This document shows, in pieces, positions 1 through 59,445 of a DNA stretch of 59,445 bases (position 1 is its first letter; each line of letters starts with the position of its first letter). The stretch is from a virus: positions 1 to 59,445 of the IMG/VR virus record IMGVR_UViG_3300025087_000071, one strand, 5' to 3'. Below the pieces are notes generated by a model. The model was not told the origin of the DNA and made no database searches. It saw nothing but the letters and a program-made list of their open reading frames with translations. The position numbers and the translations under genes are program-made.

Positions 1-320
1 TGAAGGGCATCACGCTGCCGACCTCGGTGGGCGGCTGGCTCGATCTGAGAGGTTGCGACCTGAAGGGCATCACGCTGCCGACCTCGGTGGGCGGCTCGCT
101 CGATCTGAGCGGTTGCGACCTGAAGGGCATCACGCTGCCGACCTCGGTGGGCGGCTGGCTCGATCTGAGCGGTTGCGACCTGAAGGACATCACGCTGCCG
201 ACCTCGGTGGGCGGCTCGCTCGATCTGAGCGGTTGCGACCTGAAGGACATCACGCTGCCGACCTCGGTGGGCGGCTCGCTCGATCTGAGCGGTTGCGACC
301 TGAAGGACATCACGCTGCCT
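1..320 (+). repeat. 60-bp tandem repeat, five-plus units
   Basis: Five near-identical 60-bp units run from the first base and a partial unit follows. Units differ only at a few positions (GGCTGG/GGCTCG, AGAGG/AGCGG, AAGGGC/AAGGAC). The period is a multiple of three and keeps one frame open, so the repeat is coding: each unit gives 20 residues. The array is cut by the window edge, so its true copy number is unknown and a short-read assembly could have collapsed it. Confidence 0.95.
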
Positions 321-350
321 GACAATCTTAAAAACAAAGTAATTCGATGA
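3..350 (+). CDS. C-terminal part of a 20-residue-repeat protein (5' truncated)
   Basis: The frame is open to the window edge, so the start is missing. The visible product is a stack of 20-residue units with the pattern LDLSGCDLK-GITLPTSVGGS, then a short tail ending NLKNKVIR. Regularly spaced Leu/Ile with invariant Gly and Cys suggests a solenoid of the pentapeptide or leucine-rich-repeat kind, usually a binding scaffold. Function is unknown. The stop overlaps the next start (ATGA). The gene transcribed leftward off the other window end also opens in short repeats (59401-59436). Confidence 0.8.
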   Translation, partial: KGITLPTSVGGWLDLRGCDLKGITLPTSVGGSLDLSGCDLKGITLPTSVGGWLDLSGCDLKDITLPTSVGGSLDLSGCDLKDITLPTSVGGSLDLSGCDLKDITLPDNLKNKVIR

Positions 351-598
351 CTCCCATCCTACCCATGACTATCACGCCCGCCGACAGCGGCTACGACATG
401 GTGCGCCTCGTCGTCATCGTTGCCGTCCTGACTTCATCTGCATGGGCATGGCTCTTGAACGACGAGCGCGCCGCGCATGAGCGCCAGCTTGCCGAGGCCG
501 TCGGCGCACCGCTCAAACTCTCACAGCCACGGATGCTGACTATCGAGTACGGCAGCGGGGCGAAGGTGAGGATCGCCATCAAGGAAGTCACGCCATGA
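347..598 (+). CDS. small single-pass membrane protein
   Basis: 83 residues. It overlaps the preceding stop by ATGA; an internal ATG at 365 is an alternative start. A hydrophobic stretch at about residues 18-36 (MVRLVVIVAVLTSSAWAW) is a likely membrane anchor, followed by a charged soluble tail. No family is recognised. It lies in a chain of overlapping tiny genes and its stop overlaps the next start. Confidence 0.6.
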   Translation: MTPILPMTITPADSGYDMVRLVVIVAVLTSSAWAWLLNDERAAHERQLAEAVGAPLKLSQPRMLTIEYGSGAKVRIAIKEVTP

Positions 599-723
599 CT
601 GCCCCGAACCATCGTTACTGGTACGACCAAGGCCGCTCCGATCAGCGCCGCCGGGACTGGCCGGTGATCGCTGCCTGCCTGCTGGCGATTGCCATCATCG
701 TTTTCGTGGGGGGCAAATCATGA
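595..723 (+). CDS. 42-residue membrane peptide
   Basis: Starts MTAPNHRYWYDQ and has a basic Arg-rich stretch (about residues 14-21) followed by one hydrophobic helix (PVIAACLLAIAIIVFV) at the C-terminus. It overlaps both neighbours by ATGA, which supports translation by coupling. It resembles small phage tail-anchored inner-membrane peptides, but no family is recognised. Confidence 0.6.
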   Translation: MTAPNHRYWYDQGRSDQRRRDWPVIAACLLAIAIIVFVGGKS

Positions 724-995
724 CTTGGCTGACGCTCGAAGGCACGCGTAACGGACGCGATTTTTTCGCCGCCACCATTGAGCTCCCGCGCACGCCCGAT
801 CCCTATGAGGCCAAGCGCGAGGCGGCGATACAGACGCTGGGAGAGCGATACGTGCTCGACCGCGCCCGCTACGTCACGCGAGGCGACTACTCGCAGCACG
901 AGTCGCACGGCGCGGACGTGGCGCAAACGTTCGAACGGGTCCGCGAGCGAACCAAGCCGACAACATTGATAATTCATCAGGAGGCAAAAGCATGA
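720..995 (+). CDS. hypothetical protein, 91 aa
   Basis: Soluble and rich in charged residues, with no membrane segment. The sequence MTWLTLEGTRNGRDFF followed by an Arg/Glu-rich helical region is not one I recognise. The ATGA overlap with the upstream membrane peptide and the ATG of the next gene inside its end place it in the same co-translated accessory chain. Confidence 0.6.
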   Translation: MTWLTLEGTRNGRDFFAATIELPRTPDPYEAKREAAIQTLGERYVLDRARYVTRGDYSQHESHGADVAQTFERVRERTKPTTLIIHQEAKA

Positions 996-1075
996 TCGTG
1001 AAAATGGTAAGCGAAACTGACGACGCCACGGCCCTGGAATGGCTCATCATGATGTTCGCGAAGCGGGCAGCATGA
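992..1075 (+). CDS. 27-residue peptide
   Basis: A short frame (MIVKMVSETDD...) overlapping its upstream neighbour's stop by ATGA and the next start by ATGA, with a good Shine-Dalgarno (AGGAGG) ending 10 bases before the ATG. The SD and the coupling on both sides are the evidence; no family can be assigned at this length. Confidence 0.45.
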   Translation: MIVKMVSETDDATALEWLIMMFAKRAA

Positions 1076-1311
1076 CCATTACCGAACCCCGCTATTTTCA
1101 TCTCATGCCGCCCGGCGAATGGAAGCGCCTGTGCGCAGAGGGTACGACTTGGCGCGGGCTTCAGCACATGGGCTACGCGCAACCTGACTGGTGCTCGTAT
1201 CCCGATGCGCTGGACGGGTTGATGGGTTGCTGGTCGCTGATTTACCAGAGGGTGACGGGCGAAGAATATTGCAAGGACTGCGATCTCTACAAACCAAAGG
1301 ACACGCCATGA
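1072..1311 (+). CDS. hypothetical protein, Cys- and Trp-rich
   Basis: 79 residues from the ATG at 1072 (MTITEPRYFHLMPPGEW); the frame extends upstream, but this start overlaps the previous stop. A C-terminal CKDC pair and an upstream Cys could bind metal. It has several Trp (GEWKRL, TTWRGL, PDWCSY, CWSL). Function unknown. Confidence 0.6.
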   Translation: MTITEPRYFHLMPPGEWKRLCAEGTTWRGLQHMGYAQPDWCSYPDALDGLMGCWSLIYQRVTGEEYCKDCDLYKPKDTP

Positions 1312-2060
1312 CCAACGAATCGGAATCCAGCGTCTGCCCTCATTGCGGATTGAAAATTGGCGAAGGCTATGCCGGAATTCCCTTGTGCCGACAACCGTGG
1401 GTAGGTTCATCAGAAGCAATACTGACTTTACCAAATTGCATTCTGCAAAGGTCCAAAGGTTCCAGCGCCGGAGTGCCTGATAACCGCGAGGCTCAGGTCG
1501 GTACCGTTACCGGAGGCACACTCCCCGCTGGACCCCGCTCCGGTTGCGAAGTGGCCGACATGCTCGCCGGGCATCCACCGCTGGTCAAACGAGAAGCGGG
1601 CATGATCTATCTTGATTTGACTGGGGCTAATCACCGTATCAAATCTTTGGAGCGCGAACTCTCCGCCACCCGCGCCAGCGAGGCGATGTATATCGCGCGG
1701 GCACGAAAGGCAGAGAGCGAGCTTGCCGACGCAACAGCCAAATGTGTCCATGCGCATGACGCTCTTAACGCCGAACGCGGGCGCGCGGGAGAAGTGGATC
1801 GAGCCCTTGATCACGAACGGCAAATAAATGCTGCATCAGCGCGCAATCTTACTACGCTCGCACATCAGCTTGCCACCGAGCGCAAGGCGCTGGACGATAT
1901 TATGCACGCTTCCGCGCAGATGTTAGAGCGGACACGGGAACGGTGCAAAGATGCTTTGTCGGAACTCTATGTTGATGCCTCAAAAGCAACGATTGAACAG
2001 GTTAATTCAACCATCAACGCCCTCCAACCCGAAGCGCCCGAGCAGGGCGGGGAGAAATGA
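1308..2060 (+). CDS. zinc-ribbon and coiled-coil protein
   Basis: 250 residues from the ATG at 1308. The N-terminus has a CPHCG knuckle (about residues 9-13) and a later single Cys. The second half (about residues 105-235) is a long Ala/Glu/Arg coiled coil with many heptads. The protein ends PEQGGEK; the DNA encoding that end recurs at other gene ends here (see the repeat at 2036). Early-region phage accessory protein of unknown role. Confidence 0.65.
   Translation: MTNESESSVCPHCGLKIGEGYAGIPLCRQPWVGSSEAILTLPNCILQRSKGSSAGVPDNREAQVGTVTGGTLPAGPRSGCEVADMLAGHPPLVKREAGMIYLDLTGANHRIKSLERELSATRASEAMYIARARKAESELADATAKCVHAHDALNAERGRAGEVDRALDHERQINAASARNLTTLAHQLATERKALDDIMHASAQMLERTRERCKDALSELYVDASKATIEQVNSTINALQPEAPEQGGEK
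2036..2054 (+). repeat. 19-bp gene-end element, copy 1 (copies at 2896 and, shorter, 2702)
   Basis: The stretch GCCCGAGCAGGGCGGGGAG ends this gene and is repeated exactly at 2896-2914 at the end of another; a shorter form occurs at 2702-2712. It encodes P-E-Q-G-G-E and supplies a purine-rich stretch before the next start, so it may double as a ribosome-binding cassette. The copies suggest duplication of small gene modules. Confidence 0.7.
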
Positions 2061-2061
2061 G

Positions 2062-2223
2062 ATGACAGATGCCGATTTCCGACCCTGCCCACAGTGCCCG
2101 GATGGCTACGTGTGGAACAGCGATGGGTCGACAGGGAAAACGTGCCAACTATGCAAGGGGTATGCGGTCGTCAATCCAGACGGCTCGCCATTGACCAAGG
2201 AACAACAGGAGGGAAAGCCATGA
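2062..2223 (+). CDS. small zinc-finger protein
   Basis: 53 residues starting MTDADFRPCPQCPDG. Two Cys pairs, CPQC near residue 9 and CQLC near residue 31, are spaced like a zinc ribbon. The start lies just after the upstream stop, with the repeated GGCGGGGAG acting as SD. No wider similarity is recognised. Confidence 0.6.
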   Translation: MTDADFRPCPQCPDGYVWNSDGSTGKTCQLCKGYAVVNPDGSPLTKEQQEGKP

Positions 2224-2726
2224 CCACCGACCACACCGCTGACTTCATGCAGCAAATGGAAGTGAAGTTTGGTCCACTTCCACCTGTCACGCGACAAATG
2301 CTTGAGTTTTCATTTCAGCAAGGACTCGCCCAATCCGCCCAGCCGGTGGCGTGGATGGTGAAATCTAGCTATGGCAACGATGAAATCGAGCAACACTTGT
2401 TCGACAACGAAGAGGAAGCGCGCGCGGATATTGCTGGCAACGGCGGCATTCTCATTCCCCTCTACTCCACCCCACCCGACAGCCTCGCCGTCGCGCAGGC
2501 GCTTAAGCAAGCTGAGCAAGAATGTTACAGAGAGCGCGACAAAGCCGATGCTGGCGAATGGCAAGATGCAAGCGGCTCAGCGTGGGCCTTGGGATTTGGT
2601 TTTGCCTGCAATTTGCTCGGCAAGCGAATCCGTGCCCTTATCCCATCCGATCTAGTGGCCGAAGCACTACCGACCGCGCAGGCGCTGGAGAAGGCCGAAT
2701 CGCCCGAGCAGGACGAAAAAGCATGA
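2220..2726 (+). CDS. phage accessory protein, paralogue of the 3146 gene
   Basis: 168 residues from the ATG at 2220. A central block QPVAWMVKS leads to an IPLYSTPP motif and then SLAVAQALKQAEQEC. The pattern Q-P-V-A-W ... P-L-Y-S/T is common in small early proteins of lambdoid-type phages of unknown role. The same blocks recur in the 3146-3658 gene, so the two are paralogues. The C-terminus PEQDEKA carries the shortened gene-end element. Confidence 0.65.
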   Translation: MTTDHTADFMQQMEVKFGPLPPVTRQMLEFSFQQGLAQSAQPVAWMVKSSYGNDEIEQHLFDNEEEARADIAGNGGILIPLYSTPPDSLAVAQALKQAEQECYRERDKADAGEWQDASGSAWALGFGFACNLLGKRIRALIPSDLVAEALPTAQALEKAESPEQDEKA

Positions 2727-2926
2727 ACCGCAAACAACGCGATCAGAATCGTGCCAATGCATGGAGAGTTGTGAACAATGCGATTATCTGTCCTGAGTGC
2801 GGCGGACGTGGCGCGCACTGGGACGGCTTGCCGGTCACGTTGCAGCACATCATCGACAAAACTCAGCCCAGAGGATTTTGGATATGTGCAAAAGTGCCCG
2901 AGCAGGGCGGGGAGGATGGAAAATGA
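2723..2926 (+). CDS. small zinc-ribbon protein
   Basis: 67 residues (MNRKQRDQNRANAW...). A CPECGGRG knuckle near residue 24 and a later Cys suggest a small metal-binding fold. The C-terminus PEQGGEDGK is encoded by the 19-bp repeat at 2896-2914. Overlaps both neighbours by four bases. Confidence 0.6.
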   Translation: MNRKQRDQNRANAWRVVNNAIICPECGGRGAHWDGLPVTLQHIIDKTQPRGFWICAKVPEQGGEDGK

Positions 2927-3153
2927 GCGAATATGTTCACCTGATTGGAGCAGAACAAGTGCAATCTGCTGCCGTATCTATGCGCGGCGCAGCGGAAGAA
3001 ATGCGCCAAGCCGCCATGACAATCGATGGCGCACTCGAGCGCCATAGGCTGTTCATGGATGATTGGTTGCAGAAACTCGAGCAGGTACTTTCGGAGCGAA
3101 TACCGTGCCACTGCTCAGTGTGCGGGCACCAGGAGAGACTAGAGTATGACTAA
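2923..3153 (+). CDS. hypothetical protein with C-terminal Cys cluster
   Basis: 76 residues (MSEYVHLIGAEQV...). A helical, Met/Ala/Glu-rich body is followed by a C-x-C-x2-C-x-H type ending (PCHCSVCGHQE) that could bind zinc. The next gene starts at 3146, inside its 3' end. Confidence 0.55.
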   Translation: MSEYVHLIGAEQVQSAAVSMRGAAEEMRQAAMTIDGALERHRLFMDDWLQKLEQVLSERIPCHCSVCGHQERLEYD

Positions 3154-3658
3154 CACTCCCAACCGCACAGACGACAAAGCCGGTCAGCCGGTGGCGTATG
3201 GGGTGCAATCAAATGACGATGGTTCCCTCTCGACTAAGATTGCGCCGACAGGCTACATGATGTTTGGCAAACTCATGGAGGATCTGAAAAACGATCCATG
3301 GGTGACAGCCGGGAGAGCATCAATCGTTCCACTCTACTCCACCCAACGCGAATCCCTCGCCGTCGCGCAGGCGCTGGAGCGGGCGCGTATCGCCATGTGT
3401 GCAAAATGTCGTGATGGAGATATACCGGAGTTTCAGCCAGACCCCATACCTACATGGTGGCATGACGCAGTAGAATGCTGCGCGGCGCCCATCCTGCGTC
3501 TTATCCCCGTCGACCTCGCAACCGAGGCGCGGAGGCAGAAGGAGGATGCGGCAAGGTATTGCGCCATCCGCAGAATGCTGCACTGGTTCAAGCAGTATTT
3601 TTCTACCCCGGAGGAAGTTGACGCTGAAGTTGACGCCGCCCGGAAGCAGGCGACATGA
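3146..3658 (+). CDS. phage accessory protein, paralogue of the 2220 gene
   Basis: 170 residues. Shares with the 2220 gene the ordered blocks GQPVAYGVQS, VPLYSTQ and SLAVAQALERA, and similar DNA over the last two, so an older duplication is likely. A later MCAKCRDGD knuckle and a charged helical C-terminus are its own. Role unknown. Its stop overlaps the XF1762-like start (ATGA). Confidence 0.65.
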   Translation: MTNTPNRTDDKAGQPVAYGVQSNDDGSLSTKIAPTGYMMFGKLMEDLKNDPWVTAGRASIVPLYSTQRESLAVAQALERARIAMCAKCRDGDIPEFQPDPIPTWWHDAVECCAAPILRLIPVDLATEARRQKEDAARYCAIRRMLHWFKQYFSTPEEVDAEVDAARKQAT

Positions 3659-4104
3659 GCCTGAATGTAACTCCAATAGACTTTGCCGAAGCAAATGCTT
3701 TTGTGGCTACGCATCACCGTCACCATAAGCAAATGCCTGGGTGCAAATTCAGTATTGCCGTATCAGATGCCGAAGGCAAAGTGCGCGGAGTTGCGATGAT
3801 TGGAAGGCCGGTCGCAAGAAACTCAGATAACGGCTATACACTCGAAGTGAATCGGGTTTGTACGGATGGCGCTAGGAATGCCTGCTCGATGCTTTACGGG
3901 GCTGCTTGGCGAGCGGCAAAGGCCCTCGGATACCGCAGACTTATCACCTACACCCTGCCGATCGAAGGAGGGGCAAGTCTCCGAGCGGCAGGATGGAAAT
4001 TGATAGGCGAACGGGGCGGCGGTAACTGGAATGTACCGAGCCGACCGAGAATCGACACAAATGAACTACTGCAAGGACAAAAATTGTTGTGGGAAGCGCC
4101 GTGA
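3655..4104 (+). CDS. XF1762-like protein (GNAT-like fold)
   Basis: 149 residues (MSLNVTPIDFAEANAFVATHHRHHK...). The order of motifs, HHRHHK, GVAMIGRPVAR, LEVNRVCTDG, ACSMLYGAAWRAAKALGY and YTLPIEGGASLRAAGW, matches the XF1762 family found in phages and prophages. That family is distantly acetyltransferase-like, but substrate and activity are unknown. I recognise the family by pattern, not by a search. Confidence 0.75.
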   Translation: MSLNVTPIDFAEANAFVATHHRHHKQMPGCKFSIAVSDAEGKVRGVAMIGRPVARNSDNGYTLEVNRVCTDGARNACSMLYGAAWRAAKALGYRRLITYTLPIEGGASLRAAGWKLIGERGGGNWNVPSRPRIDTNELLQGQKLLWEAP

Positions 4105-4373
4105 GCCTGAATGCCCTACTTGACATGGGCCGGGAAAGAATAGCCTTTATGCAGCAAGACTCTTGGAGAAAAGGGGAGCTGGGACTTGAGGCTTTATGTC
4201 CCCGTCCAAACGTAGCTGCGAAGCCGAAGGCGAAGAAGCGAAGAGTGTCGAGAGTCTATCACCGATTTTGCGGTGTTTTCGGCAATTTCGTTCCCTGCAC
4301 AATTAGTGGGGGTGTGCGGAGGGTTCAGCTACTACATGTTGTGGATGAAAAGTTCTTGACAACTACCTGTTGA
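4101..4373 (+). CDS. hypothetical protein, possibly truncated
   Basis: A GTG at 4101 overlaps the previous stop (GTGA). 90 residues: an N-terminal SLNALLDMGRERIAFMQQDSW block, a basic linker (KPKAKKRRVSR) and a Cys-rich end. The same frame stays open after its TGA as far as 4610, where the residues again look like a normal phage protein. An in-frame nonsense change or decay of a longer gene is possible. Confidence 0.4.
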   Translation: MSLNALLDMGRERIAFMQQDSWRKGELGLEALCPRPNVAAKPKAKKRRVSRVYHRFCGVFGNFVPCTISGGVRRVQLLHVVDEKFLTTTC

Positions 4374-4610
4374 GTAACGGGTATCTACCGGCATATTTCC
4401 CGATCTGCCAGCACCACGGCTTGGCAAGCCTGTAATTGCACAGTCACTTCGTCGGCGCGGCGGCAGGCGGAGGATGCAGCACTGCTCGATTGGATGGAAG
4501 CCAATCCAGGGGAGGCATTTGAGGCAATTGAAAATGCAGGATACAGTTGCGAAAACTGGACCGCGCCCAATTTTAGGGCGGCGATCACCAGGGCGATGAA
4601 GGAAGGGTGA
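4374..4610 (+). pseudogene. open frame downstream of TGA, probable remnant or small gene
   Basis: This stretch continues the 4101 frame after its TGA. No ATG, GTG or TTG occurs until ATG 4494, which would give 38 residues (MEANPGEAFEAIENAGYSC...). The residues before that ATG (RQAEDAALLDW) look like a natural lead-in, so the real start or frame may be damaged. It is either the 3' part of a broken gene or a small gene with a rare start. Confidence 0.35.
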
Positions 4611-4614
4611 TGAC

Positions 4615-5067
4615 ATGAGTGAACTAGAACTAACCGCAAACGGCGACGCCAAGGTCGAGGTCAAAGACTTGATCGGTCAAGCCCTCGACTTCTGGGTGTG
4701 CCTGTGCCTGGGGCAACGCGGGGTCGATATTATGGCGCTGCCGGCCCCCACGGCCTATTCCTCGGACTGGAACATGGGCGGACCGCTCATCCAAGCGCAG
4801 AACATCGCCGTCACCCCGATGCCGCCGGCGATGATCGAATGGGCCGGGATCTGGCCGAGACCAGCGAAGGCGAGTAAGCTGATCCTGCCGCAATCGGTGC
4901 AGAATGGTCCGGCTCGAGTCGGGATGCACGGGCCGACCCCGCTGATTGCGGCGATGCGGGCGTTTGTGGCGGGAGTAGCGGGGGCCGGTATCTTGCTGCC
5001 GGAGCACTACCACGAGGTCTACAAGCGCGAACTTGAGGCAGCGAACCAGCCAAGGACAGTGCAATGA
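4615..5067 (+). CDS. DUF2591-like phage protein
   Basis: 150 residues. The motifs LDFWVCLCLG, YSSDWNMGGPLIQAQNI and GPTPLIAAMRAFVAG follow the DUF2591 pattern (Y-S-x-D-W ... G-P-L-I ... T-P-L-I-A-A-M-R-A) of small lambdoid-phage accessory proteins related to NinX. Biochemical role unknown. ATGA overlap with the next gene. Confidence 0.75.
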   Translation: MSELELTANGDAKVEVKDLIGQALDFWVCLCLGQRGVDIMALPAPTAYSSDWNMGGPLIQAQNIAVTPMPPAMIEWAGIWPRPAKASKLILPQSVQNGPARVGMHGPTPLIAAMRAFVAGVAGAGILLPEHYHEVYKRELEAANQPRTVQ

Positions 5068-5702
5068 TTACCGCGGCTAGAATTAAAGTGTCCGCAAATC
5101 GAAGAATAGTAACTGCTGGCACTGTCTTTCGAAGACTGAGTGTTATCTCAGAAGTTGAACAGCGCGGTGGTCGGCGGTACTTTCGTTGTCTCTGTGAATG
5201 TGGAAAAACAACAATAGTCTCGTTGTCAAATCTCGTTGTCAAAAATGGCGTTGGCTCGTGTGGTTGTCTGCGCCGTTTGCCTTTTATTCACGGCATGGGA
5301 CACACCAAAATATACAAGATATGGAGCGCGATGGTACGAAGATGTTCATCACCACGCGATGCTGGGTTCAAAAACTATGGCGCTCGCGGTATTGTGGTCT
5401 GTGAGAGATGGATGACTTTCGAGCGGTTCTATTCAGACATGGGCAACAGACCAGATGGTCTAACGCTCGAACGACGCGACAATGAAGGCCCATATTCGCC
5501 AGATAATTGCTATTGGGCGACGAGAAGCATTCAAGCGCGGAACACGCGGCTTACTCTACAATTGACTGTTGGCGGCATCACAAAACCACTTGTCACTTGG
5601 GCTGAAGAGGCTGGATTGAACATCAATACAGTGCGAAGTAGGGTACGCGAACTTGGGTGGACTCCTGAGCAAGCGTTGGCTGAACCAGCAAGAGGGAAAT
5701 GA
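5064..5702 (+). CDS. HNH-like phage protein, probable homing-type nuclease relative
   Basis: 212 residues. The N-terminal part has a Cys-rich block (CECGK ... SCGC, about residues 48-71). The centre has the run IYKIWSAMVRRC, NYGARGIVVCERW, FERFYSDMGNRP and LERRDNEGPYSPDNCYWA, typical of a widespread phage family annotated HNH or AP2/HNH-like. A classic HNH triad is not clearly visible, so activity is uncertain. Its DNA is richer in A/T than its neighbours, as expected for an acquired mobile gene. Confidence 0.7.
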   Translation: MITAARIKVSANRRIVTAGTVFRRLSVISEVEQRGGRRYFRCLCECGKTTIVSLSNLVVKNGVGSCGCLRRLPFIHGMGHTKIYKIWSAMVRRCSSPRDAGFKNYGARGIVVCERWMTFERFYSDMGNRPDGLTLERRDNEGPYSPDNCYWATRSIQARNTRLTLQLTVGGITKPLVTWAEEAGLNINTVRSRVRELGWTPEQALAEPARGK

Positions 5703-6346
5703 TGCTTATTACACCGCAACAGTTAAAAAATATTTGCCCCCATGTCAGAGAGCCAGATATGTGGTCGGATGCGTTGTCTGCAGCAGCAGAGGAATTTATG
5801 ATCAACACGCCGCGACGACTGTCCGGGTGGATTGGTCAAATGGCCCACGAGAGCGCAGAATTTAACGTGGTGGTGGAGAACTTGAACTACGGCGCTGCCG
5901 GGCTTCTCGCCACATTCCGCCGGCACTTCACCGAACAAGAGGCGCAATCCTATGCACATCATCCCGAACGAATCGCCAGCCGGGCCTATGCCAACCGACT
6001 CGGTAATGGCGATGAAGCATCGGGCGACGGCTGGCGCTTCCGTGGCCGTGGACCTATTCAGGCTACTGGCCGCGATCTGCACGAGCTGCTTTGCGCTGAC
6101 CTGGGCATTGACTGCGTGGCACATCCTGAACTTCTCGAACTGCCTGAACACGGCGCTCGGGCTGCGGGGCATTTCTGGAAGGTCAACGGGTTCAATCGAA
6201 AAGCCGACCTGATGCAGTTCAATCTCATCACCAAAGGTGTAAACGGTATGTACCGCTGGAACCGCGAGGGGGATCTGGACCGCGCCGGGTACTACGAGGT
6301 TGCCTGCGACGTGTTGGGTGTGATTGATGGGAGTCAGGCCGCATGA
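5699..6346 (+). CDS. endolysin, GH19 chitinase-like
   Basis: 215 residues. Motifs GQMAHESAEF (candidate catalytic Glu at about 51), ENLNYGAAGL, ASRAYANRLGNGDEASGDGWRFRGRG and ITKGVNG follow the family 19 lysozyme-like endolysins of phages. It would cut peptidoglycan at lysis. No signal peptide is visible, so it needs a holin. ATGATG at 5699 offers two starts; the first overlaps the upstream stop. The nearest spanin is 2.5 kb downstream. Confidence 0.85.
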   Translation: MMLITPQQLKNICPHVREPDMWSDALSAAAEEFMINTPRRLSGWIGQMAHESAEFNVVVENLNYGAAGLLATFRRHFTEQEAQSYAHHPERIASRAYANRLGNGDEASGDGWRFRGRGPIQATGRDLHELLCADLGIDCVAHPELLELPEHGARAAGHFWKVNGFNRKADLMQFNLITKGVNGMYRWNREGDLDRAGYYEVACDVLGVIDGSQAA

Positions 6347-6435
6347 TGATCCGCATCATCCAAGTGCCGGGCTGGAGTCGGACGAAAAAGCTGATGATGG
6401 CATGCCACAATATTGCTGTGGTGGAGCTTCCGTAA
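6343..6435 (+). CDS. 30-residue peptide
   Basis: MMIRIIQVPGWSRTKK... overlaps the endolysin stop by ATGA and its TAA shares a base with the next ATG (TAATG). Coupling on both sides is the only evidence; the residues are basic and hydrophobic. Confidence 0.4.
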   Translation: MMIRIIQVPGWSRTKKLMMACHNIAVVELP

Positions 6436-6707
6436 TGGAAACCCTACATATCTATGCTCAAGGGATGTGGCACGAAGAAGCCTACATCATGGGCACACCG
6501 TATGCGCTCGGGTGCCTGCGCGCAGCGATAGATGCTGCTATTGCGATTGGGAAAGGTAATGCGGAATTGTTTGTGAACGATGGTGAGGGGTACACGGTTC
6601 ACGTTCTAGCGGCGAGCGATTCTGTGATGCAAGAAATGGCGGTCCCATACACGGATAAAATGGCGGCAGCGGAACCAAATGAGAGTGGACCGTGGAAATT
6701 ATTGTGA
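6435..6707 (+). CDS. hypothetical protein, 90 aa
   Basis: Starts METLHIYAQGMWHEEAY at the TAATG junction. The pattern (aromatic N-terminus, then Ala/Gly-rich helix LRAAIDAAIAIGKGNAELFV, then GEGYTVHVL) resembles small phage accessory proteins of unknown function. No metal site or membrane segment. Confidence 0.6.
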   Translation: METLHIYAQGMWHEEAYIMGTPYALGCLRAAIDAAIAIGKGNAELFVNDGEGYTVHVLAASDSVMQEMAVPYTDKMAAAEPNESGPWKLL

Positions 6708-6772
6708 GGCCGGAAACAATGACCCGTCCGCCCTACGCCACCCGCACCATACGTTAAAGCCGTGGAACTGCC

Positions 6773-6919
6773 GTGAAGCAAGAGCACACATTCCAAGTCA
6801 CGACCGAGCAGCAGCGCCTGGAGCCGGAACGTATGGCGTGCCAGCGCGGGGCCGAGGTCGGCGACAGGCTGCGTGCTGCTGTGCTGGCGCGGCATGAAGT
6901 GGAGGTGGAGGTGGTGTGA
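6773..6919 (+). CDS. 48-residue helical peptide, GTG start
   Basis: Frame from GTG 6773 (KQEHTFQVTTEQQRLE...) ends exactly where the next gene starts (GTGA). The product is charged and helical with a Val/Glu repeat tail (HEVEVEVV). The 66-base stretch upstream (6707-6772) holds only a 17-residue frame from GTG 6705. Confidence 0.45.
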   Translation: MKQEHTFQVTTEQQRLEPERMACQRGAEVGDRLRAAVLARHEVEVEVV

Positions 6920-7659
6920 AGCGTGAGCCATTATTCAAAACGGAAGCCGCGATGTGTGCCGCGTTTATTTCGTGGCTGTCCAGTTACCCGGAGTTTACAC
7001 CCTTCGCAGAGACTGCGGGATGGGATATCCTGCTTGTTCACGCCGATGGTACGCAGATTGGCGTACAGGCCAAGCTCAGATTCAACATGGCGGTACTGAA
7101 ACAGACCGTGGAGCGCGATCATGGATGGCAAGATATTGGCCCGGATTATCGCGCTGTTCTCGTCCCGGAAGATTATGACAACCGAGATATTTGCGATGCT
7201 CTTGGTCTGACATTAATCCTGCCGTGGAAACATTGGAACGGGACCGTTGAATTTAAACCGGATTTTAATGATCATTCCTACCAGCGATGGCATTTCTGTA
7301 ACCCGGAGAAGCGCCACGAGCTACCGGCTTATGTTCCAGACGTGCCGGCGGGTGTGCCGAGTCCATCGACACTATCAAAATGGAAAATAGGGGCCTTGGA
7401 GATTTGTGCCTTCATTGAATTGCGGGGATATGTTACCCGGCAAGATTTCCGACGTGCTGGAATAGATCATCGTCGTTGGGTCCAGGAATGGCTTGATGCC
7501 GTACCAGGAAATCCAGGTGCCTGGCGTTGGCGAGTCGGCGCTCATGAATTTTCAGCGAATCATCCTGTTGTGTATCCACAAATATTGGCGAAAGTCGGCG
7601 AGAGAATCGCCGAGGCCGGCGAGGCGCTGCGGTCGGCGGTGCGGGAGGGGGTGAAATGA
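6916..7659 (+). CDS. hypothetical protein with PD-(D/E)XK-like core
   Basis: 247 residues, GTG start. An N-terminal FISWLSSYPEF helix precedes GWDILLVHADGTQIGVQAK. That acidic-beta then Q-x-K arrangement is what remains of many PD-(D/E)XK nuclease cores, and is followed by YRAVLVPE. The second half (ICAFIELRGYVTRQDFRRAGI) looks like a winged helix, so the protein could bind DNA. Nuclease activity is inference only. Confidence 0.6.
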   Translation: MKREPLFKTEAAMCAAFISWLSSYPEFTPFAETAGWDILLVHADGTQIGVQAKLRFNMAVLKQTVERDHGWQDIGPDYRAVLVPEDYDNRDICDALGLTLILPWKHWNGTVEFKPDFNDHSYQRWHFCNPEKRHELPAYVPDVPAGVPSPSTLSKWKIGALEICAFIELRGYVTRQDFRRAGIDHRRWVQEWLDAVPGNPGAWRWRVGAHEFSANHPVVYPQILAKVGERIAEAGEALRSAVREGVK

Positions 7660-7727
7660 TTCACATCATTCAGGGCGATGCGCCAACCAAGATCAAGGTT
7701 GAGAGAAGAAGGCGCATATCCAAATGA
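7656..7727 (+). CDS. 23-residue basic peptide
   Basis: MIHIIQGDAPTKIKVERRRR... fits exactly between its neighbours, overlapping both by ATGA. Strongly basic C-terminus. Existence is inferred only from coupling. Confidence 0.35.
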   Translation: MIHIIQGDAPTKIKVERRRRISK

Positions 7728-8824
7728 CGGTGCGCATTATCGTCGGGGATGCCTTGACCGAGCTTACGAAGCTGCCGAGCGAGAGCGTGCATTGCATCCT
7801 TAGTAGCCCTCCTTACTGGCGCCAGAGGGATTACGCCATGCCAGGTCAGATTGGCCTCGAGTCGACGCCAGAGGAATACATTGATCGTTTGACCTCCGTG
7901 TTTTCGGAGTGCAGGCGCGTCCTGCGGGCCGATGGCACGGCCTGGGTGAATCTTGGCGACAAGTGGGCCTCCGGTGGTAACGGTGGCGGTGGCGGTGGCA
8001 GCTTCATGGAGCAGCGTAGCGAGGCATGGGCGCACGTGAAGGCGAACAAAGGCTGGCGCTCGCCGCCGACCGGCTACAAGGACAAGGATCTGGTCGGCGT
8101 GCCATGGATGCTGGCCTTTGCTATGCGGGCCGAAGGCTGGTATCTCCGACAGTGCAACATTTGGGCGAAGCCGAACTGTATGCCGGAGTCAGTCACAGAC
8201 CGCTCGACGGCCTCGCACGAGTACGTGTTCCACTTCTCGAAGCAGAACGACTACTGGTACGACGCGGACGCCGCCAGGACGCCACCAGCGCCATCCAGTG
8301 AGACGCGCCTAGCCCAGAACGTCAACGCCCAGGACGGCAGCGCAAGGGCCAACGGTGGGGGCAAAACGAACGGGCCGATGCGTGCGGTACAGCGCACGGA
8401 CAAGCAAGCTGGCCACGGCCGGAAAGCGGCTGGCTTCAATGCGCGATGGGACGCGAAAGAAGCGTCTGCTAAGGTCGCCGCCGGTAATGCGAGGACCACG
8501 GCCGCATCAGCTCCGGGCATTGACGGCAGCAAGCACCAAGACTACGGCGGCGCTAACCTGCGCTCGGTGTGGTGGATAAGCCCGGCGCAGTACCGCGAAG
8601 GGCACTACGCCGTCATGCCGAACGCGCTGGCTGAAATCTGCATCACAGCTGGGTGTCCGATTGGTGGCACGGTTTTGGACCCATTCGGCGGCGCCGGCAC
8701 CACCGGCCTGGTCGCCGACCGGTTGCAGCGCAGCGCCATCCTGATAGAACTCAACTCGGAGTACGCCAACATGGCCCGGGCCCGGGTGACGGCTGACGGT
8801 CCGCTATTCGCGGAAGTCGCATGA
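7724..8824 (+). CDS. DNA amino-methyltransferase (N6-A or N4-C)
   Basis: 366 residues. The catalytic motif SPPYW (about residues 28-32) near the N-terminus and the AdoMet motif DPFGGAGTTGLVA (about residue 318) near the C-terminus give the beta-class order. RRVLRADGTAWVNLGD and PWMLAFAMRAEGW are typical of the family. SPPY is common in N4-cytosine and also N6-adenine enzymes. A Gly/Ser-rich insert (about residues 85-95) and a variable target-recognition region lie between. It probably protects phage DNA from host restriction; no cognate endonuclease is beside it. Confidence 0.9.
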   Translation: MTVRIIVGDALTELTKLPSESVHCILSSPPYWRQRDYAMPGQIGLESTPEEYIDRLTSVFSECRRVLRADGTAWVNLGDKWASGGNGGGGGGSFMEQRSEAWAHVKANKGWRSPPTGYKDKDLVGVPWMLAFAMRAEGWYLRQCNIWAKPNCMPESVTDRSTASHEYVFHFSKQNDYWYDADAARTPPAPSSETRLAQNVNAQDGSARANGGGKTNGPMRAVQRTDKQAGHGRKAAGFNARWDAKEASAKVAAGNARTTAASAPGIDGSKHQDYGGANLRSVWWISPAQYREGHYAVMPNALAEICITAGCPIGGTVLDPFGGAGTTGLVADRLQRSAILIELNSEYANMARARVTADGPLFAEVA

Positions 8825-8840
8825 CGACAGGAGGTAAATA

Positions 8841-9524
8841 ATGGGTGCCCTACTCCGTTTCCTGCCCGGCCTCGGGCCAGCCGTCACGGCACTGCTCAAT
8901 CCCTGGATCTTGCTTGCCGCCATAGCCGTAATTGCCGGCGCCTTCCTAGCCGGTATGCACGAACAGACCATCCGCTTCGAGGCTGCAGCCAAGACTGCCC
9001 AGGACGACGCGATCGAGACTGCCGTGAAGTTCCAAGCCGACCAACGTGCCCAAAACACAGCTCTATCCAATTCCCTCAACCGAGAAAGGACCGACCGTGA
9101 AAATGATCACCGCACTTTCAAGAGCAAGCTCGCCGCGGCAGCCGCAAAGTCGCTCACAGAGGTCCACTGCCCTGCCGGGAATACTCCGCAAAGACCAGGC
9201 GGCAAGGCGTCTCCCTGGCCGGCTGCGGCGCCAGTGGTGGATGGTGGCAGTTGCCGTATCTCTACTGACGGCGTGCGCCTCTGGAACACAGGGCTTGCCC
9301 TCAGCCTTAACCTCGCCGACCGTGGACAGTTCGCTCATGCAGCGGACGCCGGGGCCGGTCCCGTTGAAATCTCTGACGCCATCGCCAACGTCGGGGCAAA
9401 CGCTGCCATCCTCGGGGAATGCCGGGACCGGGAGCTTGGGTGGCAAGTGAAGGCGTGCACAAATAAATGGTGGACTGGCGAACCGTGCGCGGAGCGACTG
9501 AGGGAGTTTGAAGGGCGGAAGTAG
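8841..9524 (+). CDS. i-spanin-like membrane protein (Rz-like)
   Basis: 227 residues with a strong SD (AGGAGG). One N-terminal membrane helix (about residues 20-43, NPWILLAAIAVIAGAFLAG) is followed by a periplasmic coiled coil and a longer C-terminal region with several Cys. This is the topology of an inner-membrane spanin subunit, though longer than classical Rz. A lipoprotein frame is nested inside (9241-9450), as in Rz/Rz1 pairs. It would help disrupt the outer membrane at lysis. Confidence 0.75.
   Translation: MGALLRFLPGLGPAVTALLNPWILLAAIAVIAGAFLAGMHEQTIRFEAAAKTAQDDAIETAVKFQADQRAQNTALSNSLNRERTDRENDHRTFKSKLAAAAAKSLTEVHCPAGNTPQRPGGKASPWPAAAPVVDGGSCRISTDGVRLWNTGLALSLNLADRGQFAHAADAGAGPVEISDAIANVGANAAILGECRDRELGWQVKACTNKWWTGEPCAERLREFEGRK
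9241..9450 (+). CDS. nested o-spanin candidate (Rz1-like lipoprotein)
   Basis: In another frame inside the spanin gene, MVAVAVSLLTACASG gives a perfect lipobox (L-T-A-C) followed by a Pro/Ser/Thr-rich tail, as in Rz1 outer-membrane spanins. From ATG 9241 the product is 69 residues. The signal is short, so translation may begin upstream: an Arg-rich stretch precedes this ATG, and in-frame starts lie at 9103 and 9097. The frame ends within the host gene. Confidence 0.65.
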   Translation: MVAVAVSLLTACASGTQGLPSALTSPTVDSSLMQRTPGPVPLKSLTPSPTSGQTLPSSGNAGTGSLGGK

Positions 9525-9527
9525 ACC

Positions 9528-9896
9528 ATGCCGATCAAACCGGAGAATGCTGCGCGTTATCCGACCGACTGGAAAGCTATCCGGCAGGAGGTGCTTGAGC
9601 GTGCCGGGCATCGGTGCGAGCAATGCGGCGTGCCGAATCACTGGCACCGAAACAATCTTACTGGTGATGTGTTCGAGGATGAACAGCTAGCGCGAGATTG
9701 CTTGCACGTTACCTACATCGTTCTTACCGTGGCGCACTTGAATCACCAGCCGGAGGACTGCGGCGAGCCGGGCAACCGTCCGAACCTTGCCGCATGGTGT
9801 CAGCGCTGCCATCTTGCCTACGACCACGAGCACCACATGCGCAACGCACACCAGACGCGGCGCGGGCGCAAGGCAAGCGGGGATCTGTTCGCATGA
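9528..9896 (+). CDS. HNH-family endonuclease-like protein
   Basis: 122 residues. A CEQCG knuckle (about residue 31) is paired with CQRCH (about residue 91). The core VAHLNHQPEDCGEPGNRPNLAAWCQRCHLAYDHEHH carries the H-N...N...H spacing of phage HNH proteins. A role as packaging partner or defence nuclease cannot be decided. The stop overlaps the next ATG. Confidence 0.75.
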   Translation: MPIKPENAARYPTDWKAIRQEVLERAGHRCEQCGVPNHWHRNNLTGDVFEDEQLARDCLHVTYIVLTVAHLNHQPEDCGEPGNRPNLAAWCQRCHLAYDHEHHMRNAHQTRRGRKASGDLFA

Positions 9897-10216
9897 CTTA
9901 CAGAAATCGCCGCCTGCTTGACGTTGCCCATGACGCTCCCTGCATGCTCCTGCTCGGTGCGCCTGGATGCGGAAATTATCTGTCTGTGCCATGCCATAGC
10001 GACGCGCTTCGCCACGGTCGCGGAGTAGGGCACAAGTCTGGAGATGAATTCGCCGTGCCTGGGTGCCCGGCATGTCATGCAATCTTCACCCGTAAGGATC
10101 TTGGGCGAGAGCAATATTCTGTGTCTTGGCTGGCGGCACATGAACGCTACCTGACGTGGCTGTTTGAAACTGGACGACTGACTGTTAACCACGTGCACTT
10201 CTATCCTAGACCTTGA
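9893..10216 (+). CDS. DUF1364-like protein (HNH-type fold)
   Basis: 107 residues from the ATG at 9893. The pattern RRLLDVAHDAPCMLL, CHSDALRHGRGVGHKSGDEFAVPGCPACH matches the DUF1364 family of lambdoid phages, with the Cys/His ladder of a zinc-stabilised nuclease fold. Function unproven. Converges with the leftward 10206 gene: the 3' ends overlap by 11 bases. Confidence 0.7.
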   Translation: MTYRNRRLLDVAHDAPCMLLLGAPGCGNYLSVPCHSDALRHGRGVGHKSGDEFAVPGCPACHAIFTRKDLGREQYSVSWLAAHERYLTWLFETGRLTVNHVHFYPRP

Positions 10217-10364
10217 CCGGCTGAACTTCAAGCCGTTTCATCGCGCGATAAATTGTGCTGACCGCAACGCCATGCTTCAAGGCCGCTTTCAAGATTGCAT
10301 CCTTGCCGCCCTTGCGCGCCATTTTGACGGCTTTCTCTGTGGCGCTGGATTGGCGCCCGCTCAT
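10206..10364 (-). CDS. small helix-turn-helix protein
   Basis: 52 residues, starting MSGRQSSATEKAVKMA. The segment KGGKDAILKAALKHGVAVSTIYRAMKRL reads as a helix-turn-helix of the resolvase or Hin type. Too short for an enzyme, so a DNA-binding regulator or remnant is likely. Last gene of the leftward cluster; its start overlaps the upstream stop by four bases (TCAT on the plus strand). A candidate binder for the palindromes in this window, without direct evidence. Confidence 0.6.
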   Translation of the reverse strand: MSGRQSSATEKAVKMARKGGKDAILKAALKHGVAVSTIYRAMKRLEVQPVKV

Positions 10365-10720
10365 TGCGGCCCGCAACTATAGGTTGGGCCGCCCTTGATC
10401 TGCACTATCCAGCCGGAGACGGGCAGGCGGATAAGCAGCGCCGAGTTGTCGGCGGTAGTCAGCCAGAAGGTGCGGTCCGCATCGAAGCGCACGCGGGTAG
10501 TCCCAACCGTCAGTGTCAGGTCGGTGCGTCCAACTTTCTCCATCATGGCGTCGAAGTCAGGGCCGCTCCGCTCCCAGGTGGTCAGGTAGGGGACGAAGCG
10601 ATGCAAGGTCCCCGTGGTTTGGGTATCGACGCGTACAGCCTGGTAGCAGGTAATCGCCTGCGGTGTCGGCGGTGCATTCAGTGCCGCCAATAAGGCGGTA
10701 GCCAGCAGTGTTTGATTCAT
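10361..10720 (-). CDS. exported protein with signal peptide
   Basis: 119 residues from the ATG at 10720, which has an AAGGAGAA-type SD. The N-terminus MNQTLLATALLAALNAPPTPQA is a short secretory signal with a plausible cut after A-x-A/QA. The mature part has two Cys that could pair. Probably periplasmic; function unknown. Lies next to a transglutaminase-like gene and a lipoprotein, all facing the cell envelope. Confidence 0.65.
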   Translation of the reverse strand: MNQTLLATALLAALNAPPTPQAITCYQAVRVDTQTTGTLHRFVPYLTTWERSGPDFDAMMEKVGRTDLTLTVGTTRVRFDADRTFWLTTADNSALLIRLPVSGWIVQIKGGPTYSCGPQ

Positions 10721-11127
10721 ACCTTTTCTCCTTCGGTTGTCCAACTCCATGCGGCCCACGACCGTGAGCCGCCTTCTTTCTGGATCCGGTCCGGCCGGTA
10801 GCCGATCCGGTGCAATTCCGCGAGCGTGCAGGGGTGATTCTGGCGATTGTCGAGGATGCGCGGGCCGTCCTCGGTCTGCGCGACTAGGACGGCGTGATAC
10901 TCGCCGGTTTCGACGTAGCAGCAAGCCAGCCTCAATGTGTGTGCAGGCCATCCGAGATCTGCGAGATAGTTCAGTTTGGCGAGCGCGAAATCCTCGCAGT
11001 CATTACCTAATCCATCCGCGCGGTCCCAAAAGTCTGGTTGGTTGTACCGTTCCGCGTCGCTTTCGTATGGCAGAGCGTTGATATCGTCGTTGACGTGCTG
11101 CAGGTCAGTGTGGTTGGGATAGGTCAT
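10717..11127 (-). CDS. transglutaminase-like cysteine peptidase
   Basis: 136 residues from the ATG at 11127. NDCEDFALAKLNYL places the catalytic Cys at about 44, YHAVLV the His at about 78 and LDNR the Asp at about 93: the Cys-His-Asp triad order of the bacterial transglutaminase-like family. No signal peptide, so it probably acts in the cytoplasm or virion. Such phage proteins may process partners or peptidoglycan; the substrate is unknown. Confidence 0.8.
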   Translation of the reverse strand: MTYPNHTDLQHVNDDINALPYESDAERYNQPDFWDRADGLGNDCEDFALAKLNYLADLGWPAHTLRLACCYVETGEYHAVLVAQTEDGPRILDNRQNHPCTLAELHRIGYRPDRIQKEGGSRSWAAWSWTTEGEKV

Positions 11128-11345
11128 TGACCGCCTCCGCATTCGACACGGCTTGGGTAGGTCTGGCAGTAGATCACGAAACCGGCCGGGGCCGAGACCT
11201 CGGTCCCTGTCACCGACCTCACGACTGGCGGCGCGCACCCTTGCAGCGACACGAGCACCAGGACGCAGATGATCGACGTGACGATCCAGTGTGGATCGCC
11301 AACAAAATCCAGGAGCGTGCGCAACGGCTCACGAATGAGTTTCAT
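11124..11345 (-). CDS. small lipoprotein
   Basis: 73 residues from the ATG at 11345, with a perfect AAGGAGG SD. A hydrophobic helix (IVTSIICVLVLVSL) runs into the lipobox L-Q-G-C at residue 37. The mature part is short, with two more Cys. It could be an o-spanin-like or superinfection-exclusion lipoprotein; the better o-spanin candidate is at 9241. Confidence 0.7.
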   Translation of the reverse strand: MKLIREPLRTLLDFVGDPHWIVTSIICVLVLVSLQGCAPPVVRSVTGTEVSAPAGFVIYCQTYPSRVECGGGQ

Positions 11346-11496
11346 GCTTGACCTCCTTCGCTTCAGGATCATCGGCCCCGCCAACCTCGTAGACGGTGCC
11401 GCGATGATCTTTTGCAAATGCTACCGCAAACTGGCGTGTATCGGTGATGCCGCCGGTAAAGGTGCCGTCGGGCCAGAGGATGCCGAAGCGGGTCAT
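11329..11496 (-). CDS. hypothetical protein, 55 aa
   Basis: MTRFGILWPDGTFTGG... ends in an acidic and basic tail. It overlaps the lipoprotein start by 17 bases and the upstream gene by four. No family recognised. Confidence 0.5.
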   Translation of the reverse strand: MTRFGILWPDGTFTGGITDTRQFAVAFAKDHRGTVYEVGGADDPEAKEVKHETHS

Positions 11497-11807
11497 TCCG
11501 GCGCCTTGACCCCATCGCGCTCGAATGCCTCGCCGATGTCCACGAACAGTTTGCCCAGGTACTCGCAGCAGTCGCCACCATCTACCGGCTGATCTGGATC
11601 GTTGAACCCCATTGCGATCAAGTCGGCAAATATGGACTCGAAGAGGGCGAGGCGGTTTTTTGATGTGGCCCGACCGGCTTTGCGTTTCGCCCGGTCGCGT
11701 TTCTGGAAAGCTTTGACTTCGGCGAGCGGGTCGGCTCCAATGCACTCAAGCACTTTGAAACCCTCGGCACTCAATCCTGTAGCCTTGTCGTAGCGTTTCG
11801 CTTTCAC
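11493..11807 (-). CDS. hypothetical protein, 104 aa, GTG start
   Basis: Starts at GTG 11807 overlapping the upstream stop (GTGA). KAKRYDKATGL... includes a basic middle (RDRAKRKAGRATSKNR) and a D-G-G-D-C-C-E motif. Soluble and of unknown function. Within a coupled leftward chain. Confidence 0.55.
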   Translation of the reverse strand: MKAKRYDKATGLSAEGFKVLECIGADPLAEVKAFQKRDRAKRKAGRATSKNRLALFESIFADLIAMGFNDPDQPVDGGDCCEYLGKLFVDIGEAFERDGVKAPE

Positions 11808-11911
11808 GTCAACCTCGGCGCGCGTTGGAAAATAAACAGGTAGGCGAGCGCGAACGGCCAGCCTGCCGCTTTCAGTTCGACCGCGATGGTCGCGGGTGTT
11901 TTGTCTCTCAT
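11804..11911 (-). CDS. 35-residue peptide
   Basis: MRDKTPATIAVELKAAG... has a good SD (AAGGAGA) and ends at the GTGA start of the next gene. A hydrophobic C-terminal half (WPFALAYLFIF) could sit in the membrane. Confidence 0.45.
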   Translation of the reverse strand: MRDKTPATIAVELKAAGWPFALAYLFIFQRAPRLT

Positions 11912-11928
11912 CGGTGTCTCCTTTGTCT

Positions 11929-11966
11929 GCGGGAAATCCGCATTCGCAAGCGTCCTTCGGCGCTTG
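11929..11966. other. two small hairpins between leftward genes
   Basis: Two short inverted repeats sit in the gap 11912-11975: GCGG/CCGC around 11929-11941, and CAAGCG/CGCTTG (11947-11952 with 11961-11966, eight-base loop). No T-run follows on either strand. They could be an RNA processing or attenuation site, or chance. Confidence 0.3.
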
Positions 11967-11975
11967 AGAATGGAA

Positions 11976-12185
11976 TCAACCCTTGGCGCGGGCGATGGCG
12001 GCGCTTGCCTTTATGGCGGCTAGCATCAGTAAATCACGCGGCGCAGGAGAATCCTGAGCTTCAAGAAAATCTTCCAACGCTGCGAGCAGATCATCGGTCG
12101 CCGCGCAAATTTTGATTGCCTCTATCGCAGTTGCGTCGAAGCTATTTTTTTCCAGGGCAGCGAGTGCTATTTCAAAGCTGGTCAT
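11976..12185 (-). CDS. hypothetical helical protein, 69 aa
   Basis: MTSFEIALAALEKNSFD... from the ATG at 12185. Ala/Leu/Glu-rich and predicted helical by eye, ending AAIARAKG. No family recognised. Confidence 0.5.
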   Translation of the reverse strand: MTSFEIALAALEKNSFDATAIEAIKICAATDDLLAALEDFLEAQDSPAPRDLLMLAAIKASAAIARAKG

Positions 12186-12231
12186 TTGAATCTCCAGTTG
12201 GTGAGTTCCCGCGCGAGCAGGGGTGGGGGAA

Positions 12232-12423
12232 TCAATTGCTGTCGTCGTGGTCGTACATGCCGGTTTGCGTCGCCGCATCCCGGTAGAATTCGCCGCCGGT
12301 GCGTAGTTCGGCGCGCCAGGCAAGTTGGGCAGATTCGAGCGTGAGGAATTCTTCTGCTTCCAGGGCGATGCCGTCGTAGCAAATGCCCCAGGTCGTGCCA
12401 TCCTTGTGGATTCCGCGTTTCAT
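12232..12423 (-). CDS. hypothetical protein, 63 aa, first gene of leftward cluster
   Basis: MKRGIHKDGTTWGICYDG... with an acidic C-terminus. SD-like GGAGA lies before the ATG at 12423. It is the promoter-proximal gene of the leftward cluster; the promoter at 12459-12487 is just upstream. Confidence 0.55.
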   Translation of the reverse strand: MKRGIHKDGTTWGICYDGIALEAEEFLTLESAQLAWRAELRTGGEFYRDAATQTGMYDHDDSN

Positions 12424-12458
12424 GGTTCATCTCCAGTGGTTGATCGGGGTACAACTGA

Positions 12459-12487
12459 ACTATGGATCATGCTTCGCAACATGCCAA
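12459..12487 (-). promoter_or_regulatory. leftward sigma-70-type promoter
   Basis: On the minus strand, TTGGCA (12487-12482) and CATAGT (12464-12459) are separated by exactly 17 bases. It points at the leftward cluster 36 bases downstream. Together with the rightward promoter at 12524 and the palindromes between, it forms a divergent control region. Confidence 0.6.
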
Positions 12488-12500
12488 GAACTATTTTGGA

Positions 12501-12537
12501 TGTCTTTTTCTCGACAGTGGGTGTTGACAATTCGACA
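12501..12537. promoter_or_regulatory. two palindromic operator candidates, 21 bp centre to centre
   Basis: TGTCT-N6-CGACA at 12501-12516 and TGTTG-N6-CGACA at 12522-12537 both fit the TGTCG-N6-CGACA element repeated in this window, each with one mismatch. Centres are 21 bp apart, two helical turns, as for cooperatively bound dimers. The second covers the -35 and part of the spacer of the rightward promoter. Confidence 0.65.
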
Positions 12538-12552
12538 GGGCAGGTTTAGGAT
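12524..12552 (+). promoter_or_regulatory. rightward sigma-70-type promoter
   Basis: Perfect -35 TTGACA (12524-12529), 17-base spacer, -10 TAGGAT (12547-12552). Its -35 and spacer are covered by the operator at 12522-12537, so it is probably repressed or regulated by the same protein as the other palindrome-marked promoters. It drives the small frames at 12642 and 12719 or a leader RNA towards terS. Confidence 0.65.
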
Positions 12553-12641
12553 TCGCTCATCGCGTCTGGCCGGCGCGGATCGTAACTAGGGAGCCCCTGC
12601 AGCCGACACTGCAGGCGGCGCCCGCCCTTGTCGGAGGTGCC

Positions 12642-12722
12642 ATGCAATACCCACAATCTCCCTTTTCGACCATTCAGGACAGAACTAAGCCTGCAAAGTC
12701 ACTCCGCGGGCGCATGTCGTGA
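12642..12722 (+). CDS. 26-residue peptide downstream of the regulated promoter
   Basis: MQYPQSPFSTIQDRTK... has a good SD (CGGAGGTG) and is the first frame after the promoter at 12524. It ends in an Arg/Lys-rich tail and overlaps the next tiny frame by GTGA. Could be a leader peptide. Confidence 0.4.
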   Translation: MQYPQSPFSTIQDRTKPAKSLRGRMS

Positions 12723-12817
12723 ACAGCCAACGACGCAGCAAGAAGGCTACCCGGCGCCATAACCCAGCGCGGCAACCCGGCTCGCACGGCCGGCAACGCA
12801 TCGAGAACACGCCATAA
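12719..12817 (+). CDS. 32-residue Arg-rich peptide
   Basis: GTG start inside the preceding stop (GTGA). The product (NSQRRSKKATRRHNPARQ...) is extremely basic, as for an RNA- or DNA-binding peptide. After its TAA the same frame stays open to about 12982, but with no good start before GTG 12887. Existence rests on the SD and coupling only. Confidence 0.35.
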   Translation: MNSQRRSKKATRRHNPARQPGSHGRQRIENTP

Positions 12818-13098
12818 ACGCACCGAACGTCCGGGACTGATCCGGCGCGGGGCGATAAGGCCCCGAGGAAAGCGATAAACGGGACCGTGCAGAAATGCAC
12901 CCGCGCCAAAGCGGGTAAGGTGTTCCGTTGTCATCCGAGGCCGGAGCGCTGGCCGGGTGCCCAAGGATCGCCGGCCGAACCGTGAGCATCCGTAATCATC
13001 CGTGCGCAGATCAACACGGATTACCCTCGGGTTCCATCCGCGAATCGGAAGCCGCGAAGCCTTGAGAGTGTGGCTGTAGGTCTTGACTCAGGAGGGGC
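12818..13098. other. intergenic stretch without a confident gene
   Basis: GC-rich sequence between the tiny Arg-rich frame and the terS promoter. A possible frame from GTG 12887 (QKCTRAKAGKVFRCHPRPE) has two Cys but no SD. No tRNA, strong hairpin or repeat is seen. It could be a long leader or noncoding RNA from the 12524 promoter. Confidence 0.4.
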
Positions 13099-13148
13099 TT
13101 GCTCAGGTGGTAGTTCAGGGCTATGCTCACCTTGTCGGAAATTCGACA
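13099..13148 (+). promoter_or_regulatory. terS promoter with downstream operator
   Basis: TTGCTC (13099-13104), 17-base spacer, TATGCT (13122-13127), then five bases later an exact TGTCG-N6-CGACA palindrome (13133-13148) covering the expected start site. The terS ATG follows at 13184. A protein bound here would block initiation or clearance. Confidence 0.55.
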
Positions 13149-13183
13149 CCACGTTCGACGCGGACTGAATCCACCTTCGACCC

Positions 13184-14167
13184 ATGCCAAGCCTCGACAA
13201 TTTGAAGCACGAAACAATCGCCCGCCGATTGGCCGCAGGTGACAATCAGACCAAAGCACTGATTGCAGCAGGGTATTCGGCCAAGTCGGCATCACAAACG
13301 GCGGTCGGAGTGCTTAAGAAGAACCCTGCCATACGCCAAAGGTGCGAGGAGATACGCGCCGCCACCAGGGCCATGGAAGAGCGTTTCAATGCCTCCCGCG
13401 AGGGCAAAAAAGAGATCACCAGGGCCTACGTTCGAGGTACGCTGCAAGAGGTCGCCGAGCGCTGCATGCAACACGATCCGGTGCTCGTGAAAGGGATCCC
13501 AACCGGCGAGTATCAGTTCGACGCGGCCGGCGCAACTCGAGCTGTGGAGCTACTCGGGCGCGACCTGGGCATGTTCGTCGAGCGCAAAGAGATCGGTACG
13601 CCTGGCGCCTTCGCCTCGATCGAGGAGCGCCGCGAGGCCGAGCGGCTGCTTAAGCTGAAGATGGTCAAGTTGGGCATGGCGAGGCCGATGCGCCTCGTCG
13701 GGTCGTCGTCGGCTGCGACTGTTGAGAATTCGACACCTGTTGACTGTCAATATTCCGACACTAAGACTACTGTCGAGATTCCGACACCAGAGATCGAAGC
13801 CCCGGATCAAACCGGGGATTCCGAGCCCGAAGCGCCCTCGACGCTGGCCGAGCGCGACCTCGCGCCGCTGCCGCCGGGGATCCTGGAACCGATCAAAGGC
13901 CAGCCAGATCCGGCGAGCGTTGAACGGCTGAAGCCCGCACCAGTCGTGGCAACCCAAGCTGTCCAAGCAGTGCAGAAGGTCCCAGGCTGGGGCCGAAAGC
14001 CATACGAGCCGCCCGTACCGCGGCCTCCGCTCGGTCCGGATCCGGGCCCAGGCCCCGAGCGCGGCGCCTGGCGTGCCGAGATGCGCCGGCGAGCGAACCT
14101 CGATGTGCGCGACGGCACGCCGAACACCTGCGATCGGCACGGTCATCCGCTCAAGGATAAGCCGTGA
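13184..14167 (+). CDS. terS: terminase small subunit
   Basis: 327 residues. The N-terminal third (HETIARRLAAGDNQTKALIAAGYSAKSASQTAVGVLKKNPAIRQR) is the helix-turn-helix DNA-recognition pattern of terminase small subunits (Terminase_2-like). A helical middle (about residues 60-165) would form the oligomer. The C-terminal half is long, Pro-rich and disordered, and its first part is encoded by DNA carrying three operator-like palindromes (13720-13786). TerL follows 2.9 kb downstream, after methyltransferase and tRNA genes. Confidence 0.8.
   Translation: MPSLDNLKHETIARRLAAGDNQTKALIAAGYSAKSASQTAVGVLKKNPAIRQRCEEIRAATRAMEERFNASREGKKEITRAYVRGTLQEVAERCMQHDPVLVKGIPTGEYQFDAAGATRAVELLGRDLGMFVERKEIGTPGAFASIEERREAERLLKLKMVKLGMARPMRLVGSSSAATVENSTPVDCQYSDTKTTVEIPTPEIEAPDQTGDSEPEAPSTLAERDLAPLPPGILEPIKGQPDPASVERLKPAPVVATQAVQAVQKVPGWGRKPYEPPVPRPPLGPDPGPGPERGAWRAEMRRRANLDVRDGTPNTCDRHGHPLKDKP
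13720..13786. promoter_or_regulatory. three palindromic elements inside terS
   Basis: TGTTG-N6-CGACA (13720-13735), TGTCA-N6-CGACA (13745-13760) and exact TGTCG-N6-CGACA (13771-13786), with centres 25 and 26 bp apart. They lie in the part of terS encoding a disordered linker, where protein constraint is weak. A weak promoter-like TTGACT at 13740 overlaps them. They look like intragenic operators or stop-operators. Confidence 0.6.
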
Positions 14168-14251
14168 GAGCCTGCCGCGGCTGCCACATCTCGATCAAGT
14201 TCGGAAGCGGAACCGAGAGTGGATGGCATCCAAACGAACCAAGGAGGCATG

Positions 14252-14593
14252 ATGATCTATGCGATTCAGGCCGGCGACGGCGGGCCGATTAAGTTTGGTG
14301 TGGCCGAGAACCCGGCGGGCAGACTTCGTGAACTCCAGACTGGAAACCCGGAGCGGTTGCGGTTGCTGACCTCGGCACCAGTTGCTGGCGACAAGGAATG
14401 CTTGATCCACCACCACCTACGCGATGAGCGAATGGCTGGAGAATGGTTCAGGCCAACGACCAAGGCATGGAATGTTGTGTGGGCACTCGAACGTCAGGCG
14501 TTCTACACGCAGGACCACGAGCTTGCAAACCACATCTATGACGCAGAACCAGAGTCGATGGATTGGTTCGCAAAGCGGTTCGACCTGCGTTGA
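14252..14593 (+). CDS. GIY-YIG-type protein (T5orf172/MUG113-like)
   Basis: 113 residues from the second ATG of ATGATG, chosen because AAGGAGG is too close to the first (14249). IYAIQAGDGGPIKFGVAENPAGRLRELQTGNPERL is the compact GIY-YIG core of the T5orf172/MUG113 family, and ECLIHHHLRDERMAGEWF holds the conserved His/Glu part. Such proteins are small nucleases carried by many phages; a homing or packaging-cleavage role next to terS is possible. Confidence 0.75.
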   Translation: MIYAIQAGDGGPIKFGVAENPAGRLRELQTGNPERLRLLTSAPVAGDKECLIHHHLRDERMAGEWFRPTTKAWNVVWALERQAFYTQDHELANHIYDAEPESMDWFAKRFDLR

Positions 14594-14769
14594 CCTCTGG
14601 CCGATCGCCCCTTCAGCAGAGGCCGAAGAGGCGAGACCCCTCCCCGGGGTACCCCCTCACCTACCCCCAGGCCGGCCCCGGGAGGCGGAAAAGAGGGCGG
14701 CAGAGGAGGCTCCAGAATTCATTCCCCCTCACCCGACTTTCCCTCTTTTCCCAATTTATTTTTTTCTCC

Positions 14770-14815
14770 TGTCGAGATTTCAACACTTGTCTTAATCCGT
14801 GACAGGTACTACATT
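14770..14815 (+). promoter_or_regulatory. operator and promoter ahead of the iterons
   Basis: TGTCG-N6-CAACA (14770-14785, one mismatch) is followed by TTGTCT (14787-14792), 17 bases, and TACATT (14810-14815). A looser half-site pair TGTCT...TGACA (14788-14804, seven-base gap) overlaps the -35, echoing the double operator at 12501-12537. Would drive the Fis-like gene and methyltransferase. Confidence 0.5.
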
Positions 14816-14848
14816 GTGGTATGTTTTGAGACTATCGTGCAGTTCTTA

Positions 14849-14903
14849 AAAGTGAAAAAACGGTGAAGTTTTGGTGAGGAAATCGTGAAGTTATCGTGAA
14901 TCG
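14849..14903 (+). repeat. five 11-bp iterons with GTGA cores
   Basis: GTGA occurs at 14852, 14863, 14874, 14885 and 14896, exactly 11 bp apart; the surrounding consensus is about ATCGTGAAGTT. A sixth partial unit (ATGA at 14907) keeps phase. One turn per unit puts all cores on one DNA face, the layout of a multi-protein binding array such as a replication origin, terminase recognition site or autoregulatory site. Confidence 0.75.
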
Positions 14904-14934
14904 CAGATGACGCTGACAACAATCGCCGTGAATC

Positions 14935-15183
14935 ATGGACATCGTGAGCAGTGGCAGGGTGCACGCGCAGTTACTGACCGAGGGCTTCTCCTTGCCTGAT
15001 GAACTGCTCGAGTTGGAGTGCGCCTACATCGAGGCGGCGCTCTATCTTTCCGGTGGTGTGGTCTCGCGTGCTGCGCGGTCCCTCGGAGTTGGGCGCCCGG
15101 CGCTGTACGCGAAGATGAAGCGTTTGGAGAAATGGAAGACGAAGAGGGGTGGAAAAAAATTTCTATTTTTTCGGGAGAATTGA
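14935..15183 (+). CDS. Fis/NtrC-type helix-turn-helix regulator
   Basis: 82 residues. ECAYIEAALYLSGGVVSRAARSLGVGRPALYAKMKRLEKW is the Fis/NtrC C-terminal helix-turn-helix pattern (A-A-x-x-L-G-x-x-R-x-x-L-Y-x-K-M). The C-terminus is Lys-rich and coded by A/T-rich DNA (15151-15175). It lies just after the iterons and is a candidate for binding them. No clear SD. Its stop is followed at once by the GTG of the methyltransferase. Confidence 0.75.
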   Translation: MDIVSSGRVHAQLLTEGFSLPDELLELECAYIEAALYLSGGVVSRAARSLGVGRPALYAKMKRLEKWKTKRGGKKFLFFREN

Positions 15184-16056
15184 GTGGCTCTTGCGATTGA
15201 CCTGTTCTGCGGCCTTGGCGGCTGGACCGAGGGTCTGCTTGCCGAGGGTTGGGACGTGATCGGCTTCGACATTGAGCGCCACAACTACGGGACTGGCGGA
15301 TACCCGGCGCAGCTTGTACTTCAGGATGTGCTTACCCTGCACGGAAGGCAGTTTAAGGATGCGGCGCTGATCGTCGCAAGTCCGCCCTGCCAGGAGTTTA
15401 GCTACATGGCTATGCCGTGGTCAAAAGCGAAGGCGCAGCGCACCGCGATATTGGCCGATCCTGCCGAGCGCAAGCGTCTTACCGCCCTGTTCGACGCCTG
15501 CTTTCGGATTCAGCGCGAGGCAATCGAAGCTGCGGGCCACTTCATCCCGCTGGTAGTAGAGAATGTGCGCGGCGCAAATAAATGGGTGGGTCGGTCACGT
15601 TGGAACTACGGATCGTTTCATCTTTGGGGCGACGTGCCGGCGCTGATGCCGATGACAAAATCAATCAAGAACAACGGCGGATCATGGTTTGCCATTGCCA
15701 ACAACACGACAAGCGGGCATAGTAAGAATCCAGTCCTCGCGCTTGCAGGCCAGAAGGTTCCCGGCTTCCGCTTCGGTAGCGGGAAGTCGTTTCAGACGGC
15801 GAGCGTTGAAGGCACAAAAACGATAGGCCACGCGAACATCCGCGACGGCCATTCGCACACGCGGCACCTGACGAATCAGGCGAAAAGCGATGGTGTGAAA
15901 CAAGGTGGCGATTGGTTCAATGCAGAGCAACCATCTCTTTCGCGTATGACGAGCAGCAAGAGCAACGCCCGCAAAGCCGCCTCTGCCGCAATTGCCAAAA
16001 TTCCGTTCGCGCTTGCCCGCCATATCGCCAGAGCGTGGAAGCCGGAGGCGGCATGA
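15184..16056 (+). CDS. DNA (cytosine-5) methyltransferase
   Basis: 290 residues, GTG start. LFCGLGGWTEG (motif I, about residues 7-17), SPPCQEFSYM (motif IV, catalytic Cys at about 69) and VVENVRG (motif VI) are in the C5 order, with a short target-recognition region and a C-terminal AIAKIPFALARHIA helix. It forms 5-methylcytosine using AdoMet. With the 7724 enzyme the phage has two different methylation chemistries and no visible cognate restriction enzyme. Confidence 0.9.
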   Translation: MALAIDLFCGLGGWTEGLLAEGWDVIGFDIERHNYGTGGYPAQLVLQDVLTLHGRQFKDAALIVASPPCQEFSYMAMPWSKAKAQRTAILADPAERKRLTALFDACFRIQREAIEAAGHFIPLVVENVRGANKWVGRSRWNYGSFHLWGDVPALMPMTKSIKNNGGSWFAIANNTTSGHSKNPVLALAGQKVPGFRFGSGKSFQTASVEGTKTIGHANIRDGHSHTRHLTNQAKSDGVKQGGDWFNAEQPSLSRMTSSKSNARKAASAAIAKIPFALARHIARAWKPEAA

Positions 16057-16298
16057 GCGCCTTCGAAACGCTTGAGCGCACCGGGTGCGATGGGTCGAAG
16101 GTACAGGCCCTTGCACGGCGCGTTGCGCAGATTGACCGCAGATGTACGACCTTTGAGATCACCCGCGCCGAGCGCGACGACCTCCTCCGCGACGCCATGG
16201 ACATGACCCAGCTCGAGCGCGATGCCTGCACGCTGGAAGAACTGCGGGCCTTGGACGAAGCCGCAGCCTTGATTGCCAAAGTCCTGAAGTTGGCGTAA
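16053..16298 (+). CDS. hypothetical helical protein, 81 aa
   Basis: MSAFETLERTGCDGSK... from the ATG at 16053 inside the methyltransferase end (ATGA). Rich in Arg/Glu/Ala and Leu heptads (RDAMDMTQLERDACTLEEL). No family recognised. Confidence 0.6.
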   Translation: MSAFETLERTGCDGSKVQALARRVAQIDRRCTTFEITRAERDDLLRDAMDMTQLERDACTLEELRALDEAAALIAKVLKLA

Positions 16299-16319
16299 CG
16301 TGACATTTTTGGAGGCACC

Positions 16320-16688
16320 ATGGCTAACGAACTGACCCTATCTGGCCTGCGGATTCAGTTTGCGAAGGCAAACGTTCCGAGCGTGGATTTTTCCCCACCC
16401 TCGCTCTCGGTGACGGTGACCGGGACCGCGAACATGGACAACACGCAGATCGTCGGCTTTGCGGCCGAGGAAGCGATTCTGCTTGGGGACTGCACGACCG
16501 GGGGCTACTGGTATGTCCAGAACATGGACGCCACGAACTTCGTGAGTCTGAGAGCCGCCACCGGGGCCGCCGACATGATCAAACTCCTGGCCGGTGAGTG
16601 GGCGGTATTCAGGTGCCCGGCCACGGCACCCTATGCGATTGCCGACACCGCGGCGGTGAAGGTCCGTTTCGTGCGATTCGCGCTGTGA
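16320..16688 (+). CDS. probable small structural protein
   Basis: 122 residues, SD GGAGG. An all-beta-looking sequence (LSVTVTGTANMDNTQIVGF, TGGYWYVQNMD, VKVRFVRFAL) with alternating hydrophobics resembles minor virion or decoration proteins. No family recognised; a virion role is inferred from this look and the late position. Confidence 0.55.
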   Translation: MANELTLSGLRIQFAKANVPSVDFSPPSLSVTVTGTANMDNTQIVGFAAEEAILLGDCTTGGYWYVQNMDATNFVSLRAATGAADMIKLLAGEWAVFRCPATAPYAIADTAAVKVRFVRFAL

Positions 16689-16840
16689 TGGACAGCGAAA
16701 AACTCAAAGCCAAATACCAGGTGGTCGAGACTTTCACCGACCGCGTGCTCGACCGGCTGGCGCTCGGGCCGTTTTCCGCTGCTGTCGCGGCCGCCGTCTT
16801 GCTCGGCGCAATCGCGTTTGGGATCTGGGTTTCGCGGTGA
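16688..16840 (+). CDS. 50-residue single-pass membrane protein
   Basis: MDSEKLKAKYQVVETF... with one helix at the C-terminus (FSAAVAAAVLLGAIAFGIWV). The start shares a base with the previous stop (TGATG). Could be a holin-like or envelope peptide; a separate two-segment holin candidate lies at 35511. Confidence 0.6.
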   Translation: MDSEKLKAKYQVVETFTDRVLDRLALGPFSAAVAAAVLLGAIAFGIWVSR

Positions 16841-16850
16841 AGTTTTCGGC

Positions 16851-16879
16851 TTGACAAGCGCCAGCCATTAGGATGAAAT
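16851..16879 (+). promoter_or_regulatory. promoter of the initiator-like tRNA
   Basis: Perfect -35 TTGACA (16851-16856), 17-base spacer, -10 TGAAAT (16874-16879). The expected start, about seven bases after the -10, falls on or next to the first base of the tRNA at 16885, so the transcript would need little or no 5' processing. Confidence 0.7.
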
Positions 16880-16884
16880 GCTTG

Positions 16885-16959
16885 CGCGGGATGGTTGCTG
16901 GTAGCCCAGAGGGTCCCATAAGCCCTCGACCGCGAGTTCGATTCTCGCTCCCGCAACCA
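16885..16959 (+). tRNA. initiator-type tRNA-Met (CAT)
   Basis: 75 nt with CCA encoded. The acceptor pairs from position 2 (GCGGGA with TCCCGC) and leaves C1 opposite A72, the hallmark of bacterial initiator tRNA. The anticodon loop CCCATAA differs from initiator CTCATAA only at position 33 (C for U). T-arm GCGAG-TTCGATT-CTCGC is perfect. The D-arm is short and pairs poorly, so it may be an unusual, decaying or mimic tRNA. It stands alone, on the opposite strand from the main tRNA array. Confidence 0.75.
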
Positions 16960-16991
16960 AGAATAAAACAGCCGCTCGTCGGCTATACCGC

Positions 16992-17032
16992 GCGGGGCCG
17001 GCGAGGGTTGCCAGAACCCTCGCCGGCCCCGC
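16992..17032 (+). terminator. perfect 18-bp hairpin
   Basis: GCGGGGCCGGCGAGGGTT (16992-17009), a five-base loop, then the exact complement to 17032. It follows the initiator-like tRNA by 32 bases and precedes terL by 45. No T-run follows, so termination may be factor-assisted, or the hairpin may act in processing. Confidence 0.65.
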
Positions 17033-17050
17033 AAACACCATGACAGGGAT

Positions 17051-17067
17051 GGGGCTCGTTAAGCCCC
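17051..17067 (+). terminator. second hairpin just before terL
   Basis: GGGGCT/AGCCCC with a five-base loop, followed by TTCACTTTTA. The terL ATG is 11 bases further on. It could be a weak intrinsic terminator, or sequester the ribosome site of terL, which has no visible SD. Confidence 0.5.
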
Positions 17068-17077
17068 TTCACTTTTA

Positions 17078-19702
17078 ATGGATGAAACCAACCTCGAGGA
17101 AATGTCGGTCGAGGAATTCCGTGAACTCCAAGCCGAAGCCGACCGCATAGAATTCTCCCAGGCGAAAGAAAACTTCGCCGTCTACTGCGGTCTCCACATC
17201 CCGGCAGAGGTCGAAAAAGACGACATGCCGAGGCTGCATGAATTGAGCCTGCCGGCGCGGTACATTCCGGCGACGCATCACCAGTTGATTTGCAAGTTGT
17301 TGCAGGCGCTGGAAGAGGGCGAGCTGCATGGGAGGAAGTTCAGGAACCTGATTATTCAGGCGCCGCCTGGTAGTGCGAAAGCGCTTGCGCTCGATACGCC
17401 GATTCCAACGCCATCGGGCTGGCGCAGAATGGGCGACATGCAGATCGGAGATTGCGTATTCGATGAGCAAGGAAAGGTGTGCCGCGTGACATGGGTCAGC
17501 CCAATCTTCAAGGACAGGCCGGTCTACAAGGTGCTCACTGACTGCGGAGACGAAATCATCGCCGACCATGACCACGAGTGGCGTGCGCGACTTGATAGAA
17601 GGCACGGCGCATTCCGAGATCACGAGACACACATCATCGCTCGACGGCGTAACAAACGGGCCATGGTAGAGCACGCGAAGGCTCTTGACCTACCAGACGC
17701 AAATCTTCCAATCGACCCCTACCTGCTTGGGATGTGGCTCGGAAACGGTAACAGCGCAGGACTTCGCATTACTTGCCATCAAGATGATGTTAGCTGGGTG
17801 CGCGACGAGCTTGGTCGTCTTGGATATAAGACATCCGATTCATCGTCGCCTTTGAATTTTGGAGTGCTCGGCGTTCGCCATCTCTTCGTGCAACTCGGTC
17901 TAGTCAATGATCCTGCACACAAGACCTATGGGAAAAAATACATCCCCAAGATTTACATGCGCGGATCAATAAGGCAACGGCTCGCACTGGTTCAAGGGCT
18001 CATTGATTCGGATGGAACGGTTAGCAACAAGCAAGGATCTGCGACGTTCTGCAACACCAACGAATGGCTGGCATTGCAGTTCAGAGAACTGGTGCGCTCG
18101 CTCGGCGTCAAGGCTGGATGGTCGGTGTCAAAGGCAATGCTCTATGGCGTCCAACATGGTATGGCCTATCACGTTTCCTTCTACATGAAGGAGGCCGCGC
18201 GCTCTCCACGAAAGAGCGCAAACGCGAGAGATCAGTACCGAACTCCAAACACGTATATCTCAGCGGAGCCATGCGGGACTGCGGATACGATCTGCATCGA
18301 AGTTGATTCACCATCTCATCTCTATCTATGTGGCGAGTCAATGACTCCTACGCACAACAGCACCTACTGTTCGCATTTATTTCCATCGTGGTATCTCGGC
18401 AAACATCCAGCATTTAATGTGATTCAGGGATCACAGACGGATGATCTTGCCCATCGCTTTGGACGTAGAGCGAGAAACACGTTTGCAAGTGAACTGCATC
18501 ACAAGGTCTTCAATGTTGGCGTCGCGTCAGATTCGCGCGCAGCAGGTTCTTGGGAAACAGAGAAAGGTGGCGAATACTTTGCCACTGGCGTTCAACCTTT
18601 TGCCGGAAGACGCGCGGAACTCCTTTGTATCGACGACGCCATCCGGGGACAAGAGGATGCGGATTCGCAAAATGTTCTGGACAAGATTTGGAACTGGTAT
18701 GTTCATGATGCCTGGCCTCGCCTGAAACCGCACGGAAAACAGGTCATCGTTTCAACAAGATGGTCAGAGGGGGACATCATCGGCCGCATCATCCCCAAAA
18801 CCTTCGCCGGCAAAACCGGATGGGTCAAGGGCAAAGACGGCGAGATGTGGTACGTCCTCTGTTTGAAAGCCGTGATCGAGACCGAAGAGGACGCCGCCAA
18901 CGATCCGCTCGGGCGCAAGGTGGACGAGATCCTGTGGCCGGAATGGTTCACCCGCGAGATGATGGACACCGCCAAGGTCAAGGCCGGGATCAGAGGCTGG
19001 GCCGGGCAGTACCAGCAGATGCCAAGACCCGAAGGCGGAGCCATTCTGCTCTCGAACTGGTGGCGCGAATGGAAACAGGAACTGCCGAAAGTCGAGTACG
19101 TCATCCAGGTCTACGATACGGCTTTCGAGGAAGGCGAGGAAAACTCCTACTCGGCTCGAACAACCTGGGGAATCTTTTCTCACACAGATACCCTGCAAAA
19201 GAAGGATGGTCTCAACGTCGAGCGGACACGATACTGCTGCATCCTGCTTGAGGCGTGGCGCTCCAAGTGTGAATTCACCGAACTGCGGGATGAGGCGAAA
19301 CGGGGATACAAGCGATACCGGCCGGACCGGGTGCTGATCGAGAAGCGGGCCAGCGGCCATTCACTTTTGCAAGAACTCCGCCGCGCCGGACTCCCGGTAC
19401 GCCCGGCAAATCCGAAGTGGATGGGGCGCTCCAAGCGTGCCCGTGCCTACGCCGCTCAGACCGTGCTCGAGGACGGCTGCGTCTTCTACCCCTGCAAGTT
19501 CAGGGAAGGGACGTGGACGCCTTACTCGTGGGCGCTGCCGGTGGTCGACGAGGTCGCCGGCTACCCGGATGGAGAATTCACCGATTACGCCGACACTGCC
19601 ATCCACGCCTGGCTCTGGCTGCGCCAGCACTGGCACCTGAAGCTGACCGACGAGGACGAGGACAAGCCGGTGGAGAAACGACGCATCCAGATGTTTGGGT
19701 AG
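17078..19702 (+). CDS. terL: terminase large subunit, intein-containing
   Basis: 874 residues. The N-extein ends in Walker A (QAPPGSAK); after the intein it resumes STYCSHLFPSWYLGKHP. Then come a Walker B-like LLCIDDA (about residue 515), coupling motif VSTRWSEGDIIGRI, and the RNase H-like nuclease acids at YDTAFEEG (about 679), LIEKRASG and DYADTAIHAW. After excision about 548 residues remain, normal for TerL. It is the packaging ATPase and genome-cutting nuclease. Two hairpins precede the start and no SD is visible. Confidence 0.9.
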   Translation: MDETNLEEMSVEEFRELQAEADRIEFSQAKENFAVYCGLHIPAEVEKDDMPRLHELSLPARYIPATHHQLICKLLQALEEGELHGRKFRNLIIQAPPGSAKALALDTPIPTPSGWRRMGDMQIGDCVFDEQGKVCRVTWVSPIFKDRPVYKVLTDCGDEIIADHDHEWRARLDRRHGAFRDHETHIIARRRNKRAMVEHAKALDLPDANLPIDPYLLGMWLGNGNSAGLRITCHQDDVSWVRDELGRLGYKTSDSSSPLNFGVLGVRHLFVQLGLVNDPAHKTYGKKYIPKIYMRGSIRQRLALVQGLIDSDGTVSNKQGSATFCNTNEWLALQFRELVRSLGVKAGWSVSKAMLYGVQHGMAYHVSFYMKEAARSPRKSANARDQYRTPNTYISAEPCGTADTICIEVDSPSHLYLCGESMTPTHNSTYCSHLFPSWYLGKHPAFNVIQGSQTDDLAHRFGRRARNTFASELHHKVFNVGVASDSRAAGSWETEKGGEYFATGVQPFAGRRAELLCIDDAIRGQEDADSQNVLDKIWNWYVHDAWPRLKPHGKQVIVSTRWSEGDIIGRIIPKTFAGKTGWVKGKDGEMWYVLCLKAVIETEEDAANDPLGRKVDEILWPEWFTREMMDTAKVKAGIRGWAGQYQQMPRPEGGAILLSNWWREWKQELPKVEYVIQVYDTAFEEGEENSYSARTTWGIFSHTDTLQKKDGLNVERTRYCCILLEAWRSKCEFTELRDEAKRGYKRYRPDRVLIEKRASGHSLLQELRRAGLPVRPANPKWMGRSKRARAYAAQTVLEDGCVFYPCKFREGTWTPYSWALPVVDEVAGYPDGEFTDYADTAIHAWLWLRQHWHLKLTDEDEDKPVEKRRIQMFG
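17381..18358 (+). mobile_element. intein in TerL Walker A, with LAGLIDADG endonuclease
   Basis: 326 residues. It begins with Ala (ALALDTPIPTPSGWRRMGDMQIGD), so it is an A1-type splicing variant. Block B is near DEIIADHDHEW. LAGLIDADG motifs are LLGMWLGNG and LVQGLIDSDGTVS. It ends SPSHLYLCGE...MTPTHN with Ser as +1. Insertion between K and S of the nucleotide-binding loop means TerL is inactive until splicing. The DNA looks richer in A/T than the exteins. Confidence 0.9.
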
Positions 19703-19762
19703 GTGGCGGAAGGCTGAAGAATCGAACTCCGAACCCTGCTTAGGTGTCCCCCTGGTTTTCGA

Positions 19763-20062
19763 CTAAATCGTTTTGCGTGTTTCAGTTCTGATGGCGTGAC
19801 AGTTGGCGCATACCACGTCACATTTTGCAATCTCAGCATGTAGGACGGCGATGTTTTTGATCTTGGCTGTGGCGCTGCCGATAGCGAGGTTCTTCTTGCC
19901 ACGAACATGATCGAACTGCATCGCGCAGGTAGGATACTCAATGCCGCAATCGGCGCATGGCCTTGCTTTTGCCAACCCGATCACACGCCTGATCTCGGCG
20001 CGACGCTCGCGCGTATAGATCGTCATATACGCCCGCTGTTTCTTTTGGTCCGAGTATGGCAA
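19763..20062 (-). CDS. HNH endonuclease inside a tRNA locus
   Basis: 99 residues, TTG start at 20062 (ATG at 20026 is an alternative). RPCADCGIEYPTCAMQFDHVRGKKNL and CDVVCANCHAIRTETR carry two Cys pairs, the His-Asp-His element and the final H of an HNH nuclease. It lies on the tRNA strand, between matching acceptor halves of a Ser-type tRNA. Probably a homing-type nuclease that invaded the tRNA gene. Confidence 0.75.
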   Translation of the reverse strand: MPYSDQKKQRAYMTIYTRERRAEIRRVIGLAKARPCADCGIEYPTCAMQFDHVRGKKNLAIGSATAKIKNIAVLHAEIAKCDVVCANCHAIRTETRKTI

Positions 20063-20080
20063 GATAGTTGAATACTAACA

Positions 20081-20097
20081 TGGAACGGACCGTTCCA
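20081..20097. other. 17-bp perfect palindrome ahead of the HNH ORF
   Basis: TGGAACGGACCGTTCCA: eight-base arms around one central base. It lies 19 bases upstream of the TTG start on the HNH coding strand. Possible hairpin, operator or nuclease recognition site. Confidence 0.5.
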
Positions 20098-20117
20098 GCG
20101 GAGCCTTCCGTTGATGG

Positions 20118-20212
20118 TGGCGGAAGGTGCAGGACTTGAACCTGCGCGGCCCTACTGAGGTGCCGACTTCATCTTAGCAGGATGATGCATTACCGGGCTC
20201 TGCCAACCTTCC
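20118..20212 (-). tRNA. tRNA-Ser (GCT)
   Basis: 95 nt, CCA encoded. Acceptor GGAAGGT/ACCTTCC, anticodon arm TCATC-CTGCTAA-GATGA, long variable arm typical of Ser, T-arm GCAGG-TTCAAGT-CCTGC, discriminator G. Reads AGC/AGU. Confidence 0.92.
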
Positions 20213-20240
20213 GATGATTAGGAAGATCGACTTGATCGGG

Positions 20241-20312
20241 CGAACCGTATGGGAGTCGGACCCATCTTGACAGGTTGAAAGCCTGTTGGCCTCACCGGAA
20301 GCCGAACGGTTC
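20241..20312 (-). tRNA. tRNA-Glu (TTC)
   Basis: 72 nt. Acceptor GAACCGT/ACGGTTC, D-stem GGCT/GGCC, anticodon arm ACAGG-CTTTCAA-CCTGT, T-arm ATGGG-TCCGACT-CCCAT, discriminator G. The next bases are CCC, so CCA must be added by the host. Confidence 0.9.
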
Positions 20313-20366
20313 CGGTGGTCTCTCGTGTAAGCGCGGTTTTCATGGTGTAAAAAGTATATCAGGTTT

Positions 20367-20444
20367 TGGTGCGCCCGGAAGGATTCGAACCCTCGACCCG
20401 TGAGGTAGAAGCTCACTGCTCTTGATCCACTGAGCTACGGGCGC
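20367..20444 (-). tRNA. tRNA-Arg (TCT)
   Basis: 78 nt, CCA encoded. Acceptor GCGCCCG/CGGGCGC, anticodon arm GTGAG-CTTCTAC-CTCAC, T-arm GAGGG-TTCGAAT-CCTTC. Reads AGA/AGG, codons rare in GC-rich hosts. Confidence 0.93.
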
Positions 20445-20445
20445 T

Positions 20446-20522
20446 TGGCCCGCCGAGTAGGATTCGAACCCACAACCTCCGCGTTCGAAGCGCGGCGCTC
20501 TTGTCCGTTGAGCTATCGGCGG
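20446..20522 (-). tRNA. tRNA-Arg (TCG)
   Basis: 77 nt, CCA encoded. Acceptor CCGCCGA/TCGGCGG, anticodon arm CCGCG-CTTCGAA-CGCGG, T-arm GTGGG-TTCGAAT-CCTAC, discriminator G. Reads CGA/CGG. Second Arg acceptor, one base after the first. Confidence 0.92.
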
Positions 20523-20549
20523 CAGAATTATCTGCGCCGACGCCTGAGT

Positions 20550-20626
20550 TGGTGCTGCTGGCAGGGAATCGAACCCGCGACCGCTTGCTTACGAGGCAAG
20601 TGCTCTACCGCCTGAGCTACAGCAGC
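20550..20626 (-). tRNA. tRNA-Thr (CGT)
   Basis: 77 nt, CCA encoded. Acceptor GCTGCTG/CAGCAGC, anticodon arm CTTGC-CTCGTAA-GCAAG. The T-arm has one extra base: GCGGG pairs with CCTGC only if the loop is eight bases. Otherwise standard. Reads ACG. Confidence 0.88.
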
Positions 20627-20675
20627 GATGCGCGTTCGTGTTGTGGTTTCCATGACCGGCATGATACATGAATGT

Positions 20676-20750
20676 TGGCGACGCAGAAGGGATTCGAACC
20701 CTCATCGTACGGATAGACAATCCGTTGCATTGCCTGTCTGCCACTGCGCC
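20676..20750 (-). tRNA. tRNA-Asp (GTC)
   Basis: 75 nt, CCA encoded. Acceptor GGCGCAG/CTGCGTC (one G-U), anticodon arm ACGGA-TTGTCTA-TCCGT, T-arm GAGGG-TTCGAAT-CCCTT, discriminator G. Confidence 0.9.
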
Positions 20751-20753
20751 AAT

Positions 20754-20829
20754 TGGCTCCTGGGGTAGGACTCGAACCCACGACCCGCTCCTTAACAGGG
20801 AGCCGCACTACCTGCTGTGCTACCCAGGA
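20754..20829 (-). tRNA. tRNA-Asn (GTT)
   Basis: 76 nt, CCA encoded. Acceptor TCCTGGG/CCCAGGA, anticodon arm GCTCC-CTGTTAA-GGAGC, T-arm GTGGG-TTCGAGT-CCTAC, discriminator G. Confidence 0.93.
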
Positions 20830-20833
20830 ATTC

Positions 20834-20909
20834 TGGTGGAGATGATCGGAATCGAACCGACGCGCTTCCGGTTGCAGGCCGGATGCTCTCCCTGCTGAGC
20901 TACATCCCC
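20834..20909 (-). tRNA. tRNA-Ala (TGC)
   Basis: 76 nt, CCA encoded. Acceptor GGGGATG/CATCTCC. The usual Ala identity pair G3-U70 is present. Anticodon arm TCCGG-CCTGCAA-CCGGA, T-arm GTCGG-TTCGATT-CCGAT. Confidence 0.93.
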
Positions 20910-20916
20910 GAAATTC

Positions 20917-20987
20917 TGGAGCGGTCTGCGAGGATCGAACTCGCGCTGCCGGCTTGGAAGGCCGTTACACGCCAACGTGGAGACCGC
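20917..20987 (-). tRNA. tRNA-Gly (TCC)
   Basis: 71 nt, CCA encoded. Acceptor GCGGTCT/AGACCGC, anticodon arm with loop CTTCCAA, T-arm GCGAG-TTCGATC-CTCGC, discriminator T. The D-arm is short. Confidence 0.9.
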
Positions 20988-21013
20988 GTCGGCGGCATTG
21001 TACTTCAAAAGTG

Positions 21014-21090
21014 TGGTACCCCGGAAAGGATTCGAACCTTCAATAGCCTCGTTCTAAGCGAGGAGACTTTGCCATTTTGTCCACCGGGGC
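21014..21090 (-). tRNA. tRNA with TAG anticodon (Leu CUA), short variable loop
   Basis: 77 nt, CCA encoded. Acceptor GCCCCGG/CCGGGGT (G1-U72), anticodon arm CCTCG-CTTAGAA-CGAGG, T-arm GAAGG-TTCGAAT-CCTTT. The anticodon reads Leu CUA, but the variable loop is only five bases (CTATT), whereas bacterial tRNA-Leu has a long arm. Charging identity is therefore uncertain. Confidence 0.8.
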
Positions 21091-21096
21091 GTTATT

Positions 21097-21181
21097 TGGT
21101 GATGAGTGATGGAGTCGAACCACCTATGCCGAGCATGCTTGAGGGTTACAGCCTCACCGATTGCCGTTCTCGCAACTCACC
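21097..21181 (-). tRNA. tRNA-Tyr (GTA)
   Basis: 85 nt, CCA encoded. Acceptor GGTGAGT/ACTCATC (one G-U), anticodon arm TGAGG-CTGTAAC-CCTCA, long variable arm as expected for bacterial Tyr, T-arm GGTGG-TTCGACT-CCATC. Confidence 0.9.
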
Positions 21182-21182
21182 T

Positions 21183-21710
21183 TGGTGGGCCTGCTGGGAC
21201 TCGAACCCAGAACATCTTCACGCTTGGCTATGACAGTTTGGGCAAAGGAATCGAAGATTCTTCTTCCTATCGTCCAACCTATTCCTATTACGATGATCCA
21301 CATCCAATACCAGAGGCTTACCTTTCCATTCTGGCCCCAACCCACACTGCTCACATAGATGGGGGACCCCACTCTCAATCAAAGCCCTTCGCAAATACGC
21401 CGCACCTTGTCTGTCACCAACATCACGTTTAACTAAAATACTTGCCGCTGTTCTCCTTGGCTGTTTCTTTCCTTTGTTCCATGCTCTACCTGTGAAATGA
21501 CTGGTGTCTACCCCAGCCCTCTGCATCCTTCTTCGTATGTGCCCATGGCTACCCCCAGGGAGCAATATACCCAAAAATCTCAACACCCCTGTGATGGAGG
21601 TTGAATTCTCTGCGGCTTCATGAAGTTGATCATCTGAATAGCGTGGCATTCGCTATTCTAACACGAAATTACAGAGAGGCAAGCGCGACTGCCAATTGCG
21701 CCACAGGCCC
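21183..21710 (-). pseudogene. tRNA gene split by an HNH ORF
   Basis: Minus strand 5' half: acceptor GGGCCTG (21710-21704), perfect D-stem GCGC/GCGC with TTGGC loop, then TGCCT and a pyrimidine-rich start of an anticodon loop near 21675. The 3' half has variable ATGTT, T-arm CTGGG-TTCGAGT-CCCAG, acceptor CAGGCCC, A and encoded CCA (ends 21183). The halves match over seven acceptor pairs. Between them lie only the HNH ORF and about 30 bases. The anticodon stem has no intact 3' partner, so the tRNA is probably inactivated. Confidence 0.6.
21218..21649 (-). CDS. HNH endonuclease splitting a tRNA gene
   Basis: 143 residues. An N-terminal helix-turn-helix-like part (YSDDQLHEAAENSTSITGVLRFLG) precedes a linker (GRAWNKGKKQ), then CEQCGLGPEWKGKPLVLDVDHRNRNRLDDRKKNLRFLCPNCHSQ, a complete HNH core with two Cys pairs and D-H...N...N...H. 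It stops right after CHSQA, where relatives usually continue a little, and its last codons overlap the tRNA 3' half. A/T-richer than its neighbours. Confidence 0.85.
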   Translation of the reverse strand: MPRYSDDQLHEAAENSTSITGVLRFLGILLPGGSHGHIRRRMQRAGVDTSHFTGRAWNKGKKQPRRTAASILVKRDVGDRQGAAYLRRALIESGVPHLCEQCGLGPEWKGKPLVLDVDHRNRNRLDDRKKNLRFLCPNCHSQA

Positions 21711-21753
21711 AGCGTTTAGCTGAGTCGGTATCGCAATCGTAAAGGCGCTTGGG

Positions 21754-21826
21754 GGTGACTGGTGAGAGTCGAACTCACGATAAGGGAGTCACAATCCCTT
21801 GGCTTGGCCGCTTGCTGACAGCCACC
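21754..21826 (-). tRNA. tRNA-His (GTG)
   Basis: 73 nt including the extra G(-1) opposite discriminator C73, the His signature. Acceptor GTGGCTG/CAGTCAC, anticodon arm AGGGA-TTGTGAC-TCCCT, T-arm GTGAG-TTCGACT-CTCAC. CCA is not encoded (CCC follows). The D-arm is imperfect. Confidence 0.85.
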
Positions 21827-21875
21827 CCGAAACGTCCTTCGTCCGGTGCGAAGTGGGCGGCAATGTCGGGATTTG

Positions 21876-21948
21876 CGGGGGCGGCTGGACTCGAACCAGC
21901 GACCAACGATGTCAAAGACCGTTGCTCTACCAACTGAGCTACGCCCCT
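21876..21948 (-). tRNA. tRNA-Gln (TTG)
   Basis: 73 nt. Acceptor AGGGGCG/CGCCCCC has an A1-C72 mismatch; a weak 1-72 pair is usual for Gln. Anticodon arm ACGGT-CTTTGAC-ATCGT, T-arm GCTGG-TTCGAGT-CCAGC, discriminator G. CCA not encoded. Confidence 0.87.
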
Positions 21949-21969
21949 TGATCGTCTGTCGTTTTAGGT

Positions 21970-22044
21970 TGGTCAGAGCGGAAAGATTCGAACTTTCGAC
22001 AACCGGCTTCCAAAACCGGGACTCTACCCCTGAGCTACGCTCTG
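21970..22044 (-). tRNA. tRNA-Pro (TGG)
   Basis: 75 nt, CCA encoded. Acceptor CAGAGCG/CGCTCTG, anticodon arm CCGGT-TTTGGAA-GCCGG, T-arm GAAAG-TTCGAAT-CTTTC. First gene of the leftward array; its promoter must lie within 22045-22126, but none is clear. Confidence 0.92.
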
Positions 22045-22124
22045 AGATAACGGGTCGCGGTCGTGGAGAATTGGAATCCATGCGCGAGTAAATCACAAAT
22101 CAGGCCGTACCGCAACCTGCCCCT

Positions 22125-22168
22125 TGCGTCGAGAATTCGACAGGAGTACGCTTGTCGGGTTTTCGACA
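22125..22168 (+). promoter_or_regulatory. promoter with two palindromic operators
   Basis: TTGCGT (22125-22130), 16 bases, TACGCT (22147-22152) is a weak promoter. CGTCG-N6-CGACA (22127-22142) covers its -35 and spacer, and an exact-arm TGTCG-N6-CGACA (22153-22168) follows the -10 directly, centres 26 bp apart. It controls the portal and head gene block. The AGGAGG of the next gene abuts the second palindrome. Confidence 0.55.
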
Positions 22169-22177
22169 GGAGGTCAA

Positions 22178-22591
22178 ATGACAACACCTCAATACAAGCG
22201 TGACCAAGCGCTGTCCAGGATGAAACAAATAGTGGGCCCCGCGCTAAGACCGAGCACCACATCAGGTATCACGTCACGTAGTGACCTTGTTCCTCGCACC
22301 AAAATCAATATGTCGCCGCAATCACTCCCCGCACCGACAGTGAGCGCACAGCGAGTGGAGAAATCCATGCCTCCTGGCCGTCCTGGCGTATTCCGAGTGG
22401 AGAAATCCACACAGCCAAATCCGGGCCCTGGTCCGAGTAATCCCGCTTTGCAAAGGCAAATGGTTGACAGGGCGAGACAGATAACGGCTAAAGCTCCTAT
22501 GCCTCCTAGCCGTCCTGTACCCGTGGCACCGGACGTGCAAATCAGACCACCGAGCCCCGGCCGAGGTGTGGTGAGCAAGCTCAAGCGGTAA
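22178..22591 (+). CDS. proline-rich disordered protein
   Basis: 137 residues from the ATG at 22178 with a perfect AGGAGG. Basic, Pro/Ser/Arg-rich, with an imperfect internal repeat (VEKSMPPGRPGVF / VEKSTQPNPGPGP). It ends GRGVVSKLKR, a C-terminal motif that recurs as GRGVVSKVRR in the small frame overprinted at 46261. Its place before the portal suggests a virion or assembly role; unknown family. Confidence 0.65.
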   Translation: MTTPQYKRDQALSRMKQIVGPALRPSTTSGITSRSDLVPRTKINMSPQSLPAPTVSAQRVEKSMPPGRPGVFRVEKSTQPNPGPGPSNPALQRQMVDRARQITAKAPMPPSRPVPVAPDVQIRPPSPGRGVVSKLKR

Positions 22592-22614
22592 CGATCACCG
22601 TTTCAGGAGAGGGC

Positions 22615-25170
22615 ATGAACGGAAACGGACCTCACCCGTTCGATCCGAGCCACGAACGCACACCCGGGGCAATCCCGGCGGGAGCTATTGTTGACCTCAC
22701 GATGCCGATGCCCCAAGGCGACGAGGCGCGCATCACGCAGTCGGGCGAGGATGTCATCGTCGATTTCGCCCCGGACAAGCAGGACCTTCCGTTCAACGCC
22801 GAGGACGCCAAGGAACATGGCGCCAACCTCGCGCGCTTCATCACCGACACCGAAAAAGCTCGCATCGCCCAGGACGTGATCCGATGGGTTGATGCCGACG
22901 TTGAGGCCCGCCAACCGTGGGTAGACAAACTTGCCGATGGCTTGGTCCTCCTGGGGGTGGTCAAGGACGCCTCGGACCTGGGTCCGCTTGGAGCTGCCGA
23001 GAAAGTCACCCACCCGCTGCTCGCCGAAGCGGCGATTCAGTACCAGTCGCGCGCCATCACCGAACTGTTCCCCTCCGGCGGGCCGGCAAAATGGGAAGTG
23101 CTCGGGGATGTGACCGAGGAGAAGGAAGACTCAGCCGACCGGCTGGCGAACTTCCTCAATTTCACCCTCACGATTCAAGACAAGTCCTACTACAACGAAT
23201 TCGACCGCATGCTATTCGTGCAGTCCTACGAGGGCAGTCAGTTCAAGAAGATTTCCTACGATCCGCTAGTCGGAACTCCGGTTTCTCGCTGGGTGCGGGG
23301 ACAGCACTTTATTGTGCCCTACGGCGCGGCAAGCCTTCAGTCGGCCCCGCGCTACACCCACGAGCAGAAGATCGAGCACAACGACGTTCTGAAGCTACAA
23401 GACATCGGCTTCTACACCGACGATGTTCTGGGTGAACCAACAGGGACCGCACCGAGCGATTACAACACCATCAAGGAAAAGAAAGACGAAGCCGAGGGCA
23501 TGACGCCTTCCATCCTGCTCGGAGAAATGCAGCCGCACATCTTCCTGGAGATGCACGCCAACTGGGATCTGGCAGGATTCGAGCACGTCAACGACAAGAA
23601 GAAGAAAACCGGGATAGCACTCCCCTACATCGCCCACGTCGAGCGCGACAGCCAGAAGCTCCTTGGGCTGTACCGAAACTGGAAGGAAGATGATTCACTG
23701 CAAAGAAAACGGGTCTGGTTCGTCCACTACCCATTTATCCCGGGCGACGGCTTCTACTCCTACGGCTACGTGCACCTGGCCTCGGGAATCGCCAGAGCCT
23801 CGACCTTCGCCCTCCGTGTTCTCCTGATGGGGTCCGCTTTTGCCTCGATGGCCGGCGGGTTCAAGACGAAGAGCGCGCGCACCACGGGAAATATCACCCT
23901 TCAGGCCGGCGTGTTTCAGGACACCGACATGGAGTTCGAAGAACTGTCGAAGATGTTCTACTCGCCGAACTTCAAGGAACCCAGTCAGGCCCTGTTTCAG
24001 ACCTTGGGGCTGCTCGTTGAGGGCGGCCAAAGGCTTTTCTCTACGCAGGACGCTATGGTTGGGGACGCCTCGAACACCGGACCCGTAGGAACCACGGTCG
24101 CTTTGATCGAGGAAGGCAAGAAGGTCTTTTCCGCAGTGCACAAGCGGGGGCACGCGGCTCTCGGGGAAGAACTCCAGATCCTCCGCGACGTGTGGAAGGA
24201 ATACATCCCGGAAGGCGGATACCCCTACGACATCCCGGGCGAGTCCAGGGAAGTCATGGCCGAGGACTTCGCCGACTACGCCAACATCGTTCCGGTCTCG
24301 GACCCGAACATCTTCAGCTCGACGCAGCGAATCGCCCTGGCGCAGTCAGTAGGGCAGATGGCGATCGCAAACCCCGCCATGGACCGCCGGGAAGCCGACA
24401 GCATGATGCTGAGAGCCCTTCGCATACCGCAGGAGCAAATCAACCAGCTCCTGCCGGACCCCAAGGACATCAAGCGGGCGGACCCGGTCACGGAAAACGC
24501 CCTCATCATGGCCGGCCGTCCGGTAAAGGTTTTCGTCGATCAGGATCACGGCTCCCATTACCAAGTCCACCAGACTCAGCTCCAGGCCATGCAGGCCCAA
24601 GCCCCTCAGAACCCGCTCATCGCAGAACGCATTCCAGTCCTGATGGCCCATGTTGCGGAGCACCAAGCCTACGGGGAAAGGCTTGGAATGATGAAAATGC
24701 TCGGAATCGAGCTGCCGCCGATGGACTTGGACGCCGACGAGCAGGAAATGCCGGGCATTCCGCCCGAACTGGACGCCATGATTTCCCAAAGAGCCGCGAT
24801 TGCAGTCTCCAAGATGCCGCGGCCACCCCAACCACAGGATCTGGCGGCCCAGGCCGACGACCTGAAGAAGCGCGAGGACGCGCTGGCCGCCGAGCAGGAG
24901 AAGCTCGCCAAGGCCCGCGAAGGTATAGCCGGGGAGCAGAACAACCTCATCACGCTGCGCGCTCAGGCTGAGAAAGAGTCGATGCGGGCGAAGTACGAGC
25001 AGGATCTGGCCGACAAGGATGCCGAGATCCGGGCCCTGAAGCTCCAAGGCGACATCGAAAAGCGAGTGAACACCGCCGTCGACCGGGTTGAAAAAGCTCT
25101 CACCGACATGAAGAACGCCGCGCTGAAGGCGTCCGAAGCGTCATCCTCTCAAGGAGCGGCTTCCAAATGA
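22615..25170 (+). CDS. portal protein (head-tail connector)
   Basis: 851 residues, long for a podovirus portal. The region of about residues 80-640 has typical portal features: ADVEARQPWVDKLADGLVLLG, QYQSRAITELFP, WVRGQHFIVPYGA, HANWDLAGFEHV and the tunnel-like FALRVLLMGSAFASMAGGF. The C-terminal 120 residues are a coiled coil (DDLKKREDALAAEQEKL...). Forms the dodecameric ring through which TerL pumps DNA. Confidence 0.85.
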   Translation: MNGNGPHPFDPSHERTPGAIPAGAIVDLTMPMPQGDEARITQSGEDVIVDFAPDKQDLPFNAEDAKEHGANLARFITDTEKARIAQDVIRWVDADVEARQPWVDKLADGLVLLGVVKDASDLGPLGAAEKVTHPLLAEAAIQYQSRAITELFPSGGPAKWEVLGDVTEEKEDSADRLANFLNFTLTIQDKSYYNEFDRMLFVQSYEGSQFKKISYDPLVGTPVSRWVRGQHFIVPYGAASLQSAPRYTHEQKIEHNDVLKLQDIGFYTDDVLGEPTGTAPSDYNTIKEKKDEAEGMTPSILLGEMQPHIFLEMHANWDLAGFEHVNDKKKKTGIALPYIAHVERDSQKLLGLYRNWKEDDSLQRKRVWFVHYPFIPGDGFYSYGYVHLASGIARASTFALRVLLMGSAFASMAGGFKTKSARTTGNITLQAGVFQDTDMEFEELSKMFYSPNFKEPSQALFQTLGLLVEGGQRLFSTQDAMVGDASNTGPVGTTVALIEEGKKVFSAVHKRGHAALGEELQILRDVWKEYIPEGGYPYDIPGESREVMAEDFADYANIVPVSDPNIFSSTQRIALAQSVGQMAIANPAMDRREADSMMLRALRIPQEQINQLLPDPKDIKRADPVTENALIMAGRPVKVFVDQDHGSHYQVHQTQLQAMQAQAPQNPLIAERIPVLMAHVAEHQAYGERLGMMKMLGIELPPMDLDADEQEMPGIPPELDAMISQRAAIAVSKMPRPPQPQDLAAQADDLKKREDALAAEQEKLAKAREGIAGEQNNLITLRAQAEKESMRAKYEQDLADKDAEIRALKLQGDIEKRVNTAVDRVEKALTDMKNAALKASEASSSQGAASK

Positions 25171-25367
25171 ATACCGTCACGACCTACGCTTTGCCGAAGC
25201 TCCTTGCGATCGCGGTGGCTGCCGCGCTCAACCGCGAATTGCCGCGCATCGTAGTCCTGGTCAAGCACCTGAGCGAGCGAGGCAGGGTCATGGAAGAACA
25301 GCTTGGCTCGGTTTCGATTCCGTACTTCAACGCCATGATGGCAGAGGCTGCGCATGCTCGCCGATAA
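25167..25367 (+). CDS. hypothetical protein, 66 aa
   Basis: MNTVTTYALPKLLAIAVAAALNRELPRIVVLVKHL... overlaps the portal stop by ATGA. The first half is hydrophobic and could be a weak membrane or amphipathic helix. Unknown. Confidence 0.6.
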   Translation: MNTVTTYALPKLLAIAVAAALNRELPRIVVLVKHLSERGRVMEEQLGSVSIPYFNAMMAEAAHARR

Positions 25368-25533
25368 ACAGGTCAAGGACATCGGCTTCAAGATTGCCGA
25401 CTTGGAGAAGATGATTCTCTCCGGCACCTTGGAGCCCGAGAAGTACAAGGCCAAGTGTGCCGAGCGCAGGGCGTATCTGGATGCCATCGAGATCATCAAG
25501 ACCATTTCCGGCGACGAGGAGGACGACAAGTGA
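25354..25533 (+). CDS. small helical protein, 59 aa
   Basis: MLADKQVKDIGFKIADLEKM... overlaps the end of the 25167 gene and its own stop overlaps the GTG of the next (GTGA). Predicted two-helix hairpin with an acidic tail (SGDEEDDK). Position between portal and scaffold suggests a minor head factor. Confidence 0.6.
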   Translation: MLADKQVKDIGFKIADLEKMILSGTLEPEKYKAKCAERRAYLDAIEIIKTISGDEEDDK

Positions 25534-26081
25534 GCGTGAGCGCACGAGAAAAGAATCAGGCAATCGAGGTACTGGACGATGTGCTGAAGACCATGGACGA
25601 CCCGAACTTGGGCATGAAAGTGCAGGACGATCCCTACTATGGCGTCGATTACGAGGAAGACCTGTACGACGCCTTCGATCAGACGGTGCCGCCCGGCGCC
25701 CCGCATCCCTCGATCTGGCGCATCCTGGTCGCGCCGTGCATTCCGAGGACGATGAGCAAAGGCGGGATCGAACTGCCTCACGCGGTCCGCGAGGCCGAGG
25801 AGCACCTGAACTATTTGGGGCGCGTCGTGCACATCGGTCCGCTCGCCGGCCGCTCGCCGAAGTTTCACATCATCACCAACCGCTTGCTCTACTGGCTCAC
25901 CGCAGGCGCTTTCGGCTGGGTATCGGCCTGGGACTACAAGGTCGGCGACCTGATTCTATTCGGACGCTACAACGGACAGAAGATTTTCTTCAAGGGGGCA
26001 AGACTCGTCATGATGAATGACGACGAAGTCATCGGCCGCGCCGATTCGCCCAAGGGATTCAAGATTTACGCCGCAGGATAA
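25530..26081 (+). CDS. GroES-like co-chaperonin
   Basis: 183 residues, GTG start. The core WRILVAPCIPRTMSKGGIELP, YLGRVVHIGPLAG and VGDLILFGRYNGQKIFFKG...LVMMNDDEVIGRA follows the GroES barrel with a mobile-loop-like region. It is longer than host GroES (about 97 aa) by an acidic N-terminal extension. Next to the scaffold and capsid genes, it probably redirects GroEL to fold the capsid protein. Confidence 0.75.
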   Translation: MSVSAREKNQAIEVLDDVLKTMDDPNLGMKVQDDPYYGVDYEEDLYDAFDQTVPPGAPHPSIWRILVAPCIPRTMSKGGIELPHAVREAEEHLNYLGRVVHIGPLAGRSPKFHIITNRLLYWLTAGAFGWVSAWDYKVGDLILFGRYNGQKIFFKGARLVMMNDDEVIGRADSPKGFKIYAAG

Positions 26082-26098
26082 CCCGCAAGGAGATCACC

Positions 26099-26254
26099 AT
26101 GATGAACCGAAGCCAGATGAAGAAGGAAATGCAGGGCGGGAAGAAAACGAAAGGCGGTGCCGGATCGGGCGGCCCGCTGTGCAAACCCGGCCACGCGGCC
26201 AAGAATGTGAACGTGCACAAGAAGATGGCAATGGGCGCTAAAGGCAGCAAGTAG
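26099..26254 (+). CDS. small Lys/Gly-rich basic protein
   Basis: 51 residues, MMNRSQMKKEMQGGKK..., AAGGAG SD. Very basic and low in hydrophobics, with one Cys. Probably binds nucleic acid or packs in the virion. Unknown. Confidence 0.6.
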   Translation: MMNRSQMKKEMQGGKKTKGGAGSGGPLCKPGHAAKNVNVHKKMAMGAKGSK

Positions 26255-26294
26255 GTCCGAAACAAACACGCCCTCGGGCGGAGAAAGGAGAAGC

Positions 26295-27326
26295 ATGGCA
26301 ACGAAAACAGACGTGATTGACGAATTGATGCCGGACCCGGAAGAAGCTGGCGGCACGCAGGACGATCTTGAAATCGAGATCGCCGAGGGGGACGAAGGCG
26401 GCGGAGTCCGAGTCCCGGACGAGGAAGGTGCCGAGGCCGGCGCCGAAGACGAGGGGGCCCGGCTCGCCGAGGAAGAAGGCGAGGAACTGAGCGCCGAGGA
26501 CAAGAAGTATTCGAAGAACGTCCAGGACCGCATCAAGCGCGAGCAGCGCCTGAGACGCAGGCAGGTCGAAACCGAACGCCAGGCCCGGGAAGCCTCTGAC
26601 GCGCGCGCGGTCGAGGCCAATGCGCGCGCCGCCGAGGCCGAAAGGCAGACCGTCGAGGCCCGGCTTCTCACCACCAGCGTGATGGTGCGCAGTTTGAAGT
26701 CGGAAATCGGTTCCTTGACCGAGAAAATCACCGTGGCCAAGGAAGGCGGCAAGACCGAGGACGAGGTCAAGCTTCAACAGCAATTGAACGACGCCCAAGC
26801 CAACCTTCGGGAAGCGGAAACCAATCACGGCAGGCTCGAGGAGATCAAGAAAAACCCTCCAAAATCAGTCCCGGCGGCCGAAAACCCGTATTCGAGGGAC
26901 TGGCTTGGCGGAAATAACTGGTTCAACGACCCGGAATTCAGCGGTGACGCAGCCAAAGCGCGTGAAATCGACGCCAAAATGATGAAGGAGGGGAAATTCA
27001 GCCCTCGGACAGCCGAATACTTCAAGGAATTGGACAAGCGGCTCCACGACGAGCTGCCGAGGCTGCGGACCAAGGTCAAAACGGCTGGATTGATCGCGAC
27101 ATTCGCCGGCGCAAAGCCCCAGCCTGACACGCGGCGCGGTGACGCCAGACCATCCGCGGCCCTGCCGGCGCAACCACGCCAATCCAGTGCTGAGGCGCCA
27201 AAATCCAAGACCAAAGTCGTGCTCACCGCCGCGGATCTGGAGAACATGCGCAATTTCAAGATGGATCCGACCAATCCGAAACACCTGCAGCGGTACGCGC
27301 GGGAAAAAATTGCCCAAGGAGACTGA
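26295..27326 (+). CDS. scaffolding protein
   Basis: 343 residues. A very acidic N-terminus (about residues 10-70) is followed by a long Arg/Glu/Ala coiled coil (about 70-180), then a region with RDWLGGNNWFNDPEFSGDAAKAREIDAKMM and a short C-terminal helical domain (TAADLENMRNFKMDPTNP). This composition and its place before the coat gene are those of phage scaffolds, which direct procapsid assembly and leave before maturation. Confidence 0.75.
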   Translation: MATKTDVIDELMPDPEEAGGTQDDLEIEIAEGDEGGGVRVPDEEGAEAGAEDEGARLAEEEGEELSAEDKKYSKNVQDRIKREQRLRRRQVETERQAREASDARAVEANARAAEAERQTVEARLLTTSVMVRSLKSEIGSLTEKITVAKEGGKTEDEVKLQQQLNDAQANLREAETNHGRLEEIKKNPPKSVPAAENPYSRDWLGGNNWFNDPEFSGDAAKAREIDAKMMKEGKFSPRTAEYFKELDKRLHDELPRLRTKVKTAGLIATFAGAKPQPDTRRGDARPSAALPAQPRQSSAEAPKSKTKVVLTAADLENMRNFKMDPTNPKHLQRYAREKIAQGD

Positions 27327-27327
27327 C

Positions 27328-27840
27328 ATGGTAAAAACGACAAGTGCCGAACGCTCGGTGCACGCTTCCAGAGAGGAAGAAATGCGCGAGGAAACCGTCC
27401 ATGACGAGGAAGAGGTTGTCTGGGAGCAGAATCTTGCCTTACAGGCCCCGGCGCCGAGGAAAGGCTTCCGCCAGCGCTTCATCCGGGTCATGCTCCAAGG
27501 CAAGGACGATCATACGAACATCTCCAAGAAGCTGCGTGACGGCTGGAAGCCAAGGGAAGTCGCCACTTTGCCCAAAAACTATGACGTCCCAATCATCGAA
27601 TCCGGGAGGTTCAGCGGTTTCATCGGCATCCAAGGTGGAGTCCTGATGGAAATGCCGGAAAAACGCGCGCAAGCCAGAGAGAAGTTCTACGCCAAATTGA
27701 CGCGCGGTCGGACCCAGGCTTTGGACTCCCAACTGCAGCAGGTCGGACGGGTAGCCGGGGGTCGTGGGTTCGGCCCGATCGAGGCGGACAAGAAATCCGT
27801 CCCGGTGCGTGAAGTAAGGGTTGCCCCGGACGAGGAATAA
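27328..27840 (+). CDS. hypothetical virion-assembly protein
   Basis: 170 residues from the ATG at 27328, just after the scaffold stop. An acidic coiled N-terminus (REEEMREETVHDEEE) precedes a basic central part. No family recognised; it lies in the scaffold-capsid cassette. Confidence 0.6.
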   Translation: MVKTTSAERSVHASREEEMREETVHDEEEVVWEQNLALQAPAPRKGFRQRFIRVMLQGKDDHTNISKKLRDGWKPREVATLPKNYDVPIIESGRFSGFIGIQGGVLMEMPEKRAQAREKFYAKLTRGRTQALDSQLQQVGRVAGGRGFGPIEADKKSVPVREVRVAPDEE

Positions 27841-27844
27841 TAAG

Positions 27845-27897
27845 TTGACTTTCTGGTTTTTGTAGCCGATAGTACTAATACTGTCGAGATTCCGACA
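27845..27897 (+). promoter_or_regulatory. capsid-operon promoter with operator
   Basis: TTGACT (27845-27850), 17 bases, GATAGT (27868-27873), then an exact TGTCG-N6-CGACA palindrome (27882-27897) starting at about the expected transcription start. Same layout as the terS promoter. It gives the capsid genes their own regulated start. Confidence 0.6.
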
Positions 27898-27957
27898 CAT
27901 CACCGCGGCCGGGTGGCGCGCGGGCGGACCTTCGGGTCACGCGCAGCACGAGTCTAG

Positions 27958-28001
27958 CCGGAACTTCCGGTCAGTCTGCGCTCAATCTTTGAGCAACGCA
28001 G
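27958..28001 (+). promoter_or_regulatory. structured 5' leader before the capsid genes
   Basis: Two inverted repeats: CCGGAA/TTCCGG (27958-27970), and a bulged hairpin 27976-28001 made of CTGCG/CGCAG and CTCAA/TTGAG. It lies in a leader of about 140 bases ending at a GGAGG SD. Could stabilise the abundant capsid mRNA or tune translation. Confidence 0.45.
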
Positions 28002-28022
28002 TTCTGAAATCGGAGGTTTGCA

Positions 28023-28586
28023 ATGGCAAACGCTGATGCCTATATGGGCTTCCAGCCCATGGGGCACGTCTACAACTCTCGAATCTCCACCAGGAAGTTC
28101 GAGATTGCTTCCGGCTACGCGGTGAATATTTTCACCGGCGACACCGTAGTCCTCACCACCGGCAAGCTCGCTATCGGAGCGGTCAATTCCGCTGTACTGC
28201 TCGGCGTCTTCGCCGGCTGTCAGTTTCTCGATGCTTCCGGTGTTCCCGGGGCACGTTTCTCCCCCTACTGGCCTGCCAGCACGGTAACAACCGGCGCGGT
28301 AGCGGCCATCGCTCATGTCTGGTGCGATCCCGGCATCATCTATCGCTGCCAAAGCGATACGACCACGGCCTACGTCGATGCCACGCACCTGATGACCTAC
28401 GCCGACTGCATCCTGACGCACGCTGGTTCGACCCTGACCGGGATCTCCGGCATGGAGTTGGATCTGGCCGCGGAAAGCGATGCGCAATTCCAAGTCCTCG
28501 GTCTGATCGACGAGCCCGGTAACGCCGTGGGCGTGAATGCGAAGCTTGCTGTTCGCCTTCGCAAATCCATGTTTGCAACCAATTAG
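28023..28586 (+). CDS. head decoration or minor capsid protein
   Basis: 187 residues. Beta-rich, starting MANADAYMGFQPMGHVYNSRIS; the GFQPMGH opening and a later barrel-like part resemble small structural proteins encoded just upstream of the coat protein in several podovirus groups. Probably a cement or decoration protein. The coat gene follows after 9 bases. Confidence 0.65.
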   Translation: MANADAYMGFQPMGHVYNSRISTRKFEIASGYAVNIFTGDTVVLTTGKLAIGAVNSAVLLGVFAGCQFLDASGVPGARFSPYWPASTVTTGAVAAIAHVWCDPGIIYRCQSDTTTAYVDATHLMTYADCILTHAGSTLTGISGMELDLAAESDAQFQVLGLIDEPGNAVGVNAKLAVRLRKSMFATN

Positions 28587-28595
28587 GAGGCGATC

Positions 28596-29507
28596 ATGGC
28601 AATGAATCGTGCACAATTCAAGAAACAACTCCAAGACGGACTCAACTCGGTCTTCGGACTCGAGTACGACCGGCACCCGGAGCGGTGGCGTCACTACATG
28701 GATGTCGAAACCGAGAGCCAGAAGTCCTACGTCGAGGACGTGATGCTCGCCGGGTTCGGCGCCGCCCAAGTCAAGCAGGAAGGGGCCGGGGTTTCCTACG
28801 ACACGACTTCGGAAACCTACACGGCACGGTACATCTTCGAGACGATCGCCCTTGCCTTTGCGATTACCGAGGAAGCCGAGGAAGACAACCTGTACGGCTC
28901 CATCGGCGCCCGTCTCTCCAAAGCCCTCGCCCGGTCCATGCAGCACACCAAGGCCGTGCGGAACGCGGACATCATCAACAACGGGTTCAATGTTTCATAC
29001 CCCGGTGGTGATGCAGTCGCTCTTTTCAGCGTCTCGCACCCGGTCAAGATGGGCGGGGTCCAGGCCAACAGACCGGCTACCGGCACCGACCTCATGGAGT
29101 CCTCGCTCGAGGACATGCTGATCCTGATCGGCACCGCTCTGGACGACCGCGGCATCCCCGTCGCGCTCTCCCCGGTCCGCCTGGGTATCCCGGTGCAGTT
29201 GAAGTTCGTCGCCCAACGAGTGCTCTACTCGAACCTGCAGTCCGACTCGGCCGAGAACAACGTCAACGCCGTGAAAGACATGGGCATCCTCCAAGGCGGC
29301 TTCGTCGCCGACGAGCGCTTCACCGACCCGGATGTCTGGTTCATCAAAACCGACTGCCCGGATGGCTTGAAGCATATCGTGCGGAAGGCGGTGATGAAGA
29401 GGGTCGAGGGCGATTTTGAGACGGGCAACATGCGTTACAAAGCACGTGAAAGATTTATCCAAGGATGGTCGGATTGGCGGGGAGCCTATGGATCTCCGGG
29501 GATTTAG
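28596..29507 (+). CDS. major capsid protein
   Basis: 303 residues, GGAGG SD. ERWRHYMDVETESQKSYVEDVMLAGFG, TARYIFETIALAFAITEEAEEDNLYG, LSKALARSMQHTKAVRNADIINNGF and LGIPVQLKFVAQRVLYSNLQ follow the HK97-fold coat proteins of the Mu gpT-like and podoviral kind. Size fits. No delta domain is evident, so the separate scaffold at 26295 is expected. An HNH gene sits directly downstream. Confidence 0.85.
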   Translation: MAMNRAQFKKQLQDGLNSVFGLEYDRHPERWRHYMDVETESQKSYVEDVMLAGFGAAQVKQEGAGVSYDTTSETYTARYIFETIALAFAITEEAEEDNLYGSIGARLSKALARSMQHTKAVRNADIINNGFNVSYPGGDAVALFSVSHPVKMGGVQANRPATGTDLMESSLEDMLILIGTALDDRGIPVALSPVRLGIPVQLKFVAQRVLYSNLQSDSAENNVNAVKDMGILQGGFVADERFTDPDVWFIKTDCPDGLKHIVRKAVMKRVEGDFETGNMRYKARERFIQGWSDWRGAYGSPGI

Positions 29508-29537
29508 GTAGCGGATTTATAAAGGAAAACTTAATTC

Positions 29538-29574
29538 TTGACCTTCTACTGAAACTGGTATATCCTTGGATATA
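29538..29574 (+). promoter_or_regulatory. HNH-gene promoter with overlapping palindrome
   Basis: TTGACC (29538-29543), 17 bases, TATCCT (29561-29566). The -10 lies in a perfect inverted repeat TATATCC-TT-GGATATA (29559-29574), different from the TGTCG-N6-CGACA element. It suggests that the HNH gene has its own controlled promoter. Confidence 0.55.
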
Positions 29575-29596
29575 TCAGCGTAAGTAGGGGGCCAAG

Positions 29597-30766
29597 ATGA
29601 GAGTTTGCAGCATAGAAGGATGCGGCAGGGAGCACTACGGTAAAGACTACTGCCGTCGTCATTATAAGTGGTACGTCGAGTACGGCCACACTGAGGCTCA
29701 GAACACGAGATGCGAGATCTGCAGCACCGAACTGACCGGGAAAAGGATCGGAAGACGATTCTGCGGACTCTCGTGCCAAATGAAGTGGCATCGGCAGTCC
29801 GGGTGCTATACGCCGGAGCGGGTCAAAGCGTCGCGCGGTATATGCAAGATCGATGGTTGCGACAATCCAGTAAAGGCGAAAGGTTTTTGTTCCGTACATG
29901 CAATGCGCGAGTGGCGACACGGAGACGCGAATACGCCAATTCGTACAACGGTGCCATGCACGATTCAAGGTTGCCTGGAAAACGGTGGCTATCACGGTCT
30001 CTGCAAGCGGCACTATTCGCAGCAATACCTACGGGACCATCGCGCAGAATACAATGCCAGGAACAGCGCTCGCCGGGCCGGCCTGAGATCGGCGACACCG
30101 GCATGGTTGACCAAGGAAGATTGGGCCGAGATTCGCCTGATCTACCGTCAGTGCTTGAAAATCACCATTGCAACCGGGGTAGAGCACCACGTCGATCACG
30201 TCTTCCCCCTCAATGGTCATGGAATCTGCGGTCTTCATGTTCCTTGGAACCTTCAGGTTCTGCCGTGGCAGGAGAATCAGGCCAAGAGCAATGGCTACGG
30301 GGACGACGTTCCAACCGTCAAAGTCTGGTCGAACGAGGAACGGGCGGAACTCTCGAAGATTGCGCTCGGGCGCGACCAGACTCCGTTTCGCACCCCGGAA
30401 TTTCGCGCGCAGGTCGGTGCCATCTCGAAAGCCGCCTGGGAAGACCCCGCCTACCGCGAGCGCATGGCAGTTTCGCGCGCAGCAACGGCGGCGACAGACT
30501 CCGAACGCTCCCGCAAATCCGCGGCGACCAAAGCCGCCTGGGCGGACCCGGAGCGAAAGGCAGCACGGGCGGCGGTGATCAGCGCTGCACGTCTTGGGCA
30601 GCCGAATGCCGTCATCTGGGACGATTCCAGGCGTCAGGCGCAGTCCGACAAGATGAAGGCTGTCTTGGCCTCACCCGAGGCGAAGGCGCAGCGCAGCGCG
30701 GCCATGCGGGCCCGTTGGGCCAATCCAAAACAGAGGGCGGCGATTCTCGCTTCTCGCAAGTCGTAA
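29597..30766 (+). CDS. free-standing HNH homing-type endonuclease with zinc fingers
   Basis: 389 residues. Several C-x4-C...C-x3-H fingers occupy about residues 1-140 (CSIEGCGREHYGKDYCRRH and similar). The HNH core is about residues 195-230 (EHHVDHVFPLNGHG ... NLQVLPWQENQAKSN). The C-terminus has repeated NUMOD3-like units (KAAWEDPAYRERM, KAAWADPERKAA, RARWANPKQRAA) that contact DNA. It sits between the coat gene and the beta-helix gene as a mobile insertion. Confidence 0.85.
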   Translation: MRVCSIEGCGREHYGKDYCRRHYKWYVEYGHTEAQNTRCEICSTELTGKRIGRRFCGLSCQMKWHRQSGCYTPERVKASRGICKIDGCDNPVKAKGFCSVHAMREWRHGDANTPIRTTVPCTIQGCLENGGYHGLCKRHYSQQYLRDHRAEYNARNSARRAGLRSATPAWLTKEDWAEIRLIYRQCLKITIATGVEHHVDHVFPLNGHGICGLHVPWNLQVLPWQENQAKSNGYGDDVPTVKVWSNEERAELSKIALGRDQTPFRTPEFRAQVGAISKAAWEDPAYRERMAVSRAATAATDSERSRKSAATKAAWADPERKAARAAVISAARLGQPNAVIWDDSRRQAQSDKMKAVLASPEAKAQRSAAMRARWANPKQRAAILASRKS

Positions 30767-30886
30767 CCAGCGCGCGGCCGTCCTTCGCGCCTTTCCCGGG
30801 CGCGTGGGCCGCACGTTCCTTTTCGCTGTCGGCTGGGCGTCAACCTGTGTATCTCCGCATGGCCGGCTTGATCTAGGAGATTTGAC

Positions 30887-31864
30887 ATGACACGTTTTCC
30901 GCACGGTATTTCCAGTATGGGCATTCCAGTGCTTGGTGGAGCGGGGATCCCGTTCACCGGCACGTACTACTTCGTCAAGCCGTCGACGGGGTCCGACAGC
31001 AATTCAGGGCTAGAACCAGGCAAGGCGCTCAAGACGCTTGCTCAAGCTCAGACGAAGGCCACGGCAAATAAGAACGACGTGGTGTACCTGATTGCCGAGA
31101 GCAACACGGCGGCGGATACCACGGATTACCAGTCCGCGACGCTGACATGGGCGAAAGATCTGGTCCACCTGATAGGCATCGGAGCACCATCGATCGTCAG
31201 TCAGCGCTCGCGGATCGCGCAACTTTCGACCGCCACTGCGGTAAGCCCGCTGGTGAACGTGACAGCGAACGGCTGCTATATCGCCAATATCAGCGCCTTC
31301 CAAGGCGTTGCCGACGCGACCTCGCTGATCGACGTGCAGGTAACCGGAGCGAGGAACGTGTTCGAGAACGTGCACTTCGCCGGGATCGGTCACGCGACAA
31401 TGTCGGCGGCCGGCGCATGCTCGCTGAAACTCGAAGGTGGGGCAGAGAACGTCTTCCGTGGCTGCGTGATCGGCGTAGATACGATCGATACCGATGCCGA
31501 TGGCGTAAACCTGCTCTGCGATACGGCAGCAACCCGCAATCTGTTCGAAGAATGCCTGTTCCAACTGTGGATTACGGCGACAGGCGCCTCGCATGTCAAG
31601 CTCGTGGATACGACCGCAATTGACCGCTGGCTGTGGTTCAAGCGCTGCCTGTTCGCCTCCGAGTCGGTCAACAAGACCATCGACATGGCCGAAGTGTTCA
31701 ACATCCCGGCCGGAATCAGCCAAGGCAAGATCATTCTGCAGGACTGCGCGGCTATGGACGATGGCGGCGCTCCGGTCTGGACAGCGGGCACGGAAGGCAT
31801 CGTGTGGGCCAACATGCCGGCACCGACTGCTTCAGCGGCCGGTGGCCTGATGACCAACCTGTAA
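30887..31864 (+). CDS. right-handed beta-helix structural protein
   Basis: 325 residues. After an N-terminal region, FVKPSTGSDSNSGLEPGKALKTLAQA is the usual entry to pectate-lyase-like beta-helices, followed by coils such as SLIDVQVTGARNVFENVHFAGIGHA and NLFEECLFQLW. No catalytic motif seen. Likely a virion surface or spike-like protein; a capsid-fibre role is possible because of its place after the coat gene. Confidence 0.65.
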   Translation: MTRFPHGISSMGIPVLGGAGIPFTGTYYFVKPSTGSDSNSGLEPGKALKTLAQAQTKATANKNDVVYLIAESNTAADTTDYQSATLTWAKDLVHLIGIGAPSIVSQRSRIAQLSTATAVSPLVNVTANGCYIANISAFQGVADATSLIDVQVTGARNVFENVHFAGIGHATMSAAGACSLKLEGGAENVFRGCVIGVDTIDTDADGVNLLCDTAATRNLFEECLFQLWITATGASHVKLVDTTAIDRWLWFKRCLFASESVNKTIDMAEVFNIPAGISQGKIILQDCAAMDDGGAPVWTAGTEGIVWANMPAPTASAAGGLMTNL

Positions 31865-31878
31865 CCAGGAGAATAACC

Positions 31879-32403
31879 ATGAGCTTCGATTACGCAGGAT
31901 ACAACCGCAACGGCCAGCTTTTCTACGCGGCCAACGTCTCGACGAAGAACGTCGTAGCCGTGGCTACCGCAATGACTGGCCTCATCCTCTACAACCCGGC
32001 AGGGTCTGGAAAGAACTGCCTCATCGCCGATGTCGGGTTCTCGTGGGTCACCGCACCTGCTGCCGTCCACAACCTAGGCATCGGCTTGGCGGCGCCCCAC
32101 ATAACCATTCCGTCGAGCCTCACGGTGGCTGGTTCGCCGACGAAAAGAGCCGATGGATCGGGTAATGCCGGTGGTTCGATCACGGTGGCCTACGACGCGG
32201 CGACGCTGGCCGTTGCGCCTGTGGCAGCGCGCTGGCTTGGCGGGGCCGTCTACGGGTCTGGAGTCGGCGAGTCGCCCTATGCGGGCTTCTGGGAGATCCA
32301 AGGTGCCCTCATGCTCATGCCGGGTGCCGTCGCCTGCCTGATCGGCTTGACGACGACGCTGGCCGGGGTGGGCAGCATCACCTGGGCCGAGGTGCCGGTC
32401 TAA
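31879..32403 (+). CDS. probable structural protein, 174 aa
   Basis: Starts at the ATG 31879 with AGGAG SD. Beta-rich, Gly/Ala-rich sequence (MSFDYAGYNRNGQLFYAAN...). Lies in a run of small late genes with similar composition. No family recognised. Confidence 0.6.
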   Translation: MSFDYAGYNRNGQLFYAANVSTKNVVAVATAMTGLILYNPAGSGKNCLIADVGFSWVTAPAAVHNLGIGLAAPHITIPSSLTVAGSPTKRADGSGNAGGSITVAYDAATLAVAPVAARWLGGAVYGSGVGESPYAGFWEIQGALMLMPGAVACLIGLTTTLAGVGSITWAEVPV

Positions 32404-32413
32404 GGAGGGCACC

Positions 32414-32785
32414 ATGGCAAACACCGTCACGGTGCGGACTCTCGAAGAGGGTCCGCGCAACGTCATCGTGCATGTCGCCTTGGAGTCGGATGGCGTCACC
32501 GGCGAAGTGGTGAACCAGAAGATACTGGAAGGTCACCGCTTCGTCATCATGGGGGTCAAGAGTTCCCTATCAGGGTTCGATGTCATCCTCTCCTTCGATG
32601 ACCTCTCCGATATCCCGGCCTGGGTGTGCACCCCTGACTCGAAGCCGCAGGATTTCTTTTCGATCGGTGGCATCGCGGATCCGGGCGGGCTTGACTCGCA
32701 GAAAAACCTCCTGCTCTCCACAAGCGGATTCACGTCGGCTGGCGACAAGGGGACCATGATTATCCACGCGAGGAAAAAACCATGA
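32414..32785 (+). CDS. probable structural protein, 123 aa
   Basis: MANTVTVRTLEEGPRNVIVHVAL... with AGGAGG SD. The N-terminal strand pattern resembles small phage decoration or head-tail proteins. Its stop overlaps the next start (ATGA). Confidence 0.6.
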   Translation: MANTVTVRTLEEGPRNVIVHVALESDGVTGEVVNQKILEGHRFVIMGVKSSLSGFDVILSFDDLSDIPAWVCTPDSKPQDFFSIGGIADPGGLDSQKNLLLSTSGFTSAGDKGTMIIHARKKP

Positions 32786-33291
32786 GCGGCGGACAAGTCG
32801 AAGTCGTATCGAGGACCATCTTCGTTCAGGATGAGTTCAAGCGGCCCGCTGACACCACGGCCTACACCGCTGGAGACGTGGTTGCCGACTCAACCGGCAT
32901 CGCTCGGATGCTTCGCTTCGCCAAAGCAGCGCGCAGCCCTGGCGGCGGCGGCGTCATTCAAAGCTGCTTGCTGGTCGATTCCACTGCAGAGAGCACGAAA
33001 CCAGACTTGGAGTTGTACCTGTTCGACAGCGTCATCACCATGCAGGACGACAACGAAGCTTGGGCTCCGACTGACTTGGAGATGCTTTCCTTTGTCGGCT
33101 GGATATCGTTGCCATCGTCTTCGTTCAAGACGTGCGGAGCGAACGGCATTATCCAATCGCCCGACAAGGCGCTCGCCTTTGTCTGCGCGCCAAAAGTTGT
33201 CGATCTATTTGGTGTCCTCGTAGTAAGGAATGCGTATACACCCGTGAGCGGTGAGCAGCTTAGAGTAAAACTCGCTATCTTGACGGACTAA
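32782..33291 (+). CDS. probable structural protein, 169 aa
   Basis: MSGGQVEVVSRTIFVQDEFKRPADTTAYTAGDVV... The opening F-x-R-P-x-D-T-x-A-Y-x-x-G-D-V-V is common in small phage virion proteins of unknown exact role. Beta-rich by eye. Three bases separate it from the next gene. Confidence 0.65.
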   Translation: MSGGQVEVVSRTIFVQDEFKRPADTTAYTAGDVVADSTGIARMLRFAKAARSPGGGGVIQSCLLVDSTAESTKPDLELYLFDSVITMQDDNEAWAPTDLEMLSFVGWISLPSSSFKTCGANGIIQSPDKALAFVCAPKVVDLFGVLVVRNAYTPVSGEQLRVKLAILTD

Positions 33292-33294
33292 GCC

Positions 33295-34686
33295 ATGCCG
33301 ATCGGAACCCGTCGCGCCCTATTCGCGGACACGCGGGATCAGCGTCAACTGCTCTCTCGCATACTCTCCGACGGTAACACCGCCGCCTGGTATCAGCCCG
33401 GCGTCGGGCATGCTCCTACTGACATCCTGAACGCCAGTCTGTGGGCAAACTGGGTCAGTGGTACTGCCGGGACTGCTGCCGATCTTGCGCAGGCTACGGG
33501 GGCAGCGCAGCCGATTGTGCTGTCACACACCGGGACGAACTATGCGTTTTTTTCTGGTGCCGCGTCTAATTGGTGGAGTTCTCCTCATGCAGCGTGGAAC
33601 ACATTAACGGGATCATTCGATATTGATTTCGAGCTATTTGTTGCAACCAATACACCCACTGTCTTACAGTCGACCTGGATGGCAAAGGATTCTTCTGGCG
33701 GAAACATGCGTGACTACTGGTTTGACCAGCAAGTCACAACAGGAAATATCAGGTTTATTGGGTATATTGGCGATGTAGTGAAGGCATGGAATTCTGGGGC
33801 ACCATTAAGTGCCACAGTAGGCACTAATATCTTCGTGAGATTCAAAATGACCTACGCGGTGGGCGGAACGTCAGTCATGGATTTTTACACGTCAACAGAC
33901 GGAGTATCGTGGAGTACACACGGTACTCAGGCATCTGTCGCGACAGCGGCGGCCATAGATTCGGATCCACAAGATGTGATAATTGGCAATAAAGCATGGG
34001 ATGATTCTCCTCTTAATGGGGGAATAAGGCGGATTCGTGTGTATTCCAGCGACAGGGATGCTGGCGGAACATTAACTGGAGATTTTAACGCAAAGACAGC
34101 AAGTGAAACATCTACAAATGGTGCGACACTGTCAAGTGGCGGAGCAACATTTACTCTTGTAAATACCGGCGCAACGCCAGCGCAGATCGTGGGGAGTCCG
34201 CAGTTGCTCGGCAATGGTTCAGCGCACTTCATGCAATCCGGGGCTTTCGCGCTCGCTGCTCCATACGAGTTTTTTGACGTGTTCAAAGCTATCAGTTGGA
34301 CCTCGGATGACGTGCTGTTCGATGGCCGCGACGCTGATTATGAGTTCGCGGCGCAGCAGTTCACGGGCACACCACAAATCAGGCTGAAGGATGCCGGGGC
34401 CGCGACAACCGGCGTATCCCCAACGCTCAACACGTGGAACATCCTCTATACCTCGGTGGCCGCGGACGGCACCGGAACGATCCAGTTGAACAACGGAACT
34501 CCGGTCACGGCGGCATTATCTGCCACTGCATTGACGGGACTGACGATGTGGCGGAAAGGACTGACGGCAGGTGGTTACGGGAATTTCCAACAGAAGGACA
34601 AGATACTGCGCGGAACGGTCAGCAGCGCTGCAACGCGGCTCGCTATTCAGCAGCGGCTGGCTAAACTTCACGGCATTACCCTGTGA
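33295..34686 (+). CDS. lectin-like receptor-binding candidate
   Basis: 463 residues. After a short N-terminal adaptor, the region of about residues 65-260 has concanavalin/LamG-like beta-sandwich features (GSFDIDFELFV, RFKMTYAVGGTSVMDFYTSTDGVSW, GGIRRIRVYSSDRDAGG). A second sandwich-like part follows (AISWTSDDVLFDGRD...). The middle third of the gene is visibly richer in A/T than both ends, which suggests domain exchange, as in host-range proteins. Confidence 0.65.
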   Translation: MPIGTRRALFADTRDQRQLLSRILSDGNTAAWYQPGVGHAPTDILNASLWANWVSGTAGTAADLAQATGAAQPIVLSHTGTNYAFFSGAASNWWSSPHAAWNTLTGSFDIDFELFVATNTPTVLQSTWMAKDSSGGNMRDYWFDQQVTTGNIRFIGYIGDVVKAWNSGAPLSATVGTNIFVRFKMTYAVGGTSVMDFYTSTDGVSWSTHGTQASVATAAAIDSDPQDVIIGNKAWDDSPLNGGIRRIRVYSSDRDAGGTLTGDFNAKTASETSTNGATLSSGGATFTLVNTGATPAQIVGSPQLLGNGSAHFMQSGAFALAAPYEFFDVFKAISWTSDDVLFDGRDADYEFAAQQFTGTPQIRLKDAGAATTGVSPTLNTWNILYTSVAADGTGTIQLNNGTPVTAALSATALTGLTMWRKGLTAGGYGNFQQKDKILRGTVSSAATRLAIQQRLAKLHGITL

Positions 34687-34979
34687 AGCCCGCCATGCTG
34701 AAACTCACCTACCTCACCCAAGCCGACGCGCAGACCCGCGCCGCCTCGCTGCACACGCAACTCAAGGCGACGAATTCGCTCTACCGGGCATCCTGTGATC
34801 TGTACGATGCTGGAGGGCCGGGCGGTACGGCGCGGTGGGATGTGCCGAAGCAGGACGTGGACAAGTTCGGCGTTCCACTGGATACGAAATGGCATGTCAC
34901 GGTGGACAATCGGGTTAGACCTGTGATGACGAAGGCGGAGACGGGTACGATTGTCGAGTGGACAGTGGTGGTGAAGTAA
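34683..34979 (+). CDS. hypothetical protein, 98 aa
   Basis: GTG at 34683 overlaps the previous stop; ATG 34695 is an alternative. LKLTYLTQADAQTRAASLHTQL ... KWHVTVDNR ... GTIVEWTVVVK. Soluble and unknown. Its TAA shares a base with the next ATG (TAATG). Confidence 0.6.
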   Translation: MKPAMLKLTYLTQADAQTRAASLHTQLKATNSLYRASCDLYDAGGPGGTARWDVPKQDVDKFGVPLDTKWHVTVDNRVRPVMTKAETGTIVEWTVVVK

Positions 34980-35335
34980 TGGAATGGCGCGACGTAGCGA
35001 TGTTGTCGATGTCCGGGTTTTCTGCTGTGCTGTCGGTATTGATCGGCATCGTCGCGTATTTGCTGAAAATGGAACTGAGCCGCAAGGCTGACGTGAGCGA
35101 CGTAAGGAATAACACGAAGTTGATCGAGACTCACATCATCGAATATGTGCGACGGCACAGTGAAGTCACAGCCGATGTCGGGACTCTGTACTCAAAGCTG
35201 GCGGACGAGAAGACCGATCGGCTACAGGACCACATTGACATGCTCGTGGCGCAGAACAAGGCGCAACAATCGGTGATGGAAACGCTATCCAGCATCACGG
35301 CGCGGGTGACGGGCAACGGAAAAGGGACGACATGA
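34979..35335 (+). CDS. membrane-anchored coiled-coil protein
   Basis: 118 residues. One N-terminal membrane helix (about 10-31, MSGFSAVLSVLIGIVAYLL) and a long helical C-terminus with heptads. This is the look of an accessory lysis protein or i-spanin/antiholin. It lies upstream of a two-segment holin-like gene. Confidence 0.6.
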   Translation: MEWRDVAMLSMSGFSAVLSVLIGIVAYLLKMELSRKADVSDVRNNTKLIETHIIEYVRRHSEVTADVGTLYSKLADEKTDRLQDHIDMLVAQNKAQQSVMETLSSITARVTGNGKGTT

Positions 35336-35514
35336 TGATTAACTCCAAGTTCGAGATTTATCGCACCCGCACCAAGCAATACCGCTGGCGGCTGCGGGCG
35401 GGAAACGGCGAGATCATCGCGCATGGCGAGAGCTACAAGCGGCGCGAGAAATGCCATCACGCGATCAAGCTGGTACAGCAATCCGATCTCGCTAACATCG
35501 TGACGCTGAAATGA
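35332..35514 (+). CDS. YegP/DUF1508-like protein
   Basis: 60 residues. KFEIYRTRTKQYRWRLRAGNGEIIAHGESYKRREKCHHAIKLV matches the DUF1508 fold (F-E-I-Y-x-x-x-x-x-x-x-W-R-L-x-x-x-N-G-x-x-I-A). Function unknown; common in bacteria and phages. ATGA overlaps on both sides. Confidence 0.8.
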   Translation: MMINSKFEIYRTRTKQYRWRLRAGNGEIIAHGESYKRREKCHHAIKLVQQSDLANIVTLK

Positions 35515-35843
35515 GCGACGACGGCCCTGAGCGCCGCAAGTTCGGTATCCGGCGCGACCTGAACGGGTTGGTGCGCGGTAAGGATGGCGAGATATCCGGC
35601 AGCAAGCTCGGAACCTACGCCGGGCAGATCATCGCGGCCAAGTTGCTGCTGGTGAACAGCCTGCCGTCGTGGGACGTGCTGGCGGTCCTGTTCCTGGTCC
35701 TGATCGCCCCGGAGGCTTACAAACAGGTCTTGGCGATGCGGTGGGGCGGTAGTAGCGTTGGACAGGTCACGACGCGCACCGATACGCACGAAAAGTCGGT
35801 GCAGGAGATCGTGAGCAAGCCCGCGAAAGAGGCGAAAAAATGA
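35511..35843 (+). CDS. holin-like membrane protein
   Basis: 110 residues. Charged N-terminus, then two hydrophobic segments around a short turn (AGQIIAAKLLLVNSLPSWDVLAVLFLVLIAPEAYKQVL), then a charged C-terminal tail. That is a class II holin topology. It would release the GH19 endolysin encoded 30 kb away. Assignment by topology only. Confidence 0.6.
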   Translation: MSDDGPERRKFGIRRDLNGLVRGKDGEISGSKLGTYAGQIIAAKLLLVNSLPSWDVLAVLFLVLIAPEAYKQVLAMRWGGSSVGQVTTRTDTHEKSVQEIVSKPAKEAKK

Positions 35844-36499
35844 CAACGTCAAACACGTATTCTTGGTCGCCCGAGATCGCTGAGTTTGTCGATATCGCGT
35901 TCAGCCGCGCTGGGGTGGACCAACGCACGCTGACCGGGCAGCACGTTCGAGATGCCCGCATGTCACTCAACCTCATGTTTGCCGACTGGGCGACCGATGG
36001 GGTGCGTAATTTCGTTGTCGAGCAGGCGACGAACCTGACGGTGGTTGTGGACCAAGACGATTACGCAATACCGACAGGGACGCTTGCGATTCTGGACCCG
36101 ATCTTTATCCGCAGTTCACTGGCTACGCCGATTCAACTTCTCAGCCGTGGCGACTACCAGAGGATACCGGACAAGACGGTTTCAGGAATCATCAAGAGCA
36201 TGTTCTTCGACCGCCCAACCTTGAAAGCTTGGATGTGGCCGGTAGGAGAAGCCATCACTGACGCGGTGGGGTATTGGAGGCTTCGCCGGATTCAGGACGT
36301 GACTGCGGCATCTGAGACACCTGACGTTGCGTATACGTGGTTTGAAGCCCTGGCTTCTGGCCTTGCTGCACAACTCGCGCTGATCCACAATCCCGGCAAG
36401 TTTCAGATTCTCGAAGGGCTGGCGGCAAGGGCGCTGAAGAGAGCCAGGGACTTCGAGAGAGAGCGTACTGACACGACGTTTCAGTTGGCGAGGATCTGA
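35840..36499 (+). CDS. tail accessory/adaptor protein (P22 gp4-like)
   Basis: 219 residues. FSRAGVDQRTLTGQHVRDARMSLNLMFADWATDG ... DDYAIPTG ... WMWPVGEAITDAVGYWRLRRIQD ... FEALASGLAAQLALIHNP follows the head-to-tail adaptor family of P22-like and related podoviruses, which plug onto the portal. Its place before the gp10-like gene agrees. Confidence 0.75.
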   Translation: MTTSNTYSWSPEIAEFVDIAFSRAGVDQRTLTGQHVRDARMSLNLMFADWATDGVRNFVVEQATNLTVVVDQDDYAIPTGTLAILDPIFIRSSLATPIQLLSRGDYQRIPDKTVSGIIKSMFFDRPTLKAWMWPVGEAITDAVGYWRLRRIQDVTAASETPDVAYTWFEALASGLAAQLALIHNPGKFQILEGLAARALKRARDFERERTDTTFQLARI

Positions 36500-36789
36500 T
36501 GGCAAAGCTCGCCACCGGAAAATTCGCGTGGTTTCAATGCCAGCGTTGCGGTATGCGCGGCAGGTACATTGATTCAGTTGCCGACGGCGACAATCCCGGC
36601 CTTCGTGTTCACGCCGAATGCAGAGACGTAAAAAATCCGCAGGAGGAACCTTTCACCGCCGAGGACGGCATTGCCTTGGCGCACCCGGCCCCTGACCTGG
36701 ATACCGCGGCGGCCGGTGGTGGAGATGGAGCGACGCTCGTTGATAACCTGCCGCCGTTGACTGGGGGCTACTTCGGTGGGAGTACGTGA
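36499..36789 (+). CDS. small zinc-ribbon protein in the tail cluster
   Basis: 96 residues. WFQCQRCGMRGRY (Cys pair near 14-17) and later HAECRD form a likely one-zinc knuckle; the tail is acidic and Gly-rich. TGATG start. Often found between tail adaptor genes; unknown role. Confidence 0.6.
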   Translation: MAKLATGKFAWFQCQRCGMRGRYIDSVADGDNPGLRVHAECRDVKNPQEEPFTAEDGIALAHPAPDLDTAAAGGGDGATLVDNLPPLTGGYFGGST

Positions 36790-37445
36790 TGCCAGGGTTC
36801 GGTTGGAATCACACTACGTTGAAAGCCGCCATCATCGCTTTCGTCGAAGATACGGGGACTCCTTTCGCTTCCGACGTGGATATCTGCATCGGCCTGGGTG
36901 AACTCGGCCTCCTGAGAGACTTGGACCTCGATATCTTCGATGCGATCGACACCGGGGTTTTTACCGCGAGCAGCCAGATCGTTCTCAAGCCGCCGAACTT
37001 TGTCGCAGACCGCTCGCTGACGTTCTCATCGGGCGGGAAGACCTACCCGCTGATCCAGAAGACGCGGGAGTACATCCTTGACTACTGGCCGACAGAGACT
37101 ACAACGGCCGCCCTGCCGAAGTATTACGCCGATCTGGACGACACGCGATGGATCGTCGCCGGAACGCCTTCAACGGCGCATACCTGGACGGCGCACTTTA
37201 TGAAGCGGCCGGCGGGTCTGTCGAGTACGGTCGCTACGACGTGGCTCGGGACAAATTGCCCGGATGCCCTCCTGTACGCCTGCCTCGTCTATGGGGCAGA
37301 ATACCTGAAGCAAGGCGAATCGCTTCCGATCTGGGAGCAGGAGTACGTCAAAGTTCTCAGTTCGGCTAGGAACGAAACCCGTCACCATCGCCGCAAGGAC
37401 TACGCGCCGATGACCATGACGCCGATGCCGCGAGCGGAGCGATGA
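36786..37445 (+). CDS. tail adaptor protein (second, gp4/gp11-like)
   Basis: 219 residues. TLKAAIIAFVEDTGTPFASDVDICIGLGELGLLRDLDLDIFD, YWPTETTTAALPKYYADLDDTRWIVAGTP and CPDALLYACLVYGAEYLKQ follow the same adaptor class as the 35840 protein and may be a distant relative. Probably part of the head-tail joint. Confidence 0.7.
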   Translation: MMPGFGWNHTTLKAAIIAFVEDTGTPFASDVDICIGLGELGLLRDLDLDIFDAIDTGVFTASSQIVLKPPNFVADRSLTFSSGGKTYPLIQKTREYILDYWPTETTTAALPKYYADLDDTRWIVAGTPSTAHTWTAHFMKRPAGLSSTVATTWLGTNCPDALLYACLVYGAEYLKQGESLPIWEQEYVKVLSSARNETRHHRRKDYAPMTMTPMPRAER

Positions 37446-38936
37446 ATGGCCCTCACCGAAATCAAGATCGCGCCCGGTCTTTTCACGGTGACTACGGATC
37501 GTGGGGCAGTAAACCGTTGGAAATCCGGTAACAAGGTTCGTTTCCACAACGGCATGCCGCAGAAGCTCGGCGGCTGGCTGAAGTACGATACGGATACTTT
37601 CTCCGGTATCTGTCGTCTCCTGATTGACTTTGCTTCGCTCGCCCTTGTGCGCTACAAAGCCTTGGGTTGCACCAGCAAGTTCTACGTCGAGACCGGCGGC
37701 ACTTTCTCCGATATTACCCCCGCAGGTCTGGCGGCCGGCGTGACTGATTCCACTGATGGCGGCGCGCAATGCAGCGTCTGGACGGCTGACAACTGGGGCG
37801 AAGACCTCATCATCAATCGTCGCGGCGGGTCGATCTACAGGTGGGATACCTCCACTGGGGTTGGCACGGCTGCAGCGGTGATAGCTGCTGCGCCGACTTC
37901 GGCCAACGGCCTGTTCGTCTCGCCCCTGGGGCTGCATCTTGTCCTCTTGGGAGCCCACAACGGCACCTACCTGGACCCGATGCTGATCCGCTGGTCGAGT
38001 AGCCAAGACTACGATACGTGGACCGCTGCTGTCGGTAATACCGCGGGCTCCAAGCACCTGAGCACCGGCAATCAGATCATATGCGGCATCAAGACGCTCT
38101 CTGGCGAGTATGCCATCTTCACCGACAGTCATCTTTGGAGCATGACCTACGAGGGGCAGGACAACCTGACGTTCGACTTCCACGTCAGGGGAGAGAATCG
38201 TGGCATCCAGGGTCCCAATGCAGCCATCGAAGTGGACGGCATAATCTACTGGATGGGATCAAGGGACTTCATGGTCTACGACGGCACGATCAATGTCCTG
38301 CCCTGCGACGTGCACAACACCGTGTTCGGGGATGTGAAGACGCCGCTCATCAACACGGTCCAAGGCTTCAAGGTCACGGCCCACTTCAACAAGCAGTTCC
38401 GCGAAATCTGGTGGGACTACCCGGCCAATGCGCAAACCGAGAACACGAATTACGTCATCTACAACATCGACGAGAAGCACTGGTCGTCGGGCACTCGTGT
38501 GAGAACGGCCGCCGTCGGAAACTCCGATATCTTCGATTACGTCTATGCAGCCGGCGCCGATGGTTACATCTATAAGCACGACAGCGGAACCGAGGACGGA
38601 ACCGCAGCCATGACGGCGACCTTGGAGAGCTACGATATCGAGCTTCCGGGAAACGCGCAAATGAATGGCTCTGGCGAGTTTTTGGCATTCTGCGGTCGAG
38701 CGATACCAGACTTCAAGGCGCTCACCGGAACGGTGGCTATGAGTCTGAAAACGAGGAAGTACCCACAGGGAGAGCAAATCACCAAGGGGCCGTACTCGAT
38801 CACGTCATCGACCGGGAATGTGTCTGTGCGTGCTCGCGGGCGTCAGATAGCCATTGCCCTCACCAGCACCGCAGTCTCGGATGACTGGCGCTACGGTGGC
38901 ATTCGCCTCGATTTGCAGCCTGACGGGAAAAAATAA
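37446..38936 (+). CDS. tail stabilisation protein (P22 gp10-like)
   Basis: 496 residues. Repeated beta-propeller-like blades (CSVWTADNWGEDLIINRRGGSIYRWD, GLHLVLLGAHNGTYLDPMLIRWSSSQDYDTW, AIFTDSHLWSMTYEGQDNLTF, VDGIIYWMGSRDFMVYDG, REIWWDYPANAQTENTNYVIYNI) match packaged-DNA stabilisation proteins. It seals the tail tube beneath the portal. The next gene starts one base before its end (TAATG). Confidence 0.8.
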   Translation: MALTEIKIAPGLFTVTTDRGAVNRWKSGNKVRFHNGMPQKLGGWLKYDTDTFSGICRLLIDFASLALVRYKALGCTSKFYVETGGTFSDITPAGLAAGVTDSTDGGAQCSVWTADNWGEDLIINRRGGSIYRWDTSTGVGTAAAVIAAAPTSANGLFVSPLGLHLVLLGAHNGTYLDPMLIRWSSSQDYDTWTAAVGNTAGSKHLSTGNQIICGIKTLSGEYAIFTDSHLWSMTYEGQDNLTFDFHVRGENRGIQGPNAAIEVDGIIYWMGSRDFMVYDGTINVLPCDVHNTVFGDVKTPLINTVQGFKVTAHFNKQFREIWWDYPANAQTENTNYVIYNIDEKHWSSGTRVRTAAVGNSDIFDYVYAAGADGYIYKHDSGTEDGTAAMTATLESYDIELPGNAQMNGSGEFLAFCGRAIPDFKALTGTVAMSLKTRKYPQGEQITKGPYSITSSTGNVSVRARGRQIAIALTSTAVSDDWRYGGIRLDLQPDGKK

Positions 38937-40312
38937 TGGACTTCGGTTTCCCTCGGTTCGGAAACACCTACAACGGCGCGCAGTTGCGCAATTTTTCCAC
39001 GCGCGTCAGTAATGCGCTCAATAGAATCTACGGCAGAGACCCGCTCTTTTATCACAAGAATGGGCTGGCTGGCGTCGTCATCGGTACTGCTGGAATTGCA
39101 GGAACTGATGCGACGGGGGCATACACGTTCTTCATTGATCCAGCGGATGGGGCGGCGAGTTTTGCGGGAGACATTACTGGATCAACGGGCACTTTCTATG
39201 GGTCCATATCCATTGGTACTTCACCTAACTGGTTCAAAGCGGACTCAAGCGGTATCTGGCTAGGCGGGGCGACGTTTGCCACATCGCCGTTCCGCGTCGC
39301 TATGGCTGGAACAGGCGTCATGGGAGGTTTCACCCTCGGCGCAACAACGCTGACCGCGACGAGCGGCGGCAACACGACCATTCTTTCCTCCGGGGCCACG
39401 TCTTTTTCCTCCGGCCCGACCGGATCGCCTACCGTGACGATCACGCAGGCGGGTGATATTGCCGTGTCAGGTAGTGCAATTTTCTCCGGGGCCACAAGCA
39501 CCAGCAGCGGGCCGCCGGGAAACTCTGCCAACACCGCCGTTTATGTGAGCGGGGCAAAACACGGAATTGCCGCAATCGCCTCGGGCACATATGCGGCGCT
39601 CTACGCGGAAACGAGCGGGGCCGGCGCATCAGGTCCGAGTTTCTACGCGACCAACAGCACCACAGGGACGGCAACGAATTGGCCCGTTCATGCCGTCTCG
39701 CTGACCGCGACCGTTGCGGCCATACAAGCCACTGCATACGGCACCGGGAATGCCATTACCTCAAGTGGGCCGATCAAAATCACCGCAACGACTGCCCCGG
39801 CGCTCGACATCTGGAATACCCCGGTTGGAGCATCGAAATTCAGTGTGAATGGGAATAACGGCAACACGCTTATCGCCGGCACGCTCGGCGTAACGGGCGC
39901 GATTACAGGCAATCTCACCGGCAACGCTTCAGGAAGCGCGGCCACCGTGACCGGCGCAGCGCAGACGGCTATCACTTCTCTTGGCACCCTTACTGGACTG
40001 ACGATAGCAGGTAATGTCGATTCTGGTTCAGCGTGGACTCATGCGATCGGATACCCAAATCCATTCTCGATTATATATGCGTTAACCCATTACGGTTACA
40101 GCATGTTGATGCCGGAAGACACCTCCGGCACGGTCTATAATGACAGTGCAAGCTTGGGTCAAATATCTATCCATCAGACACACAATCTGGCCGCCGCAAA
40201 GTACAAACTCGGTTCTGTACCTGGGACCGGCACCCCGCCCTTTATGTACTTCAACATCGGCGGCAAAGTTTGTTTGTTCGTTGACGCCACTGGCGCTGGA
40301 ACGCAATGTTAA
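38936..40312 (+). CDS. tail fibre-type protein
   Basis: 458 residues. Gly/Ser/Thr/Ala-rich, with short-period repeats and the block GNLTGNASGSAATVTGAAQTAITSLGTLTGLTIAG that marks many phage fibre shafts. The C-terminal 80 residues are less repetitive and may be the tip. Likely a trimeric fibre or needle attached to the gp10-like protein. Confidence 0.75.
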   Translation: MDFGFPRFGNTYNGAQLRNFSTRVSNALNRIYGRDPLFYHKNGLAGVVIGTAGIAGTDATGAYTFFIDPADGAASFAGDITGSTGTFYGSISIGTSPNWFKADSSGIWLGGATFATSPFRVAMAGTGVMGGFTLGATTLTATSGGNTTILSSGATSFSSGPTGSPTVTITQAGDIAVSGSAIFSGATSTSSGPPGNSANTAVYVSGAKHGIAAIASGTYAALYAETSGAGASGPSFYATNSTTGTATNWPVHAVSLTATVAAIQATAYGTGNAITSSGPIKITATTAPALDIWNTPVGASKFSVNGNNGNTLIAGTLGVTGAITGNLTGNASGSAATVTGAAQTAITSLGTLTGLTIAGNVDSGSAWTHAIGYPNPFSIIYALTHYGYSMLMPEDTSGTVYNDSASLGQISIHQTHNLAAAKYKLGSVPGTGTPPFMYFNIGGKVCLFVDATGAGTQC

Positions 40313-40323
40313 TAGGAGACAAG

Positions 40324-40392
40324 ATGAAACTAATTGCAGCACTACTGTTGTTCGTATCAACACTTGAGTGCCAACTGGGAGAGCGGAAATGA
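40324..40392 (+). CDS. 22-residue hydrophobic peptide
   Basis: MKLIAALLLFVSTLECQLGERK has a good SD (AGGAGAC) and overlaps the next ATG. It looks like a signal peptide with a lipobox-like L-E-C and almost no mature part. Could be a truncated lipoprotein or lysis peptide. Confidence 0.45.
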   Translation: MKLIAALLLFVSTLECQLGERK

Positions 40393-40580
40393 CCAAAGAC
40401 GAGTGCATAGCCGTCGTCAAGAATCAAATTGAACTGATGAACGACAACGCCGGGAACAGGATTACCGTGGCGGTAGCCACTGGTATTTGCTTTTTACATG
40501 AACAGTTCGTCAACACATTGGTTGTAACCGAGAAGCCTGACGAGAAGGTTGCTGACCAGAAAAAGGTCAAGAAGGAATAG
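40389..40580 (+). CDS. hypothetical protein, 63 aa
   Basis: MTKDECIAVVKNQIELMND... from the ATG at 40389 overlapping the previous stop. Basic C-terminus (DQKKVKKE). Unknown. Confidence 0.55.
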   Translation: MTKDECIAVVKNQIELMNDNAGNRITVAVATGICFLHEQFVNTLVVTEKPDEKVADQKKVKKE

Positions 40581-40582
40581 CC

Positions 40583-42703
40583 ATGGCACAATTCACAGAC
40601 CAGCAGATACGCGAGTACATCGATCAGAATCTGAACAACCCGGACCTGCCTGCGCAGATCGCGGCAGCCGTCGCTGCTGGTCAAGTGACGTTGACAGATA
40701 TCGCAAGGGTTTCCGGTGGTACTGTGCCCTGGCGGCAAGTAGCACAGTTTGCAGGGATACAGCCAACACTAACCGGACAAGAAGAAGAACAAATCCGGCA
40801 ATATGTCATTGCGAATCGCGATAATCCTGCCGCAACCAGGGCAGCTATGGAGCAGGTCGGGGTTACTGCTGCCGATGTGAAGCGTGCCCTTGAACCAATT
40901 CGCGCCCAGGCTATGTCAACGGGCTATGACGAAGCAAATCAATGGCAAGGTGGGGACATAGGCCAGGGCGCAGGCGTCGATCCGATAGAGTTGCTGAACA
41001 AACTGTACTACGACGGCATAACCGTTGACCCGCAAAATACCGATGAGGTAGGCCGCTGGCTCAAGGCGCGCAATTCACAATCTGCTGCACATACACAACA
41101 GTTGCTAGCTGAGTTGTGGGGTGGCGCAGACAAGGTTCCGAAAGACGAGGAATATCATCGCTTCGTTGATGCAACATGGCAAAAAATTGGCGACCAGGAT
41201 CGTGCCGACAATCGGAGGATGAACACGATAGGGAAACTGATGGTAGGTGGAATAAGCGGCGTTATAGCAGCGCCGTATTTGGCAGGAGCGATAGGATCGA
41301 CCACAAGTGCTGGTGCGACGTATGGCGCGGGTGGAGGGGCATTGACTGCGGCTGAGATTGCAGCAGGAAATGCCGTCACAGCAGGCGGAGCCGGGGCGAT
41401 CGGCGCGACCGCTGCCGACCTCTCAGGTGCGGCAGGCGTAGAACTGGCGGCCACTGGGGCGGAGATGACAGCCGCTGAAGCGGTAGCAGCGCAGCAGGCA
41501 GCGGCAGCGGCAGCGGCAGCCAAAGCCGCAGGAGTAGAAACGCTCGGCACAAAAGCTGCGGAAGCCGAAGCAGCGAAGGCAGCGGCTGCAAAAGCCGCTG
41601 CGAAGATTGCCGCCGGTGGCGCAGCAGCAATTACGACACTGCCTGATGCGGATCACCCTTACGGGACGACAAATGGTGTCTCCAATGCAGGCCCGAACGA
41701 CGAAGACCCGTATGGTGGAGACACAGAAAAAGCTGCTGAAGACTTACGGACGGCGTACGCAACAGGCGATGACAGCATCATTTCGAGCGTGATTGACAAG
41801 ATATCCAAGGCTTTTAAGCTGGGAAAGGATGTAATAACAAGCCTCGCCGGTAATCTTGGCCTCACCGGAGGCCAGTTTATCACTGGGGCGGCGCTGCTCG
41901 CCGCCATCGCTGCCGATGCCAAGACGGTAAAGCAGAATATCGTCACGACCACCCCGGATCAAAAAATTACCGATGCCTCGGGCAATCTCATTGACTTGGC
42001 TAGGACGTATGCGCCGGCGATCATGAATTTGTCGGATAACGAGGTTTATGCAGGAAATCTCGCCGCCAGTTCAGTAGGCGCGACGCAGCCGTATCTGGAC
42101 CGTTCTGCCGCTTTGACCGAGGCCGGCGCTGCGCCGATCACGCAAGCGCAAATCGAGTCCTACATGAATCCATATCTGGATCTGGTGGCAGGCCGGGTAA
42201 CGGAAGCCGGAAAGATTCAGGAGAACGCGGCGACGCGGCGTGCGGCGATGGCCGGGGCAGACTTACCAGGCACGACACCAGGCATGGGCAATCAGGCCGA
42301 TATCGCCTCTGGAATCGTCGGCCGGAACACGCTCGATGCCTTGGGAGTAGTCTATGCCGGCGGCTTCGACAGGGCGCTCGGCGCGGCAGAGAGAGGAGCT
42401 GGACGACAACTGACCGGCGGCACGAATTTCGCGAACCTCGCCACGACAGCGCAGGAGGCGACAAACGCTCAGATCAGCAATCTGACTGAGACCGGATCGC
42501 TGGCGAGAGACGCCGCCATATCCGGGCTCAATGCTGGCGGTAACGTGATTGACACGGCACGTCAAGGAATGCCTTCTACAGTCACGACCACGCTTCCTGC
42601 GCCGAGTACCACGGCACAACTGGTCGCCGCAGCGGCGGCTTTGAATGCCTTCGGTAACCGTCCACGGTACGATCCGAATACTGGTAATCTGATACCAAAC
42701 TAA
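40583..42703 (+). CDS. internal virion (ejection) protein, 706 aa
   Basis: N-terminal helical repeats (DQQIREYIDQNLNNPDLPAQI..., QEEEQIRQYVIANRDNPAATRAAM) resemble each other. The middle is extremely Ala-rich (about residues 230-350), and a membrane-active-looking part follows (SLAGNLGLTGGQFITGAALLAAIAAD). First of three large genes at the end of the late operon, the usual place of ejection proteins that form the DNA channel. Confidence 0.65.
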   Translation: MAQFTDQQIREYIDQNLNNPDLPAQIAAAVAAGQVTLTDIARVSGGTVPWRQVAQFAGIQPTLTGQEEEQIRQYVIANRDNPAATRAAMEQVGVTAADVKRALEPIRAQAMSTGYDEANQWQGGDIGQGAGVDPIELLNKLYYDGITVDPQNTDEVGRWLKARNSQSAAHTQQLLAELWGGADKVPKDEEYHRFVDATWQKIGDQDRADNRRMNTIGKLMVGGISGVIAAPYLAGAIGSTTSAGATYGAGGGALTAAEIAAGNAVTAGGAGAIGATAADLSGAAGVELAATGAEMTAAEAVAAQQAAAAAAAAKAAGVETLGTKAAEAEAAKAAAAKAAAKIAAGGAAAITTLPDADHPYGTTNGVSNAGPNDEDPYGGDTEKAAEDLRTAYATGDDSIISSVIDKISKAFKLGKDVITSLAGNLGLTGGQFITGAALLAAIAADAKTVKQNIVTTTPDQKITDASGNLIDLARTYAPAIMNLSDNEVYAGNLAASSVGATQPYLDRSAALTEAGAAPITQAQIESYMNPYLDLVAGRVTEAGKIQENAATRRAAMAGADLPGTTPGMGNQADIASGIVGRNTLDALGVVYAGGFDRALGAAERGAGRQLTGGTNFANLATTAQEATNAQISNLTETGSLARDAAISGLNAGGNVIDTARQGMPSTVTTTLPAPSTTAQLVAAAAALNAFGNRPRYDPNTGNLIPN

Positions 42704-42712
42704 GGGGCTCAC

Positions 42713-44110
42713 ATGGCCGACGACACCGCAGAACTGATTCAGAGGATACTTGCTCGTGGTCCGACCGAGGAAGACCTTGCTCGCAAGCGGAGTATGGAAT
42801 CCGAGAATGTTGGGCAGTTTTTCAAGGATGCTTGGGGAAATCTCAAGGGCATTGTCAAGACGCCATACGACGTGCTGGAGAAGGGTATTCCGGCCACGTT
42901 TGGAGATCCAGGAGCGGGGCGCCGGGCACGGCAAGCGGCAAGTGAAGCGGCGGCAATGGGGTATCCAGTAGCCCAGTCAGTCATCCCGGGCGCAGCGCCG
43001 ACTGGCGCACTTCCTGCACCGCAAGCCGCCCCCGTGGCACCGCCAGCGCCTGCAGCCGTGGCTCCGGTAGCCCGCGCGCGCGCGCTTCCGCCTCAAGCCG
43101 GCGCCATCGGCATGGTGCCGCAGGCCCAGGCGAATGCCTTGGAAGGCGCAATTCCTCCCCAAGCTACTCCAGTCGCCGCGCCTGTTGCTCCTCCTGTTGC
43201 ACCCGTCGCCGCTCCCGTGGTGCCGAAGTCAACGCTGGTCGAAGAATACAGCAAGGCACTCGAAAAGCTGAAAACAACGGATACTTCAGGGCGTCTCACG
43301 GCTGAACAGCAATATCGGTCGGAGCTTTCCTTCTGGCTGAACATGCTCGCCGCGGCTTCGGAGCCCGGAGCCCGGGCCGGCGGGGCAATCGGCAAAGCCG
43401 GTGCGGCAGCATTGGAAGGCATGACTAAGCAAGAAACCGAGAACAAAAAAGCCGCGATGGAGATGCTGAAGTCGAACAAGGAGGACGTGTATCGGCTGGC
43501 GATGCTGGCGGACAAGCAGGGTGACAACGAACTCGCCCAGGCCAAGTTGAAGGCTGAAATAGCGCACTGGGAGAACATCGACAAAGCGCAGGCCGAGCAC
43601 TACAAGAACGAGGCCAAACGTCTCGAAAGAGAAAACCTCACGGCCATCGAAACGTCGAAGGGCTTCCTTGCCATCGACAAGACCGGACGGGTAGCGCCGT
43701 ACCTGATTACCGACAAAGACGGCAAGCCATTCATGCCAACGCCAAAGCAGCAGACTGACCCTCGTGCCGCTGAGATGCAGATGCTGGACCGCTGGACAAA
43801 ATCGACGCCCGAGCAGAAGGAAGACATCGGTGCATTTTTGCAGGCGCGCGGGAAGGGGCCGAAGGAAGAACGAGATCGCCAAAAGGAGTTGATTGACAAA
43901 GAAATAGTGAAGGCGCTCGCCGATCCGATGAACAAGCTGACCGGCCCTCAACTTCGGGAGAAGATCATGAGTGGGTTGACCGGCGCACAGGCAGGGGCTG
44001 GATTGCCAAGGTTCAATACATTGGAGGAAGCGCGGGCTGCAAAGAAGGCTGGCAAGATCAAGGCAGGAGATACGATTATGACTCCGACCGGGCCAATAGT
44101 GGTGAAATGA
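42713..44110 (+). CDS. internal virion (ejection) protein, 465 aa
   Basis: A Pro/Ala-rich low-complexity stretch (about residues 95-175) separates an N-terminal part from a long coiled coil (about 220-320, EMLKSNKEDVYRLAMLADKQGDNELAQAKLKAEI...). Ends KKAGKIKAGDTIMTPTGPIVVK. Second of the three-gene ejection cassette; role by position and composition. Confidence 0.65.
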   Translation: MADDTAELIQRILARGPTEEDLARKRSMESENVGQFFKDAWGNLKGIVKTPYDVLEKGIPATFGDPGAGRRARQAASEAAAMGYPVAQSVIPGAAPTGALPAPQAAPVAPPAPAAVAPVARARALPPQAGAIGMVPQAQANALEGAIPPQATPVAAPVAPPVAPVAAPVVPKSTLVEEYSKALEKLKTTDTSGRLTAEQQYRSELSFWLNMLAAASEPGARAGGAIGKAGAAALEGMTKQETENKKAAMEMLKSNKEDVYRLAMLADKQGDNELAQAKLKAEIAHWENIDKAQAEHYKNEAKRLERENLTAIETSKGFLAIDKTGRVAPYLITDKDGKPFMPTPKQQTDPRAAEMQMLDRWTKSTPEQKEDIGAFLQARGKGPKEERDRQKELIDKEIVKALADPMNKLTGPQLREKIMSGLTGAQAGAGLPRFNTLEEARAAKKAGKIKAGDTIMTPTGPIVVK

Positions 44111-44111
44111 C

Positions 44112-47100
44112 ATGGGCTGGGAAGAAATTGGAGCGCCAGCAGAGGATTGGAGTGAGATAGGTGCCAGTCCAGAGGAACTTGCTGCTCGCAAGAAGCGCCC
44201 AGGCTTCATCCGTGAAGTCGCGCGCCAAGTTGGTGATGCTATTACTCACCACGTTCCAGCCGCAATCGCTTCGACCATCGAGGGCGAGAAGCCGTTCAGC
44301 GCTACGGAACCACGCAATTTTCTGGATACTTTGGTCGAGCGTGGCCGCACCAAATCGAAGGAACGCGCTGCGGAGGGCGGTGAATCAGATCCTTTGCTTG
44401 GTGGCCTAATTACCCGCAGTGATGTACGCGACAACCTTGGGCCGAGCCTCGGGTTCTCCGCGGCTGGTATGGGAGCCGGCGTACTGGCTGGAATACCAGC
44501 CGGAATTGCTGGCACTGCTGTAGGTGGACTCGCAGGAGGAGCCATTGCCGGGTATGGCGCTGGTGGTGCTGCAAATTATGCGGCCATGCAGCGCAGTATG
44601 GCGAACCAGTTCCTGCGAGATGCTCGGGACAAGGAAGACGCCATTGCCGTCAAGGCTCGCGGGACGCCGCTCACGGATCAGGAGTGGGTCACTGGCTACG
44701 AGCCAAAGTACATAGAAAACGCTCGCGCATCCGGGCATTGGGAGGCGGGTCCGGAGGTCGCATCGAACGTTGCGCAGTTGGCGCTGCTTTCAACGCCCAT
44801 AGGACGCATCATCAAGCCTCTGGCGAATAAGGGCCTGTTGACCAGGGGGGCGGCGAAACTGGGTGGAATGACGCTCGCCGAAGTCCCTTCAGAGGCGCTC
44901 ACCAACATCAAGCAGCAGCCGCTTCAAGTCGAGTCCGGATTACAAGAGGGGCCAGCCTACAAGACCGACAGCGCGAGCGACTGGTGGAAGGCGACGAAGG
45001 ATATCCTGGCTCCGACGCTGATTCAGACCGCATTGATGGGCGGCGCTGGTGCGGTCGCCGTGAAGGCGCATTCCTACTTGACCGACCGCGACATCGCCAA
45101 AGACATACTGGACCGCGCCGTTAGGGGCGATCTCCCAATGCCCACGGCCCCGCCGGCTGTCGTTCCTGGTGCCCCTCCTTCACCAGACGCGGTACAGGCG
45201 GCGGCCGGGGCACCAGTCGAGCCTGTAGTGCCCGTCCTCGAAACCGAGACCGGACGCATCACCCCGGCTGGAAAACGCCAGCGCGAGGCCGAAAAGAAGG
45301 CCAGAGGGGCAGAATTCCGAGACCTGATGCTTTCCGAGCAGGAGGACTTGGCTCGCCGTAAGGCTGATATCGAGGTCAAGACTGTTGCGGCGCAGCAAGC
45401 CTTCCTGGACCAAGCCGAAGCCGAACGCGCCTCGGCGCAGGAGACGCTGGACCGCACCATCGAGGGGAACCGGCAGCGGCAGTCCGAAACCGGGCGGTTC
45501 GCGGTCCTGGACGGCATTCTTGCCGACGAGGCCATCGTCAACCCGGTCGAAGCTTTCAAGGCCGAACTGGGGCGGCAGGGCTACCAGGACACCACACCGA
45601 CAGAGCAGGAAGTGGCCCACGTCGAGCGGTTCCAGGGCATCAAGGAAGCGATCGCCAAGGACATGATTGAGCCGTCCACGCCGAACGAGATGCCGGAGAA
45701 CCTGATCCCGGCGGCAGGGGAGAAACTGACCCGGGCGCAGCGGCGCGCGGCGCTACGGGCGCCGGTCGACGAGGCTGCCCATGTGGCCGCCACGAGCCCG
45801 ACGAACGAACTTCCAGAGCCGACCGACGGCCAGAAGGATGCCGGGAACTATCAGAAGGGGCACGCCGTCGTCGGCGGCATGGACATTTCAGTCGAGAATC
45901 CGGCCGGGTCCAAGCGCCGCCCGGAATGGCCACCGCTATCGGCCCACTACGGCTACGTGAAAGGGGTAGCCGCGCGCGCCCCGGACAAAGAGCACGTCGA
46001 CGTGTTCATCAAGCCCGGCACGCCCACAGATTTCGCTGGCGAGGTCTACGTGGTCGACCAGAATAAGGCCGACGGATCCTTCGACGAACCAAAAACAGTG
46101 ATCGGGGCGGCGAGCATAAAGGAAGCCCGCTCGCTCTATCTGGCGAACTACAAGAAGGGTTGGGAGAAGCGCGTGCGCCAGATCACGCCTTTGACCATGG
46201 CCGAGTACAAAACCCGGCTTCAGGATCCGAAGGCATTCCTGCAACCGCAAGGAGGTCAACATGCCGTTCAAATCGAAGGCGCAGCAAAAAGCAGCATTCA
46301 GCGGGGCACTGGGCCCGGAAATGAAGAAAAAGGCGTTGGAGTGGGCGCACGAAACGCCGAACCTGTCGGTGTTGCCGGAGCACGTGAAGCCGCGGCCGAG
46401 CCGGGGGCGGGGCGTGGTGAGCAAGGTCCGAAGGTAAAGAAAGCCGCGCTGATCCCGACGCGCGCTGGCATCAAGGTGGTGCCGCTGGACGAAAGCGGCG
46501 AGCCGGTCGCCGGTAAAGCGCACATGGCTGGCGAGAAGCCGATCGCCGCAGCCGACGCCGGTAAAGTCTCCGCCGACGACTTCGCCGCCATGATCGACGA
46601 GGTTCAGGGCGAGAGGACCAAGGAAGCCGAGGCGGCGCCAGCACTGACCGACCTTTCAACGGCAGAAGCCGCCGCGGTCCGCAATTTGGTCGAAACCGTG
46701 CGCGATCCAGCCGAAATAGATGCGGCCCTCGCCAAAGCGGCGAAAGATGCCGACGATGCCACCAAAGGCAAGCCGCCCGCCGCTTTCACGGCGGCGGTCA
46801 TCACCAATCTGAATGAGGTCACAAATGAGACTCAGCACACCAGCCAGGACGAGGCAGTTCTTCAGCCTGAAGAAGGCGGCGGAGCAGTACCAGAAGTTGC
46901 TGTTCGGGCAGAACCAGAAAAAGGCGCCGTACCAGCCGCCGAAGGAACAGGGGAACCTGCCGCTGTAAGCGACGCAAAACTCGAAGCCGCCTTCCAGGAA
47001 GGAATCAAAAACACCGAGGAACACGGCAAGGTAAACTTCGAAAAACCTGATTACGCCGACTTGTTGCAGACCTACCATCAAATCCTGCGTGCTCTGTTGG

Positions 47101-50100
47101 GTAGAGATACAAACATTCCATCCCAAGGCGTATCGCAATATTTTGGTACTCAGGCGATGTTTCAGGGACCGCTTACCGTCGAGAACTTGCGCACGAATTT
47201 CAATCGTTATGTTGAATGGTTGACTAGCCAAGTTGAGAAACGGTCGGCTGGCATCGACGAGCGCTACTATGGCGGCGAATTTCCATATGAACGCAATATC
47301 AGCAAGTTCAACAAAGCAGCGAGCGAACTGCGTCGCAGTTACGAGGAAACCATCGAGGCCGCAGAGGCTATGAATCCAGATTCGCCAATTGTGGCAGAGT
47401 TGAGAGATGCAGTCGAGTCCAAAGCCGATGGATGGGAAACAGAAGCTGCAGCGCTACGTTTGCAGATGGAGCAGGAACAGGAAGAAAAAGCCATTGCTGA
47501 GCAAGCGGCCGGAGAAGCCAAAATCCAGCCATTTAATCCCGAACCGCAGCCGCTCCAGAAGAAAGCACTCGGCCTATCCAAGTCCTCGGCCAATTGGCTG
47601 ATGGCAAGACGTGGTGACGAAGACTGGTACACCAATGGACATGTACTGATAAACAAGCCGCCGATCAAGAACGTGAACGAATTCTTTGGCGACCGCTATA
47701 AGGAAGAACGTAAGGATTGGGCACGGGCAGATCAAATACTGGACCGGTTCAAGGGCAAGCAGACCGAGGTTCAGCCGATTGCCGAACTTTACGAGAAGCA
47801 ATTTACCGCCGTCCTGTTCGATGTCAATGGCACCGTTGCTGGTATAGACCGTAAGTATTACGATCTGATCAAGAAGCTATACCCGGAGGCTCAATTCGTT
47901 ATCAGGAAGAGCAGCGACGACAAGACCGCAATAGAAGTCATGGTGAGCAAAGACGTTGTCGGCGTCGTCATGCCGATCCGCACCGAAATCGAGCGTGACG
48001 TGGCGCAGGTAAAGGCTCTACTCGCATCACGGACTGAACCCCAACCCGCTCCCGAGAAGGCTACGCCTGTCACGCCGTCCAAGGTAGGCGATGAAGTCCG
48101 CATCATGGGCGTGGATAGCGTTGTTGCCCGCACCGAAACTATCGGTGGCGTGCGCTACGATCTGTTCAACGGCTCGAAGCTCAAAGAAGATCGAGCGGCC
48201 ATCCGTGTTGCTGATGGGGATACAGGAAACGTGGTGTCGATCAAGCAGTATCCGACCTTCGATGCTGCCGAGAAGGACTTCAACGATACTGTTGCGAAAG
48301 CGAATGCAATGGAGGCCGCTCCCGAGCAGGCGAAGGCGGGAGAGGGGACGGAAGGAATGCGACGGTCAGTAGCTGGTGGCGTCAAGGTTGAGGTTGGTGA
48401 TCTGAGTCGCGCAGTTCTGTCCCGCATGGATATGCGTCTGAAGGCACTCGGATACGATTCCCGCGGATCTGACGACGTGCGCACCATGCTCAATACGCGC
48501 ATAGCGCCAGACGGCGTTATCACGCATCCAGACTGGATTGCGGCCTACGAGACGGCGGTTAAAGGTGCTCAATCGACACGCGAAAGAGTTGATGCGAAGA
48601 GGGCCGAGCGCGGTCTATCGGCCAACGTAGATTTTGCTCGTATGCGCGAACTTGGCCTGACCGACGATTGGCGTGAAGCTGGCTATATCACGCCGAGAGG
48701 AGCGCTGATTGACCTATCCGGTAAGCGCGAAGGTGGAGAGCGCGGAACACGATCCTACGATCATCGTGAGGCTGGCGGCACGACCGGGATGCAAGAGTAC
48801 ATGGCGCTTGGTCACATTCGCATTGACTCCAACGCCAAAACCTTAGACATCAGCCGCGAACCGACGCCAGAACAATACAAACGGATCTCAGAATTTGCGG
48901 AGAACAGTGGTGGCGAGATTACGTTGGACCTTGAAAACGGACTCGGTGAGTTGCGCGGTGATTACTACTCGAAACCGGATCGCACATTTTCGCGTGAATA
49001 TCCAGTCGATACGAAGTCATCACGCATCCTTGCGGATATACGGCGCTTCTATTTTGGAGAGGAACCAACTGCGTTACCTGTGGGTCGCTCCATCGGTGCC
49101 GACCAAGGCCCCTACCACACGCCGGAAACCCTGCGCACCGACCTGGCCGAAGCCCTGAACGCACGCTCCAAGGGTCTGGGTGATGCCATCCTCGCCATGC
49201 CGAACGTGGATGTGGTGTGGCTGGAAAACGCCCCGGAAGGCGAGAAACGGGCTGGTACTACGGCTTTCGTGACCCCTGACGGGCGGGTAACTTTCATTGC
49301 AGACATGATCCCGACAGCTTGGGGACCGGAGCAACTTGTCGGCTTGGCGACGCATGAAATCGCCGTCCATGCCGTTCGGATGAACAAGTCGGATGCGGAG
49401 TGGAACCAGATCATTCAAAGTCTGCGCAAGATGAGGGCGGGCGGCGTCGAGGCAGTGCAGGAAGCCTACAAAAAGGCCGAGCAAGCCGGAACGTCGTCCG
49501 CGCTCATGGACGAGGAAGGGCTTGGCTACCTCGTCGCCATGAATCCAAACCTTCCTATCGTCAAGCGCTTCATTGCTTGGGTGCGGAAGATGATCCGCTC
49601 GCTGGCTCGAAGTCTGCCTGGGCTGAAAGGGCTTCCGATAGTGAAATGGGCCGACAGCTTGACCGTTGACGATCTTCATGCAATGGCTGCGGATGCGCTG
49701 CGGGCTGCGCCTAAAATTGCCGAACGCAACGGCGAGAAGCTGGACGCCATGCGTGAGGAAGCTAAGTTTAGCAAGCAGGACCAGACGCAGACGCCAACAC
49801 GACAAGAAGTCCACGCCGCGATGCTCGCCTGGCGCGAGGCGGTGAAGAAAGGGGACCAGAAAGCGACCGACGAGGCGTTCAGCAAATGGCGGGATCTGCG
49901 GCATCGGGAGCAGGGGATAGGTGAATCCAGCGCCGCTCTCATACAAGACCAGACGCAGACGAACCCCGACATCCGCCGCTCGGTAGGTGAATCTCCGATC
50001 ACCACGCAGGCCCGGCTGCAAAACGTCGCCTTCGACTCGGCCAAAGTTCAATGGCAGGACTTCGTGAAGTCGGACCGAACCTTGAGCCATGTCTACAAGG

Positions 50101-53100
50101 TCAATACGCCGTTCCATTTGGCTGAAGCAAACTGGAAGGATGGGACGCCGATCTATCCCGGCTTCAAGCCTGTCTACGAAGAAGGGCAGGCGGCGAACTA
50201 CACCGTGGCCAGGCTGGCGAATGAAGCTGCAGACCTCGCCAAAGACCTGATGCCGCGGATCGAGACGGTCAAAGATGCCCTGCCGGAATGGCTCGGCGGC
50301 ACGAAGCAGAACAGCCTGAACCGTGAGGGGGTCGAGAAACTGAGCGACGCCCTGATGGCTGGGACTTTGTCCGGTGGTGGTAACCCATTGGAAGGCCGCA
50401 AGTGGACCAATGCTGAACTGAAATCCGGGATCACGGAAAGCAAGGAAGGTGCTATTGAAGGGCTCCAGTTAGGCTTCAGGCCGTTGAACGACACCGAGAT
50501 AGGCGTCTACCATCAAGCTCTGGACTCGGCCGCCTACTCGCTGGAAGAGCACTCCAAAGGCATCCTGTGGCGGCTGGCCGACCAAAAGAAGATCGCCTTG
50601 GACGGTGCCATGTCGCTCGAGGAGATGGCCGGGACCGCCGTCGAGGAAGCCCAGGACCGTGTCGGCATCCTACGGACGCAGCAGGAGGACGTGGCCGAGC
50701 GCATCAAGGGCGCCCAAGGGGAAGACCTGACCAGAGCCCGGACCGAACTCGGCCGGATCGACCGCAAAATCCAGGAACTCGATGGTTTCGCCGATCAGGT
50801 GAAGGACATCGAGAAAAAGACCAACGGTCTGATCGATCGCGGCTACTTCCCGGCCCTGCGGTTCGGCGAGCACTTCGTCAACGCCACGGACATGAAGCAG
50901 GACGAGGATGGAAACGTCATTCGGACCGAGCGCCACTTCAGCCGGCACGAGAACCAGACTCAGGCGAACATCGCCAAGCGCGAGGTCCAAAGGCTTTACC
51001 CGGAAGCCATGGTGACCTCCGGAATCATGCCCATGGAAGCGAGCAAGCTTTTTCAAGGGCTGAATCTGGACGCCCTCGAGCTGTTCGCCGAGCACTTGGT
51101 CGACGACCAAGGAAATCCGATCAGCAAAGACCCGCTGATGCAGCAGTATTTCCGGCTCGCGGTTCAAGAGCGCAGCAGCCTGCATCGGGAGCAGCACCGC
51201 AAGGGGATCCCCGGTTACTCGAAGGACGTGCCGCGCGTCATGTCGCAGTTCACGACTTCGATGGCTTCTTCAACGGCTCGGCATTACCACGCCAGCAAGA
51301 TGATGGCCGCAGTCAAGAACATCCGGGCCGGCGATCTCCAGGACTACGCGACCCGGTACGTGAAGTACCTGCAAGATCCGAAGGAAGAGGCGAGCTTGGT
51401 CCGTTCCGTGCTCGCCAACTACTACATTCTCGGCTCGATCGCCTTCGGTGCCGTGAACTCGGTCCAGCCGGTCTTGATGACCGCACCGTACTTGACGCAG
51501 TACACCAGTTGGGCGAGCGCGATGAAGCACCTTGGAACCGCCTCGCTCGATATCGTGCGCGGCAAGAAGACGTGGACCGCAGACGAGCGTGCAGCCTACG
51601 AGCGCGCGAGCAAGGAAGGAACGGTCTCCCCGCAGGAACTCCACCAGATCACGGCTCACGGTCGGGCGCAGATGCTCGGCGATTCACCCCTGTGGCAGAA
51701 ACTTGAGGCGTTTGCGAACAGCATCGGCATGGGACTGCCGGGCAAGATGGCGCTGCGTAAGGTGCAATTCATGTGGGGGTCCATTTATGCCTTGACCGAG
51801 CAGTTCAACAGAGGAACGACTTTCCTCGCTGCTTATCGCTTGGCGAAGGAACTCAAGAAGTCCGACCCTTACGCTTTCGCCAAGGAAGCTGTGGACACAA
51901 CGCAAGTTGTATATTGCGTTGACACCGATACCGAGATCCTTACTGCTGCCGGATGGAAACGGCATAACCAGTTACATATCGGCGACTCTGTCTATGCCGT
52001 GGATGGCGAAGGTTGTGTGGTAGAGGACAACATACATGACGTACACGTATTCCCCGGTTCTCACGAGATCACTGAATTCCGTAACGGTAATGGGCTGAGC
52101 ATCGTGGTCACGGATGACCATAGAAATGTCATTCAAAACTACAGTAGTCGTGACAAAAAGTGGCAATCAATTCGGTATGTAAAAACCAGTGATCTGAAGG
52201 GCTGTAATTTCTTTTTGCGCGCACCGCTTGGTAGTTCCATGAAGCGTGTTGCGCGCTATACCGACGATCAGGTTCGATTGCTGGCGTGGGTGGCGGCCGA
52301 AGGTTCTTTCTTTGCCCATCGTGGTTGTAAGATTAAGAGAGGCGTAGTCATAGTTCAGAGTCAGAGCCACAATCCAGAATACGTTAACGAGATTCAAGAC
52401 CTTCTAATTCGTCTCGGCGGTCATTTCAACAGGACCGAACACTCTCCAGCGAAGCGCGGCGACTGGATGATTGCGTGGACTCTCCGTAAGCCGCTGTGGT
52501 CGTTCATTGGTGCGGAACTACCTGGTAAGCGAGTGACAATGGAGTTGCTATCGAAGCTTACTGTGCCGCAGATGGCTATGTTCCTTCATACCTTTGGGAA
52601 AGGAGACGGACATTTTCCACTTGAAGGAGGAATGACAATATCACAAAAGAGCATTGAGACGCTGCATACACTTCAGGCCATGGCAGTATTGTCAGGACAA
52701 TCGTCAACCGTATATGAACGTGTTGGCACACACGATTTCGGCGCTCTTTACGTTGCCAAAAATAGCAAGCGCGCTTACGTAAAGGAATTCACAACAACGC
52801 GCAAGACAGTAGATACGGTATGGTGTCCGCAGACGGCGCAAGGGACGTGGATAGCGCGGCGCAATGGTAGGACATTCATTACCGGAAACTCGAAAGCAAA
52901 CCGCCCCGAATGGGCGCGCGGGCCGATAGGTTCAGTCGTGATGACCTTCAAACAGTTCAACATCAGCTACATCGAACTGGCGAAACGTCTCTACACCACG
53001 GACAAGAAAGCCTTCGGCATCCTGATGCTGCACCTGTTTGTTCTGGCCGGCGCCGCCGGACTCCCGTTTGCCGAGGACATCGAGGATATTCTCGACACTA

Positions 53101-53855
53101 TCGGACAGTGGATGGGGTACGACACCAATACCAGGGCGTCGCTGCGCAAAGCCGTAGCCGGCATGGTTGGTGAGGACATCGGCGACTTCTTGTTGCACGG
53201 CGTCAGCGCCATTCCAGGAATGCCGATCGACGTGTCGGTCCGTATGGGATTCCAGAATCTCATCCCTGGCACGGCGATGCTCAAAGTTTCGGAACCGGAC
53301 GCGACCCGCGATATCCTCGAATTGCTCGGTCCGGCCGGAACCCTGGTGAAGAATCTGAAGACCGCCGTCCAGGAAGCCGGCATGGGACGCTTTGACAAGG
53401 CCAAATTACTCGCTCCGCTTGCAATCCAGAACGTCCTGAAGGGTGCGGATATGTGGGCCACGGACGAATACAAGGACATGAAAGGCCGCAAGGTCATCGA
53501 CGTGGACAAGGTGGACTCCATGTTCAAGATGATTGGGTTGCAGCCTTCCAGTGTCGCCCGGCAGACCCGTCTCGCCGGAGAAGTCTATCAGGACATCGCG
53601 CTCGCCAGAGCGGTTGAGACGGCTATCGCCGACAAGATCGCGCAGTCGATCAACGAGGACAAGCCGGAACTGCGCGAGGAAGCATTCGCTGAATTGCAGC
53701 GGTGGAATGAGCGGAACGTCGATATGCCGATACGGATCAACCGGGCTCAAATCCTGCGTCGCGTGCAGGAGATGCGCAGCACGAGGGAAAGCCGCGTCAT
53801 CAAGTCGGCGCCCCGTGAAATGCGTGGCGCGGTGGCGCAGCAACTGACACCATGA
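44112..53855 (+). CDS. giant polyvalent ejected protein (PLxRFG type), intein-containing
   Basis: 3247 residues. A Gly/Ala hydrophobic segment (about 110-155) could enter membranes. About 580-700 has a pyrophosphatase-like polyvalent domain (PDKEHVDVFIKPG). About 720-980 is low-complexity over overprinted ORFs. ATHEIAVHAV (His1748, Glu1749, His1753) recalls a zincin, but with HExxxH spacing. GYFPALRFGEHF (about 2244) is the PLxRFG signature. An intein (2602-2926) precedes KANRPEWARGPIGSVVMTFKQF, typical of LPD38-like C-termini. Probably injected with the DNA; several enzymatic roles are possible. Confidence 0.75.
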   Translation: MGWEEIGAPAEDWSEIGASPEELAARKKRPGFIREVARQVGDAITHHVPAAIASTIEGEKPFSATEPRNFLDTLVERGRTKSKERAAEGGESDPLLGGLITRSDVRDNLGPSLGFSAAGMGAGVLAGIPAGIAGTAVGGLAGGAIAGYGAGGAANYAAMQRSMANQFLRDARDKEDAIAVKARGTPLTDQEWVTGYEPKYIENARASGHWEAGPEVASNVAQLALLSTPIGRIIKPLANKGLLTRGAAKLGGMTLAEVPSEALTNIKQQPLQVESGLQEGPAYKTDSASDWWKATKDILAPTLIQTALMGGAGAVAVKAHSYLTDRDIAKDILDRAVRGDLPMPTAPPAVVPGAPPSPDAVQAAAGAPVEPVVPVLETETGRITPAGKRQREAEKKARGAEFRDLMLSEQEDLARRKADIEVKTVAAQQAFLDQAEAERASAQETLDRTIEGNRQRQSETGRFAVLDGILADEAIVNPVEAFKAELGRQGYQDTTPTEQEVAHVERFQGIKEAIAKDMIEPSTPNEMPENLIPAAGEKLTRAQRRAALRAPVDEAAHVAATSPTNELPEPTDGQKDAGNYQKGHAVVGGMDISVENPAGSKRRPEWPPLSAHYGYVKGVAARAPDKEHVDVFIKPGTPTDFAGEVYVVDQNKADGSFDEPKTVIGAASIKEARSLYLANYKKGWEKRVRQITPLTMAEYKTRLQDPKAFLQPQGGQHAVQIEGAAKSSIQRGTGPGNEEKGVGVGARNAEPVGVAGAREAAAEPGAGRGEQGPKVKKAALIPTRAGIKVVPLDESGEPVAGKAHMAGEKPIAAADAGKVSADDFAAMIDEVQGERTKEAEAAPALTDLSTAEAAAVRNLVETVRDPAEIDAALAKAAKDADDATKGKPPAAFTAAVITNLNEVTNETQHTSQDEAVLQPEEGGGAVPEVAVRAEPEKGAVPAAEGTGEPAAVSDAKLEAAFQEGIKNTEEHGKVNFEKPDYADLLQTYHQILRALLGRDTNIPSQGVSQYFGTQAMFQGPLTVENLRTNFNRYVEWLTSQVEKRSAGIDERYYGGEFPYERNISKFNKAASELRRSYEETIEAAEAMNPDSPIVAELRDAVESKADGWETEAAALRLQMEQEQEEKAIAEQAAGEAKIQPFNPEPQPLQKKALGLSKSSANWLMARRGDEDWYTNGHVLINKPPIKNVNEFFGDRYKEERKDWARADQILDRFKGKQTEVQPIAELYEKQFTAVLFDVNGTVAGIDRKYYDLIKKLYPEAQFVIRKSSDDKTAIEVMVSKDVVGVVMPIRTEIERDVAQVKALLASRTEPQPAPEKATPVTPSKVGDEVRIMGVDSVVARTETIGGVRYDLFNGSKLKEDRAAIRVADGDTGNVVSIKQYPTFDAAEKDFNDTVAKANAMEAAPEQAKAGEGTEGMRRSVAGGVKVEVGDLSRAVLSRMDMRLKALGYDSRGSDDVRTMLNTRIAPDGVITHPDWIAAYETAVKGAQSTRERVDAKRAERGLSANVDFARMRELGLTDDWREAGYITPRGALIDLSGKREGGERGTRSYDHREAGGTTGMQEYMALGHIRIDSNAKTLDISREPTPEQYKRISEFAENSGGEITLDLENGLGELRGDYYSKPDRTFSREYPVDTKSSRILADIRRFYFGEEPTALPVGRSIGADQGPYHTPETLRTDLAEALNARSKGLGDAILAMPNVDVVWLENAPEGEKRAGTTAFVTPDGRVTFIADMIPTAWGPEQLVGLATHEIAVHAVRMNKSDAEWNQIIQSLRKMRAGGVEAVQEAYKKAEQAGTSSALMDEEGLGYLVAMNPNLPIVKRFIAWVRKMIRSLARSLPGLKGLPIVKWADSLTVDDLHAMAADALRAAPKIAERNGEKLDAMREEAKFSKQDQTQTPTRQEVHAAMLAWREAVKKGDQKATDEAFSKWRDLRHREQGIGESSAALIQDQTQTNPDIRRSVGESPITTQARLQNVAFDSAKVQWQDFVKSDRTLSHVYKVNTPFHLAEANWKDGTPIYPGFKPVYEEGQAANYTVARLANEAADLAKDLMPRIETVKDALPEWLGGTKQNSLNREGVEKLSDALMAGTLSGGGNPLEGRKWTNAELKSGITESKEGAIEGLQLGFRPLNDTEIGVYHQALDSAAYSLEEHSKGILWRLADQKKIALDGAMSLEEMAGTAVEEAQDRVGILRTQQEDVAERIKGAQGEDLTRARTELGRIDRKIQELDGFADQVKDIEKKTNGLIDRGYFPALRFGEHFVNATDMKQDEDGNVIRTERHFSRHENQTQANIAKREVQRLYPEAMVTSGIMPMEASKLFQGLNLDALELFAEHLVDDQGNPISKDPLMQQYFRLAVQERSSLHREQHRKGIPGYSKDVPRVMSQFTTSMASSTARHYHASKMMAAVKNIRAGDLQDYATRYVKYLQDPKEEASLVRSVLANYYILGSIAFGAVNSVQPVLMTAPYLTQYTSWASAMKHLGTASLDIVRGKKTWTADERAAYERASKEGTVSPQELHQITAHGRAQMLGDSPLWQKLEAFANSIGMGLPGKMALRKVQFMWGSIYALTEQFNRGTTFLAAYRLAKELKKSDPYAFAKEAVDTTQVVYCVDTDTEILTAAGWKRHNQLHIGDSVYAVDGEGCVVEDNIHDVHVFPGSHEITEFRNGNGLSIVVTDDHRNVIQNYSSRDKKWQSIRYVKTSDLKGCNFFLRAPLGSSMKRVARYTDDQVRLLAWVAAEGSFFAHRGCKIKRGVVIVQSQSHNPEYVNEIQDLLIRLGGHFNRTEHSPAKRGDWMIAWTLRKPLWSFIGAELPGKRVTMELLSKLTVPQMAMFLHTFGKGDGHFPLEGGMTISQKSIETLHTLQAMAVLSGQSSTVYERVGTHDFGALYVAKNSKRAYVKEFTTTRKTVDTVWCPQTAQGTWIARRNGRTFITGNSKANRPEWARGPIGSVVMTFKQFNISYIELAKRLYTTDKKAFGILMLHLFVLAGAAGLPFAEDIEDILDTIGQWMGYDTNTRASLRKAVAGMVGEDIGDFLLHGVSAIPGMPIDVSVRMGFQNLIPGTAMLKVSEPDATRDILELLGPAGTLVKNLKTAVQEAGMGRFDKAKLLAPLAIQNVLKGADMWATDEYKDMKGRKVIDVDKVDSMFKMIGLQPSSVARQTRLAGEVYQDIALARAVETAIADKIAQSINEDKPELREEAFAELQRWNERNVDMPIRINRAQILRRVQEMRSTRESRVIKSAPREMRGAVAQQLTP
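46261..46437 (+). CDS. overprinted small gene (58 aa) inside the giant gene
   Basis: In the +1 frame, MPFKSKAQQKAAFSGALG... has a perfect AAGGAGG SD six bases ahead. The product looks like a natural small phage protein and ends RGRGVVSKVRR, matching the GRGVVSKLKR end of the 22178 gene. The giant protein's own residues here are low-complexity (GVGVGARNAEPVGVAGAREA). This suggests that the small frame is the older one. Confidence 0.65.
   Translation: MPFKSKAQQKAAFSGALGPEMKKKALEWAHETPNLSVLPEHVKPRPSRGRGVVSKVRR
46825..46968 (+). CDS. second overprinted small gene (47 aa)
   Basis: Same +1 frame as the 46261 ORF. MRLSTPARTRQFFSLKKAAEQYQKLLFG... has a GAGGT SD-like element. The product is balanced and helix-forming, while the giant frame over the same bases gives a repetitive E/P/A/G stretch. 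Existence is inferred from SD and composition. Confidence 0.5.
   Translation: MRLSTPARTRQFFSLKKAAEQYQKLLFGQNQKKAPYQPPKEQGNLPL
51915..52889 (+). mobile_element. intein in the giant protein, with LAGLIDADG endonuclease
   Basis: 325 residues starting CVDTDTEILTAAGWKRHNQLHIGD (block A, Cys1). Block B is near SIVVTDDHRNVI. Endonuclease motifs are LLAWVAAEGSFF and FLHTFGKGDGHF. It ends RRNGRTFITGN with Ser as +1. The penultimate residue is Gly instead of the usual His. A/T-richer than the exteins. It splits the conserved Y/SKANRPEWARG site of the C-terminal domain. Confidence 0.9.
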
Positions 53856-53980
53856 CCTCGGCTGCAATCATCGTCGGATACTGTCTGGCTCTGGTCGCGG
53901 TCGCCGTCCTCTGCGAACGCTGGTCGCCGCTGGTCATTTTGGCGCTCGTCGGTGTGATTGGCGTTTGGAAGCTGTTTTAG
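53852..53980 (+). CDS. 42-residue membrane peptide
   Basis: MTSAAIIVGYCLALVAVAVL... then a second hydrophobic stretch (PLVILALVGVIGVWKLF): two short membrane segments. Overlaps the giant gene's stop by ATGA. Converges with the 53934 gene. Holin-like by size, but unproven. Confidence 0.5.
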   Translation: MTSAAIIVGYCLALVAVAVLCERWSPLVILALVGVIGVWKLF

Positions 53981-54179
53981 TTTTTCTCGCGGCACCAAAA
54001 CCGGACATCAGAACATCCTCGATGTCGTCGTCAGGCGGTGGTAGTGGTTTCGACATGGCAAACGCTGCCTTTAACACCGCAAGTGATGGCGGGTTGTCGC
54101 GGTAAATCTTACGGATAATCTTCTTCTTTGGCTTCGTCATTGGACTACTCGGGCTCGGGAAGCTGCTATAGGCCGTCAC
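53934..54179 (-). CDS. small basic protein
   Basis: 81 residues from GTG 54179, which overlaps the upstream gene by 14 bases, or 68 from ATG 54140 (MTKPKKKIIRKIYRDNPPS...). Lys/Arg-rich ends around an acidic middle. Overlaps the convergent 53852 gene by 47 bases. Unknown. Confidence 0.5.
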   Translation of the reverse strand: MTAYSSFPSPSSPMTKPKKKIIRKIYRDNPPSLAVLKAAFAMSKPLPPPDDDIEDVLMSGFGAARKTKTASKRQSHRRAPK

Positions 54180-54969
54180 GGTGAATCCGCAGTCTCCCGC
54201 TCGCCTCGTAAGTCATCGGCAACTGAATCGCATCGCACAGATCGACGCCGGCGAGTTTCTGTAAAGCTGGTATTGCTAGTCGCGTTCTGAGTTTGCGGAT
54301 GCGCCACGGCGGTCCTGCTGGCATGTAGATACCACCTTCAGCGATGCAGCCAAGACAGCCTTCAGGGGTGACTTCATCATCCCGGTCGTCCACGATGCGC
54401 TCCAGTTCCGCGCGCAGTGCCGGACTCATTTCAACGGCCTGTGCATCGGTCGGCCAGTACAGGTTTTGATACGATTCGGTGAGCCCGTTCTTTGTAATCC
54501 AGTGACGCGAGGCGGCGGATAACTGACTCGGATCTTCGTACTGCTCCTGTGTCAGCACACAGGCCCCTTTGTCCTGATACCAGCGCTCGGACAACTTGAT
54601 GAGTTCCGGGTAGCGCCAGTATAGAGGCGTGCCGCGAATCTGCGGATATACAGTCAGCAGACGATCAAATTCTGCGCGAAGAACATCAGCCTGATTTCCT
54701 TCTGTGCCTTCGACCTCGATGGTCACATAAGGGGTTAATGCGTGCCAGCGCTCGTCGTTGTCATCAACCATGATGGCATTGAGCGCCCATAGCGGGCGCG
54801 GCTCGACGTAGGCCCATTGGATACCGAGTGAACACTTGAAAGCCGTCTTCAGGAAAGAGGCTAGTTCCAGCGCCGGCATACGAGGAATAATCTCTGCCAA
54901 TGCCTTTACCGGAATCGCAGTCCCGGCCGCAATGGCGGCGAGAGTTTGAAGGAATGATCTGCGGTTCAT
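54166..54969 (-). CDS. Tat-signal-bearing protein, 267 aa
   Basis: MNRRSFLQTLAAIAAGTAIPVKALA is a textbook twin-arginine signal (R-R-S-F-L-Q, hydrophobic core, A-x-A). The mature part is soluble with a few Cys (GCLGCIAEGG) and no recognised domain. Export of a folded protein by the host Tat system would be unusual for a phage. The ATG overlaps the upstream stop. Confidence 0.75.
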   Translation of the reverse strand: MNRRSFLQTLAAIAAGTAIPVKALAEIIPRMPALELASFLKTAFKCSLGIQWAYVEPRPLWALNAIMVDDNDERWHALTPYVTIEVEGTEGNQADVLRAEFDRLLTVYPQIRGTPLYWRYPELIKLSERWYQDKGACVLTQEQYEDPSQLSAASRHWITKNGLTESYQNLYWPTDAQAVEMSPALRAELERIVDDRDDEVTPEGCLGCIAEGGIYMPAGPPWRIRKLRTRLAIPALQKLAGVDLCDAIQLPMTYEASGRLRIHRDGL

Positions 54970-55187
54970 AACACCTCACAATGCCCCATCAACTCATCAT
55001 CCAGCGTGACCTTGACCACGTGCCAGCCGAAGGTATTGGCGTCTTCTTTGATACGGTCTTCAGCAATTTCAGTTGTTGTGAAATAGAGTTTCCATCCGAA
55101 GCCGGGAACATTGGCCGTCCCTGATGCGTTAACTACGAAACCATCAATGATCTGGATCTTCTGGAACACCATGAAGGCAGTGATCAT
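54966..55187 (-). CDS. hypothetical protein, 73 aa
   Basis: MITAFMVFQKIQIIDGFVVN... from ATG 55187 with a perfect AAGGAGG. Mixed alpha/beta look, with GFGWKLYFTTTE and a conserved-looking W-H-V-V-K-V. Unknown. Confidence 0.6.
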   Translation of the reverse strand: MITAFMVFQKIQIIDGFVVNASGTANVPGFGWKLYFTTTEIAEDRIKEDANTFGWHVVKVTLDDELMGHCEVL

Positions 55188-55519
55188 GCTGCCCTCCTTG
55201 AAAGCGGTGATACCCGCGTCTCGAACATTCCGCACAAAATTGGATTCATTTCCATAGCGAGACGGGCACAGTCGGCCGTATAGGTGTTGTTCAATTTCCA
55301 TTCGCCAGAGAGTTCACCAATAGCCGATTGAAACCGAAGTGTCTCCCAAAGACTTTTAGCTCCAAGGTGTCTCTTGGAGTGAGCGAGCCGAAGCGCCAGA
55401 TCTTCAAAGCCGACGTAGACGTGAAAGTTTTCCTCCAGCCACCCACGGAAGTCGTCCCGAAACAGCGTCGGCCTCGAGTCGAGGAAGCACATGGCCGAGT
55501 GTTTGCGGGACGAATCCAC
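55184..55519 (-). CDS. hypothetical protein, 111 aa, GTG start
   Basis: GTG 55519 (DSSRKHSAMCFLDSRPTLFRDDFRGWLEENFHVYVGFEDLALRL...). ATG 55492 is an alternative. The F-x-x-W-L-x-x-N-x-H/x-x-Y-x-x-F-x-x-x-A pattern looks like small phage accessory proteins. ATGA overlap downstream. Confidence 0.55.
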   Translation of the reverse strand: MDSSRKHSAMCFLDSRPTLFRDDFRGWLEENFHVYVGFEDLALRLAHSKRHLGAKSLWETLRFQSAIGELSGEWKLNNTYTADCARLAMEMNPILCGMFETRVSPLSRRAA

Positions 55520-55524
55520 GGCTG

Positions 55525-55746
55525 TCAGGCCACGTTCGCCGGATCACTTTCGTCGACGACAGCTCGCTCGACCTCGACTCCGGCCTTCATCAACCTGACC
55601 ACGTCCGAGGATGTGGCCGCTTTCGCTGTGAAACGGTCTTTGACGGTGTGCCTGATTGCTTGGGATGGATTGTTGGCTTCGACCAGATATTGGATTCCGC
55701 CAGAGTCAACGTCTGAGAGTTCGTTTACTACGTAGATTCGTGCCAT
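55525..55746 (-). CDS. hypothetical protein, 73 aa
   Basis: MARIYVVNELSDVDSGGIQYLVEANNPSQAIRHTVKDRF... resembles short alpha/beta phage proteins with the Y-L-V-x-A-x-x-x-x-x-A-x-R-H pattern. AAGGAGA SD. Unknown function. Confidence 0.65.
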   Translation of the reverse strand: MARIYVVNELSDVDSGGIQYLVEANNPSQAIRHTVKDRFTAKAATSSDVVRLMKAGVEVERAVVDESDPANVA

Positions 55747-55771
55747 ATCATCTCCTTGGGTTAAAGTTGAA

Positions 55772-56221
55772 TCAGTTTAGGAATAGGCCAGCCGTCACCG
55801 GAACTTCCTGCGTTCCGATGTTCCTCTGGGCCTGCGCCCTTTGGTGGCCTGACGGCATGCGATTCTTCTTCCCGGTCCCCGTATCGTGGGCCTGACGCTT
55901 CCTACGTGTTGCCCCGGTTCGTGGCAGTTGCTCGCACACACACTGTCTGCGCTGGCTGGCTAAAGCGCATCGCTTCTGCTCCGCGCCGGGACGACAACCC
56001 GCTTGATACGCTCGGAGTGCGACGCAATCAAGATCACTTATTGCGCAGTTGGAGGTATAGGTCATTTTTTGTCCATCCAAATACAAAGACCGACCTGGAC
56101 TACACGGATTGGTCGTCGGAATGTGGAGCAAGCGCCGCAGCACGGCCAAAGCCAGCGGCGACGGTCCCTTGCGGACTTGGCCGCGGGCGAGATTGGCTAG
56201 GCTACGGGGACAGACGTTCAT
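55772..56221 (-). CDS. hypothetical protein, 149 aa
   Basis: MNVCPRSLANLARGQVRKGPSPLALAVLRRLLH... starts inside the upstream stop (ATGA), which supports translation. The N-terminal 35 residues are helical and could bind DNA; the rest is Cys/Arg/Gln-rich and odd-looking, with no recognised domain, so a late frame change or decay is possible. Confidence 0.45.
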   Translation of the reverse strand: MNVCPRSLANLARGQVRKGPSPLALAVLRRLLHIPTTNPCSPGRSLYLDGQKMTYTSNCAISDLDCVALRAYQAGCRPGAEQKRCALASQRRQCVCEQLPRTGATRRKRQAHDTGTGKKNRMPSGHQRAQAQRNIGTQEVPVTAGLFLN

Positions 56222-56415
56222 GCTCGTTGCGGTTGTTGTGGCAAATTATAAACCTTGAATGACCGGATGATCTGCCCCACTACCGTTGGCGAGCCGTGCT
56301 CGTCGGCTACATTGGCGGCGCGTTCCAGGGCGGTATTGATGCGCGCTTGGGCGCACATCTCGCCGTTGTGGCGCTCTTGCGAGGCAATATCATTCTGGCA
56401 GACGCCGCATCTCAT
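56218..56415 (-). CDS. hypothetical protein, 65 aa, Cys-rich N-terminus
   Basis: MRCGVCQNDIASQERHNGEMCAQARINTALERAANV... The pair C-x2-C and a later Cys and His may bind zinc; the rest is helical and matches the pattern of small phage proteins (ALERAANVADEHG). The start follows the KTSC gene after three bases. Confidence 0.65.
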   Translation of the reverse strand: MRCGVCQNDIASQERHNGEMCAQARINTALERAANVADEHGSPTVVGQIIRSFKVYNLPQQPQRA

Positions 56416-56418
56416 TTC

Positions 56419-56676
56419 TTATTCCTTCTTCGTAGCCGCTTTCACAAGCGTGTGCGGGTACTCCGGCTTGTTCTTGATGACCTGCCCGAAGTAGCGCCCC
56501 TTACTCTCCGCCGCCATGAAATCGTCGTACACCTTCTGCGGCACGTTGGCGTAGCTGTAGATAGGCCCTTCCGAGGAAGTCTTGCCGGGGTGGAACTGGA
56601 TGTAAAGAGTCTGAGTGGCGGCGTCGTAGTCGGTCGCCGCGAGTTGACTGCTGTTAAGGACGGGTTTCAGGTTCAT
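56419..56676 (-). CDS. KTSC-domain protein
   Basis: 85 residues. ATDYDAATQTLYIQFHPGKTSSEGPIYSYANVPQKVYDDFMAAESKGRYFGQVIK contains the KTSC pattern (Y-D-x-x-x-x-x-L-x-I-x-F ... Y-x-Y-x-x-V-P ... Y-x-x-x-x-A-x-S-x-G-x-x-x). Function unknown; common in phages, thought to contact nucleic acid or proteins. GGAGAA SD. Confidence 0.85.
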   Translation of the reverse strand: MNLKPVLNSSQLAATDYDAATQTLYIQFHPGKTSSEGPIYSYANVPQKVYDDFMAAESKGRYFGQVIKNKPEYPHTLVKAATKKE

Positions 56677-56762
56677 GGTTTTCTCCTTGGTTGACGATCC
56701 TTCTCGTAGAGATACAAGCCGCGTTCCAGCAAGATGGAGCGCCAGAATCGTCCGGTCATCAT
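56673..56762 (-). CDS. 29-residue basic peptide
   Basis: MMTGRFWRSILLERGLYLYEKDRQ... overlaps neighbours on both sides by four bases (ATGATGA upstream, ATGA downstream) and carries the SD of the KTSC gene in its end. Basic and aromatic. Inferred from coupling. Confidence 0.45.
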   Translation of the reverse strand: MMTGRFWRSILLERGLYLYEKDRQPRRKP

Positions 56763-57091
56763 CGCTCCATCACCGAAACATATCTCCGTTTCTCTTTCTT
56801 CCAGTTGGTAGCGTGCAACTCGTTGTTTGGGTCTAGCCTGAATACCCTCATTTTGCGAGCATCCTCCAGCGTAATCCCGAACTGATTCACTGCGGCCGGT
56901 TGCTGCTTCGAATTAACCTCCAACAATGCATCAAAACGGGCCTTCCACTCGATGACTTCCTGGTCGGCCTTCAAGGCTCTGACGCGGTACATATTGCGCT
57001 CATCACACACGAGCTTGAATTCACGGCGCAAAACATTCATTTTGCTACGCTCGGTGCGTAGCTGCGTTTCGGCAGACGGTAATTTCCCCAT
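56759..57091 (-). CDS. coiled-coil protein, 110 aa
   Basis: From ATG 57091 overlapping the upstream stop (the upstream extension is a shadow). MGKLPSAETQLRTERSKMNVLRREFKLVCDERNMYRVRALKADQEVIEWKARFDALL is a long helix with heptads; the C-terminus is basic. Unknown. Confidence 0.6.
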   Translation of the reverse strand: MGKLPSAETQLRTERSKMNVLRREFKLVCDERNMYRVRALKADQEVIEWKARFDALLEVNSKQQPAAVNQFGITLEDARKMRVFRLDPNNELHATNWKKEKRRYVSVMER

Positions 57092-58053
57092 CAGGAACCT
57101 TTCGCCTTCGCCGCACTCTGCTGGATCTCCGCCTTGAACCCCGGCACGTTGAAAAGCTGCTTCTGAGCCGTCGCCGTGCGGTTGATCGCCACCAGGTCGA
57201 GCTTCAGGTAGGCCAGCATCTCCGGGCGGGCTGAAGCTGCAGCACAAATCGCCTTCTTCGCCTCGTGGTCGTCGACCGTCTGGATTGCTATCCATTTACT
57301 ACGGAAAGTGGTCCCGACAACCTCCCGCATCTCCGCCGCCGGCTGACTTGTGGCTTGCGCTTCCGCACCGAGGGTCAACTGCTGCGCCTTGGCGGCGCCC
57401 TCGGCCTCGGCGGACCGGGCCTGCTCGGTAGCCTTGGCCTCGGCCGCCGCACGCGCCTGGGCCTCTTTCCTGGCCTCTGCCTCGCGCCGGGCGGATTCTT
57501 GGGCCGCTTGCTTGTCCCCCTCGTCAATCGCCTTCTGGCGGGCCGCGGCTGCCGCCCGGACCTCGTTTTCGGCCTTCTGGCGAGCTTCGGCCTCACGGCG
57601 GGCCAATTCTTCCTTCTGACGGGTGATTTCGGCTGCTCGTGCCAGCTCGGCTTTGGCTCTGGCTTCGGCCTCGGCCCGGAGCTTGCGCGCCAGTTCTTCC
57701 TTGGCGGCGTTCTCAGCGGCGACACGCTTCTGCTCCTGGGTGCGCCAGCCGAGCAGCTTGCCGTTGTAGCAGGCCACGGCCGCTTCCAGGTCGTCGATCG
57801 CCGGCTTGAACAGGTTCTTGGCTGCTTCGATGATCATTTGGGCCGGGACGATGAATTCCTTGTACTTACCGTCCAAGACTTTGACCATGGATTTCGCCCG
57901 GTTCGCTTCGCCTGCAACGGCGTCGGCGGTGTCCGGGTCGTCTATCACCCAGGATGCCGCGACGGAAAGCGCCGTCATGTTGGCTTTGATGAGGGCCTGG
58001 GTAGCGGGATCCATGACGAGGGTCGCGCTCAGGGGTTGCTGTTCGGTGTTCAT
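57091..58053 (-). CDS. long coiled-coil protein beside the exonuclease
   Basis: 320 residues from ATG 58053 (AAGGAG SD). An N-terminal domain (about 1-110, MDPATQALIKANMTALSVAASWVIDD...) precedes a very long Ala/Glu/Arg/Lys coiled coil (about 115-240), then a small C-terminal domain (FRSKWIAIQTVDDHEAKKAICAAASARPEMLAYLKLDLVAINRTA). The C-terminal pattern resembles phage proteins near recombination exonucleases, so a recombination or replication accessory role is plausible. Confidence 0.65.
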   Translation of the reverse strand: MNTEQQPLSATLVMDPATQALIKANMTALSVAASWVIDDPDTADAVAGEANRAKSMVKVLDGKYKEFIVPAQMIIEAAKNLFKPAIDDLEAAVACYNGKLLGWRTQEQKRVAAENAAKEELARKLRAEAEARAKAELARAAEITRQKEELARREAEARQKAENEVRAAAAARQKAIDEGDKQAAQESARREAEARKEAQARAAAEAKATEQARSAEAEGAAKAQQLTLGAEAQATSQPAAEMREVVGTTFRSKWIAIQTVDDHEAKKAICAAASARPEMLAYLKLDLVAINRTATAQKQLFNVPGFKAEIQQSAAKAKGS

Positions 58054-58076
58054 CCTTTTTCTCCTTTGATGAAAAA

Positions 58077-58685
58077 TTACGTCCGATGCTCCTGTAACCA
58101 GCGATGCACAGTCAGGCAAGCCAGAAACGTCCCCCAATCGGAATTGCTCTCGAAAACTTGGAGCCTGTAATTCCCGTCCTTCTGCAGCTTCAATCCAGCA
58201 CGCCACCGGATTCTCATGTTCGTATCCGGCTGCATCGTGTCCTCGGCGGCGGCGTACCCGGCGAGTTGGCAGCCGGTGCTCGGATCATCGTAGGCCGAGC
58301 GCTTCAAGTCCACGATGCCGCGCCCCTTCAGCTTCGGCAGCTTCGGCGCGCGGCCGAATAGATCCGCGGTGCCTGCGTATTTGTACTGGGCATGGAAAAC
58401 GCGCTTCTCCGACCCATCTACCGCAAACCCGGTGTCATCCTTGAACTTTCTCCAAGCGGCGAGGAACGGGCGCAGCCATTCTGGTAGGTTCGCTTCGTCG
58501 AGCGTGCCTTCCGTCTCGTACTGCACCATCGCGTGAATGGCCTGACCTTCGGCCCGAGCTTTTACCATGACGCCTTCCGGGATGTGGGACCAGTTGTTTA
58601 GGGATGACAGCACCTGCGTTACGCTCGGTACGATTTTGCCTTCCCAAGCGTACTCGTGGCGTTCTTCGTTGAAGGTCAGACTCAC
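58077..58685 (-). CDS. PD-(D/E)XK exonuclease (RecB/Cas4-like)
   Basis: 202 residues from GTG 58685, which overlaps the upstream stop (GTGA); a longer start at GTG 58715 is less likely. YAWEGKIVPSVTQVL, GQAIHAMVQYETEG, YAGTADLFGR, GIVDLKRSAY and CQLAGYAAA give the motif order H / G-T-x-D / D-x-K / Q-x-x-x-Y of this nuclease family. Probably 5' end resection for recombination or DNA repair. A RecT/Erf partner is not visible and may lie outside. Confidence 0.8.
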   Translation of the reverse strand: MSLTFNEERHEYAWEGKIVPSVTQVLSSLNNWSHIPEGVMVKARAEGQAIHAMVQYETEGTLDEANLPEWLRPFLAAWRKFKDDTGFAVDGSEKRVFHAQYKYAGTADLFGRAPKLPKLKGRGIVDLKRSAYDDPSTGCQLAGYAAAEDTMQPDTNMRIRWRAGLKLQKDGNYRLQVFESNSDWGTFLACLTVHRWLQEHRT

Positions 58686-59445
58686 GTTTCTATTCCAGGC
58701 CGATAATCCTGCCACCGTTCAAAGAACAACGTCGAGCCACCTGGCGTCGTGCGCCATGTCGAGGCGACAGCGGCGTGAGGAATTCTACCTGCGTCACCGT
58801 TGTAGTGGCTCGGATTTACAGAGAGAAAATAGTCTTTGAATGAGCCGTCAGGTTCTGCGGTTGAGTTCCTAACCTTGACGAAGGTGAGCGGCGTGTCATC
58901 GGCGAATTCCTTGCAATATAACTCGCCAAAATCGTCCAGAGAGACCGGCAGCAGGCCGCTGTCCAGAATGTATTTGTCCTCACCATAGCGGGATACCATG
59001 ACGCGGCGGACTTCGGCGTTTGTTTCATTCTCTATGTGCTTGACCGTTATCCAGTCCGGGCGCACAATCACGAACGCCGGGACGAGTACGCCATGCCAGA
59101 AATATAGATTTTCAATGTCCGATTCCAAGGCGGCGTAGCTGTCGTTATGCAAACGGCGGCCAGTCTCTGTCGGCTCTATATGAACCGTGGGCTTCGCCAC
59201 CCAATATAACGTGTCCTCGGTCCAGTATAAAAACCACGCACCAGCGATGAAGGCTTCCAACAGCGGATCTGACCATGCTTTGACTGCGGGCGTATTCGCG
59301 CCGAAGGCCGCAGTAACGATCCATGAGAGATCCCATCGCGCCCACCACCATCCGCTGGATTGTAGGCACCAAGCAGTAAAACGTTTGATAGACGATAAAG
59401 CGTCACGGGCGTCAAGGGCGTCAAGGGCGTCACGGGCGGATGGTG
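58682..59445 (-). CDS. DUF6745-like protein with DAL/DAR repeats (5' truncated)
   Basis: The frame is open to the window end. It begins with a short-period repeat (A-R-D-A-L-D...), then a Trp-rich helical part (WCLQSSGWWWARWDLSW). From about 59130 down, NLYFWHGVLVPAFVIVRPDWITVKHIENETNAEVRRVMVSRYGEDKYI is the DUF6745 pattern (F-W-H-G-V-x-V-P ... N-A-E-V-R-R). Role unknown. An internal TTG at 59260 gives only a partial protein and is probably not the start. Confidence 0.65.
   Translation of the reverse strand, partial: PSARDALDALDARDALSSIKRFTAWCLQSSGWWWARWDLSWIVTAAFGANTPAVKAWSDPLLEAFIAGAWFLYWTEDTLYWVAKPTVHIEPTETGRRLHNDSYAALESDIENLYFWHGVLVPAFVIVRPDWITVKHIENETNAEVRRVMVSRYGEDKYILDSGLLPVSLDDFGELYCKEFADDTPLTFVKVRNSTAEPDGSFKDYFLSVNPSHYNGDAGRIPHAAVASTWRTTPGGSTLFFERWQDYRPGIET
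59401..59436 (-). repeat. 9-bp coding tandem repeat at the window end
   Basis: Four units CGTCACGGG / CGTCAAGGG (plus strand) in tandem. On the minus strand each encodes A-R-D or A-L-D, in frame with the DUF6745-like gene. The window ends nine bases further on, so copy number may be truncated. Confidence 0.85.

Follow-up and report, generated by a model that had tools for sequence, protein, structure and literature searches.

Homing endonucleases residing among phage tRNA genes are already known. SegB of phages T4 and T6 is a free-standing GIY-YIG homing endonuclease encoded in a tRNA cluster (PMC2988022, PMC13096335), and the T6 enzyme cuts inside tRNA genes, the SegB family being tRNA-associated (PMC13096335). 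The locus described here resembles SegB in that a free-standing nuclease gene, without an intron, lies among phage tRNA genes. However, SegB belongs to the GIY-YIG class and our nuclease to the HNH class (PMC2988022, PMC13096335); SegB is located between tRNA genes (tRNA-Arg and tRNA-Ile), whereas our gene lies inside one (PMC2988022); and the available text of the SegB papers describes no link to one isoacceptor, in contrast to the family analyzed below (PMC2988022, PMC13096335). A phage HNH gene that sits inside a host gene, with its ribosome-binding site sequestered by an RNA hairpin, is cited in PMC2988022; the target of that gene is a protein gene, whereas here it is a tRNA with a damaged anticodon arm. 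The hidden HNH insertion in a methylase of phage ShiLan likewise lacks a detectable intron or intein, but it lies inside a protein gene, whose reading frame remains open, rather than inside a tRNA (PMC11855218). HNH genes among mycobacterial and phage tRNA arrays were interpreted as a sign of horizontal transfer, and the available portions of these reports describe neither a link to tRNA-Leu nor a split tRNA (PMC5966550, PMC6582537). Bacterial group I introns, for example that of tRNA-Leu(UAA), interrupt a tRNA-Leu in the anticodon loop, as here, but possess a ribozyme core, which was not found at our locus (PMC4853749). Our searches of the open-licence literature revealed neither an intron-free HNH gene placed directly within a tRNA gene nor an HNH family associated with a single tRNA species across phages and the chromosomes of several bacterial phyla.

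The DNA analyzed, hereafter the window, is a viral record of 59,445 nucleotides (IMGVR_UViG_3300025087_000071). On its minus strand, at 21710–21183, a tRNA gene is broken in the anticodon arm by a 143-amino-acid HNH ORF, denoted HNH1. The 5' half (21676..21710; GGGCCTGTGGCGCAATTGGCAGTCGCGCTTGCCTC) comprises the 5' strand of the acceptor stem, the D arm, the 5' strand of the anticodon stem and the first loop bases, CTC. The 3' half (21183..21218; AAGATGTTCTGGGTTCGAGTCCCAGCAGGCCCACCA) contains the end of the anticodon stem, a short variable loop (ATGTT), the T arm, the 3' strand of the acceptor stem and an encoded CCA. The first-pass annotation had described tRNA halves with seven matching acceptor pairs, separated by about 460 bases that are nearly all HNH ORF. 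Indeed, all seven acceptor pairs across the halves and all five pairs of the T stem are Watson-Crick, and the spacer measures 457 nt, almost wholly occupied by the ORF (21649–21218), whose TGA stop codon (21220–21218) shares the first base of the 3' tRNA half. ARAGORN run without introns does not call a tRNA at 21710–21183; once introns are permitted, it links exactly these ends. We note as a warning that such split genes escape tRNA finders. The same split structure is present in three contigs: the window; a near-identical contig from another assembly with the complete arrangement (3300002097_000093); and 3300025289_000836, in which the contig end falls inside the HNH gene and the 3' part is present.

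For identification of the broken tRNA, the halves were bridged by a trial anticodon loop written for tRNA-Lys. The only full-length matches were to tRNA-Leu(CAA) of two Pseudomonas phages, and the first guess, tRNA-Lys, was dropped for that reason. Among 1035 intact tRNAs, tRNA-Leu ranked with the best for both halves (UAG of L171; CAA of L173, L174 and L100); the best total match was the UAG tRNA of L171, with CAA close behind, and the total score of a tRNA-Lys (L172) was also high. When aligned to the intact phage tRNA-Leu(CAA) of L173 and L174, the 5' half covers positions 1–35 and the 3' half positions 41–77; therefore, the anticodon loop and stem show loss or replacement of approximately six bases. 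This alignment agrees with the break in the anticodon region claimed by the first-pass annotation and places it in the loop at about C34/A35, and the isoacceptor, as judged from sequence, is likely CAA. Across the window's large ORFs, 16% of leucine codons are UUG.

HNH1 (21218..21649, minus strand) is an HNH endonuclease of PHROG 10822 (E 6e-45), with the H-N-H motif and zinc cysteines expected of this group: H119, N131, H140, C99, C102, C136 and C139 are all invariant in alignment A1. The Pfam HNH model PF01844 scores 19.6 bits, just below its cut-off of 21.4. Only one residue follows the CHSQ sequence, and HNH1 has the shortest C-terminal tail in its family. The start codon lies in the loop of a predicted 8-bp hairpin (21636..21658, minus strand; −10.2 kcal/mol, z −3.3), and none of 200 shuffled sequences folds equally well. 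Such a hairpin could exert translational control over HNH1, which recalls the regulation of homing endonuclease genes in phages by hairpins (PMC2988022).

Among known phages, those encoding the nearest relatives of HNH1 are Otagovirus, a Vibrio phage and Ounavirinae; in all of them, an intact tRNA-Leu(UAG) follows the HNH gene directly, and the HNH stop codon coincides with the tRNA start or falls just within it. Phage phiPsa347 is one example with the HNH gene upstream of tRNA-Leu(UAG). A tRNA lies no more than 150 nt from 65 of the 74 non-redundant viral homologs, and tRNA-Leu is the neighbor of 48, against a background of 17%, defined as the tRNA-Leu share among the other tRNAs in these loci (binomial p ~4e-12). 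The linkage extends to bacterial chromosomes, where it is even closer. For the best 80 of 269 chromosomal homologs, which come mainly from Actinobacteria and in some cases from Chloroflexi and Acidobacteria, the nearest downstream tRNA is tRNA-Leu in 80 of 80; it carries the UAG anticodon in 76, and 68 homologs lie within 150 nt of it. HNH1 thus belongs to an apparently selfish gene family tied to one tRNA, as it accompanies tRNA-Leu in many phages and chromosomes alike. A conserved tRNA-Leu target would permit the wide spread of one selfish nuclease.

Patchy presence at a conserved site, a prediction for a homing gene, was observed at the family level in one actinobacterial genus. In the genus of Rhodococcus spelaei, as grouped in the genome set, the HNH gene is present in one of six genomes, and two congeners (G007 and G008) have an empty site with the same upstream gene, a short spacer, a conserved stretch that we take to be the tRNA promoter, and tRNA-Leu(UAG). 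In the occupied allele, the HNH stop codon falls inside this putative promoter. In three other congeners (G005, G006 and G009), the regions that flank the HNH/tRNA-Leu(UAG) site of L270 lie farther apart, which suggests an insertion hot spot. As a separate observation, HNH1-family ORFs (L006–L170, L261–L340) frequently lack a stop codon and terminate instead at one within the downstream tRNA, mostly at tRNA positions 8–10 and sometimes at positions 34–36, that is, the TAG of tRNA-Leu(UAG).

The intron mode of ARAGORN was dropped as a survey tool because it joins neighboring tRNAs and is too noisy; therefore, we searched for split tRNAs with a custom procedure that included a swapped-flank control. 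Orphan T-arms, defined as those downstream of a homologous nuclease and outside any called tRNA, were paired with upstream flanks of other family loci. A 7/7 acceptor match followed by a D-arm-like sequence occurred in 1 of 1702 such trials (~0.0006 per orphan T-arm), whereas 5 of the 23 real orphans matched within their own locus. That the acceptor match in the window is a coincidence, its halves being remnants of two different tRNAs, is accordingly hardly credible. Although tRNA remnants are frequent in clusters of this kind, the chance rate is against this reading; moreover, both halves resemble one phage tRNA-Leu class with the short ATGTT variable loop, not different tRNAs, the outcome that the first-pass annotation had said would overturn its claim, and none of the intact tRNAs called by ARAGORN in the cluster starts with GGGCC.

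Besides the window, the matched orphans represent four viral contigs with matching tRNA halves around an HNH1-family nuclease. In L112, the insert, an HNH gene plus a complete tRNA-Leu(UAG), lies between tRNA-Leu parts; the insert of L118 is of more complex make-up; and the tRNA isotype of L124 is uncertain. In L163, the 5' half extends only through the D arm and the 3' half begins again with the T arm, so that the anticodon arm is gone. Split tRNAs are rare among HNH1-family loci (5/75), and an additional homolog scan yielded no new split case among its new viral loci; thus, a direct hit on a tRNA is a minority outcome. In the family tree, the five split cases fall on separate branches, and parsimony gives five separate entries into tRNA genes; the tree is poorly resolved, and the five may share a single origin. 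More pairs of matching halves surround other inserts in phage tRNA clusters (L130:3781-4702, L145:2398-3231, L031:3286-3868 and L159:2969-3165).

The first-pass annotation offered two readings of the locus: either a homing-type nuclease directly invaded a tRNA gene, or the insert is an unusual minimal intron. If the insert were such an intron, it would be spliced out to yield a functional tRNA-Leu(CAA). The break does sit in the anticodon loop, the usual place of tRNA introns, and group I introns of tRNA-Leu(UAA) interrupt position 34/35. C34 joined directly to a CAAGCG stretch would give the anticodon CAA, and an intron-containing gene model is accepted by ARAGORN. However, this CAA is the codon of a conserved Gln in the HNH motif, and intron models, the check proposed in the first-pass annotation, gave nothing: at Rfam gathering thresholds no intron was detected in the whole window, and under permissive filters, with E up to 5, no intron family matched the inserts. 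An exhaustive trial of single excisions, up to 60 bases from each junction, never restored the five anticodon-stem pairs; the best products reach four of five, some of them G-U. The locus has neither a recognizable group I or II catalytic core nor an exact restoring excision, and we therefore regard it as a disrupted tRNA and an intron as improbable. The HNH frame fills the insert and is collinear with free-standing homologs; as a stand-alone ORF without a surrounding intron or intein, HNH1 has the form of a free-standing homing endonuclease. Direct invasion is the better supported of the two readings.

Most probably, HNH1 is a free-standing homing endonuclease anchored to tRNA-Leu genes, one of which it entered and inactivated. 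The nuclease would presumably cut co-infecting genomes at a conserved tRNA-Leu sequence, and repair of the break would copy the HNH gene into the cut tRNA-Leu. In this phage, the gene would have entered the anticodon loop of a tRNA-Leu, most likely CAA, around C34/A35, with loss of some six bases. The insertion would abolish the tRNA, a loss tolerable if the host supplies tRNA-Leu(CAA). For the hairpin-controlled HNH insertion, the pieces of the interrupted protein gene are reportedly still functional. An uninterrupted allele was not found in the same phage lineage, nor was any close relative of the phage; a portal-protein search returned only contigs that are nearly identical and relatives with no more than 42% identity, which have no tRNAs. 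The proposed invasion offers a testable reason for the gain, loss and breakage of tRNAs in phage arrays.

The present form could have arisen by direct insertion or by decay of an older arrangement of 5' relic, HNH gene and complete tRNA, in which the tail of the HNH gene and the beginning of the second tRNA were lost. In the latter route to the same end state, an HNH gene with its own complete tRNA-Leu would have entered an older tRNA-Leu, and a later deletion would have joined the end of the HNH gene to the inside of the second tRNA. We rate this route as rather unlikely, albeit with parallels at other loci. L112 displays a tRNA-Leu 5' part, the HNH gene with a complete tRNA-Leu(UAG), and the 3' part; L126 and L024, the latter with a nuclease of the second family described below, consist of a 5' relic, an HNH gene and a complete tRNA that matches the relic in kind; L031 appears similar by eye; and the C-terminal tail of HNH1 is the shortest of its family. 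A comparison of downstream tRNAs with upstream flanks recovered such relics only in L126 (HNH1 family), in L024 and, marginally, in L051 (both of the second family). Against this route stand the lack of an intermediate in this lineage and the smaller number of steps required if the gene was inserted directly and a few bases were lost.

Very improbable, in our judgment, is that the tRNA frame has been kept on purpose, either as tRNA-like ends of the HNH message or as halves that form a tRNA in pieces. In a message of this type, the acceptor/T-arm helix and CCA would flank the HNH frame, and the RNA would be processed and protected like tRNA ends, an organization that can be likened to tmRNA, with a reading frame in place of the anticodon arm. 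In the predicted full transcripts, the pairing probability of the acceptor helix is near 1 in both split cases of the window.

The other split case, which the first-pass annotation had placed at 19704–20109, also has 7/7 acceptor pairs, around a different HNH gene, but its identification is weaker because the 5' remnant (20086..20109, minus strand) ends within the D arm and consists of the acceptor strand and part of that arm. The 3' part (19704..19762, minus strand) contains the anticodon CGA, a long variable arm, a T arm with four of five pairs, the acceptor strand and CCA; its best match is tRNA-Ser(CGA), which is the probable identity of the broken gene. The inserted HNH2 (99 aa; 19763..20062, minus strand; PHROG 3106/2255), whose stop codon abuts the 3' tRNA part, belongs to an HNH family different from that of HNH1, and this family is only in part tRNA-associated. 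In its members L024 and L031, the HNH gene has a 5' relic of tRNA-Pro or tRNA-Arg(ACG) upstream and the corresponding complete tRNA downstream.

The surrounding cluster, on the minus strand, retains one intact tRNA-Leu, tRNA-Leu(UAG) (21014..21090), and 12 further intact tRNAs (20118..22044), all called by ARAGORN; a tRNA-Glu(UUC)-like gene (20241–20312) missed by ARAGORN was detected by a permissive Rfam search. Next to the second split case, the gene for the large terminase (17078–19702) contains an intein-like segment (17381–18355, plus strand), which visual inspection of the translation places in the Walker A loop, between its Lys and Ser residues (PPGSAK / HN-STYCS).
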